64,000 nucleotides of DNA from positions 1 through 64,000 of the forward strand of contig NZ_JAMXLY010000002.1 in assembly GCF_024054555.1 (NCBI RefSeq), in the 5' to 3' direction. Position 1 is the first letter of the stretch. Each line of letters starts with the position of its first letter. This DNA is from Segatella cerevisiae. Its GTDB lineage: Bacteria > Bacteroidota > Bacteroidia > Bacteroidales > Bacteroidaceae. The position numbers and the translations under genes are program-made. Shown one piece after another: positions 1 through 64,000 of the stretch. The notes beneath the pieces are model-generated. The model was not told the DNA's origin. It did no database searches and saw only the letters and a list, made by a program, of their open reading frames with translations.

Positions 1-46
1 CTACCTTTGCCTTAAAACTTGGTTCAAACTTACTTCTTCTTCCCAT
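1..46 (-). CDS. IS3-family transposase OrfA, N-terminal 15 codons (partial)
   Basis: Starting from the ATG at 46 the frame reads MGRRSKFEPSFKAKV before leaving the window. This is the typical opening of IS3/IS150-type OrfA proteins (basic start followed by an 'F.P.FKAKV' block that begins the helix-turn-helix). OrfA would supply DNA binding and normally combines with OrfB by programmed frameshifting; neither can be seen here. A -7 box lies 24 bases upstream of the ATG. Only 15 residues support the call, so the family is likely but not certain. Confidence 0.6.
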   Translation of the reverse strand, partial: MGRRSKFEPSFKAKV

Positions 47-69
47 TTCTGTTCCTTTCTTACTTAGTG

Positions 70-77
70 CAAAGATA
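70..77 (-). promoter_or_regulatory. -7 promoter box of the left-edge transposase
   Basis: On the minus strand the bases read TATCTTTG followed by C, matching the Bacteroidetes -7 consensus TAnnTTTG, 24 bases ahead of the transposase ATG. Confidence 0.5.
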
Positions 78-106
78 AACAATATTCTTTAACTTTAGCA
101 CCTGTA

Positions 107-193
107 CTAAAATTGGGGAGTATTATACTTGGCCTGAACCGTAAATGCGCAGGCAAACAAGAACAGTGCAATAAATAAAAGATTCTTCTTCAT
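107..193 (-). pseudogene. Truncated secreted-protein gene, last gene of haem locus A
   Basis: A 28-codon frame opens with an ATG eight bases after the receptor stop codon. It encodes two lysines, a hydrophobic core and a VQA cleavage site, so it is a normal signal peptide, followed by only KYNTPQF and a stop. The stop lies in sequence that belongs to the IS3-family fragment. I infer that this was the fourth gene of the operon and that the insertion removed everything after the signal peptide. What the mature protein did cannot be told. Confidence 0.6.
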
Positions 194-201
194 TTTATAT
201 T

Positions 202-2115
202 TTATAATTTAATTAGCTTATCCAGATCCAACGAGACACCACAGGAAAAAGTTGTGCCACGTGTTGCCGGAGAATTGCTGTAATAGTACTTCGGTCTGTA
301 ATTGAAGAGATTGTCGACAGCCATCGTCAGACGTATGCCTTTGTAAATACGCTGTATGAACGTGGCCTTCCACAACTGATAACCGGGATACTTCACCCGC
401 TCCGTCTGCTCATAAGAAGTGGTAGAGGTATACTCATCCGTCCTCAGGCTGGAGAGCAGGCGACCATTGATGGCAAAATTGAAGCCGTAGTTTTTCCAAC
501 TGTGGTCATACTCTACCCTGACGACTCCGGTATGAGGGCGGGTTGACCTCGTGAGCGGTTGTCCGGATTTGACATGCTCATCCGTATAGACATAAGAGAG
601 GCTGGCTCCTATACCGCAGGCATATTTTGCCTCGGCATTCAGTTCCACGCTCGCAAGATTCATTTTTGCCATGTTGATGTATTCCATACCCTTCAGTTCC
701 TGATTCCAGGCTGTCGTGATACGGTTTTTGAAGGCACTGTAATATCCCGTTGCCGTCAGGGAGTAGTTGCCCTTCGTATATTCAGCCGACAACTGGAAAT
801 TATTGTTCGTCTCAGGTTTCAGGTCCTTGTTCCCGTAAATGGTGAAGATGCTCGCCATATCGAAGTTCATGTACATCTCCTTCAACGAGGGCGCGCGGAA
901 ACCTCCGGCATAGGAAGCCCGCAAGCGAAGGAACGGAAACTTGTACATCAGCGCAAGTTTTGTGCTCAAGTGATCCATGCTCGCCTCAGAGAAATAGTCA
1001 TAGCGCATGCCGCCAAGCAAGTTCAAGTGATGGGTGATGTCCCAGTCAAACTGTGCAAACCCGTCTACAGTATACTGCTTGTGACTGCCGTCATTCGTAA
1101 ACTGGTAGCTCATCAGGTAGTCACGCATCAAGTCGCCGCCGACGGCCAGCGTCCCGATATTGCTGAAGGTGTAATTATAGAGTGTACGCACGGAATGTTG
1201 CACGTTGCTGTAGTCCCTCACATCCTTATTGGTCAGCATCGAGAGATCACTCTTGTCGTATTGATCAAAGAAATAACTGAGTTCCAGATTACTCATCTGA
1301 CTGAACTTGTAGTTCCCTTTCAGGCCTGCATCCAGATCACGGTAGCGGTTATGCGTATCAGCTGAATACATCCGCTCACGGAAGAAATACCCCATGTTAC
1401 CCGTCAGGTCGAGTTTGCTGAACGGCTGATAAGTCAGGTTCTCCTTGAAGTTCCAAGTTTTCTTGCCATAGACTTTATTGAAGTCACCGGCCCTGTCGAG
1501 ATTGATGTCATCGATTTTCGTATACTGGACATTTGTGAGCGTCGTGAAATTCTTCTTCCCGTAGCCCACAGAACCGCCGTAGCGCTGGTCATTGTATGCC
1601 CCCAGCCTGCCATTGAGGTTGAAGGTCAGACCATTGTCAGGTTTTTTGGTAATGATGTTGATCACTGCCCCCACGGCATTCGAGCCATAGAGGGATGAAG
1701 CCGCGCCCTTGACGATCTCGACACGCTCCACGTTATCCAGGGTCAGTCGATTATAGTCGATATTGTCCAAGGTCTCCCCCGCCATACGCTCGCCATCGAC
1801 GAGGAACAGGACAGAGTTGCCCCCGAAACCCGAGAAATTCAGATCCGTCTGCTGATCCATAGAAAACGAGAATTCCACTCCGGGGAGAACCGTCTTCAGC
1901 AGATCCTCTATATTCGTGGCATCCGATTTCCGGATATCCTCGGCTGTAATGACACGAGTGACCAAAGGCACGTCCTTCAATAATTTAGGTGTTCTGGTAG
2001 CTGTGACGACAACCTCATTCAAATTCATCAAACTGTCTTTCAGCGCAATGTTGGCTCTCACAGGCATCACACCGCAGAGCAGCACAAAGCCAACTAATAT
2101 CTTTTTACCGGTCAT
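202..2115 (-). CDS. HmuR-like TonB-dependent outer-membrane haem receptor
   Basis: The 637-residue protein has a signal peptide (about 1-21), a TonB-box-like NEVVVTATRT segment (about 33-42), a plug domain with the VERVEIVKGAASSLYGSNAV block, and a 22-strand-type barrel ending in an aromatic-containing terminus. FRAP at 406-409 and GNKDLKPE at 428-435 match the FRAP/NPNL signature of haem receptors such as P. gingivalis HmuR. Between these, the position that is histidine in the second receptor of this window is Met420. The gene follows an HmuY-like lipoprotein gene by 4 bases, so the pair probably captures haem at the surface (HmuY) and imports it (HmuR). Haem as substrate is inferred from family and neighbour. 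Confidence 0.85.
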   Translation of the reverse strand: MTGKKILVGFVLLCGVMPVRANIALKDSLMNLNEVVVTATRTPKLLKDVPLVTRVITAEDIRKSDATNIEDLLKTVLPGVEFSFSMDQQTDLNFSGFGGNSVLFLVDGERMAGETLDNIDYNRLTLDNVERVEIVKGAASSLYGSNAVGAVINIITKKPDNGLTFNLNGRLGAYNDQRYGGSVGYGKKNFTTLTNVQYTKIDDINLDRAGDFNKVYGKKTWNFKENLTYQPFSKLDLTGNMGYFFRERMYSADTHNRYRDLDAGLKGNYKFSQMSNLELSYFFDQYDKSDLSMLTNKDVRDYSNVQHSVRTLYNYTFSNIGTLAVGGDLMRDYLMSYQFTNDGSHKQYTVDGFAQFDWDITHHLNLLGGMRYDYFSEASMDHLSTKLALMYKFPFLRLRASYAGGFRAPSLKEMYMNFDMASIFTIYGNKDLKPETNNNFQLSAEYTKGNYSLTATGYYSAFKNRITTAWNQELKGMEYINMAKMNLASVELNAEAKYACGIGASLSYVYTDEHVKSGQPLTRSTRPHTGVVRVEYDHSWKNYGFNFAINGRLLSSLRTDEYTSTTSYEQTERVKYPGYQLWKATFIQRIYKGIRLTMAVDNLFNYRPKYYYSNSPATRGTTFSCGVSLDLDKLIKL

Positions 2116-2119
2116 TTCA

Positions 2120-2791
2120 CTATTTTAATGTTAAGGGATACACATAGGAAAATTTCATATAGCCTTTGACCCCGGAATCGTCCATATAGGAATCCAGGTG
2201 CAAGGCTGCAAAAGTACCGTCAGAAAATTTCACGATATAGACTTTCCCGGATGCCGTATAGATCGGAGGCATCACGCTCGTGTCCACATTAAGCCATTTG
2301 CTGATCGTGGCATTATAGTAAGTCGACGCATAGACCAGGTGACCGTCCATCATGCCGCTCATATCTATGATGACCTTATTCGTAGTAAATGAATCCGGTT
2401 TCAAGACACCCGACGGCATCTTGCCAGAACTCTGAAGATCCTGAATAGTCGTAAAATTAGTTTCAAGACCAGAACCGCCGTTCGTCTTGACATCATAACG
2501 ATGGATGGCGATGTCCCAGTTGGCGGGTTCCTTCGCATCCTTTGACGTATCTATCAGGGCAGAGTCTATCGTGCACTCGTGGAAGTTCACATAAATCCAC
2601 TGGTTATATTTAGTTGCATCCACGTATACTGTGCCTACAGAAGTCCCATCACTTTTCGTCAGAAAACCGTATTTGCTTTCTGCAGAGTTGTCCGGTCTAT
2701 CATAGATCCCGTCCAATACTCCATCACAAGATGACAGGGCAAGCACCAGCCCTATCACCATCATACCTATTCTCGTCATTTTTTCTCGCAT
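2120..2791 (-). CDS. HmuY-family haem-binding lipoprotein (locus A)
   Basis: The 223-residue protein has a lipoprotein signal ending SSC (Cys22). The centre carries NWDIAIHRYDVKTNGG, the hallmark of HmuY proteins, and the C-terminal half has the HmuY beta-rich end with KVYIVKFSDGTFAALHLDSY. By eye, the histidine in HRYDV aligns with the P. gingivalis HmuY haem ligand His134, and the later DGHLVY histidine falls near ligand His166, so both ligands may be present. It sits between the calycin-like lipoprotein (8-base gap) and the TonB receptor (4-base gap) and is probably co-transcribed with them. It is expected to be tethered outside the cell and to hand haem to the receptor. Confidence 0.85.
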   Translation of the reverse strand: MREKMTRIGMMVIGLVLALSSCDGVLDGIYDRPDNSAESKYGFLTKSDGTSVGTVYVDATKYNQWIYVNFHECTIDSALIDTSKDAKEPANWDIAIHRYDVKTNGGSGLETNFTTIQDLQSSGKMPSGVLKPDSFTTNKVIIDMSGMMDGHLVYASTYYNATISKWLNVDTSVMPPIYTASGKVYIVKFSDGTFAALHLDSYMDDSGVKGYMKFSYVYPLTLK

Positions 2792-2799
2792 TTACTCTC

Positions 2800-3675
2800 T
2801 CATTTAGCGTCTTGAGGGGTTAGAGTTATCACCGTTCCTCCCATCACAGAAGGCACATCAATAGTAAACTTGAAATCTCCGGCCGCACTGTTACGCTTAA
2901 TCACAGCCGTGAAAGTTGCATCATAAGGCTTTGCGGGACTATTCGGGTCCATACCCATATTTATGGTGCCTTTGCCACTAACGGTATAAGCCGTATCGGT
3001 CGTTACGACATCGGCATTTTCAAAGGTTCCATGCCCCCATGTTTTTCCGATATATGAAATATTCACCTTATTCTTACCGGCCGAAGTAATGGTAATGCTG
3101 TCACTGTCATTGACAAGAGGCTTATCAGAATATTTAAAAGCTCCACTGGCTTTTGCCACGTAATCATTGGCTATCAGTTGATCTGCCGTAAAAGCAGAAT
3201 GAGGCAGGAACGAGACCACTGTTCCACCCATGACACTGGGGACACTGATCTTGAAACTGAAAGAGCTCGGATCTTTCTTGTTGACATAAGCCGTGAGCGT
3301 TGCCTTGTAAGACGAACCCTTGCCACCGCTCATGGACATGACCATATCTCCATCCCCGCTTATGACATAGGCAGTATCATTCTCTGTCACTTTTGCAGCA
3401 TCGAAGGTACCCTTTCCCCAAGTCATACCTCTATAAGATACATTCACGTTATCAGTACCGGCTTTCGTTACAATCACGGTATCCCCCTCATTGATCATCG
3501 GATCAGTGATGTAGGCGAACAAGGCAGAAGATACGCCGTTGTAGTTCTTGGATACCAAGTCAGCCAGGTCGGACTGCTGTCCTGAATCATTGTCATCGTC
3601 ATTGCTGCAAGAGCAAGTTGTTCCCAAAGAAATAATTGCCAAAGCAAGCAGAAGTCCCAGTTTTAGTCTTTTCAT
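2800..3675 (-). CDS. Two-domain calycin-like lipoprotein heading haem locus A
   Basis: The 291-residue protein has a lipoprotein signal with cysteines at 21 and 23 followed by an Asp/Ser-rich linker (SNDDDNDSGQQ). Two tandem domains follow, about 45-165 and 166-288. They share the order ..INEGDTVIVTKAG.., TWG.GTF.., DTAYxxSG.G, and both end in VPSVMGGTV, so the protein arose by internal duplication. The pattern resembles the calycin-like beta-barrel domain found in Bacteroidetes lipoproteins, but this is a fold-level guess. Being first in the operon with HmuY and a haem receptor, it may bind haem, another porphyrin or a host protein; no ligand residues can be named. The start fits the promoter box 43 bases upstream. 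Confidence 0.6.
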   Translation of the reverse strand: MKRLKLGLLLALAIISLGTTCSCSNDDDNDSGQQSDLADLVSKNYNGVSSALFAYITDPMINEGDTVIVTKAGTDNVNVSYRGMTWGKGTFDAAKVTENDTAYVISGDGDMVMSMSGGKGSSYKATLTAYVNKKDPSSFSFKISVPSVMGGTVVSFLPHSAFTADQLIANDYVAKASGAFKYSDKPLVNDSDSITITSAGKNKVNISYIGKTWGHGTFENADVVTTDTAYTVSGKGTINMGMDPNSPAKPYDATFTAVIKRNSAAGDFKFTIDVPSVMGGTVITLTPQDAK

Positions 3676-3718
3676 CTTATTTTTTGTTTAGTTTTACCTA
3701 GTAATTAAAAATCTTCGA

Positions 3719-3747
3719 CAAAGGTAATGGGATTTTCAATTGCAAAC
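3719..3747 (-). promoter_or_regulatory. Promoter of haem locus A
   Basis: On the minus strand TACCTTTG (3726-3719) fits the Bacteroidetes -7 consensus and GTTTGC (3747-3742) lies at the distance expected for the -33 element. The predicted transcript starts about 35-40 bases before the ATG of the calycin-like lipoprotein. Confidence 0.6.
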
Positions 3748-3811
3748 AATACTCAAAAACAATGAAAATTTCTATACAAAAGTGAATAAGTAATACCCAA
3801 TAATAATGCTT

Positions 3812-3834
3812 ATTTGCCCCTTTAGAGGGCAAAT
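3812..3834. repeat. Perfect inverted repeat upstream of haem locus A
   Basis: ATTTGCCC and GGGCAAAT pair over 8 bp around a 7-base loop. It lies about 65 bp upstream of the -33 element of the haem operon. It has no adjoining T-run, so an operator or a relic is as likely as a terminator. Confidence 0.4.
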
Positions 3835-4638
3835 GTATGATTTTCACTCGGCAGTCATACCATCAGGCCATCTGTTAATTTCAAAAACACCGATTCCCAA
3901 ACCGTTGGTTTTCAGTTGTATTTTATAATAAGTTCAATCTTACAAACCTTACATTCGATATACATGACTCCTCCTCTATTTGAAAGACCGATAAAATACA
4001 TGAAGAAAAAAGAAATGACAAATTTACAAATTGAACGACCTTATTAAATGCATTAAAGAGCAAGAAAAGAAAACTTAAAGGCAGTTCAAATACTTGACAA
4101 ACAGAAAGAGAGCCCCCATCATCATTCATTAAAGTTCATCGATAGATCCCTATTATATAAGGTGTAATCCTCCATACGTTTCAAAGCCTTGCCGATGTTG
4201 CAAAACAACTGACCAAGTTGTACTCCCCCATCAGCTACCGGAGGCCCAAAGAATATTTTTCAACCGGACATCCATTGAGACATCGTGACATTCCACCGGT
4301 CAAGAGCATCATTCCCTAATGATCTCCTTTCTTAGAAAGGGACAGGCTACAAACAAACCATAGGAATACACCAAAAAAGATAAAAGAATATCAGGTCTTT
4401 ACCCCATCAGAGTTGGATGGTGATTTTCCGAACATGATTGACCGGGCATCATATATTTTCCAGTCCAACACACCTAGCCCAAATCATAAAAGCATTCTCT
4501 TATCAGGGAGCCTGTAGAAACATCTTAAAAAGGGAGAGCTCACAAACATTTGAAAGCCATATCAACCTTTATCTATTTAAAGGAGATACGGCTTCCCATC
4601 TTATTATTTATATCACAAAAGGTTCTCTCAAAAACCGT

Positions 4639-5529
4639 TCACTTCTGTTTCTCCGGTTGATTTTTCTTATGCTTATGATAACTGACGAACCAGAGATAGC
4701 CCAAAAGAACCAGGAATACGACAAGGATAATCCCGATCTGCATTCTGTATTTCTCCGGTTTGACCCAGATTTCATTGAGCAGGTTGATACGCCCCATTAC
4801 CTCAACGGGTGTCCAAAAGACAATGACAGTCGCAATAGCCATTCTGATATTGGCACCCCAAGCCTGAAGCCGGAGCTCCTTTTTGAACATGAACACCGAG
4901 CCTATTAGGCAACCTATCGCCACGATAAAGGTCACAGGATGGTGATCCCCCAGAAAACGCTTGTCATAGCAGAACATCAAGGCCAAATAACAAGTCCAGA
5001 GGATCATATTCAGTTCCATAAAGGTCACGATACTCGTATGCCGCGTCATCGGGTGCGCAGCTATTTCGTTTTTCCGGCTCCCGAAGAACAACTTTTGAAA
5101 CCAGTTAATGAAATTACACCCGTTGCGTGTACTGAAAAGGTACATCAGCATGATCATTGCCCAAAAGCCAAAAGTAGCAGGCAAGATAAGGTATTCCGGT
5201 CGTGTGACGACTACCCCGTTTTCCACCTCAGGTTGCACCCCATAGCGCTCTGCATAGTATTGGAAAAGGAATTCCACCCACCCTGTCCAGAACAGCAGTC
5301 CTCCCAGGAAGCCCCACAAAGTCTGTTTGGTATCACCCTTTGCGAAGACACCGATGATGACCATGGTCATTCCGATGAGTCCCATCAAGAACGCACCATA
5401 GTGAACGGCTGTCGGAGTCATCGTGTGATCCATCACCAACATCAGGGCATGTCCCAAAGGCATGGTGAAAAGAACCATCAGAAAAGATACAATCGTACGC
5501 CACCAATAATACTTCTTATTCGCTGTCAT
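4639..5529 (-). CDS. Polytopic membrane protein, last gene of haem locus B
   Basis: I do not recognise this 296-residue protein. It has about eight hydrophobic segments (near 12-32, 42-64, 72-92, 115-135, 168-188, 197-217, 228-247 and 263-287) and a short Lys-rich tail after YLWFVSYHKHKK. Histidines lie within or beside membrane segments (HALMLVMDH, AVHYGAF, LGDHHPV), which would suit metal or haem handling, but that is speculation. The gene follows the HmuY-like gene by 22 bases and is probably translated from the same mRNA, so a role as an inner-membrane part of haem uptake or utilisation is plausible. No ABC, MotA/ExbB or other known haem-transport motif is present. Confidence 0.5.
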   Translation of the reverse strand: MTANKKYYWWRTIVSFLMVLFTMPLGHALMLVMDHTMTPTAVHYGAFLMGLIGMTMVIIGVFAKGDTKQTLWGFLGGLLFWTGWVEFLFQYYAERYGVQPEVENGVVVTRPEYLILPATFGFWAMIMLMYLFSTRNGCNFINWFQKLFFGSRKNEIAAHPMTRHTSIVTFMELNMILWTCYLALMFCYDKRFLGDHHPVTFIVAIGCLIGSVFMFKKELRLQAWGANIRMAIATVIVFWTPVEVMGRINLLNEIWVKPEKYRMQIGIILVVFLVLLGYLWFVSYHKHKKNQPEKQK

Positions 5530-5551
5530 TGTCTGTTATTTATTGTTCTAT

Positions 5552-6262
5552 TTACTTCAGTTTATCCAGGTAATAACTGATTTGCCCGCCATCGCCACCA
5601 ATTTCAGTCTTTGTATTATACCAACTGACGATCTGCAGTTTATAATAATGCTTTCCGTCAGCACTACGAATCACATAGGTATGGTATGAAGGGGCATAAG
5701 ACATAGGCGGGCCGGAAACAGCTATAGACTGTTCGAGCAACGGATTAGCGCTGGAACGTTTCTGCTGAGGACCGCTGTTAGGATCAAACCATGGATATTG
5801 ATCCGCGTCAAGTCCTTGCTTAGCCAGATAACTGTACCACTCATTTTGGGAAATCGTCACATTGACAGACGTATCATTATCGATAACCCATTTCGTATCT
5901 TTAGGAATCTGAGCAGCCGAAGTCCATTTCTTATAATCCCCATAGCCCAGGTCTGCTGCGGCTCCTTTACCGGGTCCACTTGTCCCGCCATTGGTACGTA
6001 CATGATGTCCGCAAAACGCGAAATCCCAATCTGTGCGTGTCAGTTGCTGTCCCTCCGTGATTTCCTGATTTGGTGCAGTCTTATTATAAATGGAATCCGT
6101 AGTCATATTGAAATAGATCCAATCGTTCGTCACACCAGTCGTATATCCTGTAATACGAGGGAGAACCTTGCCTGTAAAGTCAGCGGCGTCATAATTTGTA
6201 TCAAGGATACAAGAAGACAACAACATAGTCAGGCATGTGGCCAAGATTATATTTCTATTCAT
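5552..6262 (-). CDS. HmuY-family lipoprotein (locus B)
   Basis: The 236-residue protein has a lipoprotein signal ending LLSSC (Cys18). It carries DWDFAFCGHHVRTNGG followed by TSGPGKGAAADLG, which matches the HmuY core, and the C-terminal YVIRSADGKHYYKLQIVSWY block typical of the family. The locus A homologue has HRYDV where this one has CGHHV, so ligand geometry may differ. Its ATG overlaps the end of the receptor gene by 8 bases (translational coupling), and the downstream membrane protein follows after 22 bases. Because the IS in the receptor lies upstream in the same operon, expression of this gene may be lowered by polarity or driven from the IS. Confidence 0.8.
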   Translation of the reverse strand: MNRNIILATCLTMLLSSCILDTNYDAADFTGKVLPRITGYTTGVTNDWIYFNMTTDSIYNKTAPNQEITEGQQLTRTDWDFAFCGHHVRTNGGTSGPGKGAAADLGYGDYKKWTSAAQIPKDTKWVIDNDTSVNVTISQNEWYSYLAKQGLDADQYPWFDPNSGPQQKRSSANPLLEQSIAVSGPPMSYAPSYHTYVIRSADGKHYYKLQIVSWYNTKTEIGGDGGQISYYLDKLK

Positions 6263-7850
6263 TTTTTCTCCTTAATAATTTATCCAGATTGAATTCCACC
6301 TCCACATAGCATCTTGCACCAGCAGTAGCCGGCACATTAAAAGCAGTGAGCCCAGAGCCTAATGTCTTCGGTTTATAATTGAAGACATTATCAATTCCTG
6401 TTATCACCTTAATCTTATCATGAAAAGTTTGTGTAAAATTAAGATTGCACAATGCATAAGCAGGCAGTTCACATCGAAAATAGGCCGGGTGACTGACGCC
6501 GTCTACTGTCAGTCGGTCCTGAACATCGTAACGCTTCTTCCCCATTATGGATGTACTGAACGTCGCCAGCAGTTGATAGGATTTTTTCTGCAGATGATAG
6601 TCTATGCTTCCGGTAGCAGCCTGAGGAGAAGTGGTATTGATACGCAGTCCGTTTTCCTTGCTCACGTTCACATAACTGTAAGATGCATTGAGGACAACCT
6701 GCGGCACAATACGCCATTTGGCAAGAATTTCCCCACCTATCAGATTCTGTTTATCAAGATTTGTATACTCGAAGTTATACTGCATATCGTATATTTTCCA
6801 TACACCCTCTATCTTATTCTTGAAAAGATTCGCATAAAGTGTCGTATTAATAAAAAACGTTCCATTATCGAATTCAGTACTTATTGAGAAATAATTATTT
6901 TTTTCAGGCCTTAAATATTCATTACCCTTTATCATGAACATGCCTAAATGATCCCAGTTGAAGAACAGTTCTTTTATACTTGGAGAGCGATAGCCTTTAG
7001 AATAGTTGGCACGGAAACTCCACAGGTCATCAGGGGAATATTTGGCAGCGATTTTAGGCACCCACATAAAGCCGAACTGATGTGAAAAATCTGTGCGTAC
7101 ACCGGTTGAGAACATCCAATGGGATTTCACTTTCCATTCATCTTGTATATAAGATTCCGTCTCGTGAAGAGAACGTGTCAGCATCTTCAGAGTTGCTTTA
7201 CCTGAAAAGCGATTACTGGTCAGTTCGTCACTAAAACTCTCCACTCCGAAAATAATATGATGGCCGGGGAAATAATCACTGGTCAGGGTCAGGCGAGGTT
7301 GAGATATTTTACTGTCATACACCTTTTGTCTCTCATCTCTCCGTTCATGGCGTTTAAAACGATCGTAAACATCAGAATGGAGGCTTCCGGCCAAGGTAAA
7401 CCAATTCCGAAATGTATAGGAAGCTTTCGCACCGTAGGTATAGTCATAACTTTGGGTGAATACCAGATCCTGTACCATGTCATACTGATTCATCCAAAAT
7501 CCGGTCCCATAGATTTCCGCATGAAAATTCCGAAACGGATCCAAATAGATTTTCTGTTGGACCTGCAAATGCTCTGACCCTTCTACCCCCATAGGCGGAC
7601 GCGGCATACTGCTGACGATTGTCACGTCATGATCGAGAAAAGGATTGGCTTCAGCGGTATAAACCTTTTTGTCATTGGAAGACTGGTAGAGATAGAAGGC
7701 GTCTGTTTCAGCATACCACATATCTGTCTGTCCGCTAATCCAGCCTTTCTTCCAGCCGGCAGACAGCCAGCCTTGTAAATTCGGGCGATCAGCATTCTTC
7801 TCAAACATATAGAGAAAATCTTCTTTCTTCGGATGCTTATAGTTACGTTC

Positions 7851-7856
7851 ATTCAT
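7851..7856. repeat. Left copy of the 6-bp target-site duplication
   Basis: ATTCAT directly abuts the left IS end; the same six bases follow the right IS end at 8902-8907. Confidence 0.9.
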
Positions 7857-7875
7857 ACCCCAGTTCGGGATAAGA
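7857..7875 (+). repeat. Left terminal inverted repeat of the IS982-type element
   Basis: Nineteen bases starting ACCCCAGTTCGGG are the exact reverse complement of the right terminus at 8883-8901. Confidence 0.95.
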
Positions 7876-7876
7876 C

Positions 7877-8791
7877 TTAAAATAGACAGAGCTGATTAGT
7901 CCTTTCAATAGTGTATCCGTTAAGCGCTTTAGGCTTGTTTGGGAAGAAACAATATGCTCCCAATGCAGCAATCAGATTTATAATGAAGTTGTTGACCGAT
8001 CTGTGTCTGGAATGTACGATCTGTGCAGTATTTTTCAGCATATCATTGATAGTTTCAATGATGAGTCTCTTTCTGAGCATCATCTTGTCATAAAAGGGCA
8101 TTAGCTTGTTCTTCATGTTCGCTTTCAGCCCGGTAACGAGGTGGATTCCGTCTTCAAAAAGACTGTCGAAAAGTTTTTTTGATATATAGCCCCTGTCGGC
8201 AAACAGCTTGCCGTAAAGTTTCTTGGCCAGCGAAGTCCAAACTTTTGGGTCGCGGTCATCTACATTGGCACTTGTGAGGACAAAGGAGATAATTTCTCCC
8301 CTGTCATTACAGGCCAGATGCAACTTGAATCCATGGCACCATCCCATCGTGCCTTTCCCGTCCTTTGCAAGGCCCTTGAATACCTTGTTCGAATAACGGC
8401 GCAGGTTATGGCAGACCGGGATCATTGTGGAATCGACAAAGGTAATCCCCGTGCACCTGCCGAAAGCCTTGAGGTTAAGGAAGAACATCAGCTGGAAGAA
8501 TACACGGCTCTCCAGTTCTACAAAACGGTTGTAGGATACGGCATGTGGGAAGTAGGACTTCAAGGTTCCCTTAATGTAGAAAAGGTAATAGTGCTTGAAA
8601 TTACGGAAAGTACCGAAATGGAACAGAAGCATGATGGTCATTATCTCGCTGTCGGATAATGATGCCGCGCGTCTGCGGCGTTGCTTCCCCGTACCGGTAA
8701 GAAGTACCCTATGAGCATTTTCTTTATCAAAATGTTTGCAAAACTCATCGATAATACAAAATAATTCTATAACTTTGTTCGTGGCGATCAT
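7877..8791 (-). CDS. IS982-family DDE transposase
   Basis: The 304-residue transposase fills the IS. It shows the family layout: an N-terminal region with SLSDSEIMTIMLLFHF, the first acidic residue in TFVDSTMIPVCH, then WCHGFKLHLACNDRGEI, the second Asp in LFADRGYISKKLF, and the Glu in LRKRLIIETINDMLK followed by QIVHSRHRSVNNF. These supply a complete DDE triad. Length is normal for IS982 transposases (about 290-310). The stop is 1 base inside the left inverted repeat, so the gene is intact. It lies in the same orientation as the receptor it interrupts. Confidence 0.92.
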   Translation of the reverse strand: MIATNKVIELFCIIDEFCKHFDKENAHRVLLTGTGKQRRRRAASLSDSEIMTIMLLFHFGTFRNFKHYYLFYIKGTLKSYFPHAVSYNRFVELESRVFFQLMFFLNLKAFGRCTGITFVDSTMIPVCHNLRRYSNKVFKGLAKDGKGTMGWCHGFKLHLACNDRGEIISFVLTSANVDDRDPKVWTSLAKKLYGKLFADRGYISKKLFDSLFEDGIHLVTGLKANMKNKLMPFYDKMMLRKRLIIETINDMLKNTAQIVHSRHRSVNNFIINLIAALGAYCFFPNKPKALNGYTIERTNQLCLF

Positions 8792-8882
8792 AATGGATAG
8801 TTTTTGTAACTTATTGATTGTTAACTATAAAGTTACGAAATATTCTTGTGATTGCCAACTTTTTTGTCATTTTTTTGATGTC

Positions 8883-8901
8883 TCTTATCCCGAACTGGGG
8901 T
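8883..8901 (-). repeat. Right terminal inverted repeat of the IS982-type element
   Basis: Perfect reverse complement of 7857-7875. Confidence 0.95.
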
Positions 8902-8907
8902 ATTCAT
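8902..8907. repeat. Right copy of the 6-bp target-site duplication
   Basis: ATTCAT directly abuts the right IS end and repeats the bases at 7851-7856. Together with the IS boundary this defines the insertion in the receptor gene. Confidence 0.9.
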
Positions 8908-9468
8908 CTGTCCCCACCGAAATCCTGCAGTGATATCAAGTGGCTGTGTAGGTTTTTTGGAAATCAAATTGATTACGGCGCCGGAGGCCATACTGCCATA
9001 TAGCGTACTGCTTGCACCTTTGATGATCTCAATATGGTCAATAGCATGAAGATTAAAGCGCTCATAATCGAGATTTCCTGCCATATCTCCTGTCATTTGT
9101 TCTCCATCCTGAAGGAAAAGCACATGCCTGGCATCCAGTCCCTGCATAGAAATTTCATTGCCGAAACCTACCTTCTGAATATTCAATCCGGGAGTCTCCT
9201 GTTGCAATACTTTTTGAATATCACCATATCCCGCATCCACCATCGCCTTTGCATTGATGACCTGCGTTGTTATAGGTGTAGACTTTATAGGTTTTGCTTC
9301 ATGCAAACCCTTTACGACGACTTCATTTATATGGAAAATCGAATCCTGCATCTGCTCTTGAGCAGACGTATTGATAGGTGGCTTTACATTTTGAGCATTG
9401 ACAAACGATCTTGAGAACAATATTATTCCCAAGACCGTTGTCAAATACTTTTTTATAGTATTCATATA

Positions 9469-10113
9469 TCAGTTCAAACCATGATCTTTTTTATACTGGG
9501 CAAGTGCAGCTTCATAATCTTTAAATTCTTGTTCATAATTAGCCATGCGACTCGTATCAATAGTCTGTTGGAAGACATCACTACTCATATTCATCACATT
9601 GAAATTAGTAACGAATTCGATTTGCTTGCTGTTAGCATTGAAATAGCCCTCGACTGTTCCGCCGCCGCCAGAACCATTAGTATACTCAGCCGTGTTCCCG
9701 GTATAATTTACAACTCCATCCGTACCTTGGAATTTAATCCATCCTTTATCAGTATATTCTTGTTTTTCCCAGCTATTCAACTGCATAATCTTACAATTGA
9801 CGGAAAACCATATCGTCACAGGCATTTGACCGACAGTAAAACCTCGTAATTGAACATTCAGACTATCGCCCCTCCATGAAAAGAAATACTTTAAAGGACA
9901 CCCACTGTCTAACAAAGTTTTATTCACAGTACCTTGCATGGCAGTTGCATTCAATACTATACTGTCACGTAATATTTTTTTTGCCATTGCCAAATCAGCA
10001 TCGGAAGCAGGTGTTTGAGATATTTTCTCATCATCTGAACAACTGAAGCATAATATGCAAGAGAACAGAATAAAAAATACAGAAAAAACAGATAATTTTA
10101 ATTTGTTATTCAT
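9469..10113 (-). CDS. Lipoprotein of unknown function in haem locus B
   Basis: The 214-residue protein has a long hydrophobic lipoprotein signal ending CFSC (Cys25) followed by SDDE. The rest is soluble and beta-rich, with a charged helical C-terminus (NYEQEFKDYEAALAQYKKDHG). It may belong to the DUF4840-type lipoproteins of Bacteroidales, but I am not sure of this. It lies 3 bases before the interrupted haem receptor and 9 bases after the calycin-like gene, so it is surely co-transcribed with them and probably acts at the cell envelope in the same uptake route. Confidence 0.5.
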   Translation of the reverse strand: MNNKLKLSVFSVFFILFSCILCFSCSDDEKISQTPASDADLAMAKKILRDSIVLNATAMQGTVNKTLLDSGCPLKYFFSWRGDSLNVQLRGFTVGQMPVTIWFSVNCKIMQLNSWEKQEYTDKGWIKFQGTDGVVNYTGNTAEYTNGSGGGGTVEGYFNANSKQIEFVTNFNVMNMSSDVFQQTIDTSRMANYEQEFKDYEAALAQYKKDHGLN

Positions 10114-10122
10114 ATTCTAAAG

Positions 10123-10593
10123 TTATTTTAAACCGTCAAATGTAAATACAGATTCTTTAGTTTTATTATTGTCACTATCCATATAAGCGCTGCAAGTAAA
10201 AGACAAAGAACCATTCGATAAAGTTCCGGAAATCTTGCCAGTATACTTTCGGCCATCACCTATATCCCCCCGAACTTCAACATCTGAAAAATCTCCTTCT
10301 GAAATAGGCTCTGAAGACTTCATGGAAAAGTCGTGATTAGTAGCTGAAAAATTCCCGCTAATAATCCCATTAGCATCCACTGTAAAAGAGCCTTGCACTG
10401 AAACAGGAATCACTAGAGTTATACCATCCATCTTTATAGCCGTTGCAGTACCTGAATATGTTCCGGCAATATCGTCACTTTCATTTAAACCGGAAATTAC
10501 TGAACTTTGTGAACCAACGCCTATAGCATTTACAGCTATTGTGCTTACAAACATAACTACTAAACTTAATAAAATCTTTTTCATTGTACTCAT
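10123..10593 (-). CDS. Secreted calycin-like protein in haem locus B
   Basis: The 156-residue protein has an ordinary signal peptide (from the ATG at 10584: KKILLSLVVMFVSTIAVNA) with no lipobox cysteine, so the mature protein is periplasmic or exported. The mature part has a DIAGTYSGTATA strand, repeated Gly-containing turns and ends SVFTFDGLK, a small beta-barrel pattern resembling calycin-like domains. It occupies the same relative place as the two-domain lipoprotein of locus A, ahead of lipoprotein and receptor genes. Starts at 10593 or 10584 are both possible. No ligand can be assigned. Confidence 0.5.
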   Translation of the reverse strand: MSTMKKILLSLVVMFVSTIAVNAIGVGSQSSVISGLNESDDIAGTYSGTATAIKMDGITLVIPVSVQGSFTVDANGIISGNFSATNHDFSMKSSEPISEGDFSDVEVRGDIGDGRKYTGKISGTLSNGSLSFTCSAYMDSDNNKTKESVFTFDGLK

Positions 10594-10631
10594 TTTTTAA
10601 TTATTAATAAAACTCAAAACACCATCTTTTT

Positions 10632-12017
10632 TCATTTATAATCTTTTGTCCAATCGTATTCTCTAGCTGAAAAATCCGAAAAACCACCACTAATACAGTG
10701 AGTATGATTTTTGTCCAGAAATGCTTTAGTCGTACTTAAATCATCCATATCTTTTGTAATTCCAAAATACATTATTCCCTTCACATTATCTATTTCTTCA
10801 CCATTAAACCAATTCTTTATGTCGGGATACTTAAGGCCAGCGCATTCAGGCAAATCTCCTAAACTCAGTTCGAACATTGAAGAAAATTGGCTCAAATCTA
10901 AAGATTTCAATTTAGGTAATGCATAGGCCTCTAAGGTGAACAGGAGCGTAGCCTTCGGTGGGAATTTAATACTTTGAAGGTTGTCACATACGTCTATTTG
11001 GATATAACTAGGCAGATCCATTTGTGCGAACTCATCATGAATATCACGTTGTCCAAGTTTCACCTGTTTGCTTAAGTCAAGGGATGTAATAAATTTATTA
11101 TGTGTAATTATTATACCACAGAGGTTTACATCTTCATCTATATTCAAGTAATTAACATCCATGTTATTAATGAACAAGTCACTAATGAATTTATTGACCT
11201 TAATATAAGGGATATGCGTGTGACTACCACTTATACCTACATCTATTATCGATCCTGAATAACTCGGATTCATGGCCACATATTCTATTCCCTCTAAACT
11301 CTTGTATTTGAGCGTTTCAAGATCGAGATTTCTCGTTTTTTCAGCCACATTGACAAATCTTTTACTGATATCAATTTTATCTCCCCTGAAAATCGAAGGG
11401 TATGATGTTTTCAATCTTTTACGAATGGTATCATCCGGTACTTCTCTCAACGTGGTATAAGGTTTCAGTTCTCCTAGAGAATCCTGCATCTCCATATTGG
11501 ACGTCTTCTCCTTTGCAAAATACGTCGGAATTTCCGCGCAATTGTATTGGGCACTGTGGGGCAGAAGCAATTTTGATAATGGATGAAGCACCTTTACCGT
11601 TTCATCACCGTTGTCTGCCGTCTGTATATCCAACAGGCCGGGATATTCGTAAATCTCATTGCCTGAAAGATTCACACTCGTAATCTGCTGGGGCAATAAT
11701 CCAAAGTTGAATCTCGGACCGTATCCATTGTTGGAAAGATCCACTGCCGACAAATGAGGCAGAATGGAGAGGTCTGCCAAAGCCGTGGTATCAAGTTTGG
11801 TCCCCGAAAGATCAAGTGTCGTAGTCGTATCGGCTTTCGTATCAATCAGCAATTGACCATCCGCATTAAAATGAAATCCTTTTTGGATTAAAATCTCTTT
11901 CAACGCATTGTCTGCCAAAGGTTTCTCACTATAAGACGGACCATCATTGTCACTACATGAAACCATAAATAATAAGACAGCCAATAAAGCCATCAGATTT
12001 GTTTTGTTTATCCTCAT
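10632..12017 (-). CDS. Leucine-rich-repeat lipoprotein, copy A of a tandem pair
   Basis: The 461-residue protein has a lipoprotein signal ending MVSC (Cys21). Residues about 65-125 show LRR spacing (TTLDLSGTKL, LSAVDLSNNGYG, ITSVNLSGNEI), and more LRR-like turns occur near 310-320 (ITSLDLSK) and 368-386 (LKSLDLSQ). Such proteins are usually surface-exposed and bind other proteins. It is nearly identical to copy B (12215-13600) except at residues 262-343. Only 38 bases separate its stop from the calycin-like gene, so it may head the locus B transcript. Function is unknown; adhesion or ligand capture is an inference. Confidence 0.7.
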   Translation of the reverse strand: MRINKTNLMALLAVLLFMVSCSDNDGPSYSEKPLADNALKEILIQKGFHFNADGQLLIDTKADTTTTLDLSGTKLDTTALADLSILPHLSAVDLSNNGYGPRFNFGLLPQQITSVNLSGNEIYEYPGLLDIQTADNGDETVKVLHPLSKLLLPHSAQYNCAEIPTYFAKEKTSNMEMQDSLGELKPYTTLREVPDDTIRKRLKTSYPSIFRGDKIDISKRFVNVAEKTRNLDLETLKYKSLEGIEYVAMNPSYSGSIIDVGISGSHTHIPYIKVNKFISDLFINNMDVNYLNIDEDVNLCGIIITHNKFITSLDLSKQVKLGQRDIHDEFAQMDLPSYIQIDVCDNLQSIKFPPKATLLFTLEAYALPKLKSLDLSQFSSMFELSLGDLPECAGLKYPDIKNWFNGEEIDNVKGIMYFGITKDMDDLSTTKAFLDKNHTHCISGGFSDFSAREYDWTKDYK

Positions 12018-12047
12018 CCTTTTATTAATATTTTAATTATATATGCG

Positions 12048-12055
12048 CAAATTTA
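12048..12055 (-). promoter_or_regulatory. -7 box of LRR gene copy A
   Basis: TAAATTTG followed by CGC on the minus strand, 31 bases before the ATG, within an AT-rich leader. It may drive the LRR gene and read on into haem locus B. Confidence 0.5.
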
Positions 12056-12214
12056 AAGTATATATTATAATATAAAAGTTTATATTACCCATTTAACAAT
12101 AAAATCATAAATAATGAGTACAGAAAATATAAGTATTTATAATAAATCATCACTTTTTATTGCTATTTGTTACATTTTTAATTCCATAAGTATGGCAAAT
12201 CAAGCAATCATCTT

Positions 12215-13600
12215 TCATTTATAATCTTTTGTCCAATCGTATTCTCTAGCTGAAAAATCCGAAAAACCACCACTAATACAGTGAGTATGATTTTTGTCCA
12301 GAAATGCTTTAGTCGTACTTAAATCATCCATATCTTTTGTAATTCCAAAATACATTATTCCCTTCACATTATCTATTTCTTCACCATTAAACCAATTCTT
12401 TATGTCGGGATACTTAAGGCCAGCGCATTCAGGCAAATCTCCTAAACTCAGTTCGAACATTGAAGAAAATTGGCTCAAATCTAAAGATTTCAATTTAGGT
12501 AATGCATAGGCCTCTAAGGTGAACAGGAGCGTAGCCTTCGGTGGGAATTTAATACTTTGAAGGTTGTCACATTCGTCTATTCGAATATAACTAGGCAGAT
12601 CCATTTGTGCGAACTCATCATGAATATCACGTTGTCCAAGTCTCACCTCTTTGCTTAAGTCAAGGGATGTAATAAATTTATCATGTGTAATTATCACACT
12701 ACAAAGGTTTACTCCTTCATCTATGTTTAGGTAATTAACATCCATATCATTAAGGAACAAATCATAAATGAATTTATTGACCTTAATATATGGGATATGC
12801 ATGTGATTACCTTCTTCACCTACATCTATTATCGATCCTGAATAACTCGGATTCATGGCCACATATTCGATTCCCTCTAAACTCTTGTATTTGAGTGTCT
12901 CAAGATCGAGGTTCCTCGTTTTTTCAGCCACATTGACAAATCTTTTACTGATATCAATTTTATCTCCCCTGAAAATCGAAGGGTATGATGTTTTCAATCT
13001 TTTACGAATGGTATCATCCGGTACTTCTCTCAACGTAGTATAAGGTTTCAGTTCTCCTAGAGAATCCTGCATCTCCATATTGGACGTCTTCTCCTTTGCA
13101 AAATACGTCGGAATTTCCACGCAATTGTATTGGGCACTGTGGGGTAGAAGCAATTTTGATAGTGGATGAAGCACCTTTACCGTTTCATCACCGTTGTCTG
13201 CCGTCTGTATATCCAACAGGCCGGGATATTCGTAAATCTCATTGCCTGAAAGATTCACACTCGTAATCTGCTGGGGCAATAATCCAAAGTTGAATCTCGG
13301 ACCGTATCCATTGTTGGAAAGATCCACTGCCGACAAATGAGGCAGAATGGAGAGGTCTGCCAAAGCCGTGGTATCAAGTTTGGTCCCCGAAAGATCTAGC
13401 GTCGTAGTCGTATCGGCTTTCGTATCAATCAGCAATTGACCATCCGCATTAAAATGAAATCCTTTTTGGATTAAAATCTCTTTCAACGCATTGTCTGCCA
13501 AAGGTTTCTCACTATAAGACGGACCATCATTGTCACTACATGAAACCATAAATAATAAGACAGCCAATAAAGCCATCAGATTTGTTTTGTTTAAGCCCAT
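12215..13600 (-). CDS. Leucine-rich-repeat lipoprotein, copy B of a tandem pair
   Basis: This 461-residue paralogue has the same lipobox (Cys21) and LRR layout as copy A. By direct comparison the two proteins differ at residues 2-3 (GL here, RI in copy A), at 161 (Val here, Ala in A), and at 15 positions confined to 262-343, for example GEEGNHMH here against GISGSHTH. Everything else is identical. The gene has its own -7 box, conserved in both copies. No gene lies between it and copy A. It is likely surface-anchored; the variable patch may be the ligand- or antibody-facing side. Confidence 0.7.
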   Translation of the reverse strand: MGLNKTNLMALLAVLLFMVSCSDNDGPSYSEKPLADNALKEILIQKGFHFNADGQLLIDTKADTTTTLDLSGTKLDTTALADLSILPHLSAVDLSNNGYGPRFNFGLLPQQITSVNLSGNEIYEYPGLLDIQTADNGDETVKVLHPLSKLLLPHSAQYNCVEIPTYFAKEKTSNMEMQDSLGELKPYTTLREVPDDTIRKRLKTSYPSIFRGDKIDISKRFVNVAEKTRNLDLETLKYKSLEGIEYVAMNPSYSGSIIDVGEEGNHMHIPYIKVNKFIYDLFLNDMDVNYLNIDEGVNLCSVIITHDKFITSLDLSKEVRLGQRDIHDEFAQMDLPSYIRIDECDNLQSIKFPPKATLLFTLEAYALPKLKSLDLSQFSSMFELSLGDLPECAGLKYPDIKNWFNGEEIDNVKGIMYFGITKDMDDLSTTKAFLDKNHTHCISGGFSDFSAREYDWTKDYK

Positions 13601-13630
13601 TACTTTATTAATATTTTAATTATATATGCG

Positions 13631-13638
13631 CAAATTTA
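13631..13638 (-). promoter_or_regulatory. -7 box of LRR gene copy B
   Basis: TAAATTTG on the minus strand, same distance from the start codon as in copy A. Confidence 0.5.
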
Positions 13639-14042
13639 AAGTATATATTATAATATAAAAGTTTATATTACCCATTTAACAATAAAATCATAAATAATGA
13701 GTACATAAAATATAAGTATTTGTAATAAATCATCACTTTTTATTGCTATTTGTTACATTTTAAATTCCATAAGTATGGCAAATCAACTCATTAAGTTACA
13801 AATGTTCTCCAGTCCGCATAACCAACCATTATAATGACCAAGTCCATCACCTTATTTTAAAACAAAAACAGTTTACCCGTCCATGACCGAACTTTTGTAG
13901 CAGACGCTACTTATGTATTCATCCAACAAATGCAAGAGTCCGGCAAATGGGGACAGACCCTGATGCCCTTCTTATGAGAAAACTCTAATCTCAACTCAAA
14001 GCATTCTAATCGTTTTCATTGAATTGCGGATGCATTTAAGTT

Positions 14043-14050
14043 TATCTTTG
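14043..14050 (+). promoter_or_regulatory. -7 box of the metal efflux operon
   Basis: TATCTTTG followed by CA, 21 bases before the ATG of the outer-membrane component. The rest of the 284-bp gap after the LRR duplication (13787-14070) shows no gene. Confidence 0.6.
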
Positions 14051-14070
14051 CATTCTAAAAAAGAGTTACA

Positions 14071-15363
14071 ATGAATCATTACAGATTGAATTTTCTCGTT
14101 CTTATCTTTATCGCCAGTTCACCCGGACTCATCGCAGCAGAAAGCGGGAGCGTAGGCGCATCCCTGACGGTCAGTTTAAGCGAAGCAGAGCAAGCCATGC
14201 TCAGGCATAATCCCCAACTTCGTTCAAAAGACTACGACATACAGGCCAGCAGTGCCCAACTCTCGCAAGATAAGCGGTACGACAATCCGAATATCAGCAG
14301 TATGTACAATGTCTATAATCCCTCCAACAAGCGCTATTTCGACACAAGCCGCAACGGAGAAATAGACCTGCAGATAGAGCAGCCCATTGCCATCGGGGGA
14401 CAACATAAAGAAAAGGTGAGAGAATCTCAGGCAATGACGGAATCCTCAAAATACAACAGGAAAGACACTGAGCGACAACTCCTCCAGCAACTGGATGAGA
14501 AATTCATCGAACTCTATTATCTGCAAAAAGAGAATCATATCTACGAGAAAGAGAATCTGTCACTTGAGAAAATCCACCAAGCCTATCAGGAACAGATGGA
14601 AAAGGGAAATATCCCCGAGTTGGAAGTCCAGCGTATAGAAAACATGCATTTCCAACTCCTTCAGGAACAACAGGAACTCCTGACCTCTGAAAAAGACCTG
14701 GAGAAAGACATCCGGTTGCTGACCGGACTACCTGAAGACAAGGATATCATACCCGTCATCAATGACCGGCAGATCATCAGTTCACTGTCTTCAGTCCTCA
14801 ATCTGAAAGAACTCCTTGCCATGGCACAGTCCAGGCCCGATATCATTGCCCAGAACTACAATATACAAGCCAGTGAACACGAAGTGAAACTTCAGAAGGC
14901 TAAGGCCCTGCCCCAAGTCTCATTGCAGGGGGAATACGACAAGAACGGAAATATCGGGCATAACTACTTCGGGGTCGGAGTCGGACTCAGCATACCTATT
15001 TTCGATCATAACAAGGGCAATATCAAAGTTGCAGAGATCCAGTCCCGGCAAGCCCAACTGGATCAGGAGACCAACAGACAGCAGATAGAAGCCGATATCA
15101 GGCAAAATTTCAGCCAACTCTTTCTGGACAAGAAGATCGTCGATGAAGCCGACGGGAAATTCAGCAACAGCATAGACGATCTGATCAACCAGGCAGAACT
15201 CCAGTATATGAAGAGAAATATTTCCATGCTCGAATTCCTCGATCTCTACACCTCCTATAAAGATTCCTATATCGCTATCAATGAATCCAAGAAACGGCTT
15301 CTGGATTCGGCCGTCAATATGAATGCACTTGTAGGGAGCAATATCATCAAACTGAACTATTGA
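14071..15363 (+). CDS. CzcC/CusC-type outer-membrane efflux channel (TolC family)
   Basis: The 430-residue protein has a signal peptide ending near IAA and two repeats of the outer-membrane efflux protein fold: about 35-210 (LSEAEQAMLRHNPQL .. YDIQASSAQL) and 250-425 (LKELLAMAQSRPDIIAQNYNIQASEHEVKLQKA). Both carry the alternating coiled-coil helices and the PQVSLQGEY strand seen in TolC-like proteins. It would form the exit duct of a tripartite pump. The adaptor gene starts right at its stop codon and the RND pump follows, so the three form one operon. No lipobox is present. Confidence 0.85.
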   Translation: MNHYRLNFLVLIFIASSPGLIAAESGSVGASLTVSLSEAEQAMLRHNPQLRSKDYDIQASSAQLSQDKRYDNPNISSMYNVYNPSNKRYFDTSRNGEIDLQIEQPIAIGGQHKEKVRESQAMTESSKYNRKDTERQLLQQLDEKFIELYYLQKENHIYEKENLSLEKIHQAYQEQMEKGNIPELEVQRIENMHFQLLQEQQELLTSEKDLEKDIRLLTGLPEDKDIIPVINDRQIISSLSSVLNLKELLAMAQSRPDIIAQNYNIQASEHEVKLQKAKALPQVSLQGEYDKNGNIGHNYFGVGVGLSIPIFDHNKGNIKVAEIQSRQAQLDQETNRQQIEADIRQNFSQLFLDKKIVDEADGKFSNSIDDLINQAELQYMKRNISMLEFLDLYTSYKDSYIAINESKKRLLDSAVNMNALVGSNIIKLNY

Positions 15364-15380
15364 ATCAAGACAAGAAAATC

Positions 15381-16484
15381 ATGAAACATACCAAAGAATG
15401 TATCTTTTCCATCATAGTACCGATGCTGTTGTCTATGACAGCCTGCAACAGTCACAAAAAAGAAAAACCAGTCGCTACTGTCCACAATCCGACTGAAAAC
15501 CTGAATGCTATCCTGGCATCCGGGCAAGTTTCAACAGGATTCATGTATGACGAGATCATCCTCAACGGGAATGTCTCCTGTGATGAAAGTCGCATGGGGA
15601 AAGTTTTCATCCCCTGCAGCGGGCGGATCTCAGGCATCCGAGTAGAGAAAGGCGACCATGTCAGCAAGGGACAGTACCTGGCTACCGTCCATTCAACAGA
15701 TGCCGCCGACTATCACAAAGAACTCAGTGAGGCGGATGCTGACATCCGCATGGCATCCCGGGAATTCAGGATGAAAAAAGATATGGAAAAAAGTGGTATG
15801 GCTTCAGACAAAGACGTCTCCGAAGCCCGGGAGAAGTTGCTCGTATCCGTAGCCGAGAAGAACCGGTTGAGGACGATAGCCGGCATCAACGGATTCGCTT
15901 CCCGCTCCAATGCTATCCTGCGCTCGCCGATCTCAGGATACGTCATCACCAAAAACGTGTACAACGATTCCTATATCGACAACGACGACAATGACGACCC
16001 CGCTTTCGAAATAGCAGATCTATCCGATGTATGGGTGATCGGAGACGTTTACGAAAGTGACATCGCCAAGGTCCATACGGGAGAGCGGGTATACGTGACG
16101 ACTACGGCCTATCCCGGATTGTCCCTCCTTGGGACCATTGACAAGGTATACAGTATGATAGATGATGCCAGCAAGACCATGAAGGTGAGGGTCAAACTCC
16201 CGAATACGAACGGCAGGCTCAAACCTGGCATGTTTGCCAATATCCATGTCATCCTCCCCACACATGGCAGACCGGTGACTTATGTCCCGGCAGCAGCTGT
16301 CGTTTTCGAAAACGGCAACAACTATGTCATCGTCGACAAGGGAAATCACGAGTATTACAAGCAGCAGGTCCACATTATCCACGCCACAGGAGACAGGGAC
16401 TTTATTTCCGATGGAGTCCGCCCGGGACAGAAAGTTGTCATCAAGAACGCACTTCTCGCCTTTAACGCCTTAAGCAATGAATAA
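15381..16484 (+). CDS. CzcB/CusB-type periplasmic adaptor of metal RND efflux
   Basis: From the ATG at 15381 the protein is 367 residues with a lipoprotein signal ending SMTAC (Cys22). An upstream in-frame TTG at 15360 overlaps the previous stop, but it would add seven charged residues before the signal. Domains follow the membrane fusion order: barrel-sandwich strand SGRISGIRVEKGDHVSKGQ, a helical hairpin about 120-170, a second lipoyl half with LRSPISGYVITKNV, then a beta-barrel domain with DVWVIGDVYESDIAKV and GMFANIHV. It links the outer-membrane channel to the inner-membrane pump. The pump gene overlaps its end by 8 bases. Confidence 0.88.
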   Translation: MKHTKECIFSIIVPMLLSMTACNSHKKEKPVATVHNPTENLNAILASGQVSTGFMYDEIILNGNVSCDESRMGKVFIPCSGRISGIRVEKGDHVSKGQYLATVHSTDAADYHKELSEADADIRMASREFRMKKDMEKSGMASDKDVSEAREKLLVSVAEKNRLRTIAGINGFASRSNAILRSPISGYVITKNVYNDSYIDNDDNDDPAFEIADLSDVWVIGDVYESDIAKVHTGERVYVTTTAYPGLSLLGTIDKVYSMIDDASKTMKVRVKLPNTNGRLKPGMFANIHVILPTHGRPVTYVPAAAVVFENGNNYVIVDKGNHEYYKQQVHIIHATGDRDFISDGVRPGQKVVIKNALLAFNALSNE

Positions 16485-19400
16485 ATTTATCGATTTTATC
16501 ATTTCCTTTTCCCTCAAAAGGAAATACCTGATCTTATGTCTCACGCTGGTCACGATCGTCATAGGCGTGATCAGTTTTTCGAAGACCCCTGTCGATGCGT
16601 TCCCTGACGTCACCAATACCAAGGTGACCATCATCACCCAATGGCCGGGAAGAAGTGCGGAAGAAATAGAGAAATTCGTCACGATTCCCATTGAGATCGC
16701 GATGAACTCGGTGCAAAAGAAAACGGATATCAGAAGTACGACACTCTTCGGACTGTCTGTCGTGACTGTCGTTTTCGATGATCATGTGGAAGATGAATTC
16801 GCCCGCCAACAAGTGTTCAACATGTTGGCAGACGCTGATCTCCCTGACGGCGTAAAACCTGACGTGGAGCCGTTGCAGGGACCGACAGGCGAGATCTACC
16901 GCTATACGCTGAAAAGTGACAAGAGGAGTGTCAGAGAACTGAAGACCCTCCAAGACTGGGTCATCGACAGAAAACTCCGCTCTGTCCCCGGCGTAGCAGA
17001 TATCGTCAGTTTCGGGGGTGAGGTGAAAACGTTCGAAGTCAGCGTCAATCCCAACCAACTCGCCACCTATGGTATCAGTCCGCTGGAACTCTACCAGGCT
17101 ATTGCGAACAGTAATGTCAATGTCGGCGGAGATGTCATAGAGAAAAATTCCCAGGCGTATGTCGTAAGGGGACTGGGACTGATCAACAATGTGGACGAAA
17201 TCGGCAATATCGTCGTCAAGAACATCAACAATACGCCTATCCTTGTCAGAAACCTCGCCCATGTCCACGAGTCCTGTGAACCCCGACTCGGACAAGTAGG
17301 CAGGGATAATGAGAAAGATGTCGTCGAGGGAATCGTCATCATGCGCAAAGGCGAGAACCCTGAGAACGTCATTGCTGCCCTGAAGTCGAAACTCAAGGAG
17401 ATCCAAGGTGAAGACCTCCCGAGGGATGTCAAGATCAAACCGTTCTATGACAGGCAGGATCTCGTCGATCTGGCAATCCATACGGTATTCCACAATGTCC
17501 TCGAAGGCATCTTACTGGTGACGCTGGTCGTGTTCCTGTTCATGAAAGACTGGCGGACGACGGTGATCGTCGCTTCCATCATCCCCCTGGCACTGCTCTT
17601 CGCCTTCATCTGCCTGCATCTCAACGGCATGAGTGCGAACCTCCTCTCCATGGGAGCCATCGACTTCGGAATTATCATAGACGGGGCAGTGGTCATGGTG
17701 GAGGCGATCTATGTGACGTTGAATGAAAGGGCGCGGAAGGTAGGCATGTCAGCGTTCAACAAACTCAGCAAGGATGGCATGATCCGCATCACTGCCAGAG
17801 GAAAAGCCAAATCCGTATTCTTCTCGAAATTGATCATCATCACTGCCCTGCTGCCGATCTTCTCTTTCCAGAAAGTGGAGGGAAAGATGTTTTCTCCCCT
17901 CGCCTACACGCTCGGTTTTGCGCTCTTGGGAGCCCTCATCTTCACGATGACGCTCGTGCCCGTCCTCTCCTCTCTCTTCCTCAAGAAGAACGTCAGGGAA
18001 AAGAAGAACAAATTTCTCGAGTTCATCTACAAATACTTTGACGGATTCTTCTCTCTCTGCCATAAGAATCCGAAAAAGACCATTGTCATCACCTTTGCAG
18101 CGGTGGTCTGCGGCCTCTCCTGCTACGGTCTGCTGGGCTCTGAATTCCTGCCTGAGATGGATGAAGGATCTATCTATATCCGGGCGACTCTGCCTCAGAG
18201 CGTCTCCCTTCATGAGGCGGTAAAACTCGCCAATCAGTTCAGAGGTGAAGTGAAATCATTCCCCGAGATCAAGGAGGTCATGTCCCAGACCGGCAGACCT
18301 AATGACGGGACTGATGCCACCGGCTTCTACAACATCGAACTCTTCGTGAAGATGTATCCTGAGAACACGTGGAAGACGGGGCGCAACAAGGACCAACTCA
18401 TCAAGGTCATCAATAAAAAACTGAATGCCTATCCCGGCATTGATTTCAATTTCTCCCAACCGATCAGTGACAATGTCGAAGAGGCCGTCAGCGGTGTCAA
18501 AGGGGCCATCGTCGCAAAAGTCTACGGTCCGGATCTCTATGAGGGCGAACATATCGCAGACCAGATCTACAAGGTCATGAAACCGATCAAGGGTATCACG
18601 GATCTGGGGGTCATCCGAAATATCGGGCAACCTGAATTGCAGATCAATATCGATGAAGCCCGCCTTGCCAGATACGGTGTCAGCAAACAGGATGTCCAAA
18701 GTACGATAGAAATGGCCATCGGCGGAAAAGCAGCCTCGCAGGTTTATGAGGATGAAAGGAAATTCAACCTTGTGGTCAGGTACGAGAAACCTTTCCGGGA
18801 CAATGAAGAGGAGATCGGCAAGATTAAGGTACCCGCCAGTGACGGAAGCATGATCCCCATCAGCGAACTTGCTGACATCCGCACCATCACCGGGCCACTC
18901 ATCATCTACCGGGAGAACCATGACCGGTACAGTGCCGTCAAGTTCTCTGTCCGTGACAGGGATATGGGCTCTGCCGTCGACGAGTCACGTGCCAAAGTTG
19001 CCAAATTGGTCAAACTCCCTCCAGGATACAAAATCAGTTGGAACGGGGATTTCGAGAATCAGAAAAGGGCCAGCAACCGACTCGCCCAAGTCGTACCCAT
19101 CAGTATCCTGCTCATTTTTGCTATCCTCTATGTCCTCTTCGGGAACAGTCGGGATGCCTCGCTTGTCCTGCTCAATGTTCCGGTTGCTGCTGTCGGAGGT
19201 ATCCTCATCCTACTCCTTACCGGTTTCAACTTCTCCATCTCTGCCGGTATCGGTTTCATCTGTCTTTTCGGCATTTGCATTCAGAACGGGGTCATTATGA
19301 TCATGGACATCAAGCAATTCATCAGGCACCGCTACCCGCTGCCCATTGCGGTCAGCAAAGGTATGCACTCCAGAATCAGGTCTGTCCTGATGACCGCCAT

Positions 19401-19602
19401 GATGGCTACTCTCGGACTGATGCCTGCTGCCCTGAGTCACGGCATCGGCAGCGAGAGCCAGCGCCCACTGGCAATCGTCATCATCGGAGGACTGATAGGT
19501 GCAACGACTTTTACCCTGTTTATATTCCCGATTATTGTGGAAAAGGTATACGGACATACGGTATTTGATAAAAAAGGTATCCTGAAACAGAAGAAACTGT
19601 GA
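16477..19602 (+). CDS. CzcA-type heavy-metal RND efflux pump
   Basis: The 1041-residue protein has the RND layout: one N-terminal membrane helix (about 12-30), a large periplasmic loop, helices 2-6 (about 335-500), helix 7 (about 530-550), a second loop, and helices 8-12 (about 865-1025). The helix 4 segment reads AIDFGIIIDGAVVMVE with Asp396 and Asp402. The DFG...DGA form is typical of Czc/Cnr-like pumps for Zn, Co, Cd or Ni rather than of Cu/Ag pumps such as CusA. The proton-driven pump would export divalent cations through the CzcC-like channel. Which metal is used cannot be fixed from sequence alone. Confidence 0.9.
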   Translation: MNKFIDFIISFSLKRKYLILCLTLVTIVIGVISFSKTPVDAFPDVTNTKVTIITQWPGRSAEEIEKFVTIPIEIAMNSVQKKTDIRSTTLFGLSVVTVVFDDHVEDEFARQQVFNMLADADLPDGVKPDVEPLQGPTGEIYRYTLKSDKRSVRELKTLQDWVIDRKLRSVPGVADIVSFGGEVKTFEVSVNPNQLATYGISPLELYQAIANSNVNVGGDVIEKNSQAYVVRGLGLINNVDEIGNIVVKNINNTPILVRNLAHVHESCEPRLGQVGRDNEKDVVEGIVIMRKGENPENVIAALKSKLKEIQGEDLPRDVKIKPFYDRQDLVDLAIHTVFHNVLEGILLVTLVVFLFMKDWRTTVIVASIIPLALLFAFICLHLNGMSANLLSMGAIDFGIIIDGAVVMVEAIYVTLNERARKVGMSAFNKLSKDGMIRITARGKAKSVFFSKLIIITALLPIFSFQKVEGKMFSPLAYTLGFALLGALIFTMTLVPVLSSLFLKKNVREKKNKFLEFIYKYFDGFFSLCHKNPKKTIVITFAAVVCGLSCYGLLGSEFLPEMDEGSIYIRATLPQSVSLHEAVKLANQFRGEVKSFPEIKEVMSQTGRPNDGTDATGFYNIELFVKMYPENTWKTGRNKDQLIKVINKKLNAYPGIDFNFSQPISDNVEEAVSGVKGAIVAKVYGPDLYEGEHIADQIYKVMKPIKGITDLGVIRNIGQPELQINIDEARLARYGVSKQDVQSTIEMAIGGKAASQVYEDERKFNLVVRYEKPFRDNEEEIGKIKVPASDGSMIPISELADIRTITGPLIIYRENHDRYSAVKFSVRDRDMGSAVDESRAKVAKLVKLPPGYKISWNGDFENQKRASNRLAQVVPISILLIFAILYVLFGNSRDASLVLLNVPVAAVGGILILLLTGFNFSISAGIGFICLFGICIQNGVIMIMDIKQFIRHRYPLPIAVSKGMHSRIRSVLMTAMMATLGLMPAALSHGIGSESQRPLAIVIIGGLIGATTFTLFIFPIIVEKVYGHTVFDKKGILKQKKL

Positions 19603-19611
19603 GGCCGACAA

Positions 19612-19712
19612 GGTCTGGAATCCTCAAAAGTTTCTGAAGGAGACCCCCCTCTATATCAGAAGACAGGCAGGCGAGTGGGAAACGGCCTCGTCTGTCTTCC
19701 CGGTTCCAGACC
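19612..19712. repeat. Nested inverted repeats between the efflux operon and the regulator gene
   Basis: An outer pair GGTCTGGAA (19612-19620) and TTCCAGACC (19704-19712) encloses an inner pair GAAGACAG (19659-19666) and CTGTCTTC (19692-19699), itself enclosing CGAG/CTCG (19672-19675 and 19687-19690). It starts 9 bases after the pump stop codon. It could be an RNA structure that limits read-through or protects the efflux mRNA 3' end. It has no terminal T-run. Confidence 0.45.
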
Positions 19713-19803
19713 GACAGTCCATACCGGAGCCACAAGAGAACGATTTTAAGATAAATTAGAGTTTTCTAAGTACCGGCAGTCAGGATTTTCCACCAAAAAT
19801 AGT

Positions 19804-19811
19804 TAGATTTG
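19804..19811 (+). promoter_or_regulatory. -7 box directly before the response-regulator ATG
   Basis: TAGATTTG followed by CAG ends only 6 bases before the ATG at 19818. A transcript from it would begin at or within a few bases of the start codon, giving a leaderless or almost leaderless mRNA. Confidence 0.45.
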
Positions 19812-19817
19812 CAGAGA

Positions 19818-20549
19818 ATGGAACAAAAAGACAATCATCAGCAGTACAGAATCTGCATGGCAGAGGACGAAGCCAACATTTCAGATTTTGTATCGAGAGG
19901 ACTCTCTGAATTCGGGTATCAGGTAGACGTTTTCAACAACGGTGAGAAAGCCTGGGAAGCCTTGAAGACAGGCAATCCCCATGATACGACTCAGCGGAAC
20001 AGTCCCTATGACCTCCTGCTCCTCGACATCCGTATGCCCCGGTTGTCAGGCATCGAGGTGTGCCAACTTTTCCGGGATAAATACGGTTATCAGACCCCTG
20101 TCATCATGCTGACGGCTCTGAGCACCACTGATGATATTATCATGGGGCTGCATGCCGGTGCCGATGACTATCTCTCCAAACCTTTCAAATTCATGGAACT
20201 GCTTGCCCGGATCGAAGCCTTGCTGCGCAGATCGTCGTTCAATGAGGGACACCAACTCTTCCACTATGCGAATCTGACGATTGACCCGTCCTCCCATAAA
20301 GCCCAAAGGGGTGACGTGTCTGTCGACCTGAGCACCAAGGAGTACCGCTTGCTGGAATATTTCATCCGGCATCACGGGGAAGTACTCTCCCGGCGACAAC
20401 TCCTCAAAAATGTCTGGGACAGGGACTTCGACACGAATACTAACATCGTGGAAGTTTATGTGAAATACATCAGAAGCAAAATAGACGATCCTTTTGACCA
20501 CAAACTGATCCACACGATCGTCGGCATCGGTTATATGATGAAAGAATAA
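19818..20549 (+). CDS. OmpR-family response regulator
   Basis: From the ATG at 19818 the protein has 243 residues. The receiver domain (about 11-130) has the acidic pair in AEDEAN, the phospho-acceptor Asp70 in LLLLDIRMP, Thr99 and Lys121 in DDYLSKPF. The C-terminal winged helix (about 145-240) has LTIDPSSHKAQRG, LSTKEYRLLEYFIRH and a VEVYVKYIRSKID recognition region. A TTG codon 9 bases upstream is also in frame but overlaps the promoter box. The kinase gene follows after 10 bases. Position directly after a CzcCBA operon suggests control of metal efflux, as CzcR/CzcS or CusR/CusS do; this is inferred from context. Confidence 0.9.
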   Translation: MEQKDNHQQYRICMAEDEANISDFVSRGLSEFGYQVDVFNNGEKAWEALKTGNPHDTTQRNSPYDLLLLDIRMPRLSGIEVCQLFRDKYGYQTPVIMLTALSTTDDIIMGLHAGADDYLSKPFKFMELLARIEALLRRSSFNEGHQLFHYANLTIDPSSHKAQRGDVSVDLSTKEYRLLEYFIRHHGEVLSRRQLLKNVWDRDFDTNTNIVEVYVKYIRSKIDDPFDHKLIHTIVGIGYMMKE

Positions 20550-20559
20550 TCTCCCTGCC

Positions 20560-21747
20560 ATGAATACCAGTAGAAAAATCTCTTTCCTGTATTCAGGAAT
20601 TACCATTGGTCTGGTGCTGATAGCCGGATTCATCTTTTATATCATCTCTTCATACTACACCGAAAACCTCTACTTCAAGTATATGAATGAGAAGGCACAC
20701 GCTGTGGCTGATGAGAAATTCTCCAAAGATGAACTCGACGCCGTAAAATACCAGAACGTCGTCAGACGCAGGCAAAACTCCATCCCCACATCCAAAGAAC
20801 TCTTCATCAACATCAAAGACCGGCGGCAAGCCAACCGCCAACTGTCACGGTACCTCAACGCGGACCAACTCCGGGATCTCTATCAGAACAAAGTGGTCAA
20901 CTTCTATCATGGGGATCAGGTCGGCACAGCGTTCATCTACTATGACAATGAAGGCAATTTCGCTGTCGTTGTCCTTAGCCGCAACCCCTATGGCAAGGAG
21001 ATATCCCGCACCATCAAATGGTATATATCCTTCCTCGTGATCGTCTCTGCTGTCATCCTCTATCTGATCAGCCGGTTGTACGCAGCTAAAATGGTAGACA
21101 GGATCGACAGGGACTACCAAGTAGAAAAACTCTTTGTCAATAATGCCTCTCATGAAATCAACAATCCCCTGACGGCCATACAAGGCGAATGTGAGATAGC
21201 CCTGATGAGGGAGCGCTCTATAGCGGACTACCGGAACTCGTTGCAGAGGATCCATTCTGAGACCGAGCGCATCATCAGGATTATGCAGCAACTCCTGCAA
21301 TTCTCTCATACCCGGTCACAGGAAACGGATCCCGATAACCTCAACAAGGTAGACTTCGCGGACTTTCTGGAACAATTCGACAATGAGGACACTGATATCA
21401 TCGTAAAGAATGATTTCAAGATCATGATTGATGAAAGTCTCTTGAGGATCGCCATGCGCAATCTTATCGGAAATGCCCATAAGTATTCAGAAGGCAAGAA
21501 GGTCCGCATCACTGTCAACAAGGGGATCATCTCGATCAAGGACCAGGGTATCGGCATCTCGGAAAACGACATCAAGCATATTTTCGAACCTTTCTACCGT
21601 GCCGGAAATGCCAACGGCATCAAAGGTCATGGCATAGGACTGGCTTTGGCCGAACAGATACTGAAGAAATATGGTGCCTTGATCAAAGTTGCTTCTCAGG
21701 AAAATAAGGGTACGACCTTCACCATCGATTTCCGGAAGATCTTATAA
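20560..21747 (+). CDS. Membrane sensor histidine kinase
   Basis: The 395-residue kinase has membrane helices near 9-29 and 153-174 with an extracytoplasmic region of about 120 residues between. There is almost no HAMP linker before the dimerisation box NNASHEINNPLTAIQGE, with the phospho-accepting His198. The ATPase has an N box (NLIGNAHKYSEG), G1 box (DQGIGISEN), F box (IFEPFYR) and G2 box (GHGIGLALAEQI). All catalytic motifs are present. It is the cognate partner of the preceding regulator and likely senses periplasmic metal, although the sensor region shows no obvious His/Cys cluster. Confidence 0.9.
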   Translation: MNTSRKISFLYSGITIGLVLIAGFIFYIISSYYTENLYFKYMNEKAHAVADEKFSKDELDAVKYQNVVRRRQNSIPTSKELFINIKDRRQANRQLSRYLNADQLRDLYQNKVVNFYHGDQVGTAFIYYDNEGNFAVVVLSRNPYGKEISRTIKWYISFLVIVSAVILYLISRLYAAKMVDRIDRDYQVEKLFVNNASHEINNPLTAIQGECEIALMRERSIADYRNSLQRIHSETERIIRIMQQLLQFSHTRSQETDPDNLNKVDFADFLEQFDNEDTDIIVKNDFKIMIDESLLRIAMRNLIGNAHKYSEGKKVRITVNKGIISIKDQGIGISENDIKHIFEPFYRAGNANGIKGHGIGLALAEQILKKYGALIKVASQENKGTTFTIDFRKIL

Positions 21748-22193
21748 ACTCTCTCTTCTATCAATGAGAGATACAAGAGAGGGCTTCATACGAGATGCTC
21801 CGCAGTATTTTGAGATAAAAGAATCGGGAGAAAGAATGCTGATCCTGCTCTCTGACTATCATCGATTACAGACCTGCCGGGACGGTTTTACAGGTCCTTA
21901 AAAAACAAGAATTCGTAGTTTCGAGAAAGAAGACGACAACTTTCGAGAAAGAGACGGCTGACTTTCTCGAAACTATCCCCCGCTCTTTCTAAAGAGTTAG
22001 AACTTCTTTTCCATCAGTGATTGTTACAGTATAACTCTCCCCTGTTTTTACAAAAAAGCAGGGTGATTCCCACGGCTTTTAAGAGAAGTCCCGTTCTACT
22101 CAGGAACAAGGGGTAGGAAAACGTTCTTTGACGCACAGGGTGACTCTGACAGGCCACATCTGTTCCGACAGAAAACCGTCAGACACACGACAC
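21748..22193. other. 446-bp intergenic region with several hairpins
   Basis: No gene is seen. Structures present: GACCTG/CAGGTC (21871-21876 and 21891-21896) downstream of the kinase; three related 12-mers around TTTCGAGAAAG (21918-21929, 21940-21951, and inverted at 21962-21973); and CCCTG..CAGGG with A/T-rich inner arms near 22036-22061, which can act as a terminator in either direction for the convergent kinase and DUF805 genes. Confidence 0.5.
21918..21973. repeat. Three-copy direct/inverted repeat cluster
   Basis: GTTTCGAGAAAG at 21918-21929, CTTTCGAGAAAG at 21940-21951 and the inverse CTTTCTCGAAAC at 21962-21973. The third can pair with either of the first two, giving two mutually exclusive hairpins. 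Function is unknown. Confidence 0.6.
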
Positions 22194-22748
22194 TTACTGC
22201 AAGGAATCAGAATCGGATGAATCGGATTTCTCTTCAGGGATTCCGTCACCGACATTGTCTGAAGGCATCGCACCGTATTTTGGTGAAGGACCATACTTGT
22301 TCTCTTCCGGTTTTGAATCCATACAATACCAGACCAAAAGTACGACTGACATGACAAGGATCAATATGACTGCAAACAGTGTCAAGATGTACCATTGGAC
22401 AAGGGCAAAGACACAACACAAGATGGCGGGGATGAACACGCAAAAGAAATACCAGCCACTCCTGCCCGTGTCGTGCAGGCGGCGCCAGGCAACGGACAAA
22501 CTCGGCAAGATCAAAGCCAACTCGACAATCATGGAGACTACGCCTTCACCTGAATCGGAAATATCAAAACCCAAGAGTTTATCCACCAGTGCTGCAATCG
22601 TGACTACAATCACCTGGAACAACTGGAACCACCAGTATTCTGAACGACGGGCACGACCCGTAAAAGTGGCATACTTTCTGAAGACTGTACTGACAGCCTG
22701 CACAAAAGTGAGCATCGGCCGACCTTCTTGAACATCGTTTTTATCCAT
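22194..22748 (-). CDS. DUF805 membrane protein
   Basis: The 184-residue protein matches DUF805 in its order FTGRARRSEYWWFQLF (about 31-46), two or three membrane helices, WRRLHDTGRSGWYFF (about 88-102) and two further helices. The C-terminal tail is acidic and Ser-rich (EEKSDSSDSDSLQ). The biochemical role of DUF805 proteins is unknown. Together with the neighbouring paralogue it lies downstream of an undecaprenyl-phosphate sugar transferase in the same orientation. Both proteins end in a KYGPSPKY motif before the tail, which shows recent duplication. Confidence 0.75.
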   Translation of the reverse strand: MDKNDVQEGRPMLTFVQAVSTVFRKYATFTGRARRSEYWWFQLFQVIVVTIAALVDKLLGFDISDSGEGVVSMIVELALILPSLSVAWRRLHDTGRSGWYFFCVFIPAILCCVFALVQWYILTLFAVILILVMSVVLLVWYCMDSKPEENKYGPSPKYGAMPSDNVGDGIPEEKSDSSDSDSLQ

Positions 22749-22815
22749 AGTATCTGTTTTAAAAAGTTAATCATTTCTTCAGGACCGGCATTGTCTCCAA
22801 TACCCGATGGCCGCA

Positions 22816-23313
22816 TCATTTATATTTTGGAGAAGGCCCGTATTTGTTGATTTCCTTCCGGGAATCCAAGCAGCAGAATGCCAGGAGCGCAGCGAATGCA
22901 ACAAGTCCCAGAATGCCAAAGAAAATACTGCCTGCATAAGTGAATGAAGCCAAGACCGTACTCAATACGATCGGAACAAAGAAGACTAGCCAATACCAGC
23001 CACTCCGCCCGATATCATGAAAGCGACGCCAGAACACGGCAAGGTCAGGGAGTAACAGTCCGACAAATACGATAAGCGTCAGGACGCCGACAGAACCCCT
23101 GAAGTGCAAATTGAAGTGATTGAGGATGAAGTTGGTGATCAGCGTATCCAGGCAATTGACAAGGAAAAAGGCCAGCATTTCAAACAGTTTGAACCACCAG
23201 TATTCAGATCGTCTGGCCCTTCCTCTGAAGGTCCAGTAATGATGAAAGACACGCTTCACTGCCTGATTGAACTTCAGTGAAGGCAATACTTGTGGTAAAT
23301 GATTCATTCCCAT
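22816..23313 (-). CDS. DUF805 membrane protein, paralogue of the next gene
   Basis: The 165-residue protein has the DUF805 signatures FRGRARRSEYWWFKLFE (about 28-44) and WRRFHDIGRSGWYWL (about 102-116), with four hydrophobic segments. It ends INKYGPSPKYK, nearly the same as the segment before the acidic tail of the downstream paralogue. Gap to that gene is 67 bases. The upstream sugar transferase ends 163 bases before. Function is unknown; an envelope role is suggested only by location. Confidence 0.75.
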   Translation of the reverse strand: MGMNHLPQVLPSLKFNQAVKRVFHHYWTFRGRARRSEYWWFKLFEMLAFFLVNCLDTLITNFILNHFNLHFRGSVGVLTLIVFVGLLLPDLAVFWRRFHDIGRSGWYWLVFFVPIVLSTVLASFTYAGSIFFGILGLVAFAALLAFCCLDSRKEINKYGPSPKYK

Positions 23314-23476
23314 GCTATTCTCTTTTTCGCGTTAGACGCAGTACGAGTTATTCTGACAACCGGCTCTTTCCCATCCGGTCTTGCCGTTTCTCTTGATAAC
23401 CCTACAAAAATAACCCATATCCTCGAGATATACAAGTTTTCTATTGGAAATTCCCAATATTTCAGTATTCCGAGGG

Positions 23477-24898
23477 TCAATAGGCGTGTTTGTCATGGAC
23501 AAAAACAGATTTGATGGTCAGGAAAATGATATAGAGGTCAAGCCAGAAACTCCAATGTTCCAGGTACCAGATGTCCTGCCGGACACGCTTCTTCATCAAA
23601 TCCAGATCCTTCGTCTCTCCCCGGAAACCCGTCACCTGTGCCCATCCAGTAATACCGGGTTTGACAAAATGACGGACCATATATTTTCGGATCAAACTCG
23701 AATAGAGTTTAGTATGGATCAGCATGTGTGGCCGTGGACCGACAATGCTCATCTCACCTTTCAAGACATTGATAAACTGCGGCAGTTCATCGATGTCAGT
23801 CTTTCTCATGAAATCCCCGAAGACAAATTTCCGGGGGTCATTTTTCGTCGCCTGCACTTTGTCGGCATCTGCATTGACGCGCATGGACCGGAATTTCAGG
23901 ATCGTAAATTCCTTTCCGTTAATCCCTGTGCGCCTCTGCTTGAAAAACACAGGACCGGGACTCGAAATTTTTATGATCAGTGCAATGATCGGATAAAAAG
24001 GCAAGGTGATAACCAGTGAGACCAAGGCGAAAACGATGTCAAAAACGCGTTTGACCAAACGGTTGGCAGACAGAGACAAGGGCATGTTGTACGTTGAGAA
24101 CACCAGCATGTCATCACCCAGCATCTCCGGCCGAAGGTTCAGTTCAAAACCCTCCGCCAGCATCGGGACATAAAAGAAACGGATAAAGTGATCGTCACAA
24201 TATTGGGCGACACGCGAGATCTCATTACAACAAGACCGGGGAAGACTACAATAGACCTCATCGGCATGGATCTCCTCCTTTTCAGATTCCAGTTTCTTGT
24301 CCAAATCCTCATAACTGCCGAGATAGGTGAGTTTGCTGAACACCGAATAAGTGGTCGTATCTGCCGGTGCATAATACCCCCCGAACCGGTATCCCGTAGA
24401 AGGATTCCCTATCAGTTTTCCGAAGATGATATCCAGGGCAGGATCAGTTCCGATGAAGATGACTGAACGAGTATTCCTGCCATTCCTCCGCAAGTTGACA
24501 AGCACAGCACGCTCCGCAAACCTCAGTCCAAACAGCAGGAACCAGTAAGTGACACAAATCACGGCCAGGATGGAGCCGCCGTCATAGTCATCGAAATGGA
24601 ACAGGCGCAGCATCAGATAGGTCACGACAAATACCGTCACGACCAATTCCGTGACCCGGCGGAACACCTTTCTCGGTGTCACTATCCGACGATGAATGAT
24701 GGAAGAATAACCGTACTGTGAAAACATCAACCCGACAAGGGCTGAAAGATAAAACAGTTGCCGGTCTGCAAAACTCCACGAAAGTTGGGGAAAGACAAGA
24801 AACAGATAGATCGCAGCAATAACATAAAAGAGGACAATGTCCCCTATTAAAACGGTCCATTTAATAAGTTCACTTGATTCTGTCAGAACCTTCTTCAT
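23477..24898 (-). CDS. Undecaprenyl-phosphate sugar-1-phosphate transferase (WcaJ/WbaP type)
   Basis: The 473-residue protein has four N-terminal membrane helices (about 14-120), a CoA-binding-like central domain with SVIFIGTDPALDIIFGK (about 142-158), a fifth hydrophobic segment (VFDIVFALVSLVITLPFYPIIAL, about 288-310) and the C-terminal bacterial sugar transferase domain: SSPGPVFFKQRRTGINGKEF, KFRSMR, KTDIDELPQFINVLKGEMS and VGPRPHM. It transfers a sugar-1-phosphate, commonly glucose or galactose, to undecaprenyl phosphate and so starts capsule or exopolysaccharide repeat synthesis at the inner membrane. The divergent neighbour is Wzi-like, which supports a capsule role. Confidence 0.9.
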   Translation of the reverse strand: MKKVLTESSELIKWTVLIGDIVLFYVIAAIYLFLVFPQLSWSFADRQLFYLSALVGLMFSQYGYSSIIHRRIVTPRKVFRRVTELVVTVFVVTYLMLRLFHFDDYDGGSILAVICVTYWFLLFGLRFAERAVLVNLRRNGRNTRSVIFIGTDPALDIIFGKLIGNPSTGYRFGGYYAPADTTTYSVFSKLTYLGSYEDLDKKLESEKEEIHADEVYCSLPRSCCNEISRVAQYCDDHFIRFFYVPMLAEGFELNLRPEMLGDDMLVFSTYNMPLSLSANRLVKRVFDIVFALVSLVITLPFYPIIALIIKISSPGPVFFKQRRTGINGKEFTILKFRSMRVNADADKVQATKNDPRKFVFGDFMRKTDIDELPQFINVLKGEMSIVGPRPHMLIHTKLYSSLIRKYMVRHFVKPGITGWAQVTGFRGETKDLDLMKKRVRQDIWYLEHWSFWLDLYIIFLTIKSVFVHDKHAY

Positions 24899-24932
24899 TA
24901 TGAATTTGTCTTATTTAACCAACTAACTCTTG

Positions 24933-24940
24933 CAAAACTA
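24933..24940 (-). promoter_or_regulatory. -7 box of the sugar-phosphate transferase
   Basis: TAGTTTTG followed by C on the minus strand, 34 bases before the ATG at 24898. Confidence 0.5.
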
Positions 24941-25115
24941 CTACTTTTTACTGAATTTCACAAACATTATGAAAGAATTCCAAAGACTAATCCCTAAAAG
25001 TGTCCCTATCCTTGCCCTTTCAAGAAGCACCGGATTTCTTTACAACTCTTCATTACTGCCCCTGTTTTCAAGGTAAATATTTATGGCCGACTCCCGGTTA
25101 TCAGAAAAGATTTCG

Positions 25116-25123
25116 TATATTTG
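25116..25123 (+). promoter_or_regulatory. -7 box of the Wzi-like gene
   Basis: TATATTTG followed by CA. It lies inside the longest open frame of this gene, so the upstream in-frame starts are not transcribed from it and the true start is the TTG at 25207. Confidence 0.6.
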
Positions 25124-25206
25124 CAAGGAAATGCTTCATCTCGGATTTTAAAAGTATTCGATCTGGTCTCGTACAATCAGACCATACCATTTACAGTATA
25201 AATAAA

Positions 25207-26763
25207 TTGAAAAGCAAACTCATCATCATAACCCTTCTGTTTGTTGTAACAGTCTTTCTGTCTGCTGTTCCGGCGGAAGCTCAGACACTTGACTACAAAT
25301 TGGAAACCGATGCCGGCATTTCTCATGGCACAACTCCTTTATGGTTGAATGCGAACAAGTACGGCGTATCGTCCTTGGACGAATCCAACGGCTATCTGCG
25401 GACAGAAATCTACAAATCTCTCAAAGGTTTTCTGAATGAGGAAATCAAGTCTGAAGGACGGGGGAACGGAGAACCGTCTGAAAGCAAATGGGATTGGGGG
25501 GCAGGACTGGACATCGTCGTCCCCCATCATTATACATCGGACATCATCATCCAACAAGCCTATGTCGAGGGCCGCTGGCTGCATGGCATTCTGACGATCG
25601 GCGCCAAGGAATTCCCCGAAGAGCAGAAGAATCCGCTCCTTTCAAGCGGTTCTCAGACCTTGGGTATCAATGCCCGCCCGATACCTCAGATCCGTCTGGA
25701 ACTCCCGAACTATATCAAGGTCTTCAACTGGCTCGGCTTCAAAGGACACATTGCCTATGGCTGGGCGACAGATACGAAATGGCAGGAGCGGACTGCAGAC
25801 CCTGAATCCAAATGGGCGAAGAACATGCTGCTCCATACCAAATCAGGTTTTTTAAGGTTCGGACACCTTTCGAGTCACTTCACTTTCGAGACAGGCATAG
25901 AAATGGCGTGCCAGTTTGGCGGGACTACTTACAACCACGGGAAAGCCATCAAGCGCGGTACGAAACTGAAGGATTATTGGCAGGCGTTCCTGCCCGGTGG
26001 AGACGGAGACGTGGGAGAAGGGGTCTATGCCAATGTCGAAGGCAACGGCCTGGGATCACTGATGTCCCGCTTCAATCTGGATGAACCCACGTGGAAGGCA
26101 TCCTTCTATATCGACCATTTCTTTGACGACCATTCCCAACTCTTTTTCCTCGACTTTGACGGCTATGGGGACACGGACAAGGACTTCCGGAAACACAAGT
26201 ATACCCGTTACATCTTCTATACACCCCGGGACGGACTGTTCGGTTGGGAGGTCAACCTGAAAAAAGGTACGTGGCTGAAAGACATCGTACTGGAATATCT
26301 CCATACGACCGATCAGAGCGGGTCTGTCTACCATGACAGCGAACCCGGTCTGGCAGCCCATGTAGCCGGAAGGGACGACTATTATAACCATTATTTCTAT
26401 CCGGGATGGCAACACTGGGGGCAGGCGATGGGCAATCCCCTTTACCGTTCGCCGGTCTATAATGACGACGGAATCATCGACTTCAAGGATACCCGATTCA
26501 TCGCCTGGCATCTGGGATTTTCGGGGACCCCCATCCCCCTATTGGACTACCGGATACTGGCCACTTTCCAAAAAGGCTGGGGCACTTACAACAACCCCTA
26601 TGTGCCGATAGAGCGCAACTTCAGTATGCTGATGGAAGCTGCTTACCAGTTGCACCACGGTTGGAGGGTCAAGGGAGCTTTCGGACTGGATCACGGCAAA
26701 ATACTGGGGAACAACGTGGGATTCAATCTGACCATTTCAAAAAGCGGGATTTTCAAACTTTAA
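25207..26763 (+). CDS. Wzi-like capsule assembly outer-membrane protein
   Basis: The frame is open from 25000, but residues before 25207 are not protein-like and a promoter box lies at 25116. Starting at the TTG at 25207 gives 518 residues with a clean signal peptide (KSKLIIITLLFVVTVFLSAVPAEA) directly before TLDYKLETDAGISHG. The mature part has repeated amphipathic strands and the family blocks TTPLWLNANKYG, GAKEFPEE, SGSQTLGINARPIPQIR and HIAYGWATDTK, and a terminal aromatic-rich barrel. Wzi proteins anchor capsular polysaccharide at the surface. It faces the sugar-phosphate transferase gene across a divergent promoter region. Confidence 0.85.
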   Translation: MKSKLIIITLLFVVTVFLSAVPAEAQTLDYKLETDAGISHGTTPLWLNANKYGVSSLDESNGYLRTEIYKSLKGFLNEEIKSEGRGNGEPSESKWDWGAGLDIVVPHHYTSDIIIQQAYVEGRWLHGILTIGAKEFPEEQKNPLLSSGSQTLGINARPIPQIRLELPNYIKVFNWLGFKGHIAYGWATDTKWQERTADPESKWAKNMLLHTKSGFLRFGHLSSHFTFETGIEMACQFGGTTYNHGKAIKRGTKLKDYWQAFLPGGDGDVGEGVYANVEGNGLGSLMSRFNLDEPTWKASFYIDHFFDDHSQLFFLDFDGYGDTDKDFRKHKYTRYIFYTPRDGLFGWEVNLKKGTWLKDIVLEYLHTTDQSGSVYHDSEPGLAAHVAGRDDYYNHYFYPGWQHWGQAMGNPLYRSPVYNDDGIIDFKDTRFIAWHLGFSGTPIPLLDYRILATFQKGWGTYNNPYVPIERNFSMLMEAAYQLHHGWRVKGAFGLDHGKILGNNVGFNLTISKSGIFKL

Positions 26764-26787
26764 AAGATGAGCATCTATACAAACTAT

Positions 26788-27204
26788 ATGAGGAAAGCCA
26801 TACCTGTCATTACCGTTCTGACGCTTCTGCTCTGCTCTGCCTGCGGGGACATCCATCCTACTGACGACCGGAAGATCGACGGCTACTGGTTGCTGACGAA
26901 TGTCGATACCCTTTCCAACAGCAGAGGAAAAGACGTCACCCAGGAAAAACTATTCTGGGCTATCGAGGGAAAATTGTTCCAGGCAGGCGGATTGACACTG
27001 ATGACAGAAAAGTACGGTGATACCCTTCACCTCTATCGGCCGGCACCGGACTCGACCGCCATCAACTCCAAATATTCGTCCATTGACCCTTTCCGCAAAT
27101 ACGGCATCAATTCTTTTGACGAACATTTCATCATTGAGCAACTGAACGGAAAACACTTGATCGTCAGAGACTCACTCCTCAAATTGCAATTCAGACGATA
27201 TTAA
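26788..27204 (+). CDS. Small lipocalin-like lipoprotein (DUF4847-like)
   Basis: Using the ATG at 26788 the protein has 138 residues and a lipoprotein signal ending LCSAC (Cys19); an in-frame ATG at 26767, 3 bases after the Wzi stop, would add seven residues. The mature part begins with [13 protein letters not shown], the opening strand typical of lipocalin-like domains, and ends [21 protein letters not shown]. It is likely coupled to the Wzi-like gene and envelope-anchored. Ligand and function are unknown. Confidence 0.6.
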
Positions 27205-27285
27205 GTGCTTCGTTTCCGACATTAGGCACATTTTCCGGGCAGATTCATTTCATAATGAAACCCTTGGATTATCGGAAAAAATGAT

Positions 27286-27293
27286 TATCTTTG
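27286..27293 (+). promoter_or_regulatory. -7 box of pepT
   Basis: TATCTTTG followed by CAAA, 32 bases before the ATG at 27326. It lies within codons of the longer open frame and so selects the later start. Confidence 0.6.
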
Positions 27294-27325
27294 CAAATAG
27301 TGATTTTAAAGACTCAATAAGAACA

Positions 27326-28549
27326 ATGGAACTCACTGAACGATTTATCAATTACACAAAGTTTGACACGCAGTCGAGTGAAGACTCTGACAGTGTCCCG
27401 AGTACGGCGAAACAACTGGAGTTCGCCAAGTATCTGACCAAAGAGCTTGAGGACGAAGGCCTCAGCGACGTCGAAATGGATGACATGGGCTATATCTATG
27501 CCACCCTGAAAGGAAACGTAAAAATAAAGACTCCGACCATCGGATTCATCTCTCATTACGATACCAGTCCTGACGCCAGCGGTGCGAATATCAAAGCGAG
27601 GGTGGTCAAGAATTATCAGGGAGGCGACATCGAACTTTCACCCGGCATCGTCTCATCGCCTGAGAAATTCCCGGAACTCTTGTCCCACAAGGGGGAAGAC
27701 CTGATCGTCACTGACGGCACTACGCTGCTGGGCGCTGACGACAAAGCCGGGATAGCTGAAATCGTACAAGCAATGTGCTATCTGCGGGATCATCCGGAGA
27801 TCAAGCATGGTGATATACGCGTCGGTTTCAATCCTGACGAGGAAATAGGTATGGGCGCACACCATTTCGATGTCAAGAAGTTCGGTTGTGACTGGGCTTA
27901 CACGATGGATGGCGGTGACCTGGGGAATCTGGAATATGAAAACTTCAATGCTGCTGCCGCAAAGATCCATATCAAGGGTGTCAGCGTACATACTGGCTAT
28001 GCCAAAGGCAAGATGATCAATGCCAGTAGATTGGCTTGTGAATTCAATAACTTGATTCCATCTGACGAGATTCCGGAGACGACTGAAGGCTATCAGGGAT
28101 TCTATCATCTGCTGAACCTGAAAGGGCGCACAGAGGAAGCCACGCTCTACTATCTGATCCGTGACCACGATGCACAGAAATTCAAGGACCGCAAGAATTT
28201 CATCATGGAGTGTGCCAAAAAACTGAACAAGAAATATGGTGAAGGCACCTGCTCTGTAGACATGAAGGACCAATACTATAACATGAAAGAGAAGATCAAT
28301 GCCAACATGCATGTGATCGAGATCGTCCTTCGTGCAATGCAGCAAGTCGGCGTTCCGCCGAAAGTGGAAGCCGTAAGAGGCGGCACTGACGGTGCACAAC
28401 TCAGTTTCCGCGGTCTCCCCTGCCCCAACATCTTCGCAGGCAGTGTAGAAATGCACGGTGACAATGAATTTGTCAGTGTACAAGTGATGGAGAAAGCGGT
28501 TCAGACAATCGTCCGGATTTGTGAGATTGCCGCAAAGTACAACGAATAA
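27326..28549 (+). CDS. pepT: Peptidase T (tripeptide aminopeptidase)
   Basis: From the ATG at 27326 the protein has 407 residues, the length of E. coli PepT (408). It has the M20 metallopeptidase motifs: [14 protein letters not shown] with the first zinc-binding His, [14 protein letters not shown] with the bridging Asp, [14 protein letters not shown] with the catalytic Glu pair, and [19 protein letters not shown] with the last His. The dimerisation insertion lies about 200-310. It cleaves N-terminal residues from tripeptides in the cytoplasm. It has its own promoter and is not visibly linked in function to its neighbours. Confidence 0.93.
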
Positions 28550-28617
28550 ATACGCACAGACAAGAAACCCTGCACTGATGCTCTTTTCATCAGTACGAGG
28601 TTTCTCAACTGTTTTTT

Positions 28618-30879
28618 ATGCCCATGGCAGAAATTCCTAATCTTATTGCTGATCTTGCTCTTATCCTTATCATAGCAAGCATTGTCACACTTTTATTCAA
28701 GAAACTCAAACAGCCGCTGGTCTTAGGTTATCTGGTCGCCGGGTTCCTGGTGTCACCTCACATGCCCTATACCATATCTGTCATGGATAACTCGTCTATC
28801 CAGACGTGGGCGGATATAGGGGTGATCTTCCTGCTCTTCTCCCTGGGACTGGATTTCTCTTTCAAGAAAATCCTCAAGATGGGGATGACTCCGGTCATCG
28901 CATCCTGCACGATCATCTTCTGTATGGTGACGCTCGGAATCCTCGTGGGACACTCTTTCGGCTGGCGGAAAATGGACTGTATTTTCCTGGGGGGTATGCT
29001 GGCAATGGCCTCTACGACCATCATCTATAAAGCCTTCAATGACTTGGGATTGATGCAACACAATTTTGCAGGACTGGTCATGAGCGTGCTCATTCTAGAG
29101 GACATCCTGGCCATTGTCATGATGGTCATGCTGTCCACCATCGCAAGAGGCAGCAATCCTGACGGCGGACAGTTGGTGGAGAGTATCCTGAGGATTGCCT
29201 TCTTCCTCATCCTGTGGTTCGTCATCGGACTCTTCATCGTCCCGATTTTCCTGAGGAGCACGCGACGGTTCATGAATGACGAGACACTGATCATCATTTC
29301 CTTGGGTCTGTGCTTTCTCATGGCCGTCATCTCATCGAAAGTCGGGTTCAGTTCGGCCTTCGGTGCATTTGTCATGGGCAGCATTCTCGCAGAAACCATA
29401 GAAGCAGAAAAGATCAACAGACTCGTGGCACCGGTAAAGAACCTGTTCGGGGCTGTATTCTTCGTGTCTGTCGGCATGCTCGTCGATCCGAAGATCATCG
29501 CGGAATATGCTGTCCCTATTCTGATTCTGGTCGTGACGGTCATTGGGGGTGAGGCCATATTCGGGACCTTGGGATTCATGCTGAGCGGACAGCCGTTGAA
29601 GACAGCTATGAAATGCAGTTTTTCGATGACCCAGATCGGTGAGTTTGCCTTCATCATCGCCTCATTAGGTCTGTCCCTGCATGTCATCAGCAATTTTCTC
29701 TACCCGGTAGTTGTCGCGGTGAGTATCAGCACGACCTTCCTCACGCCCTACATGATACGCTTTTCCGATCCCTGCTACCACTATTTGGAGCATCACCTGC
29801 CCAAGCAATGGATCCGGCGGCTCAACCACATCACCCTCAGCATACACACCTCCACAAAGGTAGAGAAGAACAATTGGAGACGCCTCCTCTATGCCTTGCT
29901 GGAAATCACCATTGTGTGCAGCATTCTCTCGACAGCCGGCATCTTCCTGATGTTCACCTTTATCCTGCCTATCCTCCGCCATCTCATCGGTTTTACTGCC
30001 GGCAACATCGTCTGCGGCCTATTGACGCTCATCTTGATATCCCCAGCTCTCAGGGCTATGATCATCAAGAAGAACCATAGTGAAGAGGTCAAAGTCCTTT
30101 GGGCCGAGAAACGCCTCAACCGCCTGCCTCTCATCTTCCTCGGACTGGTCAGATACTGCATTGCCGTGGCATTCGTTTTCTATGTCTGCAACACGCTCAC
30201 TGAATTCGGCAACGCGCTGCTGATGACGATGGCCGTGGCCATCATTACCTTGATGATGGCGTCAAAGAGACTCAAAAGGGAGAGCATCAAACTCGAACGG
30301 CTGTTCGTGCTCAACCTGCACAGCAGGGAGATCAATGCTCAGATACAAGGGAAGAGAAAGCCGCTTTACGAGGGGCACTTGTTGGACCGGAATATCCATA
30401 TCAGTATCTTTGACATATCGGAAGACTCTGAATGGGCAGGGAAATCACTGCGGGACTTACAACTCCGGAAGCGCTTCGGGGTACAGGTGAGCAGCATTAT
30501 CAGAGGACTGCAACGCATCAATATCCCCAACGGGGACAGCAGTATCTTTCCCGGCGACCGCATGGAAGTCATCGGAAATGACGAACAGTTGTCAAGACTG
30601 CACCAAGCTCTCGAGAAAGAGCGGATACCGGAAGACCCGAACATCGAAAAGCGGGAGATGAAACTCCGCCAGTTCATCATCGGCGACAAGTGTCCGTTAG
30701 TCGGAAAGACGCTTAAAGACAGCGGTATTCGGGACCAGTTCAACTGCATGGTCGTGGGACTTAACGAAGGGCTGGAAAACCTGACGATGATCAAACCTGA
30801 AAGGACCTTCAAAAAGGGAGACATCCTTTGGGTCGTCGGGGAAGAATATTCACTGAGTCAACTAATGGGGGAAGTTTGA
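28618..30879 (+). CDS. Kef-like cation:proton antiporter with C-terminal RCK_C domains
   Basis: The 753-residue protein has a CPA2 exchanger domain (about 1-390) of some twelve helices beginning LIADLALILIIASIVTLLF and including QPLVLGYLVAGFLVSP and SLGLDFSFKK. Further helices (about 425-555) are followed by two TrkA-C/RCK_C-type domains at about 590-670 (GKSLRDLQLRKRFGVQVSSI) and 675-750 (KCPLVGKTLKDSGIRDQFN). It lacks a clear Rossmann-type RCK_N between them, so regulation would be through RCK_C ligand binding. It probably exchanges K+ or Na+ for protons. A bidirectional terminator separates it from malY. Confidence 0.85.
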   Translation: MPMAEIPNLIADLALILIIASIVTLLFKKLKQPLVLGYLVAGFLVSPHMPYTISVMDNSSIQTWADIGVIFLLFSLGLDFSFKKILKMGMTPVIASCTIIFCMVTLGILVGHSFGWRKMDCIFLGGMLAMASTTIIYKAFNDLGLMQHNFAGLVMSVLILEDILAIVMMVMLSTIARGSNPDGGQLVESILRIAFFLILWFVIGLFIVPIFLRSTRRFMNDETLIIISLGLCFLMAVISSKVGFSSAFGAFVMGSILAETIEAEKINRLVAPVKNLFGAVFFVSVGMLVDPKIIAEYAVPILILVVTVIGGEAIFGTLGFMLSGQPLKTAMKCSFSMTQIGEFAFIIASLGLSLHVISNFLYPVVVAVSISTTFLTPYMIRFSDPCYHYLEHHLPKQWIRRLNHITLSIHTSTKVEKNNWRRLLYALLEITIVCSILSTAGIFLMFTFILPILRHLIGFTAGNIVCGLLTLILISPALRAMIIKKNHSEEVKVLWAEKRLNRLPLIFLGLVRYCIAVAFVFYVCNTLTEFGNALLMTMAVAIITLMMASKRLKRESIKLERLFVLNLHSREINAQIQGKRKPLYEGHLLDRNIHISIFDISEDSEWAGKSLRDLQLRKRFGVQVSSIIRGLQRINIPNGDSSIFPGDRMEVIGNDEQLSRLHQALEKERIPEDPNIEKREMKLRQFIIGDKCPLVGKTLKDSGIRDQFNCMVVGLNEGLENLTMIKPERTFKKGDILWVVGEEYSLSQLMGEV

Positions 30880-30909
30880 TACCAAATGGCCAAACTCACA
30901 TAGTTCTAA

Positions 30910-30965
30910 AAAAAGTCATTGATAAAGCCTTCAGATCGATCCCTGAAGACCCTATCAATGTTTTT
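30910..30965. terminator. Bidirectional terminator between the antiporter and malY-like genes
   Basis: CATTGAT (30917-30923) pairs with ATCAATG (30954-30960) and an inner CTTCAG/CTGAAG pair (30929-30934 and 30943-30948) extends the fold. An A-run precedes and a T-run follows, so it works for both converging genes. Confidence 0.7.
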
Positions 30966-30974
30966 AAGTATAGC

Positions 30975-32168
30975 CTATTTCCGATGAGGAAGCGCAGCGA
31001 CGGCTTTGGACAATTGTTCCAAACCTTGACGGACGACACTTATCGGATTGCCGATGTTCAGACGCATGAAGCCTTCGCCCCCGGGACCGAACATCTCGCC
31101 GTCATTCAATGCCAGATGGGCCTTGTCAATGAACAGATCCAATAACTGCTCATGATTCAGTCCCAATGCCCGGCAGTTGAGCCAAACCAGGAAACTGGCC
31201 TGCGGACGAACGGGAACGATTCCCGGAATATTTTCAGCACAATAATCTTCCACAAAACGGATGTTCTTTTCCAAATAGGACAGTAACTGCCGACGCCATT
31301 CTTCCCCATGACGGAAAGCAGCGACAGTGGCTATCGGTGCGAAGATATGTGCCTCTGCCAGTTCGTTGACATCAATCCAGTGATACAACTTGCTCCTGAG
31401 TTCCGGATTGGGAATGATGGAATGAGAAGTGATGATCCCTGCAATATTGAAGGTCTTCGTAGGCGCCTGGAACGTAATGGTGATCTCGGCGGCTTTCTCG
31501 CTCACGCTGGCAAAAGGAATATGCTTATGCCCGAACATGGCCAGATCGCAATGGATCTCATCACTGACCACGAGAAGATGGTGGTCATAGCAGAAATCAG
31601 CAAGCCGGACGAGTGTCTCACGATCCCAGCAGATCCCTGCAGGATTGTGGGGATTACAAAGCACGAAGACCTTGCAATCCTTGTCGTACACCTGTTCGAG
31701 TTGGTCGAAATCCATACTGTAAGACCCGTCCGTATTCCGCTTGAGGTGATTGAATACGACCTTTCTGTCATTTCCCTGAGGAACGAGGCGGAAAGGATGG
31801 TATACGGGGGGTTGGATGATGACCTTGTCACCGGGTCGGGTAAATACGTTCAGGACCATTCCCAAACCTTTTACGATCCCCGGGATAAAGTTGATCCAAC
31901 CCTGTTCGACCTTCCACTGATGATGGGAGAAAATCCAGTCTTGTATAGCCGGTTTGTAATCATCAGGGAAAACAGTATAACCTAAAATCGGATGCTCAAG
32001 ACGCTTACGCAAGGCTTCCAGAATAGCGGGACAGACCGCAAAGTCCATGTCTGCCACCCACATCGGCAACAGGTCTTTCCGTCCCCATCGCGGGAGCAAA
32101 GCCTCATGCATGAGGTCCCCTGAGCCGGATCGGTCTATCACCTGATCAAAATCGTATCTTTCTTTCAT
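30975..32168 (-). CDS. MalY/PatB-family PLP-dependent C-S lyase (cystathionine beta-lyase)
   Basis: The 397-residue fold-type I enzyme starts YDFDQVIDRSGSGDLMHE and has LLPMWVADMDF, typical of MalY/PatB. It has FIPGIVKGL, the PPVYHPF block, NPHNPAG, the PLP-contacting Asp in VVSDEIHCDL and the Schiff-base lysine in APTKTFNIAG. A MalY/PatB enzyme cleaves cystathionine or cysteine to pyruvate, ammonia and homocysteine or H2S. It lies 26 bases downstream of a Cys/Met metabolism enzyme gene and is probably co-transcribed with it. Some Bacteroidetes relatives are annotated only as aminotransferases, but the N-terminal motif favours C-S lyase. Confidence 0.85.
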   Translation of the reverse strand: MKERYDFDQVIDRSGSGDLMHEALLPRWGRKDLLPMWVADMDFAVCPAILEALRKRLEHPILGYTVFPDDYKPAIQDWIFSHHQWKVEQGWINFIPGIVKGLGMVLNVFTRPGDKVIIQPPVYHPFRLVPQGNDRKVVFNHLKRNTDGSYSMDFDQLEQVYDKDCKVFVLCNPHNPAGICWDRETLVRLADFCYDHHLLVVSDEIHCDLAMFGHKHIPFASVSEKAAEITITFQAPTKTFNIAGIITSHSIIPNPELRSKLYHWIDVNELAEAHIFAPIATVAAFRHGEEWRRQLLSYLEKNIRFVEDYCAENIPGIVPVRPQASFLVWLNCRALGLNHEQLLDLFIDKAHLALNDGEMFGPGGEGFMRLNIGNPISVVRQGLEQLSKAVAALPHRK

Positions 32169-32194
32169 CTTTATTTCTTAGCATTAATCTCTTC

Positions 32195-33370
32195 TCAAGC
32201 CTTCAAAGCCTGACGCACATCATCGAAAAGATCATTCACGTCCTCAAGTCCTACAGACAGGCGGACTGTCGTATCCAGTACATCCATATCAGCTTTCTGA
32301 CGGTCAGTAAAACCTCCGAAAATAGTGCTGGCAGGATGAATGGCCAAAGTACGGTTGTCGAACAGATTCGTAGCCCTGCAAATGAGTTTCAAATGATCGA
32401 TGAAAGAATAGCAGTCTGCCTTGGACTTCAAGTCTATACAGACCATTGCACCTGCAGAAGTACCAAACTGCCGCTGTGCCAAGGCATGGTACGGATTGTC
32501 TTCGAGACCGACGTAATTCACCCGTTTGATCTGTGGGAGAGTGGTCAGTTTCTTGGCCAAAGCGAGTGCATTGCCAGCCTGTATCCTGTAACGGGCATCC
32601 AGTGTCTCCAGACCGATCGTCTGCATGAAGGCCACTTGCGGGGTCATGTAAGCGCCTAAATTGAAGAGTATCTCATTCTTCATCAATGCGCCGAAGCCAG
32701 GTACTGTACCGTAATCGATGACCAGACCACCGAGTGAAGTTGCCCCGCCACTGACATATTTGGTACTCGAGACGACCTCGATATCAACGCCCAATGCTTT
32801 CGAAGAAAACTGGGTGAAAGGTATGGTCGTTGTATCTGCAACCAAGGGTACATGATGACGGCGAGTGACTGATGAAAGTGCGGAAATGTCGACAACTTCC
32901 ATCTGCGGATTCGTGATGATTTCGAAAAACACAGCACAAGTGTTGTCGTCGATCGCAGCCTCTACTGCCTCAGGATGAGTCAGATCCACGAGCCGTGTCT
33001 CAATGCCGAACCTTTTCAAGGTCGATACCAACAAAGAGAAGGTATTGCCGAAAAGGTGTTTGGAGGTGACGATATTCCTGCCTTGAGCCGACAGGGCCAT
33101 CATCGTATTGCTGATAGCTGCCATACCCGAATTCAGGGCGATGACATTTGCAGCGCCAGTCAGCGCCTTTACTCTTTCCTCAAAATTGGTCACCGTAGGA
33201 TTGGCTGTACGTGAATAATCAGGTGCATCCACTTTTCCGGTGAACACATCAGCCATTTCCTTTGCGTTCTTAAATTCGTAAGCCACTGAATTATACAAAG
33301 GAAAACTGAGTGCGCCATAAACGTCAGGGCGTTTGAATGGCACATGAATAGCCTGTGTTTGCTTCTTCAT
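32195..33370 (-). CDS. Cys/Met-metabolism PLP enzyme (O-acetylhomoserine sulfhydrylase or methionine gamma-lyase type)
   Basis: The 391-residue enzyme has the family blocks YSRTANPTVTNFEERVKAL, NSGMAAISNTMM, NPQMEVVDI, VADTTTIPFTQF and the PLP lysine in SSTKYVSGG, followed by SLGGLVID. This order fits trans-sulfuration enzymes. The divergence in the loop after YNSVAYEF does not let me choose between MetY-like (sulfide plus O-acetylhomoserine to homocysteine) and methionine gamma-lyase activity. A MalY-type enzyme lies 26 bases downstream, making a small sulfur amino acid unit. Confidence 0.8.
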   Translation of the reverse strand: MKKQTQAIHVPFKRPDVYGALSFPLYNSVAYEFKNAKEMADVFTGKVDAPDYSRTANPTVTNFEERVKALTGAANVIALNSGMAAISNTMMALSAQGRNIVTSKHLFGNTFSLLVSTLKRFGIETRLVDLTHPEAVEAAIDDNTCAVFFEIITNPQMEVVDISALSSVTRRHHVPLVADTTTIPFTQFSSKALGVDIEVVSSTKYVSGGATSLGGLVIDYGTVPGFGALMKNEILFNLGAYMTPQVAFMQTIGLETLDARYRIQAGNALALAKKLTTLPQIKRVNYVGLEDNPYHALAQRQFGTSAGAMVCIDLKSKADCYSFIDHLKLICRATNLFDNRTLAIHPASTIFGGFTDRQKADMDVLDTTVRLSVGLEDVNDLFDDVRQALKA

Positions 33371-33463
33371 AAATTTTTGCCTTTATCTTTAAAATCAAGA
33401 ATCAATCTTTACCTTAATATCTTCTAAAACTCGGACTCGCGTGGCCTCTTGCCACAACATCTG

Positions 33464-36301
33464 CTAATACCATTGGACGGCATTGGAATAACCGCTTCTC
33501 TTCTCGTACTTCAAAGCATCTGTCAATGTAGAAGCATTGCAACGGAAGGTGAAATTATAACTCGTATAAGGCGCAAGTACGACATCACAACTCATATTGA
33601 AACAGTGTAGGTCGCGCTGCAGTGAGGCTGTCGTCATACTGATCTTATGGTATTCGAAATCATAACCTGACGAGAAATTGATGTTCCACCCGTCACTGAG
33701 CCGGATATTTCCACTGACATTGAGCGTCTGGGTATACTTGTAGGGATAGCGCATGTGCTTGTAGTTGAACTTGCCGCCCGTATTTTCACTCATCGTGATG
33801 CCATAGCCGAATGTGAGGGACCAAGGCATGGAGAACTTCATATAACCGTCTTCATCGGTTTCTGCCTTACCGTTCTTCTCTGCGCTGTGCTTCGCCTTCT
33901 CCATATCCGGATCGATATTGCTTTCGATATTTGTATCCGTTCCCTCATCGTCGTCATCGTCATCGGAACTTTTCTTCTTGTTCTGATCGGTGTCATCGTC
34001 TCCGGGATGGAACAACTTCTTGATCTTGTCCGGTGTAAGCGTGTAAGAGATGTTCTGGGACATTCCCTGAAAACGGGGGAAACGTCCTTTTCCGAATTCG
34101 GTATGGTTGCCGATATACGGTTTCCCGTTCTGATCCAGTTCATAGGCATAAGTGGAAAACACGCCATTGAAGTTGAAGGTGTAGTTCTTCCACCATTTCA
34201 AACGCATCCGCACTGACAGGTCACTCCACCGGTGATAGTCTGCAGCTGCATTATAGGACATCGTGGCTCCCAGTTCGTCAATCAAACTGATTTTCTTGAA
34301 ACCTGTGGAATCCTTGTCACTCTTGACTTTCATCTCGAGGTTGTTGTCAATATCCCAAGTAATGCTCTCTGAGCGCCCTTTACCAGGCACACCATAGAGT
34401 CCTTCGCTATAAGGAGAATAAGAAACGAGAGAGACATTGCCATCGGCATCGGTCTTGAGGTAGGAATCCCAATAGCCATAGCGGCGGGTGCCGAAATCAG
34501 GAGAATAACTGAAGGTTACGGTAGGCGTGAAGACGTGGCGTATGGCCTGGATCTTGTCCCCGAAGATCTTTCTGCTCGGAACCCAGAAGCCGTATACTTT
34601 CGTACTTGCCCCTACACTGAAATCCCAATTGTAGACATTGTGGAAACCATACGTGGTATCGGCAATCTCAGTCTGTCTTGCCGTATCCCACGAACGCATG
34701 ATCTTATTCGAATACATCCGGTCGGTAAAATTGAAACTCGGATTGATATTGATGGCATTGAACAGGGTAAAACTTGCACTGATCGGGATGTTGTGCTCCC
34801 AACCGTTCTTCCAGTCCTTAATCAGATTGGAATGCATGAACTGGTCTTCTTTCGTACTGATGGAATTGCTGACTTGGCCCGTATAACTCATGGCAATCTT
34901 TTCATACCAGCGTTCCGTGCCTACCTGATGCTTGCGGCGGAAAGGATAGAAACGAGCCAAACTGATATTCAAATCAGGTAAGGTCATGTCCAGACTGGAA
35001 TCTCGCATATTCTGGGACAAGTTGGCTGTGGCACTCAGGGTGAGTCCGATACTCGAGAAACCGGTACTCCAACTAACGGAAGAGGTTCTCGTACTCTGGG
35101 TATAACTCTGCGGATTGTACAAACTGTTCAGATTGTTTCGCTCATAACTGGAAGTCGCAAAATTGACACTTGCAGAAAGTGAACTGAACGGATTAGCCTT
35201 CGCATCCTGACGGTGACTCCACTGGATCTTGAAACTCTCCTGTTTGGCATAGTCAGGCATACCCTTATCGCCCGTCTTGGTATTCTGGTAACTGAGGAAG
35301 ATGCTGCCACTATAACGGTAACGTTTCCGGTAATTGGTAGCGGCACTCAAACCCCACGAACCTTGCGTGTAGATTTCACCCAGGAGTTTGAGATCCCAGT
35401 TGTCATTGACCGCAAAATAGTAACCGCCGTTCCGAAGATAGAATCCCCTGTCATTCTCATCACCGTAACTCGGCATGATAAAACCTGAGGAATAATGCTT
35501 GGTAAAAGGAAAAAAGCCATAAGGAATGGCGAAAGGCAACGGCACGTCTGCAACGACCAGATAGGCTGGTCCGAAAACAACATCTTTGTTGGGACGTACT
35601 TTAGCCCGTGAAAGAGCAATATAGAAATCAGGATCGGGTTTATCACAAGTCGTATAACGGCCATGCTGCAGGAAGATAACGCCGGAAGAATCCCGCTTGG
35701 ACAATTTTCCGGAGAGATAACCCTCGTCCTGATGCGTATAGACCTGATCGATCAGCGCTTTCTTGGATTTATAATTGAAAGCGATGGTATCGGTCTGATA
35801 CTCATCCTGACCGGCCTTGAATACAGGTTTTCCCTTGACACCGCCCTCGGCTGCCGAATCCGGCGTGCCATGAGCACGGATCATACTGTTGTCCATATTC
35901 ATCCTGATCCTGTCGGATGTCAGATCATAGTTTTCATATTTGACATTGGAATTGCCATAGAGATAAGCGATTTTCTTATCCGCATCATAGACCAGAGAAT
36001 CCTCTGCCTGATAATTGATCGGGGCATCAATGCCCCCTGCCCTTTTCCGGTTGATGGAATCGAGACGGATGGAATCATCGACGGTTTTATTGTGATGGTA
36101 GATAGCCAGTTGCATAGAGTCCATCTTCGTTGTGTCAACGACGATACGCCCCAAAGAATCACGCTGTACGGAATCCCGTAGGGCTGCAGAATCAGTGGAC
36201 AACGACTTTTTCTTCCTTTTGAAAAAAGGCATATTGGGCACCGCCATCATATAATAAATGAAAGCGCACAATACCAAAATTATAACTGACTTTCTTCTCA
36301 T
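33464..36301 (-). CDS. lptD: LptD-like LPS assembly outer-membrane protein
   Basis: The 945-residue protein has an N-terminal hydrophobic segment (about 7-22). A beta-jellyroll OstA/LptA-like domain follows (about 95-240) with NYQAEDSLVYDADKKIAYLYG and VKYENYDLTSDRIRMNM, and then a large barrel with the LptD-type start PLPFAIPYGFFPFTKHYSSGFIMP. An acidic low-complexity stretch (about 755-805, runs of Asp and Lys) interrupts the barrel, probably as an external loop. It is expected to place lipopolysaccharide in the outer leaflet. The -7 box lies so close that the mRNA leader is only a few bases. Confidence 0.88.
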   Translation of the reverse strand: MRRKSVIILVLCAFIYYMMAVPNMPFFKRKKKSLSTDSAALRDSVQRDSLGRIVVDTTKMDSMQLAIYHHNKTVDDSIRLDSINRKRAGGIDAPINYQAEDSLVYDADKKIAYLYGNSNVKYENYDLTSDRIRMNMDNSMIRAHGTPDSAAEGGVKGKPVFKAGQDEYQTDTIAFNYKSKKALIDQVYTHQDEGYLSGKLSKRDSSGVIFLQHGRYTTCDKPDPDFYIALSRAKVRPNKDVVFGPAYLVVADVPLPFAIPYGFFPFTKHYSSGFIMPSYGDENDRGFYLRNGGYYFAVNDNWDLKLLGEIYTQGSWGLSAATNYRKRYRYSGSIFLSYQNTKTGDKGMPDYAKQESFKIQWSHRQDAKANPFSSLSASVNFATSSYERNNLNSLYNPQSYTQSTRTSSVSWSTGFSSIGLTLSATANLSQNMRDSSLDMTLPDLNISLARFYPFRRKHQVGTERWYEKIAMSYTGQVSNSISTKEDQFMHSNLIKDWKNGWEHNIPISASFTLFNAININPSFNFTDRMYSNKIMRSWDTARQTEIADTTYGFHNVYNWDFSVGASTKVYGFWVPSRKIFGDKIQAIRHVFTPTVTFSYSPDFGTRRYGYWDSYLKTDADGNVSLVSYSPYSEGLYGVPGKGRSESITWDIDNNLEMKVKSDKDSTGFKKISLIDELGATMSYNAAADYHRWSDLSVRMRLKWWKNYTFNFNGVFSTYAYELDQNGKPYIGNHTEFGKGRFPRFQGMSQNISYTLTPDKIKKLFHPGDDDTDQNKKKSSDDDDDDEGTDTNIESNIDPDMEKAKHSAEKNGKAETDEDGYMKFSMPWSLTFGYGITMSENTGGKFNYKHMRYPYKYTQTLNVSGNIRLSDGWNINFSSGYDFEYHKISMTTASLQRDLHCFNMSCDVVLAPYTSYNFTFRCNASTLTDALKYEKRSGYSNAVQWY

Positions 36302-36311
36302 TGACAGAGTG

Positions 36312-36319
36312 CAAAGATA
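36312..36319 (-). promoter_or_regulatory. -7 box of lptD
   Basis: TATCTTTG followed by CAC on the minus strand, 10 bases before the ATG at 36301, which predicts a very short leader. Confidence 0.55.
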
Positions 36320-36451
36320 CGAAAAAGTTGCCAGCCGTGGAATAGCATCTTATTTTTTTTCCGCTTCAGACCGGATTTAACTTTTTACACAAATCTTTAA
36401 CTTCTCAACCTAGAGACATCTCCCGTCACTGCTGAAAAGTTCTTCAGAAAC

Positions 36452-36988
36452 CTACTCGAATAATTTTTCCCAATACCGAAAACGCGCCAGGCCTTCTTCA
36501 CCGAATTTCGCCAAACTTCGCTCAGCTTGCGCTTTCGTCTTCTCGCGTTCCGGGCGGGTCTTGGAATAGAACTTGTCTGCATAGCAGATCACTTGTTCCT
36601 CCATGGTCTCCGGGAGGAAATCCTTATGCGGCAAGGGCAGATTCTGCCTGATGATCTCCGCCTTGGTCAACCCTGTACCGGTATGCCGCTCACAGACACG
36701 GGCATGACGGGGATAACCTTCTGCACGCAATAACTGTGCACCGATATAGCCGTGACAGATATAAGGCTCCGGACCGAAACAGAAGATGCCGGGAGCATGG
36801 CATCTGAAAATGCCGATATCATGGAGCATGGCGGCTTCGATCAGAAACCGGCGGTCCATCTTCAACTCAGGGTGTGCATCACAAATACGCACAGCACGCT
36901 TCATAACAAGCGTGCTGTGCGTGACGAGAATATAACGGAGTTCGTTGTCCTCCGGATAATATTTATCAATGATATGCTGATAATCCAA
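36452..36988 (-). CDS. HD-domain phosphohydrolase-like protein
   Basis: The 178-residue protein has the HD metal-site residues in THSTLVMKRAV (first His), AAMLHDIGIF (His-Asp pair) and CERHTGTGLTKAEI, with a final Asp in VICYADKFYSK. This is the pattern of small HDIG proteins that hydrolyse phosphate esters or nucleotides; the substrate is unknown. The only usable start is a TTG at 36988, 23 bases after the stop of the carboxyltransferase-like gene, so the two may be co-transcribed. Two histidines and a cysteine cluster in CHAPGIFCFGPEPYICHGY, an unusual feature near the active site. Confidence 0.75.
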   Translation of the reverse strand: MDYQHIIDKYYPEDNELRYILVTHSTLVMKRAVRICDAHPELKMDRRFLIEAAMLHDIGIFRCHAPGIFCFGPEPYICHGYIGAQLLRAEGYPRHARVCERHTGTGLTKAEIIRQNLPLPHKDFLPETMEEQVICYADKFYSKTRPEREKTKAQAERSLAKFGEEGLARFRYWEKLFE

Positions 36989-37011
36989 AATGAATTCCGG
37001 AAAAAAGAGGT

Positions 37012-38787
37012 TCAGGCCTCCGGACGCTGGATATACCCCAGAACATCACCTTTACGGACCTTAGAACCTTGATGAGCATTGATTTCAACTAATTCGCCTC
37101 CTAAATCAGCAGGGATGGGTTCGAGTTCTCCCCAAGGTGTCTGAAGATAACAGAACACGTCTCCCTTCTCATATGACTTGCCGATATAAGGCTCTACTGC
37201 AGGAGCAACCTCTCCGTCGCCCTGGAATTCCCAGAATACTTGTCCGCGAACAGGGGCGACAACTGGATCTGCCTTGGCATGCTTGAAGGCAACAGCCTCT
37301 TCCGGACTCACTTTAGCGCCCAAGCGGGCATCCTTGGCTTTCTGCAGATCTGCCAGGAAATTCTTCTTGGCCTGTCCGCTCTTATAGTTCCGGTATTGCT
37401 CCGGATGCATGGCAAGCTCAAAGAGTTCTTCATCATCCTGACCATAATCCCAGCCATTCTTATCCATCTCTTTACGGAATTCAGGCAGGGAATCTTTCAG
37501 AAGCGTATGAGGGTCAACATCAGTAAACTCACGGCCCTGCTTCTTGGCAAGTTCTACCAACTCTGGTGCAACTTTACCAGGTACACGACCGCTCTTTCCG
37601 AGGATCATCCCCCACATGTTATCGTCCATCATCACAAAACGACCCTTGCCCTGTTCCATTGTCAAGAGGTTCATCAATGCGATGTTCTTCGTATACTGAC
37701 TGAAAGGTGTCACCAATGGTGGATAACCTACACGAGGCCACACATAAGCTACCTCGTCGAAGAGTTTGACCATCAGATCATCTACTGAATATTCGGGTTC
37801 GCCTTTCTTTGCTCTCAAGTGATTGATGGTCTGGCGCATTCCGCCCAAGTCTGCCATCATACTTCCCATCATCCCTCCAGGCAGACCGCAGCCTAACAGC
37901 AGAGAAGACATCAGTTTGTTTTGCGGATTGATGAAATATCCCAACCAGTCGTCGATGAACTCCTGTGTCAAGGCACGGGCTTTCATATAGGCTTTCATAT
38001 TGATCTCAGGGACGTCAAAGCCATAGTGCTTCAGCATACTCTGGACAGAGATTACATCGGGATGAACCTTACCCCAAGCAAGGGGCTCAATAGCCGTATC
38101 GATGATATCGGCACCGTTCTTGCACACTTCCACGATAGAAGCCATACTCAGACCAGGACCGGAATGGCCGTGATATTCTATCAGGATATCAGGATGCTTC
38201 GTCTTGATGATCTTCGTCAACTGTCCCAGAAAATAAGGCTGGCCTATTCCTGCCATATCTTTCAAACAGATTTCCTGAGCACCGGCAGCAACCTCCTCAT
38301 CGGCGATCTTACTGTAATACTCTAGGGTATGGACAGGTGAAGTGGTGATACAGAGTGTCCCCTGAGCGATCATACCGGCTTCCTTTGCCCATTTGATGGC
38401 AGGAGCTATATTACGTATATCATTAAGACCGTCAAAAATACGGGTAATGTCTACACCCTGGGCTTTCTTCACCCTATACATCATCCGGCGGACATCGTCC
38501 GGCACAGGATACATGCGAAGTGCATTCAGACCACGATCAAGCATGTGAGTTTTGATCCCAGCTTCATTAAGGGGTTTGCAAAAAGCACGGACAGACGGAT
38601 TAGGATCGTCTCCTGCAAGAAGATTGACCTGCTCGAAAGCTCCTCCGTTAGTTTCTACCCGAGCGAAACATCCCATCTCTACAAAGACAGGGGCAATACG
38701 CTCTAACTGGTCCTTGCGTGGCTGAAACTTACCTGAACTTTGCCACATATCTCGATAGACGAGACTGAACTGAATTTTCTTTGCCAT
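37012..38787 (-). CDS. Carboxyltransferase-like protein (OadA/PycB type) without a biotinyl lysine
   Basis: The 591-residue protein has a carboxyltransferase TIM barrel (about 1-300). Asp13 (YRDMWQS), Lys176 (CLKDMAG), His206 and His208 (YHGHSG) keep the metal site of OadA/pyruvate carboxylase. A PYC_OADA-like helical region follows (about 310-480). The tail (about 515-591) has the fold of a biotin carrier domain, APVRGQVFWEF to RKGDVLGYIQ, but the spot of the AMKM biotinylation motif reads TPWGELEPI (550-558), so it cannot be biotinylated. The usual RDAHQS and HTHDTSG motifs are also altered. It may work with a separate carrier or have another activity. It is usually annotated as oxaloacetate decarboxylase/pyruvate carboxylase subunit B. 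Confidence 0.75.
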   Translation of the reverse strand: MAKKIQFSLVYRDMWQSSGKFQPRKDQLERIAPVFVEMGCFARVETNGGAFEQVNLLAGDDPNPSVRAFCKPLNEAGIKTHMLDRGLNALRMYPVPDDVRRMMYRVKKAQGVDITRIFDGLNDIRNIAPAIKWAKEAGMIAQGTLCITTSPVHTLEYYSKIADEEVAAGAQEICLKDMAGIGQPYFLGQLTKIIKTKHPDILIEYHGHSGPGLSMASIVEVCKNGADIIDTAIEPLAWGKVHPDVISVQSMLKHYGFDVPEINMKAYMKARALTQEFIDDWLGYFINPQNKLMSSLLLGCGLPGGMMGSMMADLGGMRQTINHLRAKKGEPEYSVDDLMVKLFDEVAYVWPRVGYPPLVTPFSQYTKNIALMNLLTMEQGKGRFVMMDDNMWGMILGKSGRVPGKVAPELVELAKKQGREFTDVDPHTLLKDSLPEFRKEMDKNGWDYGQDDEELFELAMHPEQYRNYKSGQAKKNFLADLQKAKDARLGAKVSPEEAVAFKHAKADPVVAPVRGQVFWEFQGDGEVAPAVEPYIGKSYEKGDVFCYLQTPWGELEPIPADLGGELVEINAHQGSKVRKGDVLGYIQRPEA

Positions 38788-38850
38788 ATTATTTCAATGA
38801 TTCTATATTCCTGATATCATCGCAGAGATTATCCTCCCACGAAATTGCAG

Positions 38851-38858
38851 CAAAATTA
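38851..38858 (-). promoter_or_regulatory. -7 box of the carboxyltransferase-like gene
   Basis: TAATTTTG followed by C on the minus strand, 63 bases before the ATG at 38787. Confidence 0.5.
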
Positions 38859-38986
38859 GATATTTTTTTCCAAATATCTCATTAATACATATTTTTTTTT
38901 GAAATTATCGTTCGTTTATGCACAAATCAAGGATGTTGTGCAGTTATTACCCCACGAAGCGGGAAACAGGATGCAGAAAAGGCGGG

Positions 38987-39496
38987 TTATTTCTCTCTAG
39001 ACAACTGATGATTCATGAAACGGTATTCGGCCATCTTCTCGAATCGTGTCCCTTTCCTGCCATAATTGGTATAGGGATAAATGCTGATACCGCCTCTAGG
39101 CAGGAAGAATCCCGTCACTTCGATGTATTTGGGATCCATCAAGTGGATGAGGTCTTTCATGATGATATTCACGCAATCTTCGTGAAAAGCACCATGGTTG
39201 CGGAAACTGAACAGATAGAGTTTCAGACTCTTGCTCTCGACCATCCGTTGGTCAGGAATATAGGAGATGCGGATTTCCGCAAAATCCGGCTGTCCTGTAA
39301 TCGGACATAAGGATGTAAATTCAGGACAGTTGAACTGCACCCAATAGTCGTGATCGGGATGCTTGTTCTGAAATGTTTCCAGGACCTCAGGGGCATAATC
39401 CATCTTATAGCGGGTTTTGGAACCAAGGGCCTTCAACCCTTCTGCTTTTCTGCTGCCATCGGCAGTGTCTGCATGAATATGATTTGTTTTTTCCAT
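38987..39496 (-). CDS. queF: NADPH-dependent 7-cyano-7-deazaguanine reductase (unimodular QueF)
   Basis: From the ATG at 39496 the protein has 169 residues; a TTG 12 bases upstream is the only earlier start. It carries the QueF signatures: the active-site Cys in [13 protein letters not shown], the NADPH-binding [14 protein letters not shown] and the substrate-side Glu/His in GAFHEDCVN. The short single-domain form is type I. It reduces preQ0 to preQ1 in queuosine synthesis. The adjacent yhhQ-like gene encodes a queuosine-precursor transporter, so import and synthesis are linked here. Confidence 0.93.
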
Positions 39497-39592
39497 TGTC
39501 TTTATCAAATATTGAAATCACCTTATTATAAAGGAGCATCTGGCAGAATACCAGATGCCTCGTATCGCATCAATTCCTAATGGGGACAGCTA

Positions 39593-40318
39593 TTATACCT
39601 GCCATATTTTCCAGATACTGTAATTGATCCCGTCATCGTAAGTATCTGTCTGCTCATACCGCTTCACGGCCTTGACGACACGAATTGTGACAGGCAGGCA
39701 GACCACCTCATACAGGGTTTTCAATATCACCTGAAGAATCATCACCTGCGGCAGGACTTTCGCAGGGATCACGCCTCCGAGTGCCAAGGGAAAGAAGACG
39801 AGGGAATCCAGGCTCTCGCCTGCGACTGTACTCAACACGGCCCGTGCGGAGAAATGCCTGCCCTGATCATGGATCTTCATCCGGCTCATGACGTAGGCAT
39901 TTGCAAAACTGCCGATGATAAAGGCGAGAAAAGAGGCTGCAGTGATACGGGGAGCCAAGCCGAATATAGCATGGAAACCGACATCATTCGTCCAATAGGG
40001 CGCACCCGGAATGGCATCGCAAATTGCACCGAAAGTCACGAAGAAGAAATCCATGAGAAATCCCATCCAGATCATCAACCTGGCCTTGCGATACCCCCAC
40101 ACTTCACAGGTACAATCGTTGATGATGTAACTGATGGGGAAGACGATCAGACCTCCTGTCAAACTGAGCGTCCACGGACCAATATTCAATTCTATTTGCT
40201 TTGTTTCAAGAATGTTTGCCGTAATCAAACAAACACAAAAGACGATACTGAAAAGCATAAACAGGACCGTCACTTTCTCCGGCCTCTGTTGTCCGGAGAC
40301 CTGACTTCTATTTTTCAT
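39593..40318 (-). CDS. Queuosine precursor transporter (YhhQ/VUT family)
   Basis: The 241-residue protein has six hydrophobic segments and the DUF165/YhhQ pattern: NILETKQIELNIGPWTLSLTGGLIVFPISYIINDCTCEVWGYRKAR region (about 27-75) with FPISYIINDC, and SFLAFIIGSFANAYVMSRMK plus a later AGESLDSLVFF. Family members import preQ0/preQ1 across the inner membrane. It lies 96 bases upstream of queF in the same direction. Its promoter diverges from that of the thioredoxin-like gene. Confidence 0.88.
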   Translation of the reverse strand: MKNRSQVSGQQRPEKVTVLFMLFSIVFCVCLITANILETKQIELNIGPWTLSLTGGLIVFPISYIINDCTCEVWGYRKARLMIWMGFLMDFFFVTFGAICDAIPGAPYWTNDVGFHAIFGLAPRITAASFLAFIIGSFANAYVMSRMKIHDQGRHFSARAVLSTVAGESLDSLVFFPLALGGVIPAKVLPQVMILQVILKTLYEVVCLPVTIRVVKAVKRYEQTDTYDDGINYSIWKIWQV

Positions 40319-40413
40319 TTTCTTGTTTTTAACGAGGTTTTACAAGCACTCTTTGACGTCGTTCTCTTTCTTCCGAAGAAGTCAGGAAACACCATCGATC
40401 ATAAATTGGTTGG

Positions 40414-40421
40414 CAAAGTTA
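40414..40421 (-). promoter_or_regulatory. -7 box of the queuosine transporter gene
   Basis: TAACTTTG followed by CC on the minus strand, 96 bases before the ATG at 40318, leaving a leader long enough for regulatory RNA structure. Confidence 0.5.
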
Positions 40422-40463
40422 GCGATTTTTTTCAACAAGACCATGGATTTCAGAAATATTCCT

Positions 40464-40471
40464 TATATTTG
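40464..40471 (+). promoter_or_regulatory. -7 box of the thioredoxin-like gene
   Basis: TATATTTG followed by CAC, 68 bases before the ATG at 40539. It lies inside the longer open frame and excludes the upstream starts. Confidence 0.6.
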
Positions 40472-40538
40472 CACGGAAATAGTACAAATATCGTATCGCC
40501 CTTACACGATAAGGGTGTTTTTAATTAAAATCATCAGA

Positions 40539-41621
40539 ATGAGAAAGAAAATTTTATCAATGTGCCTCTTCGCCTTGCTGACAGCAAGTGCAGGCGCTCA
40601 AAATGTAAACTACGCTATCACCGGTAATGCCCCTGAAGGCAGTGATTCCGTTTACGTTTTGTTCAATGGATCAGGAAAGCCGGACGCCTTTCCTGTAAAG
40701 GACGGGAAATATCAGATCAACGGCAGCAAGCCTCAAGATACATTCATCACTGTCACCTTCTCTAACAGACAATCTACGACCATCGTCAATGACAAGACTC
40801 CGGTAGACATCAAAAGCCAATTTGACATTTCCGGTTCTCCTCTTAACCTGCAATTCGTAGACTTGCAAAAGAAACTCAATGATTTCACGAACAAGGAGAA
40901 CGGACTGTTTCAGGAATACCAGACTCTCCGGAAGGATACAACAGCTGACAATAAGGCAAAAATAAAAGCCATCTCTGATCAACTTGATCAATATGATCAG
41001 AATATCCAGAGTATCGTCCTCAGTTATACTGAAGCCCATAAGCAAGATGTGACTCCTGCCTATGCTTTGAGGGTCAGCGATATTTACAGTTATTCCTACG
41101 ACCAACTCAAGAAACTTTGTGATCCTTCTACAGGTTATTATAATTCTCCTGTCATGAAGGGTGTCAAGACTCAATTGACTTCTCTCGCCAAACGTCAGCC
41201 GGGCATTGCCTTCACTGATTTGGCTATGAAAGACTTGCAAGGACGGCCTGCGAAACTGTCTCAATGGGCAGGCAAAGGCAAATATGTCCTCGTCGATTTC
41301 TGGGCTTCATGGTGTGGACCTTGCCGCGCTGAAATGCCTAATGTTGTCAAGAACTACAAGCAATATCAGTCTAAAGGCTTCCAGATCGTAGGTGTATCAT
41401 TCGATTCCAATGCCGGGGCTTGGAAAGCTGCTGTCAAGCAACTGGGTATGACTTGGCCGCAAATCAGTGACTTGCAGGGTTGGAAATGTGCCGCAGCACC
41501 GGCTTATGGTATCAATGCCATTCCTTCCAACATTCTCCTGGATCCTAAAGGTAAGATCGTTGCCAGTGATCTGAGAGGTGAGGCACTCACTAATAAACTC
41601 AAGGAAATCTACAAAGACTAA
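40539..41621 (+). CDS. Periplasmic thioredoxin-like protein (DUF4369 plus TlpA/ResA domain)
   Basis: From the ATG at 40539 the protein has 360 residues with a signal peptide ending SAGA. Residues about 24-110 form a DUF4369-like beta domain, about 120-215 a helical linker, and about 220-360 a TlpA/ResA-type thioredoxin fold with WCGPC at 258-262 (ASWCGPCRAEMPNV) and the cis-proline loop in GINAIPSNILLDP. It should reduce or exchange disulfides in periplasmic proteins. The promoter 68 bases upstream and a strong terminator downstream make it monocistronic. Confidence 0.88.
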   Translation: MRKKILSMCLFALLTASAGAQNVNYAITGNAPEGSDSVYVLFNGSGKPDAFPVKDGKYQINGSKPQDTFITVTFSNRQSTTIVNDKTPVDIKSQFDISGSPLNLQFVDLQKKLNDFTNKENGLFQEYQTLRKDTTADNKAKIKAISDQLDQYDQNIQSIVLSYTEAHKQDVTPAYALRVSDIYSYSYDQLKKLCDPSTGYYNSPVMKGVKTQLTSLAKRQPGIAFTDLAMKDLQGRPAKLSQWAGKGKYVLVDFWASWCGPCRAEMPNVVKNYKQYQSKGFQIVGVSFDSNAGAWKAAVKQLGMTWPQISDLQGWKCAAAPAYGINAIPSNILLDPKGKIVASDLRGEALTNKLKEIYKD

Positions 41622-41705
41622 CCATAAAGCGGAGTCGTCTGATTCCTGAGAGACTGGAGATCTCTCCAAGTTAATAAGGGACAAAGGCTCTCTTTCAACG
41701 CAATG

Positions 41706-41743
41706 AACCCCGAAAGTTTTTCATATAACTTTCGGGGTTTATT
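41706..41743 (+). terminator. Rho-independent terminator after the thioredoxin-like gene
   Basis: A perfect 11-bp stem AACCCCGAAAG (41706-41716) and CTTTCGGGGTT (41729-41739) around a 12-base loop is followed by TATTAT. Confidence 0.85.
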
Positions 41744-42152
41744 ATGCTCTAAAAACAAATTAGAGGCTACTTCTTCTCCACATGAACAGAGACTCCTTAT
41801 CCATTGCTGAAAGATGCACCCATGATTTCAAGACCACGAAAGAGAGGGAACAGAAGACCCTTTTTCCATTACTGAAAGAATGCAACCAGTTTCCGAAAGT
41901 ATAGCGGTTTCCGCCATCTCCTCCCGTTGCACTTTCTTAAGAGTTATACCATACTTAAAATCTGCACCACAAATAAGTGATAACCACTAAGCTATTGTCA
42001 AAGTTTTAGGAAAAGGCACCTTTTATAATCTGAAAAGACCATGTGCCAATGTTCGGCATCCAGTTTTAGAGACCGAACATTAAAGAAAAAACTATAAGGG
42101 TCGAGCCCATGCATCAAGACGCATACCGGCATGACTGACCAAGAAATTACAA

Positions 42153-42263
42153 GGTCCAAAGAAAGAAGTAATAAGGTTCTAATAAAAAAGTAGTGAGGTC
42201 AAAAGAAAAAAGTAACAATATCCAAATAAAGAGGTAATAAGGTATAAAGAAAAAAAGTAATGA
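42153..42263. repeat. Five-copy 22-bp degenerate tandem repeat
   Basis: Five head-to-tail units of 22, 22, 22, 22 and 23 bases share the pattern GGT..AAAGAAA.AAGTAATAA on the plus strand (starting at 42153, 42175, 42197, 42219 and 42241). They are purine-rich on one strand. The unit lengths are regular but sequences have drifted. The last unit supplies the left arm of the adjoining hairpin. Confidence 0.8.
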
Positions 42264-42293
42264 ATCCGGCACAATACCGAACTCATTACTTTT
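42253..42293. terminator. Hairpin downstream of the nusB-DUF5606 operon
   Basis: AAAAGTAATGA (42253-42263) and TCATTACTTTT (42283-42293) pair perfectly over 11 bp, with a further CGG/CCG inside. Read on the minus strand it is followed by a run of T, about 120 bases after the DUF5606 stop, which suits a terminator for that operon. Confidence 0.65.
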
Positions 42294-42414
42294 ACTATTT
42301 GAGAATCTGAGAATTGACATTCCGCTTATCGAAGATGCCTCATGAGAGATCACTGACTGTCTTCCAATCCGAACATCAATCCCCGAAATCGCTCTCGAAC
42401 AAAATCGGAATAAT

Positions 42415-42882
42415 CTATTTTTGTGCAGCTTTCTCAGTTTTAGCACCCTCTTCGCGGTCTGCAACATTAGTTCCCTGAGTAGGAGCCAATACCTTCTTGA
42501 AATCAGTAATCCCATTCTTCACGAGAATATCATACCATTGGAAGAGTTTCTTGATGTCACTGTCATGTACCCGATCCTGATCCCAGTTAGGCAAGACCTT
42601 GGAAAAGTATTTCTGACGCTCAGCTGCGCTCGCTTTACGGAAGTTGAAAGACAAAGGTTGAAGTCCCTCTTGTTTCCCTACATTCTCCAGGACTTGCCAT
42701 AATGGTACGTCATCGGCATCAGTATACATGGCTATATCGCCGAGACTGGTCACCCTGTCAGTGGCAAATGCCGGTAGACGGCGGTGTGTATCATCAAGTA
42801 CTTCTACTATTAAATTACTTTTTCCACGTGATACCAGTTTATACAAGCCTGGTTTCCCGGCAATTGAAAGTATAGTTTCCAT
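42415..42882 (-). CDS. DUF5606 family protein
   Basis: The 155-residue protein opens METILSIAGKPGLYKLVSRGKSNLIVEVLD and continues to a conserved AMYTDADDVPLWQVLE and FSKVLPNWDQDRVHDSDIKKLFQWYDIL, all characteristic of DUF5606, a Bacteroidetes cytoplasmic family of unknown function. The C-terminus is Lys/Glu/Ala-rich. It is the last gene of the nusB-yajC-ybbR-coaE run, 118 bases after coaE, and is followed by a terminator hairpin. Confidence 0.85.
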   Translation of the reverse strand: METILSIAGKPGLYKLVSRGKSNLIVEVLDDTHRRLPAFATDRVTSLGDIAMYTDADDVPLWQVLENVGKQEGLQPLSFNFRKASAAERQKYFSKVLPNWDQDRVHDSDIKKLFQWYDILVKNGITDFKKVLAPTQGTNVADREEGAKTEKAAQK

Positions 42883-43000
42883 TTTTCAACTTATAATTTA
42901 AGATTTATTTTATTATTGTTGATTTCAAATTTCATATATGATCATCAGGACAAACTTTCCCAAAAGGCAAACCGGCAGAAAGTGATCCTTTCAAACTGAC

Positions 43001-43603
43001 TCACGGTTTCTCCGGCATGTTACCAATCGTATGGAGCAACCGAGACACCTCAGTCTCAAGGTCGACCTTCCCGTCATTGACGATGACCAGATCACTCCGC
43101 TTTTCCACCTCATTCTGAGGCAACTGGTTGCGGATCCACTCCAAAGCCTTCTCCCGGCTGATTCCATCTCTCGACATCACTCTTTGGACACGAACCTCCA
43201 GTGGAGCTGAAACGCAAACCACAATATCGACATCCACGCGACGGTCAAAGCCACTATCAAAGAAAATCGCACTCTCCAGCCACTGCATTCCACTGTGGAT
43301 AAAATCCGATGCCACAGCCGGGTGAATGATGTCGTCCAATGCCTGACGATGCTGCGCACTTCCGAGAAGGAACTGGGCGAGTTTATTCTTTTGCAACACC
43401 CCGTCATGGTATGCATCCGGTCCAACGAGTCGGCAGATAGCCTGCTGTAAAGTCTCATCCAGAGCCATCAGCCTCTTTGCTGCAGCGTCGCAATCATACA
43501 CACGGATACCATGTTCACCAAGGAGTTTGCAGATATAAGATTTACCGGTACCAATGCCGCCGGTAACAGCCACTTTTCTCGTTTTCACGTATCCTGTCAT
43601 CAT
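43001..43603 (-). CDS. coaE: Dephospho-CoA kinase
   Basis: The 200-residue protein has the P-loop VTGGIGTGKSYICKLL (about 13-28), the DPCK segment RVYDCDAAAKRLM and the lid SRDGISREKALEWIRNQLP. It phosphorylates the ribose 3'-hydroxyl of dephospho-CoA, the last step of coenzyme A synthesis. Length is normal. Its start overlaps the ybbR stop by 4 bases, an ATGA-type coupling. Confidence 0.95.
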   Translation of the reverse strand: MMTGYVKTRKVAVTGGIGTGKSYICKLLGEHGIRVYDCDAAAKRLMALDETLQQAICRLVGPDAYHDGVLQKNKLAQFLLGSAQHRQALDDIIHPAVASDFIHSGMQWLESAIFFDSGFDRRVDVDIVVCVSAPLEVRVQRVMSRDGISREKALEWIRNQLPQNEVEKRSDLVIVNDGKVDLETEVSRLLHTIGNMPEKP

Positions 43604-44595
43604 TCGTTTTCTTCAATCAGGTAATCCACCTGATTCACATCCAAGTGCGGTTTCATGATCCCATGAGGGAACATCTTCAGATGGAGTTTGCAATTCTTTG
43701 TTGAATCAGAAGCCAACTCTTTATAATTAGCTACGACAGAGAACTGACTGACGTGAATCGTCCTGAACATTGATGCACCGATGATAAAACTCACCTTCAC
43801 CTTGCTCGGGAAAGTCCTGAGCACTTTACCTGCCGGCATATTGATAGCCGTAATAGGCACCTCCACACTTTCCTCTGTCAGGATATCCGGGAACAGTCCG
43901 ATCTGTACACGGTTAGGTACAATCTTCACGCCCCTGATACTCTTCAGGGAGACCATGCGATAGAGCGTGTCCGAGAAATTGGTGATATACAGATTCTCCG
44001 TACTCACGGAATGAACCTTATCCAGCAAATGCCGGTTAGCATAAACCGTCACTTTCTCAGGCCAGAACTCTACTTTAGAGAGGTAATAACTCTCTCCCGG
44101 CACCACCGTTCCAGCCATGCGCACCGGCACCACTTTCGAAAGTCCGAAGTTGAAATAGAAATCCAGTTTACCGGGTTTGAACTGAGTAATCTTCGAAGAC
44201 TTGAAGAGTTGTAAATAGATAGAAGCCTTGATATCCCCTATAGGCACATTGCCGTGTCCGGTATCTTTTTGCGCATAGGCAGAAAAAGGAACAGATACAG
44301 GTTGTATGCTCTTGGATGTAGAATAAGCCAGCAACTGGAAGCCTTTGTCCCGGATGGTGACATAGACCGTATCCTCAAGAGGACCGGTAATGACAGCATT
44401 CCTCGGCACCCCCGTAAGACGGAGCGCGACAGGGTACTCCTTCTCATAGGTTCCATTCAGCGACATCAGCAGCCAAAAGATAGCGCTCAGCGCCAAAAAG
44501 AATAAAAAAATCAGAAACTCCTTACTGATAATACGCTTAGGCAAACCCAGCAAAAAGTCCCTGACCAATTGAAGTATATGAGATGCGTTATGCAT
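43600..44595 (-). CDS. YbbR/CdaR-like domain membrane protein
   Basis: The 331-residue protein has one N-terminal membrane helix (FLIFLFFLALSAIFWLLMSLNG, about 26-47) and an extracytoplasmic part with at least two YbbR-like beta repeats (about 50-130 and 160-250; EYPVALRLTGVP, VPITAINMPAGKVL). YbbR proteins in Firmicutes regulate the cyclic di-AMP cyclase CdaA; a cyclase gene is not in this window. In Bacteroidetes the gene commonly lies next to yajC and coaE, as here. Gap to yajC is 3 bases. Confidence 0.8.
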   Translation of the reverse strand: MHNASHILQLVRDFLLGLPKRIISKEFLIFLFFLALSAIFWLLMSLNGTYEKEYPVALRLTGVPRNAVITGPLEDTVYVTIRDKGFQLLAYSTSKSIQPVSVPFSAYAQKDTGHGNVPIGDIKASIYLQLFKSSKITQFKPGKLDFYFNFGLSKVVPVRMAGTVVPGESYYLSKVEFWPEKVTVYANRHLLDKVHSVSTENLYITNFSDTLYRMVSLKSIRGVKIVPNRVQIGLFPDILTEESVEVPITAINMPAGKVLRTFPSKVKVSFIIGASMFRTIHVSQFSVVANYKELASDSTKNCKLHLKMFPHGIMKPHLDVNQVDYLIEENE

Positions 44596-44598
44596 TCT

Positions 44599-44922
44599 TT
44601 ATTTTGCCTGGTTCTGCGAAGCAGAAGCCGGGTTGGCAAATACATAATTTTTATCTACTGTTATCACTACGCCATGAGCGACTTCCAGGTCGATGGTATT
44701 ACGCGCCGGGTCAATATGCTTGACTTTGCCATAGATACCTCCACCTGTAACCACCTCTGACCCTTCTGTCAGTGCGTTCTGGAATTTTCTAATGTCCTTT
44801 TGTTTCTTCTGCTGAGGGCGAATCATAAAGAGCCACATGATTACGAAGATAGCTATCATCATAATCAAGAATCCCATTCCGCCTGATGCAGCACCCTGCT
44901 GAGCTAGTACTAGTGATGTCAT
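44599..44922 (-). CDS. yajC: Preprotein translocase auxiliary subunit YajC
   Basis: The 107-residue protein has a single membrane helix (about 19-37, LIMMIAIFVIMWLFMIRPQ) followed by the family motif MIRPQQKKQKD, FQNALTEGSEVVTGGGIYGKV and a short acidic/basic end. It associates with SecDF at the inner membrane. It lies between nusB (66-base gap) and ybbR (3-base gap). Confidence 0.93.
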   Translation of the reverse strand: MTSLVLAQQGAASGGMGFLIMMIAIFVIMWLFMIRPQQKKQKDIRKFQNALTEGSEVVTGGGIYGKVKHIDPARNTIDLEVAHGVVITVDKNYVFANPASASQNQAK

Positions 44923-44988
44923 AATCGTTATTTCTAATTTAGTAAATATTTATCGCTTTGAAAACCTGATGGTTTTTATCCGATTAAA

Positions 44989-46128
44989 TCATTCTTCCTT
45001 TTCCGGTTTTGCCTCGTCTTCTGTCTTTTCAGAATGAGGAGAAGGAACTGCTGCCGGCTCATCTTCCTTTTCAGGAGAAGTCGGGCGTTCTTCGGTTTCA
45101 GTCTTTTCTCCGTCAGGTTGATCTGCTTTTTGGATTCGAGGGCGGTGTTCCGTCGTTCCTTGTACCGGACGCTTTTTATCGTTCGTACGCGGGCGCAGTT
45201 CTTCCATCGGTTTAGCCATCTTGCCCGTCTCGTTCAAGTGCCGTGCAATCGTGTCGAGCATCCCGTTGACATAGCGGCCGCTTTGAAGCGTACTGTACAA
45301 TTTGGCGAGATTGACATATTCATTGATGGTGACGCTCACCGGAATATTCGGGAATGTCAGCATCTCCGCAATGGCGATCTGCATGATCACAACATCCATG
45401 TAAGCCAGACGGGAGAAATCCCAGTTACGGCTCGTCACACTCATATAATGCTGATAGGCATCCGCATTGAGGATCGTCGCGCGAAAGAGACGACGGGCGA
45501 AGTCCCTGTCCTCTTCGTCATTGTACTCGGGAAGCAGTTCCTGTTTGGAACCTTGTTCCGGATCAAAGCGCTTGATCGTCTTGAGGACGAAGGTATCCAC
45601 GATCTCCTTATCATCATTCCAATACAGGCTCTTATCCTCTAAAAGAGCATCCAGGTCTTCATTCTCCTGAATATTCTGCTTATAGAGTTTGCGCCAGAAC
45701 TCCCGCTCTGCATTGTAGGAGTCATCAGTGTCAGCTATATAGTTCTTATACAGTTCACTCTGCTGCATCTGGGTAAGCAATTTCCGGACAAACTCGAGGT
45801 CGTCCTCCCATTTTGTCTTTTGATTGGCTGTAAATTCAGAGAGCATTTTGTTTTCTTCCAACTGAACAGCGAACTTATTATAAGCAAACTTCTGCGACGG
45901 AGGTTCCTTGCCTTCACGTGCTGCACGAGCAGTGAGCACTTCGACCTGACTGCGTGCCTCTTTTGTAACGGCGACAATAAGGGCTAGCAAGACATTGTAA
46001 AGATCATACGCCTTCGAAAGGCTAAAAAGCAACTCTTTCTCGGCATTGTCAATGTTTCGATCCCCGTTTTGATAGTATGCATAGGTTAACTGAACTACCT
46101 TGATACGTATTAACTCTCTGTTAATCAT
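44989..46128 (-). CDS. nusB: Transcription antitermination factor NusB, long Bacteroidetes form
   Basis: The 379-residue protein begins NRELIRIKVVQLTYAYYQ, equivalent to helix 1 of NusB. Its C-terminal NusB half lies at about 210-300 (FSRLAYMDVVIMQIAIAEML, PVSVTINEYVNLAKLYST, YVNGMLDTIARHL). Between these is an insertion of over 100 residues absent from E. coli NusB (139 residues), and after residue 305 a disordered Lys/Glu/Pro-rich tail of about 75 residues. NusB binds boxA RNA with S10 in rRNA antitermination. It heads the minus-strand operon with its own -7 box. Confidence 0.88.
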   Translation of the reverse strand: MINRELIRIKVVQLTYAYYQNGDRNIDNAEKELLFSLSKAYDLYNVLLALIVAVTKEARSQVEVLTARAAREGKEPPSQKFAYNKFAVQLEENKMLSEFTANQKTKWEDDLEFVRKLLTQMQQSELYKNYIADTDDSYNAEREFWRKLYKQNIQENEDLDALLEDKSLYWNDDKEIVDTFVLKTIKRFDPEQGSKQELLPEYNDEEDRDFARRLFRATILNADAYQHYMSVTSRNWDFSRLAYMDVVIMQIAIAEMLTFPNIPVSVTINEYVNLAKLYSTLQSGRYVNGMLDTIARHLNETGKMAKPMEELRPRTNDKKRPVQGTTEHRPRIQKADQPDGEKTETEERPTSPEKEDEPAAVPSPHSEKTEDEAKPEKEE

Positions 46129-46172
46129 CTCATCTATATTTGATTATTTGTTTCAGCAATCAACAAACATTG

Positions 46173-46180
46173 CAAAAGTA
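46173..46180 (-). promoter_or_regulatory. -7 box of the nusB operon
   Basis: TACTTTTG followed by CA on the minus strand, 44 bases before the ATG at 46128. Confidence 0.55.
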
Positions 46181-46263
46181 GGCAATTCTGCCGTAATATG
46201 CAAGAGAACCACGAGAAAATCAAGAAAATTTAAGGAAAAGTTGCATAACTCAGGGAAAAACAG

Positions 46264-46271
46264 TAACTTTG
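46264..46271 (+). promoter_or_regulatory. -7 box of the L25-pth-S4-purN run
   Basis: TAACTTTG followed by CC, 112 bases before the L25 ATG at 46384. The leader is long and may carry control elements. Confidence 0.55.
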
Positions 46272-46383
46272 CCACGCTTTTCAAGATTGAAAAAGAACAG
46301 GCGTGGGTGTAGCATCCTATTTTGTTCTGAATCAGTGTGATGGCGAATTAAAGTCCAATATTAATTTAGAGTAACACTTTAAA

Positions 46384-47085
46384 ATGAAAGAAATTAACAT
46401 TTCAGGTCAGAAGCGTACAGACCTTGGGAAGAAAGCTTCTAAAGAACTCCGTAAGCAAGGTATGGTTCCTTGCAACATCTATGGCGAAGCAAAGAAAGAC
46501 GGCAAAGCCATTGCAATGGCTTTCGCTTCACCCATGAGTGAATTGAGGAAAATTGTCTATACCCCGCATATCTATGTCGTCAACATCAACATTGACGGAG
46601 AAAAGCATACGGCAATCCTGAAAGAACTGCAGTTCCACCCTGTTACAGATACTTTGTTGCACGTTGACTTTCTGGAAGTCAATGACCAGAAGCCTATCAC
46701 TATCGGCATCCCAATCGAACTCAAGGGATTGGCTCCAGGTGTCCGCGACGGTGGCCGTATGAACTTGTCTATCCGTAAGATTGACGTGACCGCTCCTTAC
46801 CAGAACATTCCTGAACGTCTGATCGTGGATGTTACGAAACTGGAACTGGGCAAGAGTATCAAGGTCGGCCAACTCCACTATGACAATATCGAACTTGCCA
46901 CGGGCAAGAATGTCGTTGTATGCTCTGTGAAGATGACCCGTCAGACCACTACCGATACCGCTGAAGCTGCAGCAGGCACTGAAGCAGCAGCAACTGACGC
47001 TACAGCAACCGCAGCAGCAGGTACTGAGGCAGCAGCAGATGCCACTAAGACAGACGCTAAAGCCAAGGAACCGGCAAAGAAATGA
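46384..47085 (+). CDS. rplY: 50S ribosomal protein L25/general stress protein Ctc
   Basis: The 233-residue protein has the 5S rRNA-binding L25 domain (about 1-95; KEINISGQKRTDLGKKASKEL start, VPCNIYGE, LLHVDFLEV) and the TL5/CTC C-terminal domain (about 100-190; IPIELKGLAPGVRDGG, LELGKSIKVGQL). An Ala/Thr/Glu-rich tail of about 40 residues ends in a Lys/Asp-rich stretch. It binds 5S rRNA in the large subunit. The order ctc-pth matches many bacteria. Confidence 0.94.
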   Translation: MKEINISGQKRTDLGKKASKELRKQGMVPCNIYGEAKKDGKAIAMAFASPMSELRKIVYTPHIYVVNINIDGEKHTAILKELQFHPVTDTLLHVDFLEVNDQKPITIGIPIELKGLAPGVRDGGRMNLSIRKIDVTAPYQNIPERLIVDVTKLELGKSIKVGQLHYDNIELATGKNVVVCSVKMTRQTTTDTAEAAAGTEAAATDATATAAAGTEAAADATKTDAKAKEPAKK

Positions 47086-47173
47086 TTCGGATGAAGGTTC
47101 GGAAATGAGTAAACCTCAGCCGGACCTGATTTTCTAACCCATCAGTTATCCGATTTAAGGTTAACATCGACAC

Positions 47174-47767
47174 ATGGACAAATATTTGATTTGTGGTCTG
47201 GGTAATCCTGGAAATGAATATGAGGGAACTCGTCATAATACGGGATTTATGATATTGGACGCTTTTGCAAAGGCGTCCAATATTCGTTTTGAGGACAAGC
47301 GTTATGGCTTCGTCGCAGAAACGACACTGAAAGGAAAGAAGGTTTTCCTACTCAAACCGACTACTTTTATGAACCTGAGTGGAAATGCTGTCCGTTACTG
47401 GTTGAATAAGGAAAACATCGATCAGAAAAGACTTCTCGTCATCTGCGATGACCTGAACCTCCATTTGGGAGAATTCCGACTGAAAGGAAACGGCAGCAAT
47501 GGCGGCCACAATGGTCTGGGCCATATCCAGCAACTCATTGGAGAGGATTATGCCCGCCTTCGTATGGGCATAGGTAATGATTACCCCAGAGGAGGACAGA
47601 TAGACTGGGTTCTGGGACATTATAATGATCAAGATATGAAGATTCTGGAACCAGCTATCCAAACCGCAGTAGAAATCATCAGAAGTTTCGTCCTCACAGG
47701 ACTGGATGAGACCATGAACACTTACAACCGGTTAGGGAAAGAACATGGCAGAATCAGCAAGAATTGA
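47174..47767 (+). CDS. pth: Peptidyl-tRNA hydrolase
   Basis: The 197-residue protein has the Pth motifs LICGLGNPGNEYEGTRHNTGF with catalytic His, KPTTFMNLSGNAV, CDDLNLHLGEFRLKGNGSNGGHNGL and RMGIGNDYPRG. It frees tRNA from stalled peptidyl-tRNA. Length is normal. Its end overlaps the S4-domain gene by 23 bases. Confidence 0.95.
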   Translation: MDKYLICGLGNPGNEYEGTRHNTGFMILDAFAKASNIRFEDKRYGFVAETTLKGKKVFLLKPTTFMNLSGNAVRYWLNKENIDQKRLLVICDDLNLHLGEFRLKGNGSNGGHNGLGHIQQLIGEDYARLRMGIGNDYPRGGQIDWVLGHYNDQDMKILEPAIQTAVEIIRSFVLTGLDETMNTYNRLGKEHGRISKN

Positions 47768-48200
47768 CAAATGGCTTTGGGCAGCACGCATATACAAAAC
47801 GCGTTCTCTGGCTGCCGATAATTGCAAGAATGGCAGGGTGACCATCAAAGGCACTCCTGTCAAGCCCTCTCATCTGATCAAAAAGGGTGAAATCATTGAT
47901 GTCAAGAAACCGCCCATCACTTATTCTTTTCAGGTACTCGACTGTATAGAACAGCGGGTAGGAGCAAAACTTCTTCCCCAAGTATATAAGAACGTCACGA
48001 GTCCGAAGCAATATGAATTATTGGAGATGAGCCACATCAGCGGTTTCGTCAATCGGGCTAGGGGAACAGGGCGCCCCACAAAGAAAGAAAGACGGAATAT
48101 AGATTCCTTTATAGCCCCTACCTTATTCGGATTCGATGACGATGACTCGGACGACGATATCGACAATGAGTACGAGAAGGAAAAGCATAACGATTTCTGA
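47745..48200 (+). CDS. S4-domain RNA-binding protein (Hsp15/RqcH-partner-like)
   Basis: The 151-residue protein has an S4 domain (about 5-65: RIDKWLWAARIYKTRSLAADNCKNGRVTI region with RIDKWLWAARIYKTRS) as in HslR/Hsp15, which binds stalled 50S-peptidyl-tRNA complexes. A basic segment GRPTKKERRNID and an acidic tail (DDDDSDDDID) follow. Overlap with pth by 23 bases, and the related job of rescuing blocked ribosomes, suggest translational coupling and joint function. The exact rescue pathway is inferred. Confidence 0.85.
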   Translation: MAESARIDKWLWAARIYKTRSLAADNCKNGRVTIKGTPVKPSHLIKKGEIIDVKKPPITYSFQVLDCIEQRVGAKLLPQVYKNVTSPKQYELLEMSHISGFVNRARGTGRPTKKERRNIDSFIAPTLFGFDDDDSDDDIDNEYEKEKHNDF

Positions 48201-48253
48201 CAGAAGGCCTGCCTCTAGTATGGATATTGACAATACGAACAACTAACTCAATT

Positions 48254-48829
48254 ATGACGAACATTGCTATTTTCGTCTCAGGGAACGGCACGAATTGTGA
48301 AAACATCATCCATTATTTTGCCCCATCAAAAGACGTGAGAGTTTCACTTGTCTTATCCAACAAAACAGATTCATACGCTCTTGTCCGTGCCAAGAAGGCA
48401 GGTGTACCCACTGAAGTTTTATCCAAAGTTCAATTCAATCAAGAGAACATCCTTTTGCCGCTCCTGAAGAAATACCAGATCGACTTCATCGTATTGGCCG
48501 GTTTCCTTCTGCTCATACCCAAATATCTCATCCGAGTTTACCCGCGGAAGATCATCAACCTCCACCCTGCTCTCCTGCCTAAATTCGGTGGCAAGGGAAT
48601 GTGGGGACACCATGTGCATGAAGCCATCAAGGCTGCAGGAGAGAAAGAGACAGGCATGACGGTACACTGGGTGAACGGACAATATGATGCCGGACAGATC
48701 ATCGCCCAGTATAAGACACCGCTAAGTCCTGAGGACACGTCTGATGACATCGCCCGAAAAGAGCATGCCCTCGAAATGAAATATTTTCCGAAGGTGATAG
48801 AAGAGACGATCCGTAAGCGCTTCGAATAG
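48254..48829 (+). CDS. purN: Phosphoribosylglycinamide formyltransferase
   Basis: From the ATG at 48254 the protein has 191 residues; a TTG 27 bases upstream is an unlikely start. It has IAIFVSGNGTNCENII for GAR binding, FIVLAGFLLLIPKYLI, the catalytic Asn/His region in NLHPALLPKFGGKGMWG, and HWVNGQYDAGQIIAQ with the catalytic Asp. It transfers the formyl group from 10-formyl-THF in purine synthesis. A terminator follows 22 bases after the stop. Confidence 0.94.
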   Translation: MTNIAIFVSGNGTNCENIIHYFAPSKDVRVSLVLSNKTDSYALVRAKKAGVPTEVLSKVQFNQENILLPLLKKYQIDFIVLAGFLLLIPKYLIRVYPRKIINLHPALLPKFGGKGMWGHHVHEAIKAAGEKETGMTVHWVNGQYDAGQIIAQYKTPLSPEDTSDDIARKEHALEMKYFPKVIEETIRKRFE

Positions 48830-48851
48830 CCCGTCTTCTCTCCATCGACAA

Positions 48852-48889
48852 AAAAAGACCGCCTGGTTTCATTACCAAGCGGTCTTTTT
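48852..48889. terminator. Bidirectional terminator between purN and the outer-membrane protein gene
   Basis: AAAAAGACCGC (48852-48862) pairs with GCGGTCTTTTT (48879-48889), with an inner TGGT/ACCA pair. A-run and T-run on the two sides allow function for both convergent genes. Confidence 0.85.
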
Positions 48890-48906
48890 CTATTTCTGTT
48901 ACCCCA

Positions 48907-51882
48907 TCAGCCTCTCGGGCCTCCGAAGCCTCCACCACCACCGCCACGATGCGGTCTGCCTCCAGGCATATTAGATCCGCCCTGAAAACGGGGATCATGG
49001 AAATCAGGACGATTACCCATACCCCTCATATTCTGTCTGGCCTCTTTATTTCCAAAGACATTCAGACGGTAGATGACGTGCAACATCGCATAACTGTTAA
49101 TGCTGTTATACTGGGTATCACTTCTCATCGTCGCATTGATGGTACGGCTGAGATTGCTCTCATTATGCAGAATATCATAGAACTGCAATGTCACTGTCAA
49201 AGGTTTTCCGCTCAGGAAACCCTGACCGATCTGGGCATTCCATATCAATTCATTCGTATTCATGGATGCATCACTGTACCCCCTTCTACTGTTTTCATGC
49301 AAGTCAGTCGCAAGGGTCATCCCCCAAGGCAGAGTGACATTAACTGTGGTACCATAAGCAAACTGCCAAGTATCCATATTGCTCTGCGTCTGGAGTTCGT
49401 TACGAGCATGAGTATAATTGAGAGAACCGTCTACACCGACATCCAGCCAACTGTTACGGAAATCACCACCCAGACGCTCGCCTAATGTCAATGTACGTGT
49501 GGTATTTTTCTCAGAATCACTGGTGTTGTCCATGCTCAAATACCCCACATAATGATTGTAATCAAGATTCGTAAAAGTATTGACGCTAAAGTATCCCGTC
49601 GTATCTATAGCCGTATTGAACATAAAGGCACCCGTCGCATTCCAGTTACCGTTGATATTTTCCGGTTGCGTTATCCTGCCGCCGGTCGTCTCGTCATAGG
49701 TCACTTTATCACTGATACTGTTGCGAGTCGTCGAATAGTTGACGTATGTCATCAAGGCACGCTGGTGCTTTTGAGCATAGTTATTATAGAACAACCTGAA
49801 TGAGTTGGTGAACGACGGTTTCAATCCAGGGTTACCTTTCGAGATATTAAGCGGGTCACTGTCATCGGTAATATCCAACAGTTGAGACATACTAGGTTGG
49901 GAAGAAGTCCCACGATAGTTAACTCTCAAATAACTGATCGGAGAGAATTTGTACCGGAAGTCAAGTGTCGGAGAGAAGTTGGTCACCGTACGTGTGGTAT
50001 CAACATTGACACCCATATAGTTCTGTTTGTATTTTGTCTTCTGCGGCTGTAACATGACACCGGCATTCAGCTGGAACTTGTTCCGGATCATGCGGAACAT
50101 CAGATTGAATTCCTGTATATAATTAAGGTACTCGGAGTACCGGCTCAGATCATTATCCAAATAAGAGTCCAAAGGATTCGGCAGCAAACTCAAATAATTG
50201 TTCCAGCCCCGGTATACAGGGATCACCCCATCAAAGAAGTCCTCACCTAAATTACTGAAATCATAGGTCGACCGGTCGCTTCTGGAATAGTTATACGTAA
50301 ACTGATACGTAAATTGCAGATACATCGCCCGCGCTATCGGTTCACTGTACGTGCCCTCAAGACTGTAACTGCGGTTTTTGGTCGGCATCAGGTTGTAGCG
50401 GTTCGTCTGGTAAGTTGAATCCAACCCCAAAGCCGTTTTCATCAGATAAAGATGAACGGCATTGGTTGACAAACTCTTCGAATCACTCTTACCTATACTA
50501 CCATCAGCCCTCAATGTAAAGTTACGCCCTTTACTGTTCAATTTACGATTGTATTGCAACATTGCCGACAGACTCTTGGTATCACTATAGGAAATGCTGT
50601 TAGCAGTTTGGGAGTTGACCATCAGACTGTCCTGAGCCAATTTTTTGAAAGACTCCGCAGAGAGCGGATCCGTCACAAACTTATACGGGTCATCATTATA
50701 AGAAGCCGATGTAGTAGCGGAACGACTGTCACTTGTGGAATAAGTAAAAGAAGGTCTGAACATGATATCCGTCATCGTATCCGGATTCCATTCCAGTCTT
50801 GCCCTGCCATCCCAACTGTTAGAGCGGGTAAAGTTCCGATTGAGAGAATTGGAAAAAGACCCCACCTTGCTGACGAAGTTCTCACTCGAGTTGTTCGTAT
50901 TCACATCACCGTCAGAGTGATTCCACCGGACGCTGGCATCAACGGCAATCTTATTCTTGATCGAATAATTATAGTTGGCGCCAACCATCTTTGTGGCATT
51001 CAGGCCCTGCTGGCCACCACCGAAGAAACCCCTTCCACCTCCGGGGAAGCCCATATCATTCACATTATTGAAATTGGAAAAGAGCATTACCCTGCTCTTC
51101 GAATTGAAATAGGAGCCCATCACCCTTTCAGCATAACGGTCATGTGTGCCATAAGAGAGATCAATATTAGAGAACATCCCCTGATGCATTCCCTCTTTCA
51201 GTCCGAAATCCAAAACAGTCTGTTCTTTACCATCGTCAATACCCGTGACCCTTGCCAGGTCACTCTTCTCATCGTATGCCTTGATCTTGTCAACTATGGA
51301 AGTCGGCAAGTTCTTCAAAGCCGTCTTGGTATCACCGGTCATGAACTCCTTACCGTCGACGAGGATTTTCTTGACAGTCTTACCGTTAATCGTTATCGTA
51401 CCGTCATCACTGATCTGTGCTCCCGGGAGTTTCTTGACCAACTCTTCTACTACAGAGCCTTCAGGCGTACGATAAGCAGCAGAATTGTAGACGAAGGTGT
51501 CCTCCTTGACCACCACTTGGGCAGCATGTCCGACGACAGTAGCTTCTTTCAGCATAATGGCATCAGCCGAAAGAGCGATCTTACCCATAGCAAGATCCTT
51601 ATCATCCTGAATGACGATCCTCTTGAAACTGGTACGGTATCCGATACTGGATATTTTCAATAGATACTTCCCGTTTTCGGCAGCATTTAAATGGAAAAGT
51701 CCCTTCTCGTCTGAAATGGTACCGCCGACATACGTACTGTCCATTTTCAACAACTGGATTGTCACTTGCTCCAAAGGTTCCTTAGAGCTTTGGTCATTAA
51801 TCTGACCTGAAATCAATCGGCTTTGAGCAAAAGAAACAGCCGATAAGCTAATTAGAAATAACAGGAGAAATAATCTTCTCAT
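48907..51882 (-). CDS. Large outer-membrane beta-barrel protein with carboxypeptidase-regulatory-like N-terminus
   Basis: From the ATG at 51882 (a TTG lies one codon upstream) the protein has 991 residues. Signal peptide ends SFA; about 22-110 is a CarboxypepD_reg-like domain (LISGQINDQSSKEPLEQVTI, GKYLLKISSIGYR). A plug-like domain follows (about 115-215: SVVEELVKKLPGAQISDDGTITINGKTVKKILVDG in part) and then a long barrel of the OMP_b-brl_3 type. There is no clear TonB box. A Gly-rich loop occurs near 277-292 (GGGRGFFGGGQQG) and the C-terminus is Gly/Arg-rich after a NMRGMGNRPDFHDPR stretch. Substrate unknown; not a SusC with SusD partner. Confidence 0.75.
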   Translation of the reverse strand: MRRLFLLLFLISLSAVSFAQSRLISGQINDQSSKEPLEQVTIQLLKMDSTYVGGTISDEKGLFHLNAAENGKYLLKISSIGYRTSFKRIVIQDDKDLAMGKIALSADAIMLKEATVVGHAAQVVVKEDTFVYNSAAYRTPEGSVVEELVKKLPGAQISDDGTITINGKTVKKILVDGKEFMTGDTKTALKNLPTSIVDKIKAYDEKSDLARVTGIDDGKEQTVLDFGLKEGMHQGMFSNIDLSYGTHDRYAERVMGSYFNSKSRVMLFSNFNNVNDMGFPGGGRGFFGGGQQGLNATKMVGANYNYSIKNKIAVDASVRWNHSDGDVNTNNSSENFVSKVGSFSNSLNRNFTRSNSWDGRARLEWNPDTMTDIMFRPSFTYSTSDSRSATTSASYNDDPYKFVTDPLSAESFKKLAQDSLMVNSQTANSISYSDTKSLSAMLQYNRKLNSKGRNFTLRADGSIGKSDSKSLSTNAVHLYLMKTALGLDSTYQTNRYNLMPTKNRSYSLEGTYSEPIARAMYLQFTYQFTYNYSRSDRSTYDFSNLGEDFFDGVIPVYRGWNNYLSLLPNPLDSYLDNDLSRYSEYLNYIQEFNLMFRMIRNKFQLNAGVMLQPQKTKYKQNYMGVNVDTTRTVTNFSPTLDFRYKFSPISYLRVNYRGTSSQPSMSQLLDITDDSDPLNISKGNPGLKPSFTNSFRLFYNNYAQKHQRALMTYVNYSTTRNSISDKVTYDETTGGRITQPENINGNWNATGAFMFNTAIDTTGYFSVNTFTNLDYNHYVGYLSMDNTSDSEKNTTRTLTLGERLGGDFRNSWLDVGVDGSLNYTHARNELQTQSNMDTWQFAYGTTVNVTLPWGMTLATDLHENSRRGYSDASMNTNELIWNAQIGQGFLSGKPLTVTLQFYDILHNESNLSRTINATMRSDTQYNSINSYAMLHVIYRLNVFGNKEARQNMRGMGNRPDFHDPRFQGGSNMPGGRPHRGGGGGGFGGPRG

Positions 51883-51991
51883 CAATCAATTCATTTTATT
51901 ATTACTGTCTCTTAGACGTATTTTCTCCACACTTGTTTAATCACACCAATAAAAAAAATTACTTTTTTACTGATTTTCCATTAAAATGATT

Positions 51992-51999
51992 TATATTTG
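51992..51999 (+). promoter_or_regulatory. -7 box of aroB
   Basis: TATATTTG followed by CC, 29 bases before the ATG at 52028. Confidence 0.6.
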
Positions 52000-52027
52000 C
52001 CAAGAGAAAGTTTACGTTATTTTCGTT

Positions 52028-53074
52028 ATGGAACAGAGAATTATATTATCCAAACATTTCAAGATTGAACTCGCAACTGTCATCTCGGAATGCGAGCATG
52101 ATAAGATATTTGTATTGACAGACAAGACGACCAATGAAAAATGCTGGCCGCTACTCAAGTCGCACCTGAGTTTGAAGCATGCTCAGGTCATCACCATCGA
52201 AGTCTCAGACACACACAAGAACTTGGCTACTACCGTAAAGGTATGGGAGGCTTTGGGCGACAAAGGCGCAACCCGGCACTCGCTGCTGATCAATTTAGGC
52301 GGAGGGATGGTCACGGACCTTGGGGGATTTGCAGCCTCTACATTTAAGAGAGGTATCAATTTCGTCAATATCCCGACAACCCTATTGGCAATGGTCGATG
52401 CATCGGTAGGCGGAAAGACCGGCATCAACTTCAATGGCCTCAAGAATGAAATAGGTGTATTCAATGATTCCAAATTCGTCATTCTGGACACCCATTTTCT
52501 GAATACGCTCGATGAGAAAAACATCCGCAGCGGTTATGGGGAAATGCTCAAGCATGGCCTGATTTCCAATGAGAAGATGTGGGCAGAACTCCTTAAATTT
52601 GATTTGGCCCACCCTGACCTGAAGAAACTTCAGTCCATGCTTGCAGACTCCGTGAAAGTCAAGGAGCGTATTGTCAAAGAGGATCCTCATGAGATGGGCA
52701 TCCGCAAGGCACTCAATTTCGGTCATACCTTCGGCCATGCTTTCGAGGCCTGGAGTCTGAAACATCAACCTATCCTTCATGGTTATGCCGTAGCTTACGG
52801 ACTGATCTGCGAACTTTACCTGAGCAGCGTGAGGATGCACTTCCCTACAGATAAAATGCGCCAGACCATCGCGTTTATCAAAGCCAACTATGGGAGTCTT
52901 CCCATTACCTGTAAGGATTACCCCGAACTCATCAGGCTGATGCATCACGATAAGAAGAACCGCGGCAATGAAATCAATGTGACCTTGCTCGGAGACATCG
53001 GTGATATTCATATCAACCAAACTGTCAGTGAGTCAGAATCCAAAGAAGTCCTGGACTTTTTCAGAGAGAGTTAA
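52028..53074 (+). CDS. aroB: 3-dehydroquinate synthase
   Basis: From the ATG at 52028 the protein has 348 residues; the frame is open a further 14 codons upstream but these overlap the promoter box. It has NAD-binding LLINLGGGMVTDLGGFAAST, KRGINFVNIPTTLLAMVDASVGGKTGINF, GYGEMLKHGL and the metal-binding His residues in LNFGHTFGHAFE and LHGYAVAYG. It makes 3-dehydroquinate from DAHP in the shikimate pathway, which also feeds chorismate to the neighbouring menaquinone operon. Confidence 0.95.
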   Translation: MEQRIILSKHFKIELATVISECEHDKIFVLTDKTTNEKCWPLLKSHLSLKHAQVITIEVSDTHKNLATTVKVWEALGDKGATRHSLLINLGGGMVTDLGGFAASTFKRGINFVNIPTTLLAMVDASVGGKTGINFNGLKNEIGVFNDSKFVILDTHFLNTLDEKNIRSGYGEMLKHGLISNEKMWAELLKFDLAHPDLKKLQSMLADSVKVKERIVKEDPHEMGIRKALNFGHTFGHAFEAWSLKHQPILHGYAVAYGLICELYLSSVRMHFPTDKMRQTIAFIKANYGSLPITCKDYPELIRLMHHDKKNRGNEINVTLLGDIGDIHINQTVSESESKEVLDFFRES

Positions 53075-53116
53075 GGGCCATCTCCTTTTCATTCCCTATT
53101 GCACATATTTGTTTGT

Positions 53117-54265
53117 TCATTGTTGCAAAGCGATCCTTTCAGCCTCAGCTCTCGCCGGTTTACCGGTCTCCGTATAGGGAAGTCGGTCAACATGAAGATA
53201 GAGTCGGGGCTGCCAGTAACGCGGCAGCACACGTTCGCAACGCACTTTCACAGAGTCCAAATCAGTCTGTTCAGTGAGAAGCACGACGATCTCACCGAAC
53301 TTTTCATCCGGTCGTTTTGTAATCAAATAAGGTGAATGAAGCACCGGTCTCAGGATTTTCTCCACCTCTTCTATCTGTATTTTTATTCCCCCACTGTCGA
53401 TGACATTATCCTTTCTGCCAAGGATCCGGAATTGTAATCGTCCCCCTTTTCCCTTGTCGGCCAAAGGACGAAACTCTACCCTGTCATTGGTGACTAACTC
53501 GCTTTCATGTACCAACGGCGCATCAATGACCAGGCATCCATCAGCATTTCTGCTGACCTTCACACTTTCAAAAGGCGTATACCATTCACTGGCAGTGGGC
53601 CCGTTCAACCGTCGGAGGGCGATATGAGACAAAGTCTCCGTCATACCATACGTACTCCAGACTGCATGAGGGAAATGGCGGAGTTGATTCTCCAGCGCCA
53701 AGTCGATGCTGCCCCCTCCAATAATAAGGTGTTGGATATTTCTGAGCAAGTTTGCTTCTTCAGAAACCTGCAGAGAATTATAGACCTGCAATGGAACCAT
53801 AGCAGCAAAATCAGGAACAAGAGGAGTCGTCTTATGAGAAACGTCAGGAAGAGAGATATCACTTGGGAAAGGTTTGAGCACAGACCGTTCTTTCGAGAAA
53901 GACAAAGTAGATTGTCCCTTCTGAGTATCAAGATTGTCCGAGGCAGACAGAGGTTGCCAAATCCTATAGTTCCCCTGCAACAGAGAAGCCAAAGGATGTC
54001 CGCTGGGGACGACCTCCAACAGATTCAAGCCCCGCTCCATCGCTCTTACGACCACCATCTTCCCTGCGATATAATCCAGTTTCATGCAGAGCAAAGCACT
54101 GTCCCCCGCTTTCAGTCCAAGGAAGTCACAAGTGATCCGCGCGCTGTTCAGCATCCTTTGCTTCGATACCCACATCGGTTTAGGTTTTCCCGTAGACCCG
54201 CTCGTATGCACCAGCACTTCCGGACTGTTACTCTTCCATTCGGCAAGAAACTCTCCCAAATTCAT
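53117..54265 (-). CDS. menE: o-Succinylbenzoate-CoA ligase
   Basis: From the ATG at 54265 the protein has 382 residues; the in-frame TTG at 54283 overlaps a GGAGG ribosome-binding site and is rejected. It is a short member of the ANL family with the P-loop VHTSGSTGKPKPMWVSK, the STYGMTETLSHIALR adenylate motif, and the C-terminal hinge and RKDNVIDSGGIKIQIEEVE. It activates o-succinylbenzoate with CoA. It is last in the menaquinone operon and only 23-75 bases after menC. Confidence 0.88.
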   Translation of the reverse strand: MNLGEFLAEWKSNSPEVLVHTSGSTGKPKPMWVSKQRMLNSARITCDFLGLKAGDSALLCMKLDYIAGKMVVVRAMERGLNLLEVVPSGHPLASLLQGNYRIWQPLSASDNLDTQKGQSTLSFSKERSVLKPFPSDISLPDVSHKTTPLVPDFAAMVPLQVYNSLQVSEEANLLRNIQHLIIGGGSIDLALENQLRHFPHAVWSTYGMTETLSHIALRRLNGPTASEWYTPFESVKVSRNADGCLVIDAPLVHESELVTNDRVEFRPLADKGKGGRLQFRILGRKDNVIDSGGIKIQIEEVEKILRPVLHSPYLITKRPDEKFGEIVVLLTEQTDLDSVKVRCERVLPRYWQPRLYLHVDRLPYTETGKPARAEAERIALQQ

Positions 54266-54306
54266 CTTTCCGCTATCCTCCAATCGTCACGACAAAACAC
54301 AATCGC

Positions 54307-55341
54307 TTATTTATCCCCATACCAAAGTTGGTCACCCTTCAATTGCAAAGGCATTGGGATATTATCCGTAAAGAGTTGGCCGGTGCCAAGGCCCTGAGGG
54401 AAAGAAATATGAGGTCCATATACTTGGGCTGCAAATTGAGCCACGGCATTCAGACCGACATTACTCTCCAGGGCAGAAGTGATCCAAGAGCCGATACCCT
54501 TTTTTCGAGCGAGTTCTATCCACTCCCGGCAACCCACCATTCCACCATGAAGGCTAGGTTTCAGGACCAGGAACGCGGGATGAATCGCATCCAAGAGTTC
54601 TTCCTTCATCGCTTTCATGTTCACGCCGATCAATTCCTCGTCAAGGGCAATGGGAAGAGGTGAAGCCTGGCATAACCGAGCCATGTCTTTCCATTGATGC
54701 TGCTTGATAGGTTGTTCGATGGAATGAATGTCATATTGAGCCAGTTTCTCCATCCTCGGCAAAGCATTCTCAGGCGTAAAACCACCGTTGGCATCAACCC
54801 GCAGTTGGACATCAGACTTGGAGAAACGTTCCCTGATATGCTTGACCAGATCCAGTTCTCGCTCAAAGTCGATTGCCCCAATCTTCAATTTCACGCAATG
54901 AAACCCCAAATTGAGTTTTTCTTCAAGTCTCCCGAGCATTTCTTCAAAAGTCCCCATCCAGACCAGTCCATTGATAGGAATCCCCTCTTCACTTCTGGCA
55001 AAAGGCGTATCAAAGAGAGCGGTAGACCCTCCGGCCTTAAACTGTGCAAAGGCTGTTTCCAAACCGAAGAGGATGGATGGATAAGGCCTCAGCATCTCAT
55101 AAGGGATCTTCCCCAACTGCTCGACCATCATACAGACATGCTGCAAGAGACGCAGATATTCGGGAACGGCATCGCAAGACAGATCAGGCAAGGTCGCACA
55201 TTCCCCCACACCTTTCACATCAGGTTGCTCATCAGAAGTTAAAACGAGATAGTAACTTTTGCGTTCAGTATAGACCCCGCGCGAAGTTCCCGCAGGTTGC
55301 TTGAAATGGAGCGTGCGCTCAGAAATTTGAATATGATACAT
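54307..55341 (-). CDS. menC: o-Succinylbenzoate synthase (enolase superfamily)
   Basis: The 344-residue protein (ATG at 55341; ATG at 55347 and TTG at 55362 are in frame upstream) has enolase-superfamily motifs: FKQPAGTSRGVYTERKSYY at the start, FHCVKLKIGAIDFE with the catalytic KxK, RVDANGGFTPENA and EQPIKQH with metal ligands, ALDEELIG and FLVLKPSLHGG with the second Lys. It dehydrates SHCHC to o-succinylbenzoate. Context in a men operon supports the call over muconate-cycloisomerase relatives. Confidence 0.88.
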   Translation of the reverse strand: MYHIQISERTLHFKQPAGTSRGVYTERKSYYLVLTSDEQPDVKGVGECATLPDLSCDAVPEYLRLLQHVCMMVEQLGKIPYEMLRPYPSILFGLETAFAQFKAGGSTALFDTPFARSEEGIPINGLVWMGTFEEMLGRLEEKLNLGFHCVKLKIGAIDFERELDLVKHIRERFSKSDVQLRVDANGGFTPENALPRMEKLAQYDIHSIEQPIKQHQWKDMARLCQASPLPIALDEELIGVNMKAMKEELLDAIHPAFLVLKPSLHGGMVGCREWIELARKKGIGSWITSALESNVGLNAVAQFAAQVYGPHISFPQGLGTGQLFTDNIPMPLQLKGDQLWYGDK

Positions 55342-55425
55342 AGACATAGGATAAGTCTTCAATTATTCAGAACATCAGAGGAGACAGACCTTTCTGTAAA
55401 ACTATTTACTAAGTCTGTCCGACAT

Positions 55426-56262
55426 TCAAGGGAATTGCGGATATTTGCTGAAGTCAGGTTTTCTCTTCTCCAGGAATGCACGGCCGCCCTCCTGAGCTTC
55501 GTCCAAAGTATAGTAAAGCATGGTCGCATCACCAGCCAACTGTTGTATACCTGCCTGACCGTCCAACTCAGCATTGAAACCGGCCTTCATCATACGCAGC
55601 GCCAAAGGAGAACGCTCCATCATCGTCTCAGCCCAAGAAACAGTTTCGTCCTCCAGTTGATCGAAAGGCACGACCTTATTGACGAGTCCCATCTGTTCAG
55701 CTTCCTTGGCCGAATACTGACGGCACATATACCATATCTCACGCGCTTTCTTCTGTCCGACGATCCTTGCGAGATAAGATGCACCGAACCCGGCATCGAA
55801 AGAACCGACCTTAGGACCGGTCTGTCCGAAAATCGCATTGTCACTGGCTATCGTCAGGTCACAGACGAGATGGAGCACATGCCCGCCACCGATCGCATAA
55901 CCGTTAACCATCGCGATCACAGGTTTGGGCAGATACCGGATCTGCATCTGGACATCCAAGACATTCAGGCGAGGGACACCGTCATCGCCTACATAGCCGC
56001 CACGGCCTTTGACATGCATATCACCGCCGGAACAGAACGCTTTATCCCCTGCGCCCGTCAATATCACGACCCTGATATCCAAAGTATTGCGGCAATAACT
56101 GAAGGCCTGACTCATTTCCAATACCGTCAATGGCGTAAAGGCATTACGATAACGTGGACGGTTAATCGTGATCTTTGCGATATGATTATACTCTTCAAAA
56201 AGAATTTCTTTAAAATCAAACCCCTGAATGGGTTTCCATACTCTCTTGTTATGATCTTCCAT
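55426..56262 (-). CDS. menB: 1,4-Dihydroxy-2-naphthoyl-CoA synthase
   Basis: The 278-residue crotonase-fold protein has [20 protein letters not shown], the oxyanion-hole [42 protein letters not shown] and [22 protein letters not shown], all typical of MenB. It closes the second ring of the naphthoquinone. It lies between menD (50-base gap) and menC. Confidence 0.95.
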
Positions 56263-56312
56263 ATCTCTTATTTTTAACGACCTGCCGACTCACGACAGGC
56301 AAATATTAATGG

Positions 56313-58025
56313 TCATTTATCTTTAGGTTCAGAAGACTTGCACGAAGACAGGCAACTCTTGAAATAGGCCTGATAAACTTTGATATCTGTTTCAGAATCC
56401 GTAAACACTTCCAAAAGCATCGGGCGATTGGTCTTCCTGGTAAGGAGTTGGACAATACCTGCCTGCATATCTTCCATACCGTTAGCCTGCAGATAGCCAA
56501 TATCATTCTGAGTGCAAAGTCCCTTAGCCATGGTCTGGTGATCCCCACGTACAAGTTTTTCGCGTGCAGGACTCTGGCGAAGCCCTTCAAACTGGTTGAA
56601 AATGGCACCGCCGCCATTATTCATCAAGATGATGCGGAAATTACCTTTCAGATTCTGATTCCAAAGCGCATTCGCATCATAGAAGAAACTCAGGTCACCC
56701 AAAACACAGAACACCTGATCTCTGCAGACGACAGACATGCCCGCAGCTGTAGACAGCGAACCGTCTATCCCATTTACGCCCCTATTGCACCAGACATGAT
56801 GCCCGGCAAAGATGTTGGCGATCCGGACGGCATTGCTGTTGCCATACTGTACTTGATAATCATAATCAATATCTTCCAACTGTTCTTCAAAACACTTCAC
56901 GACAGCCATTTCCGAATATGCCGGTTCATAAGCGGCAGCATGATTTTCAGCATTGTCGAGTGCCCGCTTCCAAGTTTCATGGAAAGGCAGAACCGTTTTC
57001 GGTTTCTTTCCTATTGCCTCTGCCAAATGTTTCAGAAAATCGGCAGTATCCGTTTGTACGATTCCCCTCAAAGACTTGAAAGTATCATAGACCGCCGGAT
57101 CATCTGAAGCTATCCGCCACGTCTCCAGATCCTTATCAGCTCGGAGGAACACTTTCAACGATTTGCTGACCAGCGTATACCCCATGAAGACGAGGAAGTC
57201 CGGCTGATACTCCGGGGCCTTGTTTCCGGAAAGGATCTCTTCGAAATGCAAGATATTGTAGTCAGGAACGCTCAAGCGTTCATCCAGCAGGACACCATAA
57301 TCAGCTATGACTTGCAAACTCCCTTGGAGATCATCATAGACAGAAGGTGCGTCCTGGCCGATGACAACCATAGGCCGACGAGCCTGAAGGAACCTCTCGA
57401 TAACAAAATCACGCCCTTCAGGAGACACATTGTCGCCGAAAGACCGGATCAGACGCTCCTCAGGCAGTTGCTTGACCGTATATTCATACAGAGGTTCCGT
57501 GATCGGCACATTGATATGCACCGGTCCGCCACCATGACGAGAAGAAGCCAGCAAGGCCTCATTGACCAACCGGTTGCAATACCAATGCGATTCCTCATTA
57601 CTACCCGGTTCAGGCAAAGAGACAGATTTCAGCACAAACTTTCCCAAAGCGCCTTCTTGAGGAATCGTCTGCCCGTCCAACTGATCGATCCACTGTATCG
57701 GACGATCTGCTGAAACGACGATCAGACGCTGGTGTTGGTAACAAGCCTCAGCCACAGAAGGAAGGAGGTCCAGAAGGGCACTGCCGGAAGTGACACAAAC
57801 CACCACTGGACCGTGGGTGTACTGACACATGCCCAAAGCATAGAACCCTGCAGACCGCTCATCCGTACAAGGATAGCAGGAGACGGAAGGACACACTTCC
57901 AAATTGTGTACAATCGGTGAATTCCTGCTCCCGGGACAGACTACAGCATGGCGCACGCCATGTTTGACCAACAAATCCGTTAATATATTGACATTCTCTT
58001 TATTGCTATACATCTTTTTATCCAT
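56313..58025 (-). CDS. menD: SEPHCHC synthase (2-succinyl-5-enolpyruvyl-6-hydroxy-3-cyclohexene-1-carboxylate synthase)
   Basis: From the ATG at 58025 (a TTG one codon upstream is the longest start) the ThDP enzyme has 570 residues. It has VVCPGSRNSPI, VTSGSALLDLLPSVAEA and ThDP-binding VLGDLSFFYDANALWN with IILMNNGGGAIFNQF. It condenses isochorismate with 2-oxoglutarate. Gap to menF is 81 bases, so it is in the same operon. Confidence 0.94.
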   Translation of the reverse strand: MDKKMYSNKENVNILTDLLVKHGVRHAVVCPGSRNSPIVHNLEVCPSVSCYPCTDERSAGFYALGMCQYTHGPVVVCVTSGSALLDLLPSVAEACYQHQRLIVVSADRPIQWIDQLDGQTIPQEGALGKFVLKSVSLPEPGSNEESHWYCNRLVNEALLASSRHGGGPVHINVPITEPLYEYTVKQLPEERLIRSFGDNVSPEGRDFVIERFLQARRPMVVIGQDAPSVYDDLQGSLQVIADYGVLLDERLSVPDYNILHFEEILSGNKAPEYQPDFLVFMGYTLVSKSLKVFLRADKDLETWRIASDDPAVYDTFKSLRGIVQTDTADFLKHLAEAIGKKPKTVLPFHETWKRALDNAENHAAAYEPAYSEMAVVKCFEEQLEDIDYDYQVQYGNSNAVRIANIFAGHHVWCNRGVNGIDGSLSTAAGMSVVCRDQVFCVLGDLSFFYDANALWNQNLKGNFRIILMNNGGGAIFNQFEGLRQSPAREKLVRGDHQTMAKGLCTQNDIGYLQANGMEDMQAGIVQLLTRKTNRPMLLEVFTDSETDIKVYQAYFKSCLSSCKSSEPKDK

Positions 58026-58106
58026 CAATTTACTGTAAAAATAGATTCTTCGTTATTCGGACAAACTTAGGGACAACGGCAAAGGTCAGTTCTATTTTGC
58101 CCTTTC

Positions 58107-59183
58107 CTACAACAGTCGCTCCATCGTTCCCAACTTTGCCCCTGTCTCCAGCCATTCATCCTCACAATGGCTGTCGTTCAGCAAGCCGCCCCCGGCGTAA
58201 AGGTCACAATAGTGAGCAGTCAACTCCATGCATCTCAAGGTGACATAAAGATGGGTCTCGCCTTGAAAAGAAAGCGGACCTTGAAACCCACTGTAATAGC
58301 GGCGCGGGGCACATTCATTTTCGAGGATGAAGCGGCGAGCCTTCTTCTTGGGAAGTCCGCAAACAGCCGGTGTCGGGTGAAGCGCATCCAGCAGGTCGCC
58401 CAAATGATCATGGTCAGGCAATGTGAATCTGAAATCACTCCGCAGATGCAGAAGGTCAGCAGCACGCGTCGTATAAGGCGGTGTCTTTTCGAGTTGGTTG
58501 GAAAAACGGTCGACACATTTCTCGATATAGTCAGCCACAAGTGCCTGCTCATGGATATTCTTTTTCGTCCACAGGGCATTCCGTAAAGCCGGATCCCGAT
58601 AAGGATTCTGAGGGAAAGACGTCCCCGTATCCCCCGACTTCATCGTACCTGCCAAAGCGATCGTCTGCCAGATCCGCCCACTGCCTTTCAGGAGGATTTC
58701 AGGGGTAGCCGTCAGCCACGTCCCGCCCTCTTGCGTGGAGACGAGAGCGACGAACAGATGAGGATAGCACCTGCACGCCTTCTGAAAAAGTTCTTCCGGA
58801 GTCGGCAAGTTTTCGATATATCGACGTGAGCGTCGGGCCAGAACAATTTTCTGAAACTCCTTACCAGTGAGTTGTCCATGAAAGGCCGCGAACATCTTCT
58901 GATAAGACTCCCATTCACTTGAAAGATCATGGGACTTACCGGCATCGGAAATGCCTGCATCCAACTGATCAGCACCTTTCGATGCACCGATCTTCAAGAC
59001 CTCCACCTGATCAGGTACGAGGAGGAGCACAGGTGTCTCTCTGGAAGGATCAAAGGGAGCGAAGACAAATCCACTCCGTCCGTTAAGGTCAGATACAGCA
59101 TCTAAGGCAATCGGTTGGGATTTGGAGGACAGGCAGACACATTCGTCCTGACCGGGCAAACGGTAGATGGCATAATTATCCAT
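58107..59183 (-). CDS. menF: Isochorismate synthase
   Basis: The 358-residue chorismate-binding protein has the conserved C-terminal region: FQKIVLARRSRRY, FVALVSTQEGGTWLTATPEILL, TIALAGTMKSGDTG, LHPTPAVCGLPKKKARRFI and YYSGFQGPLSFQGETHLYVTLRCME followed by YAGGGLLNDSHCEDEWLET. It converts chorismate to isochorismate, the first menaquinone step. Its start overlaps the thioesterase gene by 8 bases. Confidence 0.92.
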   Translation of the reverse strand: MDNYAIYRLPGQDECVCLSSKSQPIALDAVSDLNGRSGFVFAPFDPSRETPVLLLVPDQVEVLKIGASKGADQLDAGISDAGKSHDLSSEWESYQKMFAAFHGQLTGKEFQKIVLARRSRRYIENLPTPEELFQKACRCYPHLFVALVSTQEGGTWLTATPEILLKGSGRIWQTIALAGTMKSGDTGTSFPQNPYRDPALRNALWTKKNIHEQALVADYIEKCVDRFSNQLEKTPPYTTRAADLLHLRSDFRFTLPDHDHLGDLLDALHPTPAVCGLPKKKARRFILENECAPRRYYSGFQGPLSFQGETHLYVTLRCMELTAHYCDLYAGGGLLNDSHCEDEWLETGAKLGTMERLL

Positions 59184-59640
59184 TAGTGGTACCGCCCTCC
59201 TTTTGCTTCCCCTCCTTCACAGCTTTCGGACTACGGGGACTCAGCACATAATTCGTCACCTGCACGGTAGAGATCAGTTCGCCCGCCTCATTCCGGATAT
59301 CAATATGCCATTGGTGAAGCGTGCGGCCCTTGTGTTGCAGACGGCCATAAGCAGTGACAGTGTCCCCAAAGAGGACAGACTTCAGGTGATTGCCGCTCAC
59401 GTTGATGCCGACACATATCTTCCCCGGACAGAGTGCCATACTGCCGACGCCGGCAAGATTCTCCGCCAAAGCCAATGTGGCCCCACCGCTCAGGAAACCG
59501 AACGGCTGTTTGTTGCGTTCATCCACTTTCATCTTCCCGATCAATGTATCAGGTTCAGGTGTTGAGATAAACTCGATACCTAAGGTCTTGGACAGACCGT
59601 CTTCCCGTTTCAGGATATTCCGTTCTCTTTCGATATTCAT
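59176..59640 (-). CDS. Hotdog-fold thioesterase, likely DHNA-CoA thioesterase
   Basis: The 154-residue PaaI/MenI-type hotdog protein has GLSKTLGIEFISTPEPDTLIGKMKVDERNKQPFGFLSGGATLALAE in outline, including the catalytic region QPFGFLSGGATLALAENL, and ICVGINVSGNHLKSV. Being the first gene of a men operon, with an 8-base overlap with menF, it probably hydrolyses 1,4-dihydroxy-2-naphthoyl-CoA to free DHNA (the MenI step). The tail is Lys-rich. The role is inferred from context. Confidence 0.85.
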   Translation of the reverse strand: MNIERERNILKREDGLSKTLGIEFISTPEPDTLIGKMKVDERNKQPFGFLSGGATLALAENLAGVGSMALCPGKICVGINVSGNHLKSVLFGDTVTAYGRLQHKGRTLHQWHIDIRNEAGELISTVQVTNYVLSPRSPKAVKEGKQKEGGTTNG

Positions 59641-59659
59641 ACGTCTGATGTTAGAATGG

Positions 59660-59667
59660 CAAAATTA
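59660..59667 (-). promoter_or_regulatory. -7 box of the menaquinone operon
   Basis: TAATTTTG followed by CC on the minus strand, 19 bases before the thioesterase ATG at 59640. Confidence 0.6.
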
Positions 59668-59841
59668 CGAAAAAACAAGGATATAAATTCATGAAGAGAT
59701 TAGATTTTGGTTTTCTACTGTTAAAATGGAAAACAAAAGGAAAATGAAAGTTGATACTTACGAATGTAAACCTGGATATAAAGTTCCTCCAAAGAGAAGA
59801 ATAAAAATCACAAAACACACGATGCTTTCGGAATAATTTAT

Positions 59842-59849
59842 TAATTTTG
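59842..59849 (+). promoter_or_regulatory. -7 box of lysS
   Basis: TAATTTTG followed by CA, 31 bases before the ATG at 59881. Confidence 0.6.
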
Positions 59850-59880
59850 CAATCAAAGTAACAGTTTGAAAATAGAAGAA

Positions 59881-61629
59881 ATGAACGTATTAGAGCTTAG
59901 CGAACAGGAAATCGGCCGCAGAGAAAGTTTGCAAGAACTTCGGAAGATGGGAATCAACCCATACCCGGCCGCAGCGTATCCTGCCAATGCCTTCAGCACT
60001 GACATCAAAGCAGAATATAAAGAAGATGAAAAGCGCGAGGTGGTCATAGCCGGCAGAATGATGACCCGGCGTATCATGGGTAAAGCCAGTTTTGCAGAAT
60101 TGCAGGACTCAAAGGGCCGGATCCAGGTATACATCACCCGTGATGATATCTGCCCTGAAGACAATAAAGATCTCTACAATAAAGTTTTTAAGAAACTCCT
60201 GGATATCGGAGATTTTATCGGCATCAAAGGTTTTGTATTCAAGACCCAGACCGGTGAAGTCACTGTACACGCCCAGTCTCTGACCCTTTTGAGCAAGAGT
60301 CTGAAACCCCTGCCGATCGTCAAGTACAAGGACGGTGTCGCATACGACGAATTCAATGACCCTGAACTCCGCTATCGCCAGCGCTATGTGGACCTGATCG
60401 TCAATGAAGGGGTCAAAGACACCTTCATCAAACGTGCCACTGTCCTCCGCACCATGCGTGACTTCTTTGACAAGGCCGGCTATACGGAAGTGGAGACCCC
60501 GATCCTCCAGAGTATTCCGGGAGGAGCCAGTGCACGGCCTTTCATCACCCACTACAATGCGCTGAACATCGACATGTACATGCGTATTGCCACAGAACTC
60601 TATCTCAAGAGACTCATCGTCGGCGGGTTTGAAGGCGTGTATGAAATCGGCAAGAATTTCCGCAATGAAGGAATGGACCGGTATCATAACCCCGAATTTA
60701 CCTGTCTAGAACTCTATGTCCAGTACAAAGACTATAACTGGATGATGGGGTTCACTGAAAAACTCCTTGAGACGATCTGTATTGCCGTCAATGGCAAACC
60801 GGAAGTCCAGATCGGAGACCATCTCGTCAGTTTCAAGGCACCTTACCGCCGCATTCCCATACTGGATGCCATCAAGGAAAAGACCGGTTACGATGTGGAC
60901 GGTAAAAGCGAAGACGAGATCCGTGAGATCTGCAAGAAACTCAATATGGACGTGGATGAGACGATGGGCAAGGGCAAACTCATTGACGAGATGTTCGGAC
61001 AGTTCTGTGAGGGAACATTCATACAGCCGACCTTCGTCATTGACTACCCTGTAGAGATGTCTCCGCTGACGAAGATGCACCGCTCAAAGCCGGGGTTGAC
61101 CGAACGCTTCGAACTGATGATCAACGGCAAGGAACTGGCAAATGCCTATTCCGAATTAAACGACCCACTGGATCAGGAAGAACGTTTCAAGGAACAGATG
61201 CGGCTGGCTGACAAAGGCGATGATGAAGCGATGGTCATTGACCAGGACTTCCTGCGTGCCCTGCAATACGGCATGCCGCCGACGAGTGGCATCGGCATCG
61301 GCATCGACAGACTGGTCATGCTGATGACCGGCAAAGAGTACATTCAGGAAGTGATGCTCTTCCCGCAGATGAAGCCGGAACCGAAGATCCCGCAAAGCAG
61401 TGCCAAGGAATGGGCTGCCATAGGCGTCCCGGAAAACTGGATGTATGTCCTCCGGAAGTGCGGATTCAACCTGATCTCAGACATCAGGGATGAAAAGGCA
61501 CAGGGTCTCCAGCAGAAGATCGGAGAGATCAACAAGAAATACAAACTGAACTACGAGAAACCTTCCGTAGAGGAGATAGGCAAGTGGATCACTGAAGCTG
61601 CCAAACTCGACGCCCCCAAAGAGGCGTGA
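59881..61629 (+). CDS. lysS: Lysyl-tRNA synthetase (class II)
   Basis: From the ATG at 59881 the protein has 582 residues; the in-frame TTG at 59866 is rejected. It has an OB-fold anticodon domain (about 50-150: EVVIAGRMMTRRIMGKASFAEL outline with GRMMTRRIMGKASF), motif 2 (KNFRNEGMDRYHNPEFT) and motif 3 (GIGIGIDRLVMLM), plus a C-terminal extension of about 75 residues after the class II core (EWAAIGVPENWMYVLRKCGF), which is common in Bacteroidetes LysS. It charges tRNA-Lys. Confidence 0.95.
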   Translation: MNVLELSEQEIGRRESLQELRKMGINPYPAAAYPANAFSTDIKAEYKEDEKREVVIAGRMMTRRIMGKASFAELQDSKGRIQVYITRDDICPEDNKDLYNKVFKKLLDIGDFIGIKGFVFKTQTGEVTVHAQSLTLLSKSLKPLPIVKYKDGVAYDEFNDPELRYRQRYVDLIVNEGVKDTFIKRATVLRTMRDFFDKAGYTEVETPILQSIPGGASARPFITHYNALNIDMYMRIATELYLKRLIVGGFEGVYEIGKNFRNEGMDRYHNPEFTCLELYVQYKDYNWMMGFTEKLLETICIAVNGKPEVQIGDHLVSFKAPYRRIPILDAIKEKTGYDVDGKSEDEIREICKKLNMDVDETMGKGKLIDEMFGQFCEGTFIQPTFVIDYPVEMSPLTKMHRSKPGLTERFELMINGKELANAYSELNDPLDQEERFKEQMRLADKGDDEAMVIDQDFLRALQYGMPPTSGIGIGIDRLVMLMTGKEYIQEVMLFPQMKPEPKIPQSSAKEWAAIGVPENWMYVLRKCGFNLISDIRDEKAQGLQQKIGEINKKYKLNYEKPSVEEIGKWITEAAKLDAPKEA

Positions 61630-61738
61630 CCCTCGGAAGGTACAAAACAGTTTGACGAATGGTCTTCAGGGAAGGCCCGGAACGCAGATAACTTGCAGTG
61701 GAGCTCAGGTATTTTCTAGAACACCTGATGAATGATAT

Positions 61739-62734
61739 ATGTTTAATGTAGGAAAAACAGCGATAATCGGTGACGGGTCATGGGCTACAGCCATAGCCAA
61801 GATGATCGTGAGTCATACTCACCACATCGGCTGGTATGTCCGCAGACCTGACCGCATCGAAGATTTCAGACGACTGGGGCACAACCCGGTCTATCTGTCA
61901 AATGCCCGGTTTGATGTCAGTGAAATCTATTTTTCCGATGACATCACAGAGATCGTGGACCACTATGACACGCTGGTTTTCGTGACCCCCTCCACCTATC
62001 TGAAAGGACTGCTCAAGAATCTGAAAGCTCCCCTGAAGGGCAAGTTTATTGTCACTGCCATCAAAGGCATCATCCCGGATGAGAATCTGGTCTGTTCGGA
62101 ATATTTCCACCGGACCTACGGCATCCCCTACAATGACCTCGCCTGCATCGGAGGTCCCTCCCATGCAGAAGAAGTTGCCTTGAGATGCCTGACTTATCTG
62201 ACCGTTGCCTGCGGTGACCGGGAAAAAGCCAAAGCCTTTACCGAATTGCTGAATTCGGACTTCATCCGCACCAAGATCTCCACAGATGTCATGGGAATAG
62301 AATACAGTTCTGTTTTGAAGAACATCTATGCCATTGCCGCGGGAATATGCAACGGTCTTCAATACGGCGACAATTTTCAGGCCGTCCTGATGTCGAACGC
62401 CGTCCAGGAGATGAACCGATTTCTGACAGCCACCTATCCTTGTGACCGCTGTATTTACGACAGCGTCTACCTCGGTGACCTGCTGGTGACCGGGTATTCC
62501 AAGTTTTCCAGGAACCGCACCTTCGGGACAATGATCGGAAAAGGCTATTCTGTAAAAAGAGCGCAAATAGAGATGGAAATGGTTGCCGAGGGCTATTACG
62601 GCACCAAGAGCATGAAAGAGATCAATGCGCACATGCGCATCAAGATGCTCATTCTTGACGCCGTATATGACATCCTCTATAACCGTATAGATCCCAAGAC
62701 AGAAATCAAACTCTTGGCAGATGTATTCCGTTAG
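61739..62734 (+). CDS. gpsA: Glycerol-3-phosphate dehydrogenase [NAD(P)+]
   Basis: The 331-residue protein has the nucleotide-binding AIIGDGSWATAIAKM (variant of GAGSWGTA), VTAIKGIIPDE, CIGGPSHAEEVA, the catalytic-Lys region in YSSVLKNIYAIAAGICNGL and a C-terminal DLLVTGYSKFSRNRTFG. It makes sn-glycerol-3-phosphate for phospholipids. It follows lysS by 109 bases and is followed by pgi. Confidence 0.92.
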   Translation: MFNVGKTAIIGDGSWATAIAKMIVSHTHHIGWYVRRPDRIEDFRRLGHNPVYLSNARFDVSEIYFSDDITEIVDHYDTLVFVTPSTYLKGLLKNLKAPLKGKFIVTAIKGIIPDENLVCSEYFHRTYGIPYNDLACIGGPSHAEEVALRCLTYLTVACGDREKAKAFTELLNSDFIRTKISTDVMGIEYSSVLKNIYAIAAGICNGLQYGDNFQAVLMSNAVQEMNRFLTATYPCDRCIYDSVYLGDLLVTGYSKFSRNRTFGTMIGKGYSVKRAQIEMEMVAEGYYGTKSMKEINAHMRIKMLILDAVYDILYNRIDPKTEIKLLADVFR

Positions 62735-62743
62735 AAAAATCTA

Positions 62744-62751
62744 TAAATTTG
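62744..62751 (+). promoter_or_regulatory. -7 box of pgi
   Basis: TAAATTTG followed by TA, 36 bases before the ATG at 62787, with a small GGACT/AGTCC hairpin in the leader (62756-62766). Confidence 0.5.
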
Positions 62752-62786
62752 TAGCGGACTCAGTCCACTAATAAAAAACAACTTCA

Positions 62787-64000
62787 ATGAAAAATATCAA
62801 CTTAGACATTACTAAAGCCACATCGTTTCTGAAGAACGATGCAGTAAAATCGTATGAGTCAAAGGTTAAGGCTGCTCAGGAAGCTCTTGAAAACGGCACA
62901 TGTGCCGGGAACGATTTCCTCGGGTGGTTGCATCTCCCTTCTTCCGTCACCCCTGCTTTCCTTAAAGAAATAGAGGATGAAGCAAAGGTCCTCCGTGCCA
63001 ATTGTGAGGCTATTGTCGTTGCAGGAATCGGGGGCAGTTATCTAGGTGCCCGCGCCGTCATCGAAGCCCTGGGCAATTCATTCAGTTGGCTCGTCAATGA
63101 CGACAGCAAGAATCCGAATATCCTTTTTGCAGGAAACAATATCGGAGAGGATTATCTCTCAGAACTGACCACTTACCTCAAAGGCAAGAAATTCGGTGTC
63201 ATCAATATTTCCAAATCCGGTACGACGACAGAAACTGCTCTGACTTTCCGTCTGCTCAGAAAACAGTGCGAGGCACAGAGAGGCAAAGAAGAGGCCAAGA
63301 AGGTCATCGTTGCCATCACAGACGCCCACAAAGGCGCTGCCCGCGTATGCGCAGACAAGGAAGGCTTCAAGAGTTTTATCATCCCTGATAATGTCGGTGG
63401 CCGCTTCTCAGTACTTACCCCGGTAGGTCTGCTGCCAATCGCCTGTGCAGGATTCGACATCAAGAAAATCATCGACGGTGCCCGCGACATGGAAAAGGCT
63501 ACCGGTGCACACGTGGCTTTCGAAGACAATCCTTCCGCACTCTACGCTGCTACACGTCAGGCTCTGTATACACAGAACGGAAAGAAGATCGAGATCATCG
63601 AAAACTTCCAACCCAAACTCCATTACATCGGTGAGTGGTGGAAGCAACTTTACGGTGAGAGTGAAGGCAAGGAGAATAAGGGTCTGTTCCCTGCTGCCTG
63701 TGACTTTACTACTGATCTCCACTCTATGGGACAGTGGATTCAGGAAGGTGAACGCTCAATCTTCGAAACCGTCATCTCTATCGAAAAACCGAACCACACT
63801 CTGTTGTTCCCTCATGACGATGACAACCTCGACGGTTTGAACTTCCTCGAAGGCAAACGCGTAGACGAAGTCAACAAAATGGCAGAACTGGGAACCAGAC
63901 TGGCCCACGTTGACGGCAAGGTCCCCAATATCCGCATCAGTGTTCCTGAATTGAACGAATACTATGTCGGACAACTCATCTATTTCTTTGAGAAAGCCTG
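62787..64000 (+). CDS. pgi: Glucose-6-phosphate isomerase (partial, runs off the right edge)
   Basis: The 404 visible codons start [17 protein letters not shown] and include [54 protein letters not shown] with the PGI signature and [14 protein letters not shown]. About 40 C-terminal residues are missing at the window edge. It interconverts glucose-6-phosphate and fructose-6-phosphate. It is the compact (about 445 residues) bacterial form. No frameshift is seen. Confidence 0.95.

Follow-up and report, generated by a model that had tools for sequence, protein, structure and literature searches.

TonB-dependent haem and iron uptake is important to gut and oral Bacteroidetes, and phages, bacteriocins, and antibodies can target TonB-dependent receptors. 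In the transferrin receptor TbpA/TbpB of Neisseria, a conserved TonB-dependent transporter is accompanied by a variable surface lipoprotein partner; in pilE/pilS cassettes, recombination alters part of a surface protein. Among the HmuY/HmuR haem uptake operons (hmuYRSTUV) of Bacteroidetes, the hmu loci of three species are iron-regulated, and the operon holds CobN-like, ExbB-like, and DUF2149 genes (PMC10434189). That paper contains 0 occurrences of DUF4903, and its four mentions of leucine-rich repeats (LRR) concern other loci; the available part of PMC2911385 mentions pilE/pilS-type gene-conversion cassettes and does not describe TbpB variability. In the literature searched, mostly openly accessible papers, there was no description of the operon module reported below and no match for DUF4903, for tandem LRR lipoprotein gene conversion under the stem "Bacteroid-", or for surface lipoprotein allelic variation.

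Here, we report a tandem pair of LRR lipoprotein genes in a 64,000-nucleotide window (the whole stretch of DNA that was analysed) of the Segatella cerevisiae draft genome, contig NZ_JAMXLY010000002.1. With a rough probability of 0.6, we consider the pair a head-to-tail duplication that became a recombination mosaic, in a lipoprotein with a hypervariable C-terminal half and an accessory role in an HmuY/TonB operon. The pair consists of the following features.

12213..13786, minus strand: repeat unit 2, promoter-proximal copy (repeat search and copy alignment)
10630..12203, minus strand: repeat unit 1, promoter-distal copy (49 of 1574 positions differ from unit 2)
12204..12212: junction between the units, 9 bp
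12215..13600, minus strand: LRR lipoprotein gene copy 2, intact ORF, 461 aa
10632..12017, minus strand: LRR lipoprotein gene copy 1, intact ORF, 461 aa
13631..13638, minus strand: TAAATTTG box upstream of copy 2, fits TAnnTTTG
12048..12055, minus strand: TAAATTTG box upstream of copy 1, fits TAnnTTTG
10990..11331, minus strand: divergent stretch of copy 1, codons 229-343 (34 of 342 nt differ from copy 2)
12573..12914, minus strand: its counterpart in copy 2
10630..10989, minus strand: identical stretch, codons 344-461 plus stop (0 of 360 differ, silent sites included)

The original prediction of two 1574-bp direct repeats with 9 bp between them was re-found at 10630-12203 and 12213-13786, i.e., at an offset of 1583 from unit 1 to unit 2. 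At the downstream edge, a 3-base gap in a T-run extends the similarity by a few bases (by eye), so the units are nearly flush. TAnnTTTG is the Bacteroidetes -7 promoter pattern and, with this box in both upstream regions, a promoter is plausibly carried within each unit. In both copies a signal peptide is followed by ...VSC-SDND, and the aligned relatives show, by eye, a Cys and then Asp/Glu-containing stretches; we take the cysteine to be that of a lipobox and the acidic residues after it to be a putative surface export signal. The best Pfam LRR model, PF23952, scores 24.5 bits, under its curated cut-off of 27.9. A profile of 17 relatives matches the PDB sequences 5il7 (E 4.9e-9), 4r58 (E 1.8e-8), and internalin B (2.9e-4), with the LRR matches covering N-terminal positions 65-131. 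The model of the C-terminal half has a mean pLDDT of 70.8, and Foldseek against the PDB gave 0 matches at E ≤0.001; a VIA second look gave Z of 11.0-13.3, mostly to LRR proteins among the 50 matches listed, where a Z below about 13 can reflect a common repeat arrangement.

The differences between the copies are clustered. The protein alignment has 18 of them, 15 in residues 262-343 and 3 elsewhere (residues 2, 3, and 161), in agreement with the earlier count, and the remainder of the repeat unit (11332-12203) differs at 15 of 872 nt. A two-breakpoint description gained 28.8 log-likelihood units versus at most 10.8 across 200 shuffles, and the identical run of 360 bp was reproduced in 0 of 5000 shuffles; the non-uniform divergence claimed at the outset is thus beyond chance in shuffles, and the homogenisation proposed for the regions flanking the patch fits the 0 of 360 nt that differ beside it. 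Silent changes, which the original prediction did not consider, are concentrated as well: 11 of the 16 silent codons lie within 229-343 (p 3e-4), with the clustering starting at codon 229, and dS falls from 0.23 in the patch to 0 across residues 344-461, with a patch dN/dS of 0.46. Taken with this dN/dS and the identical adjoining 360 bp, the clustered silent changes mark the focal pattern as a recombination mosaic in which silent and replacement changes occur together; the process behind it would be gene conversion or import.

Downstream of the pair, the window contains the rest of the operon.

10123..10593, minus strand: 156-aa small protein with 30% identity to its Bacteroides oleiciplenus counterpart; no family above cut-off
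9469..10113, minus strand: DUF4903 protein (PF16246, E 1.4e-64)
8833..9465, minus strand: N-terminal piece (plug) of a TonB-dependent receptor (PF07715); the insertion sequence supplies its final codons (8833-8901)
7857..8901, minus strand: insertion sequence splitting the receptor gene (PF13612 transposase, 7877-8791)
6255..7856, minus strand: C-terminal piece (barrel) of the TonB-dependent receptor (PF00593)
5552..6262, minus strand: HmuY-family protein (PF14064, E 1.3e-24)
4639..5529, minus strand: probable membrane protein of 296 aa (membrane assignment by eye; no Pfam family)

The LRR gene heads an HmuY/TonB-type uptake operon, with haem as the probable substrate. NCBIfam at E 0.01 left the LRR copies, the small protein, DUF4903, a calycin-like protein, and both HmuY proteins without a family; viral contigs held no stretch matching the search patterns. 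The insertion sequence has 19-bp terminal inverted repeats and is flanked by a 6-bp target duplication, ATTCAT, at 7851-7856 and 8902-8907; these ends were taken by eye, since a scripted scan returned only a weak 14/18 pair and missed the right end. Two further near-full copies (97-98%) are present in the genome. The receptor gene is broken by this element, so the uptake system may be decaying in this strain. A search with the operon DNA in 100 relatives also encountered many insertion sequence copies alongside operon pieces.

The operon is conserved in relatives. LRR, DUF4903, TonB receptor, and HmuY genes occur together in 32 of the 35 loci outside the tandem (14/16 and 18/19), the three exceptions being two loci at contig ends and a second paralogue of this genome, and in most related operons a homologue of the 296-aa protein lies close to the end. 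Between species whose rpoB is only 75-83% identical (16 genomes compared, without G305, G369, G231, and G318), blocks of the operon share 94-99.8% identity, e.g., 9.8 kb at 99.5% in G003/G252 (rpoB 77.1%) and 12.6 kb at 99.8% in G003/G337 (rpoB 80.5%). Dating via the neighbouring efflux gene was given up because its full-length matches reach only 70-72% nt or lower.

Within these shared operons, some near-identical backbones carry very different LRR C-terminal domains (LRR-C), and near-identical LRR-C domains sit on divergent receptors. Among 19 loci, with pairs reported only at TonB ≥88% nt, G147/G305 have TonB 97.6% and HmuY 98.6% versus LRR-C 43.6% and DUF4903 61.2% nt; the corresponding values are 94.9, 97.4, 46.1, and 66.1 for G046/G029 and 96.7, 93.3, 48.6, and 76.0 for G042/G369. 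The swapped regions are sharply bounded (60-bp resolution). The reverse case is G208/G283, with LRR-C at 99.0% versus TonB at 79.6 and HmuY at 74.8. With swaps in both directions, the relatives show that the lipoprotein is diversified by recombination, which supports the original prediction in part. At 50% aa identity, 28 loci fall into 15 LRR-C classes, 2 each of LRR-N and DUF4903, and 1 each of TonB and HmuY; at 90% the contrast is small (LRR-C 19, LRR-N 18, DUF4903 20, TonB 16, HmuY 15). Please note that seven of the 35 loci are not among these 28: L018 and L019, which are Tannerella MAGs; L133, where the LRR ORF was called short at 345 aa; L135, which lies at a contig end; L144, which matches L143 without a difference over 17 kb; L042, whose LRR gene is broken; and L030, which lacks the operon. 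Among the 22 pairs with TonB ≥93% aa, LRR-C is below 50% in 9 and remains similar in the other 13; these pairs belong to a few backbone clusters and do not count as independent. The Spearman correlation with TonB is 0.79 for DUF4903 and 0.36 for LRR-C; DUF4903 largely tracks TonB and so belongs only partly to the swapped module. The tandem patch sits inside this variable domain, in the half of the protein that is least conserved in the alignment with relatives, which fits the earlier reading of a variable patch. The diversity in relatives is found among single-copy loci of different species.

In our reading, the LRR gene encodes a variable accessory lipoprotein that allelic recombination has diversified, and the tandem pair is a local duplication. 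The LRR lipoprotein gene heading the operon would have been copied head-to-tail, after which recombination would have homogenised most of both copies, with one divergent 342-bp segment in the C-terminal half left over or imported. The protein would most likely serve as an accessory surface-exposed lipoprotein alongside the TonB receptor and HmuY. Homologous replacement of alleles would diversify it, with a ligand, antibodies, phages, or bacteriocins exerting the outside pressure that the diversity suggests, and tandem copies may let one genome encode two sub-variants simultaneously. A more extended version, to which we give slightly less than even odds, is that the C-terminal half, together with the small gene and a portion of DUF4903, forms a swappable outer module, backbones and module alleles being traded separately as a counterpart of TbpA/TbpB, and that the tandem pair represents two sub-variants in one strain.

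As a sub-case of the mosaic reading, allelic recombination with another strain or species may have brought the divergent segment into one copy, which is a tentative but serious option. Single-copy relatives show the same kind of segment-wise difference, i.e., dS is 1.27 in residues 20-120 and 0-0.15 elsewhere in G163/G003 (a comparison that left out G283). However, a DNA search of 398 genus genomes, with two candidates scored per genome, found no donor allele, only short stretches at 68-94% in 9 other genomes, and the identical 360-bp tract beside the patch equally fits conversion. The closest relative of this LRR allele reaches about 40% aa at best and no second strain of the species was found, so the patch is not polarisable; when 16 aligned differing sites (residue 161 plus all 15 of the patch) were compared with 15 relatives, 29 residues matched copy 2 and 28 matched copy 1, with no preference.

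The proposed antigenic-variation cassette, in which the tandem copies recombine and switch the displayed patch, fares worse and is improbable. The LRR family is variable, and the two copies could recombine within their identical stretches (360, 234, and 193 bp) and make chimeras; however, patch DNA searched across this genome matches only the two tandem copies, with no donor copy, and both copies are complete ORFs with the same upstream box. Adjacent LRR copies occur in at least 1 of the 30 genomes with a near full-length homologue, a lower bound since collapsed tandem copies are invisible in draft genomes (at most 4-5 candidates scored per genome; the G387 match lies at a contig end, and G649 matched and was left out). 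In the repeat search of 8-17 kb, two AT-rich self-overlapping palindromes were the only inverted repeats, and none was of the separated kind.

Positive selection on point mutations alone, without recombination, is very unlikely to have made the patch. Replacement changes there do outnumber silent ones, 19.8 to 9.2, and the replacement-to-silent ratio is higher than in the rest of the gene (Fisher p 0.02 when every change beyond the patch is counted; 0.001 without codons 2-3, an exclusion chosen after seeing the data). This explanation, offered at the outset, is rejected on the silent changes, which are clustered in the same codons, and on the patch dN/dS and the dS contrast with residues 344-461 given above. 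An assembly artefact joining two strain alleles would suit a single draft assembly of 116 contigs, and it is just as improbable with both copies inside one 138-kb contig, a defined junction, 49 differing sites, and a listed contamination of 0.21%.

If true, the module reading would mean a conserved transporter fitted with ever-new external lipoproteins: a lipoprotein domain exchanged between species on a near-constant receptor would mark the part under outside pressure, with the tandem pair as a small local instance of the same diversity. Natural alleles on near-identical backbones (G147/G305, G046/G029, G042/G102/G369) would allow the nature of this pressure to be probed. Compared with the known systems, the locus resembles hmuYRSTUV in that a PF14064 protein adjoins a TonB-dependent receptor, but the operon starts with LRR, small, and DUF4903 genes, and the ORF list of the window has no CobN-size ORF in it. 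It resembles the internalins and other bacterial LRR proteins in the profile match at positions 65-131, and possibly in the fold of the C-terminal model, and differs from them in its lipoprotein-type N-terminus, its uptake operon, and Pfam LRR scores below the cut-offs. As with pilE/pilS, recombination changes part of a putative surface protein, but this genome holds no silent further patch copies. The arrangement of a conserved TonB receptor with a variable lipoprotein in one operon may be likened to TbpA/TbpB, by arrangement only, with an LRR-type protein in place of TbpB and in a different phylum.

Two genes for LRR lipoproteins lie in tandem on the minus strand, each within a direct repeat that comprises a 461-codon gene and its upstream region; an insertion sequence interrupts the operon further downstream:

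10630-12203, gene on the minus strand: first direct repeat, 1574 bp
12213-13786, gene on the minus strand: second direct repeat, 1574 bp
7857-8901: insertion sequence, 1045 bp, splitting the TonB-dependent receptor gene of the operon; intact transposase ORF, perfect 6-bp target duplication

Compared copy to copy, the repeat units differ at 49 positions, i.e., 0 of 360 in 10630-10989, 34 of 342 in 10990-11331 and 15 of 872 in 11332-12203. Fitting two breakpoints improves the log-likelihood by 28.8 at best (maximum of 200 shuffles, 10.8) and the 360-bp identical run was found in 0 of 5000 shuffles; the clustering of differences far exceeds chance. The residue count of the original prediction was reproduced, with 18 protein differences, 15 of them within the patch (residues 262-343), and this patch sits within the protein half that is variable across the whole family. 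A small second cluster of differences surrounds the start codon (6 of 10 bases at 12011-12020). Just upstream of each copy is an AT-rich self-overlapping palindrome (12025-12110 and 13608-13693) with 48-nt arms, 71% complementary.

Positive selection had been offered as one cause of the focal pattern, and replacements are indeed relatively commoner in the patch than in the rest of the gene (p 0.02 when every change beyond the patch is counted; p 0.001 without codons 2-3, an exclusion chosen after data inspection). The silent changes, however, share the same map, which speaks against selection as the cause: 11 of the 16 silent codon differences lie in codons 229-343 (binomial p 3e-4). Between the copies, dS reaches 0.23 across residues 262-343 and 0.29 across 229-261, against 0.03-0.04 in 20-228 and 0 in 344-461. 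All five changes in codons 229-261 are silent, which puts the start of the divergent DNA ahead of the protein patch, where dN/dS is 0.46 and dN is not above dS (Fisher p 0.08 in the opposite direction). The patch fits a mark of recombination, either gene conversion that evened out the sequence around a divergent segment that persisted, or the import of this segment from elsewhere. Relatives are equidistant from both copies in the patch (23.9% each), and a close allele of the copies was not found in the genome itself or in the DNA of genus genomes. Residues 344-461 vary among relatives about as much as the patch does (pairwise identity 29-36% versus 28%) but show no difference from copy to copy, and recent homogenisation explains this better than constraint.

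Pairwise comparison of loci in related genomes (G-numbers) revealed that the operon front is swapped on some near-identical backbones. Between G147 and G305, followed in 60-bp steps, identity is 97-100% over LRR bases 0-360, 22-70% over 360-2580 and 93-100% from 2580 on; TonB is 97.6% identical in nucleotides (99.4% in amino acids), HmuY 98.6%, the C-terminal part of the LRR gene (LRR-C) 43.6% (27.8% in amino acids) and DUF4903 61.2%. The break lies ~300-360 bp into the LRR gene in G046/G029, where identity returns gradually, and at ~600 bp among G042, G102 and G369. Because breakpoints vary from cluster to cluster, we favor ordinary homologous recombination, probably anchored in the conserved N-terminal part (LRR-N). 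Reverse cases also occur, i.e., G208/G283 (LRR-C 99.0%, TonB 79.6%, HmuY 74.8% in nucleotides) and G016/G147 (LRR-C 89.9%, TonB 79.7%), and within each of two groups, that of G003 and that of G113/G046/G283, the LRR-C allele is retained (at least 94% in amino acids) alongside differing DUF4903, LRR-N or TonB segments. Single-copy relatives have mosaics within the LRR gene too, e.g., G163/G003 with dS 1.27 in residues 20-120 and 0-0.15 elsewhere. The entire operon thus recombines, with the deepest alleles kept in LRR-C.

Operon blocks are 94-99.8% identical across species, against 75-83% for rpoB among the pairs compared for that gene. G003 shares 9.8 kb with G252 (99.5%; rpoB 77.1%) and 12.6 kb with G337 (99.8%; rpoB 80.5%). 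Downstream of the G003/G252 block the genomes are syntenic at ~87% identity, which implies either an in-place exchange of the block or its insertion at the same position. Loci L033, L129 and L130, from three species, carry an operon-bearing block of 9.8-12.6 kb that is 98-99.8% identical (rpoB 76-81%).

Allele classes at 28 loci place the depth of this diversity, as tabulated here.

Allele classes at 28 loci by amino acid identity threshold
50%: LRR-C 15, LRR-N 2, DUF4903 2, TonB 1, HmuY 1
90%: LRR-C 19, LRR-N 18, DUF4903 20, TonB 16, HmuY 15

LRR-C therefore stands out by depth of divergence, not by number of variants; please note that its median identity is 26%, so that class counts are trustworthy and exact distances are not. 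Pairwise identity follows that of TonB weakly for LRR-C (Spearman 0.36) and strongly for DUF4903 (0.79), which places DUF4903 only partly in the swapped module. Among pairs with TonB at 93% or more in amino acids, drawn from few clusters, LRR-C is below 50% in 9 of 22 and not in 13.

Downstream of the LRR copies follow a 156-aa protein, DUF4903 (PF16246), the TonB-dependent receptor, HmuY (PF14064) and a 296-aa probable membrane protein. LRR, DUF4903, TonB and HmuY occur together at 32 of 35 loci outside the tandem (14/16 and 18/19 in two locus sets); two of the other three are at contig ends and one is a second LRR paralogue of the window genome on contig C105. This paralogue (L030:8619-10043, ~33% identical) adjoins a homologue of the 296-aa protein, and the 18 kb examined there gave no match to receptor, HmuY or DUF4903. 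Two adjacent, diverged homologues of the 296-aa gene (identity to the window version ~65-72% and ~49-53%) are present in operons L033, L035, L038, L039, L130, L134 and L143-L145. The contig end (202-3675) bears a second TonB receptor (202-2115), a second HmuY (2120-2791; 29% identical to the other across 110 residues) and a calycin-like protein (2800-3675). Other near-full copies of the insertion sequence are on contigs C44 and C80 (97-98% identity); with its receptor gene split, the operon of the window strain may no longer be under its usual selection.

With one genome sampled per species, LRR homologues matched at E 0.001 in 47 of 398 genus genomes, 22 of them near full length, and a 301-genome family draw added 8 genomes. 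Two adjacent copies were seen only in the window genome, 1 of 30, which is a lower bound because scoring covered few candidates in each genome, the assemblies are drafts and one match lies at a contig end. Second copies stand at separate sites in G318 and G252; that of G147 (L042, contig C131) is broken into several frames and followed by DUF4903, receptor, HmuY and membrane protein matches.

Pfam LRR models match the copies below their cut-offs, but a profile built from 17 relatives hits LRR proteins of known structure over positions 65-131 (best E 4.9e-9). The AlphaFold model, made from five sequences, reached a mean pLDDT of 70.8, and Foldseek returned no matches to it at E 0.001. Re-scored Foldseek candidates, the majority of them LRR proteins aligned to the C-terminal half, gave Z 11.0-13.3 among the 50 shown (mostly 145-211 residues at rmsd 2.5-5.3 Å; some longer at 15-22 Å); since such Z values can arise from a common repeat-protein arrangement, an LRR fold in this half is only likely. 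We take the N-terminus to be a lipoprotein signal, after which come acidic residues.

The best explanation, to which we give a probability of roughly 60%, is a duplicated accessory lipoprotein of an HmuY/TonB uptake system, diversified by recombination; we do not go higher because DUF4903 mostly tracks the receptor and the fold support is modest. The LRR protein would be of surface type, its diversity would arise mainly via allelic recombination among strains and species, and the pair would be a local duplication most of whose sequence was then homogenised by recombination. Haem may be the putative ligand, judging solely by the HmuY family name. TbpA/TbpB offers an analogy for how the LRR/TonB pair may work, a likeness in possible working mode and not membership.
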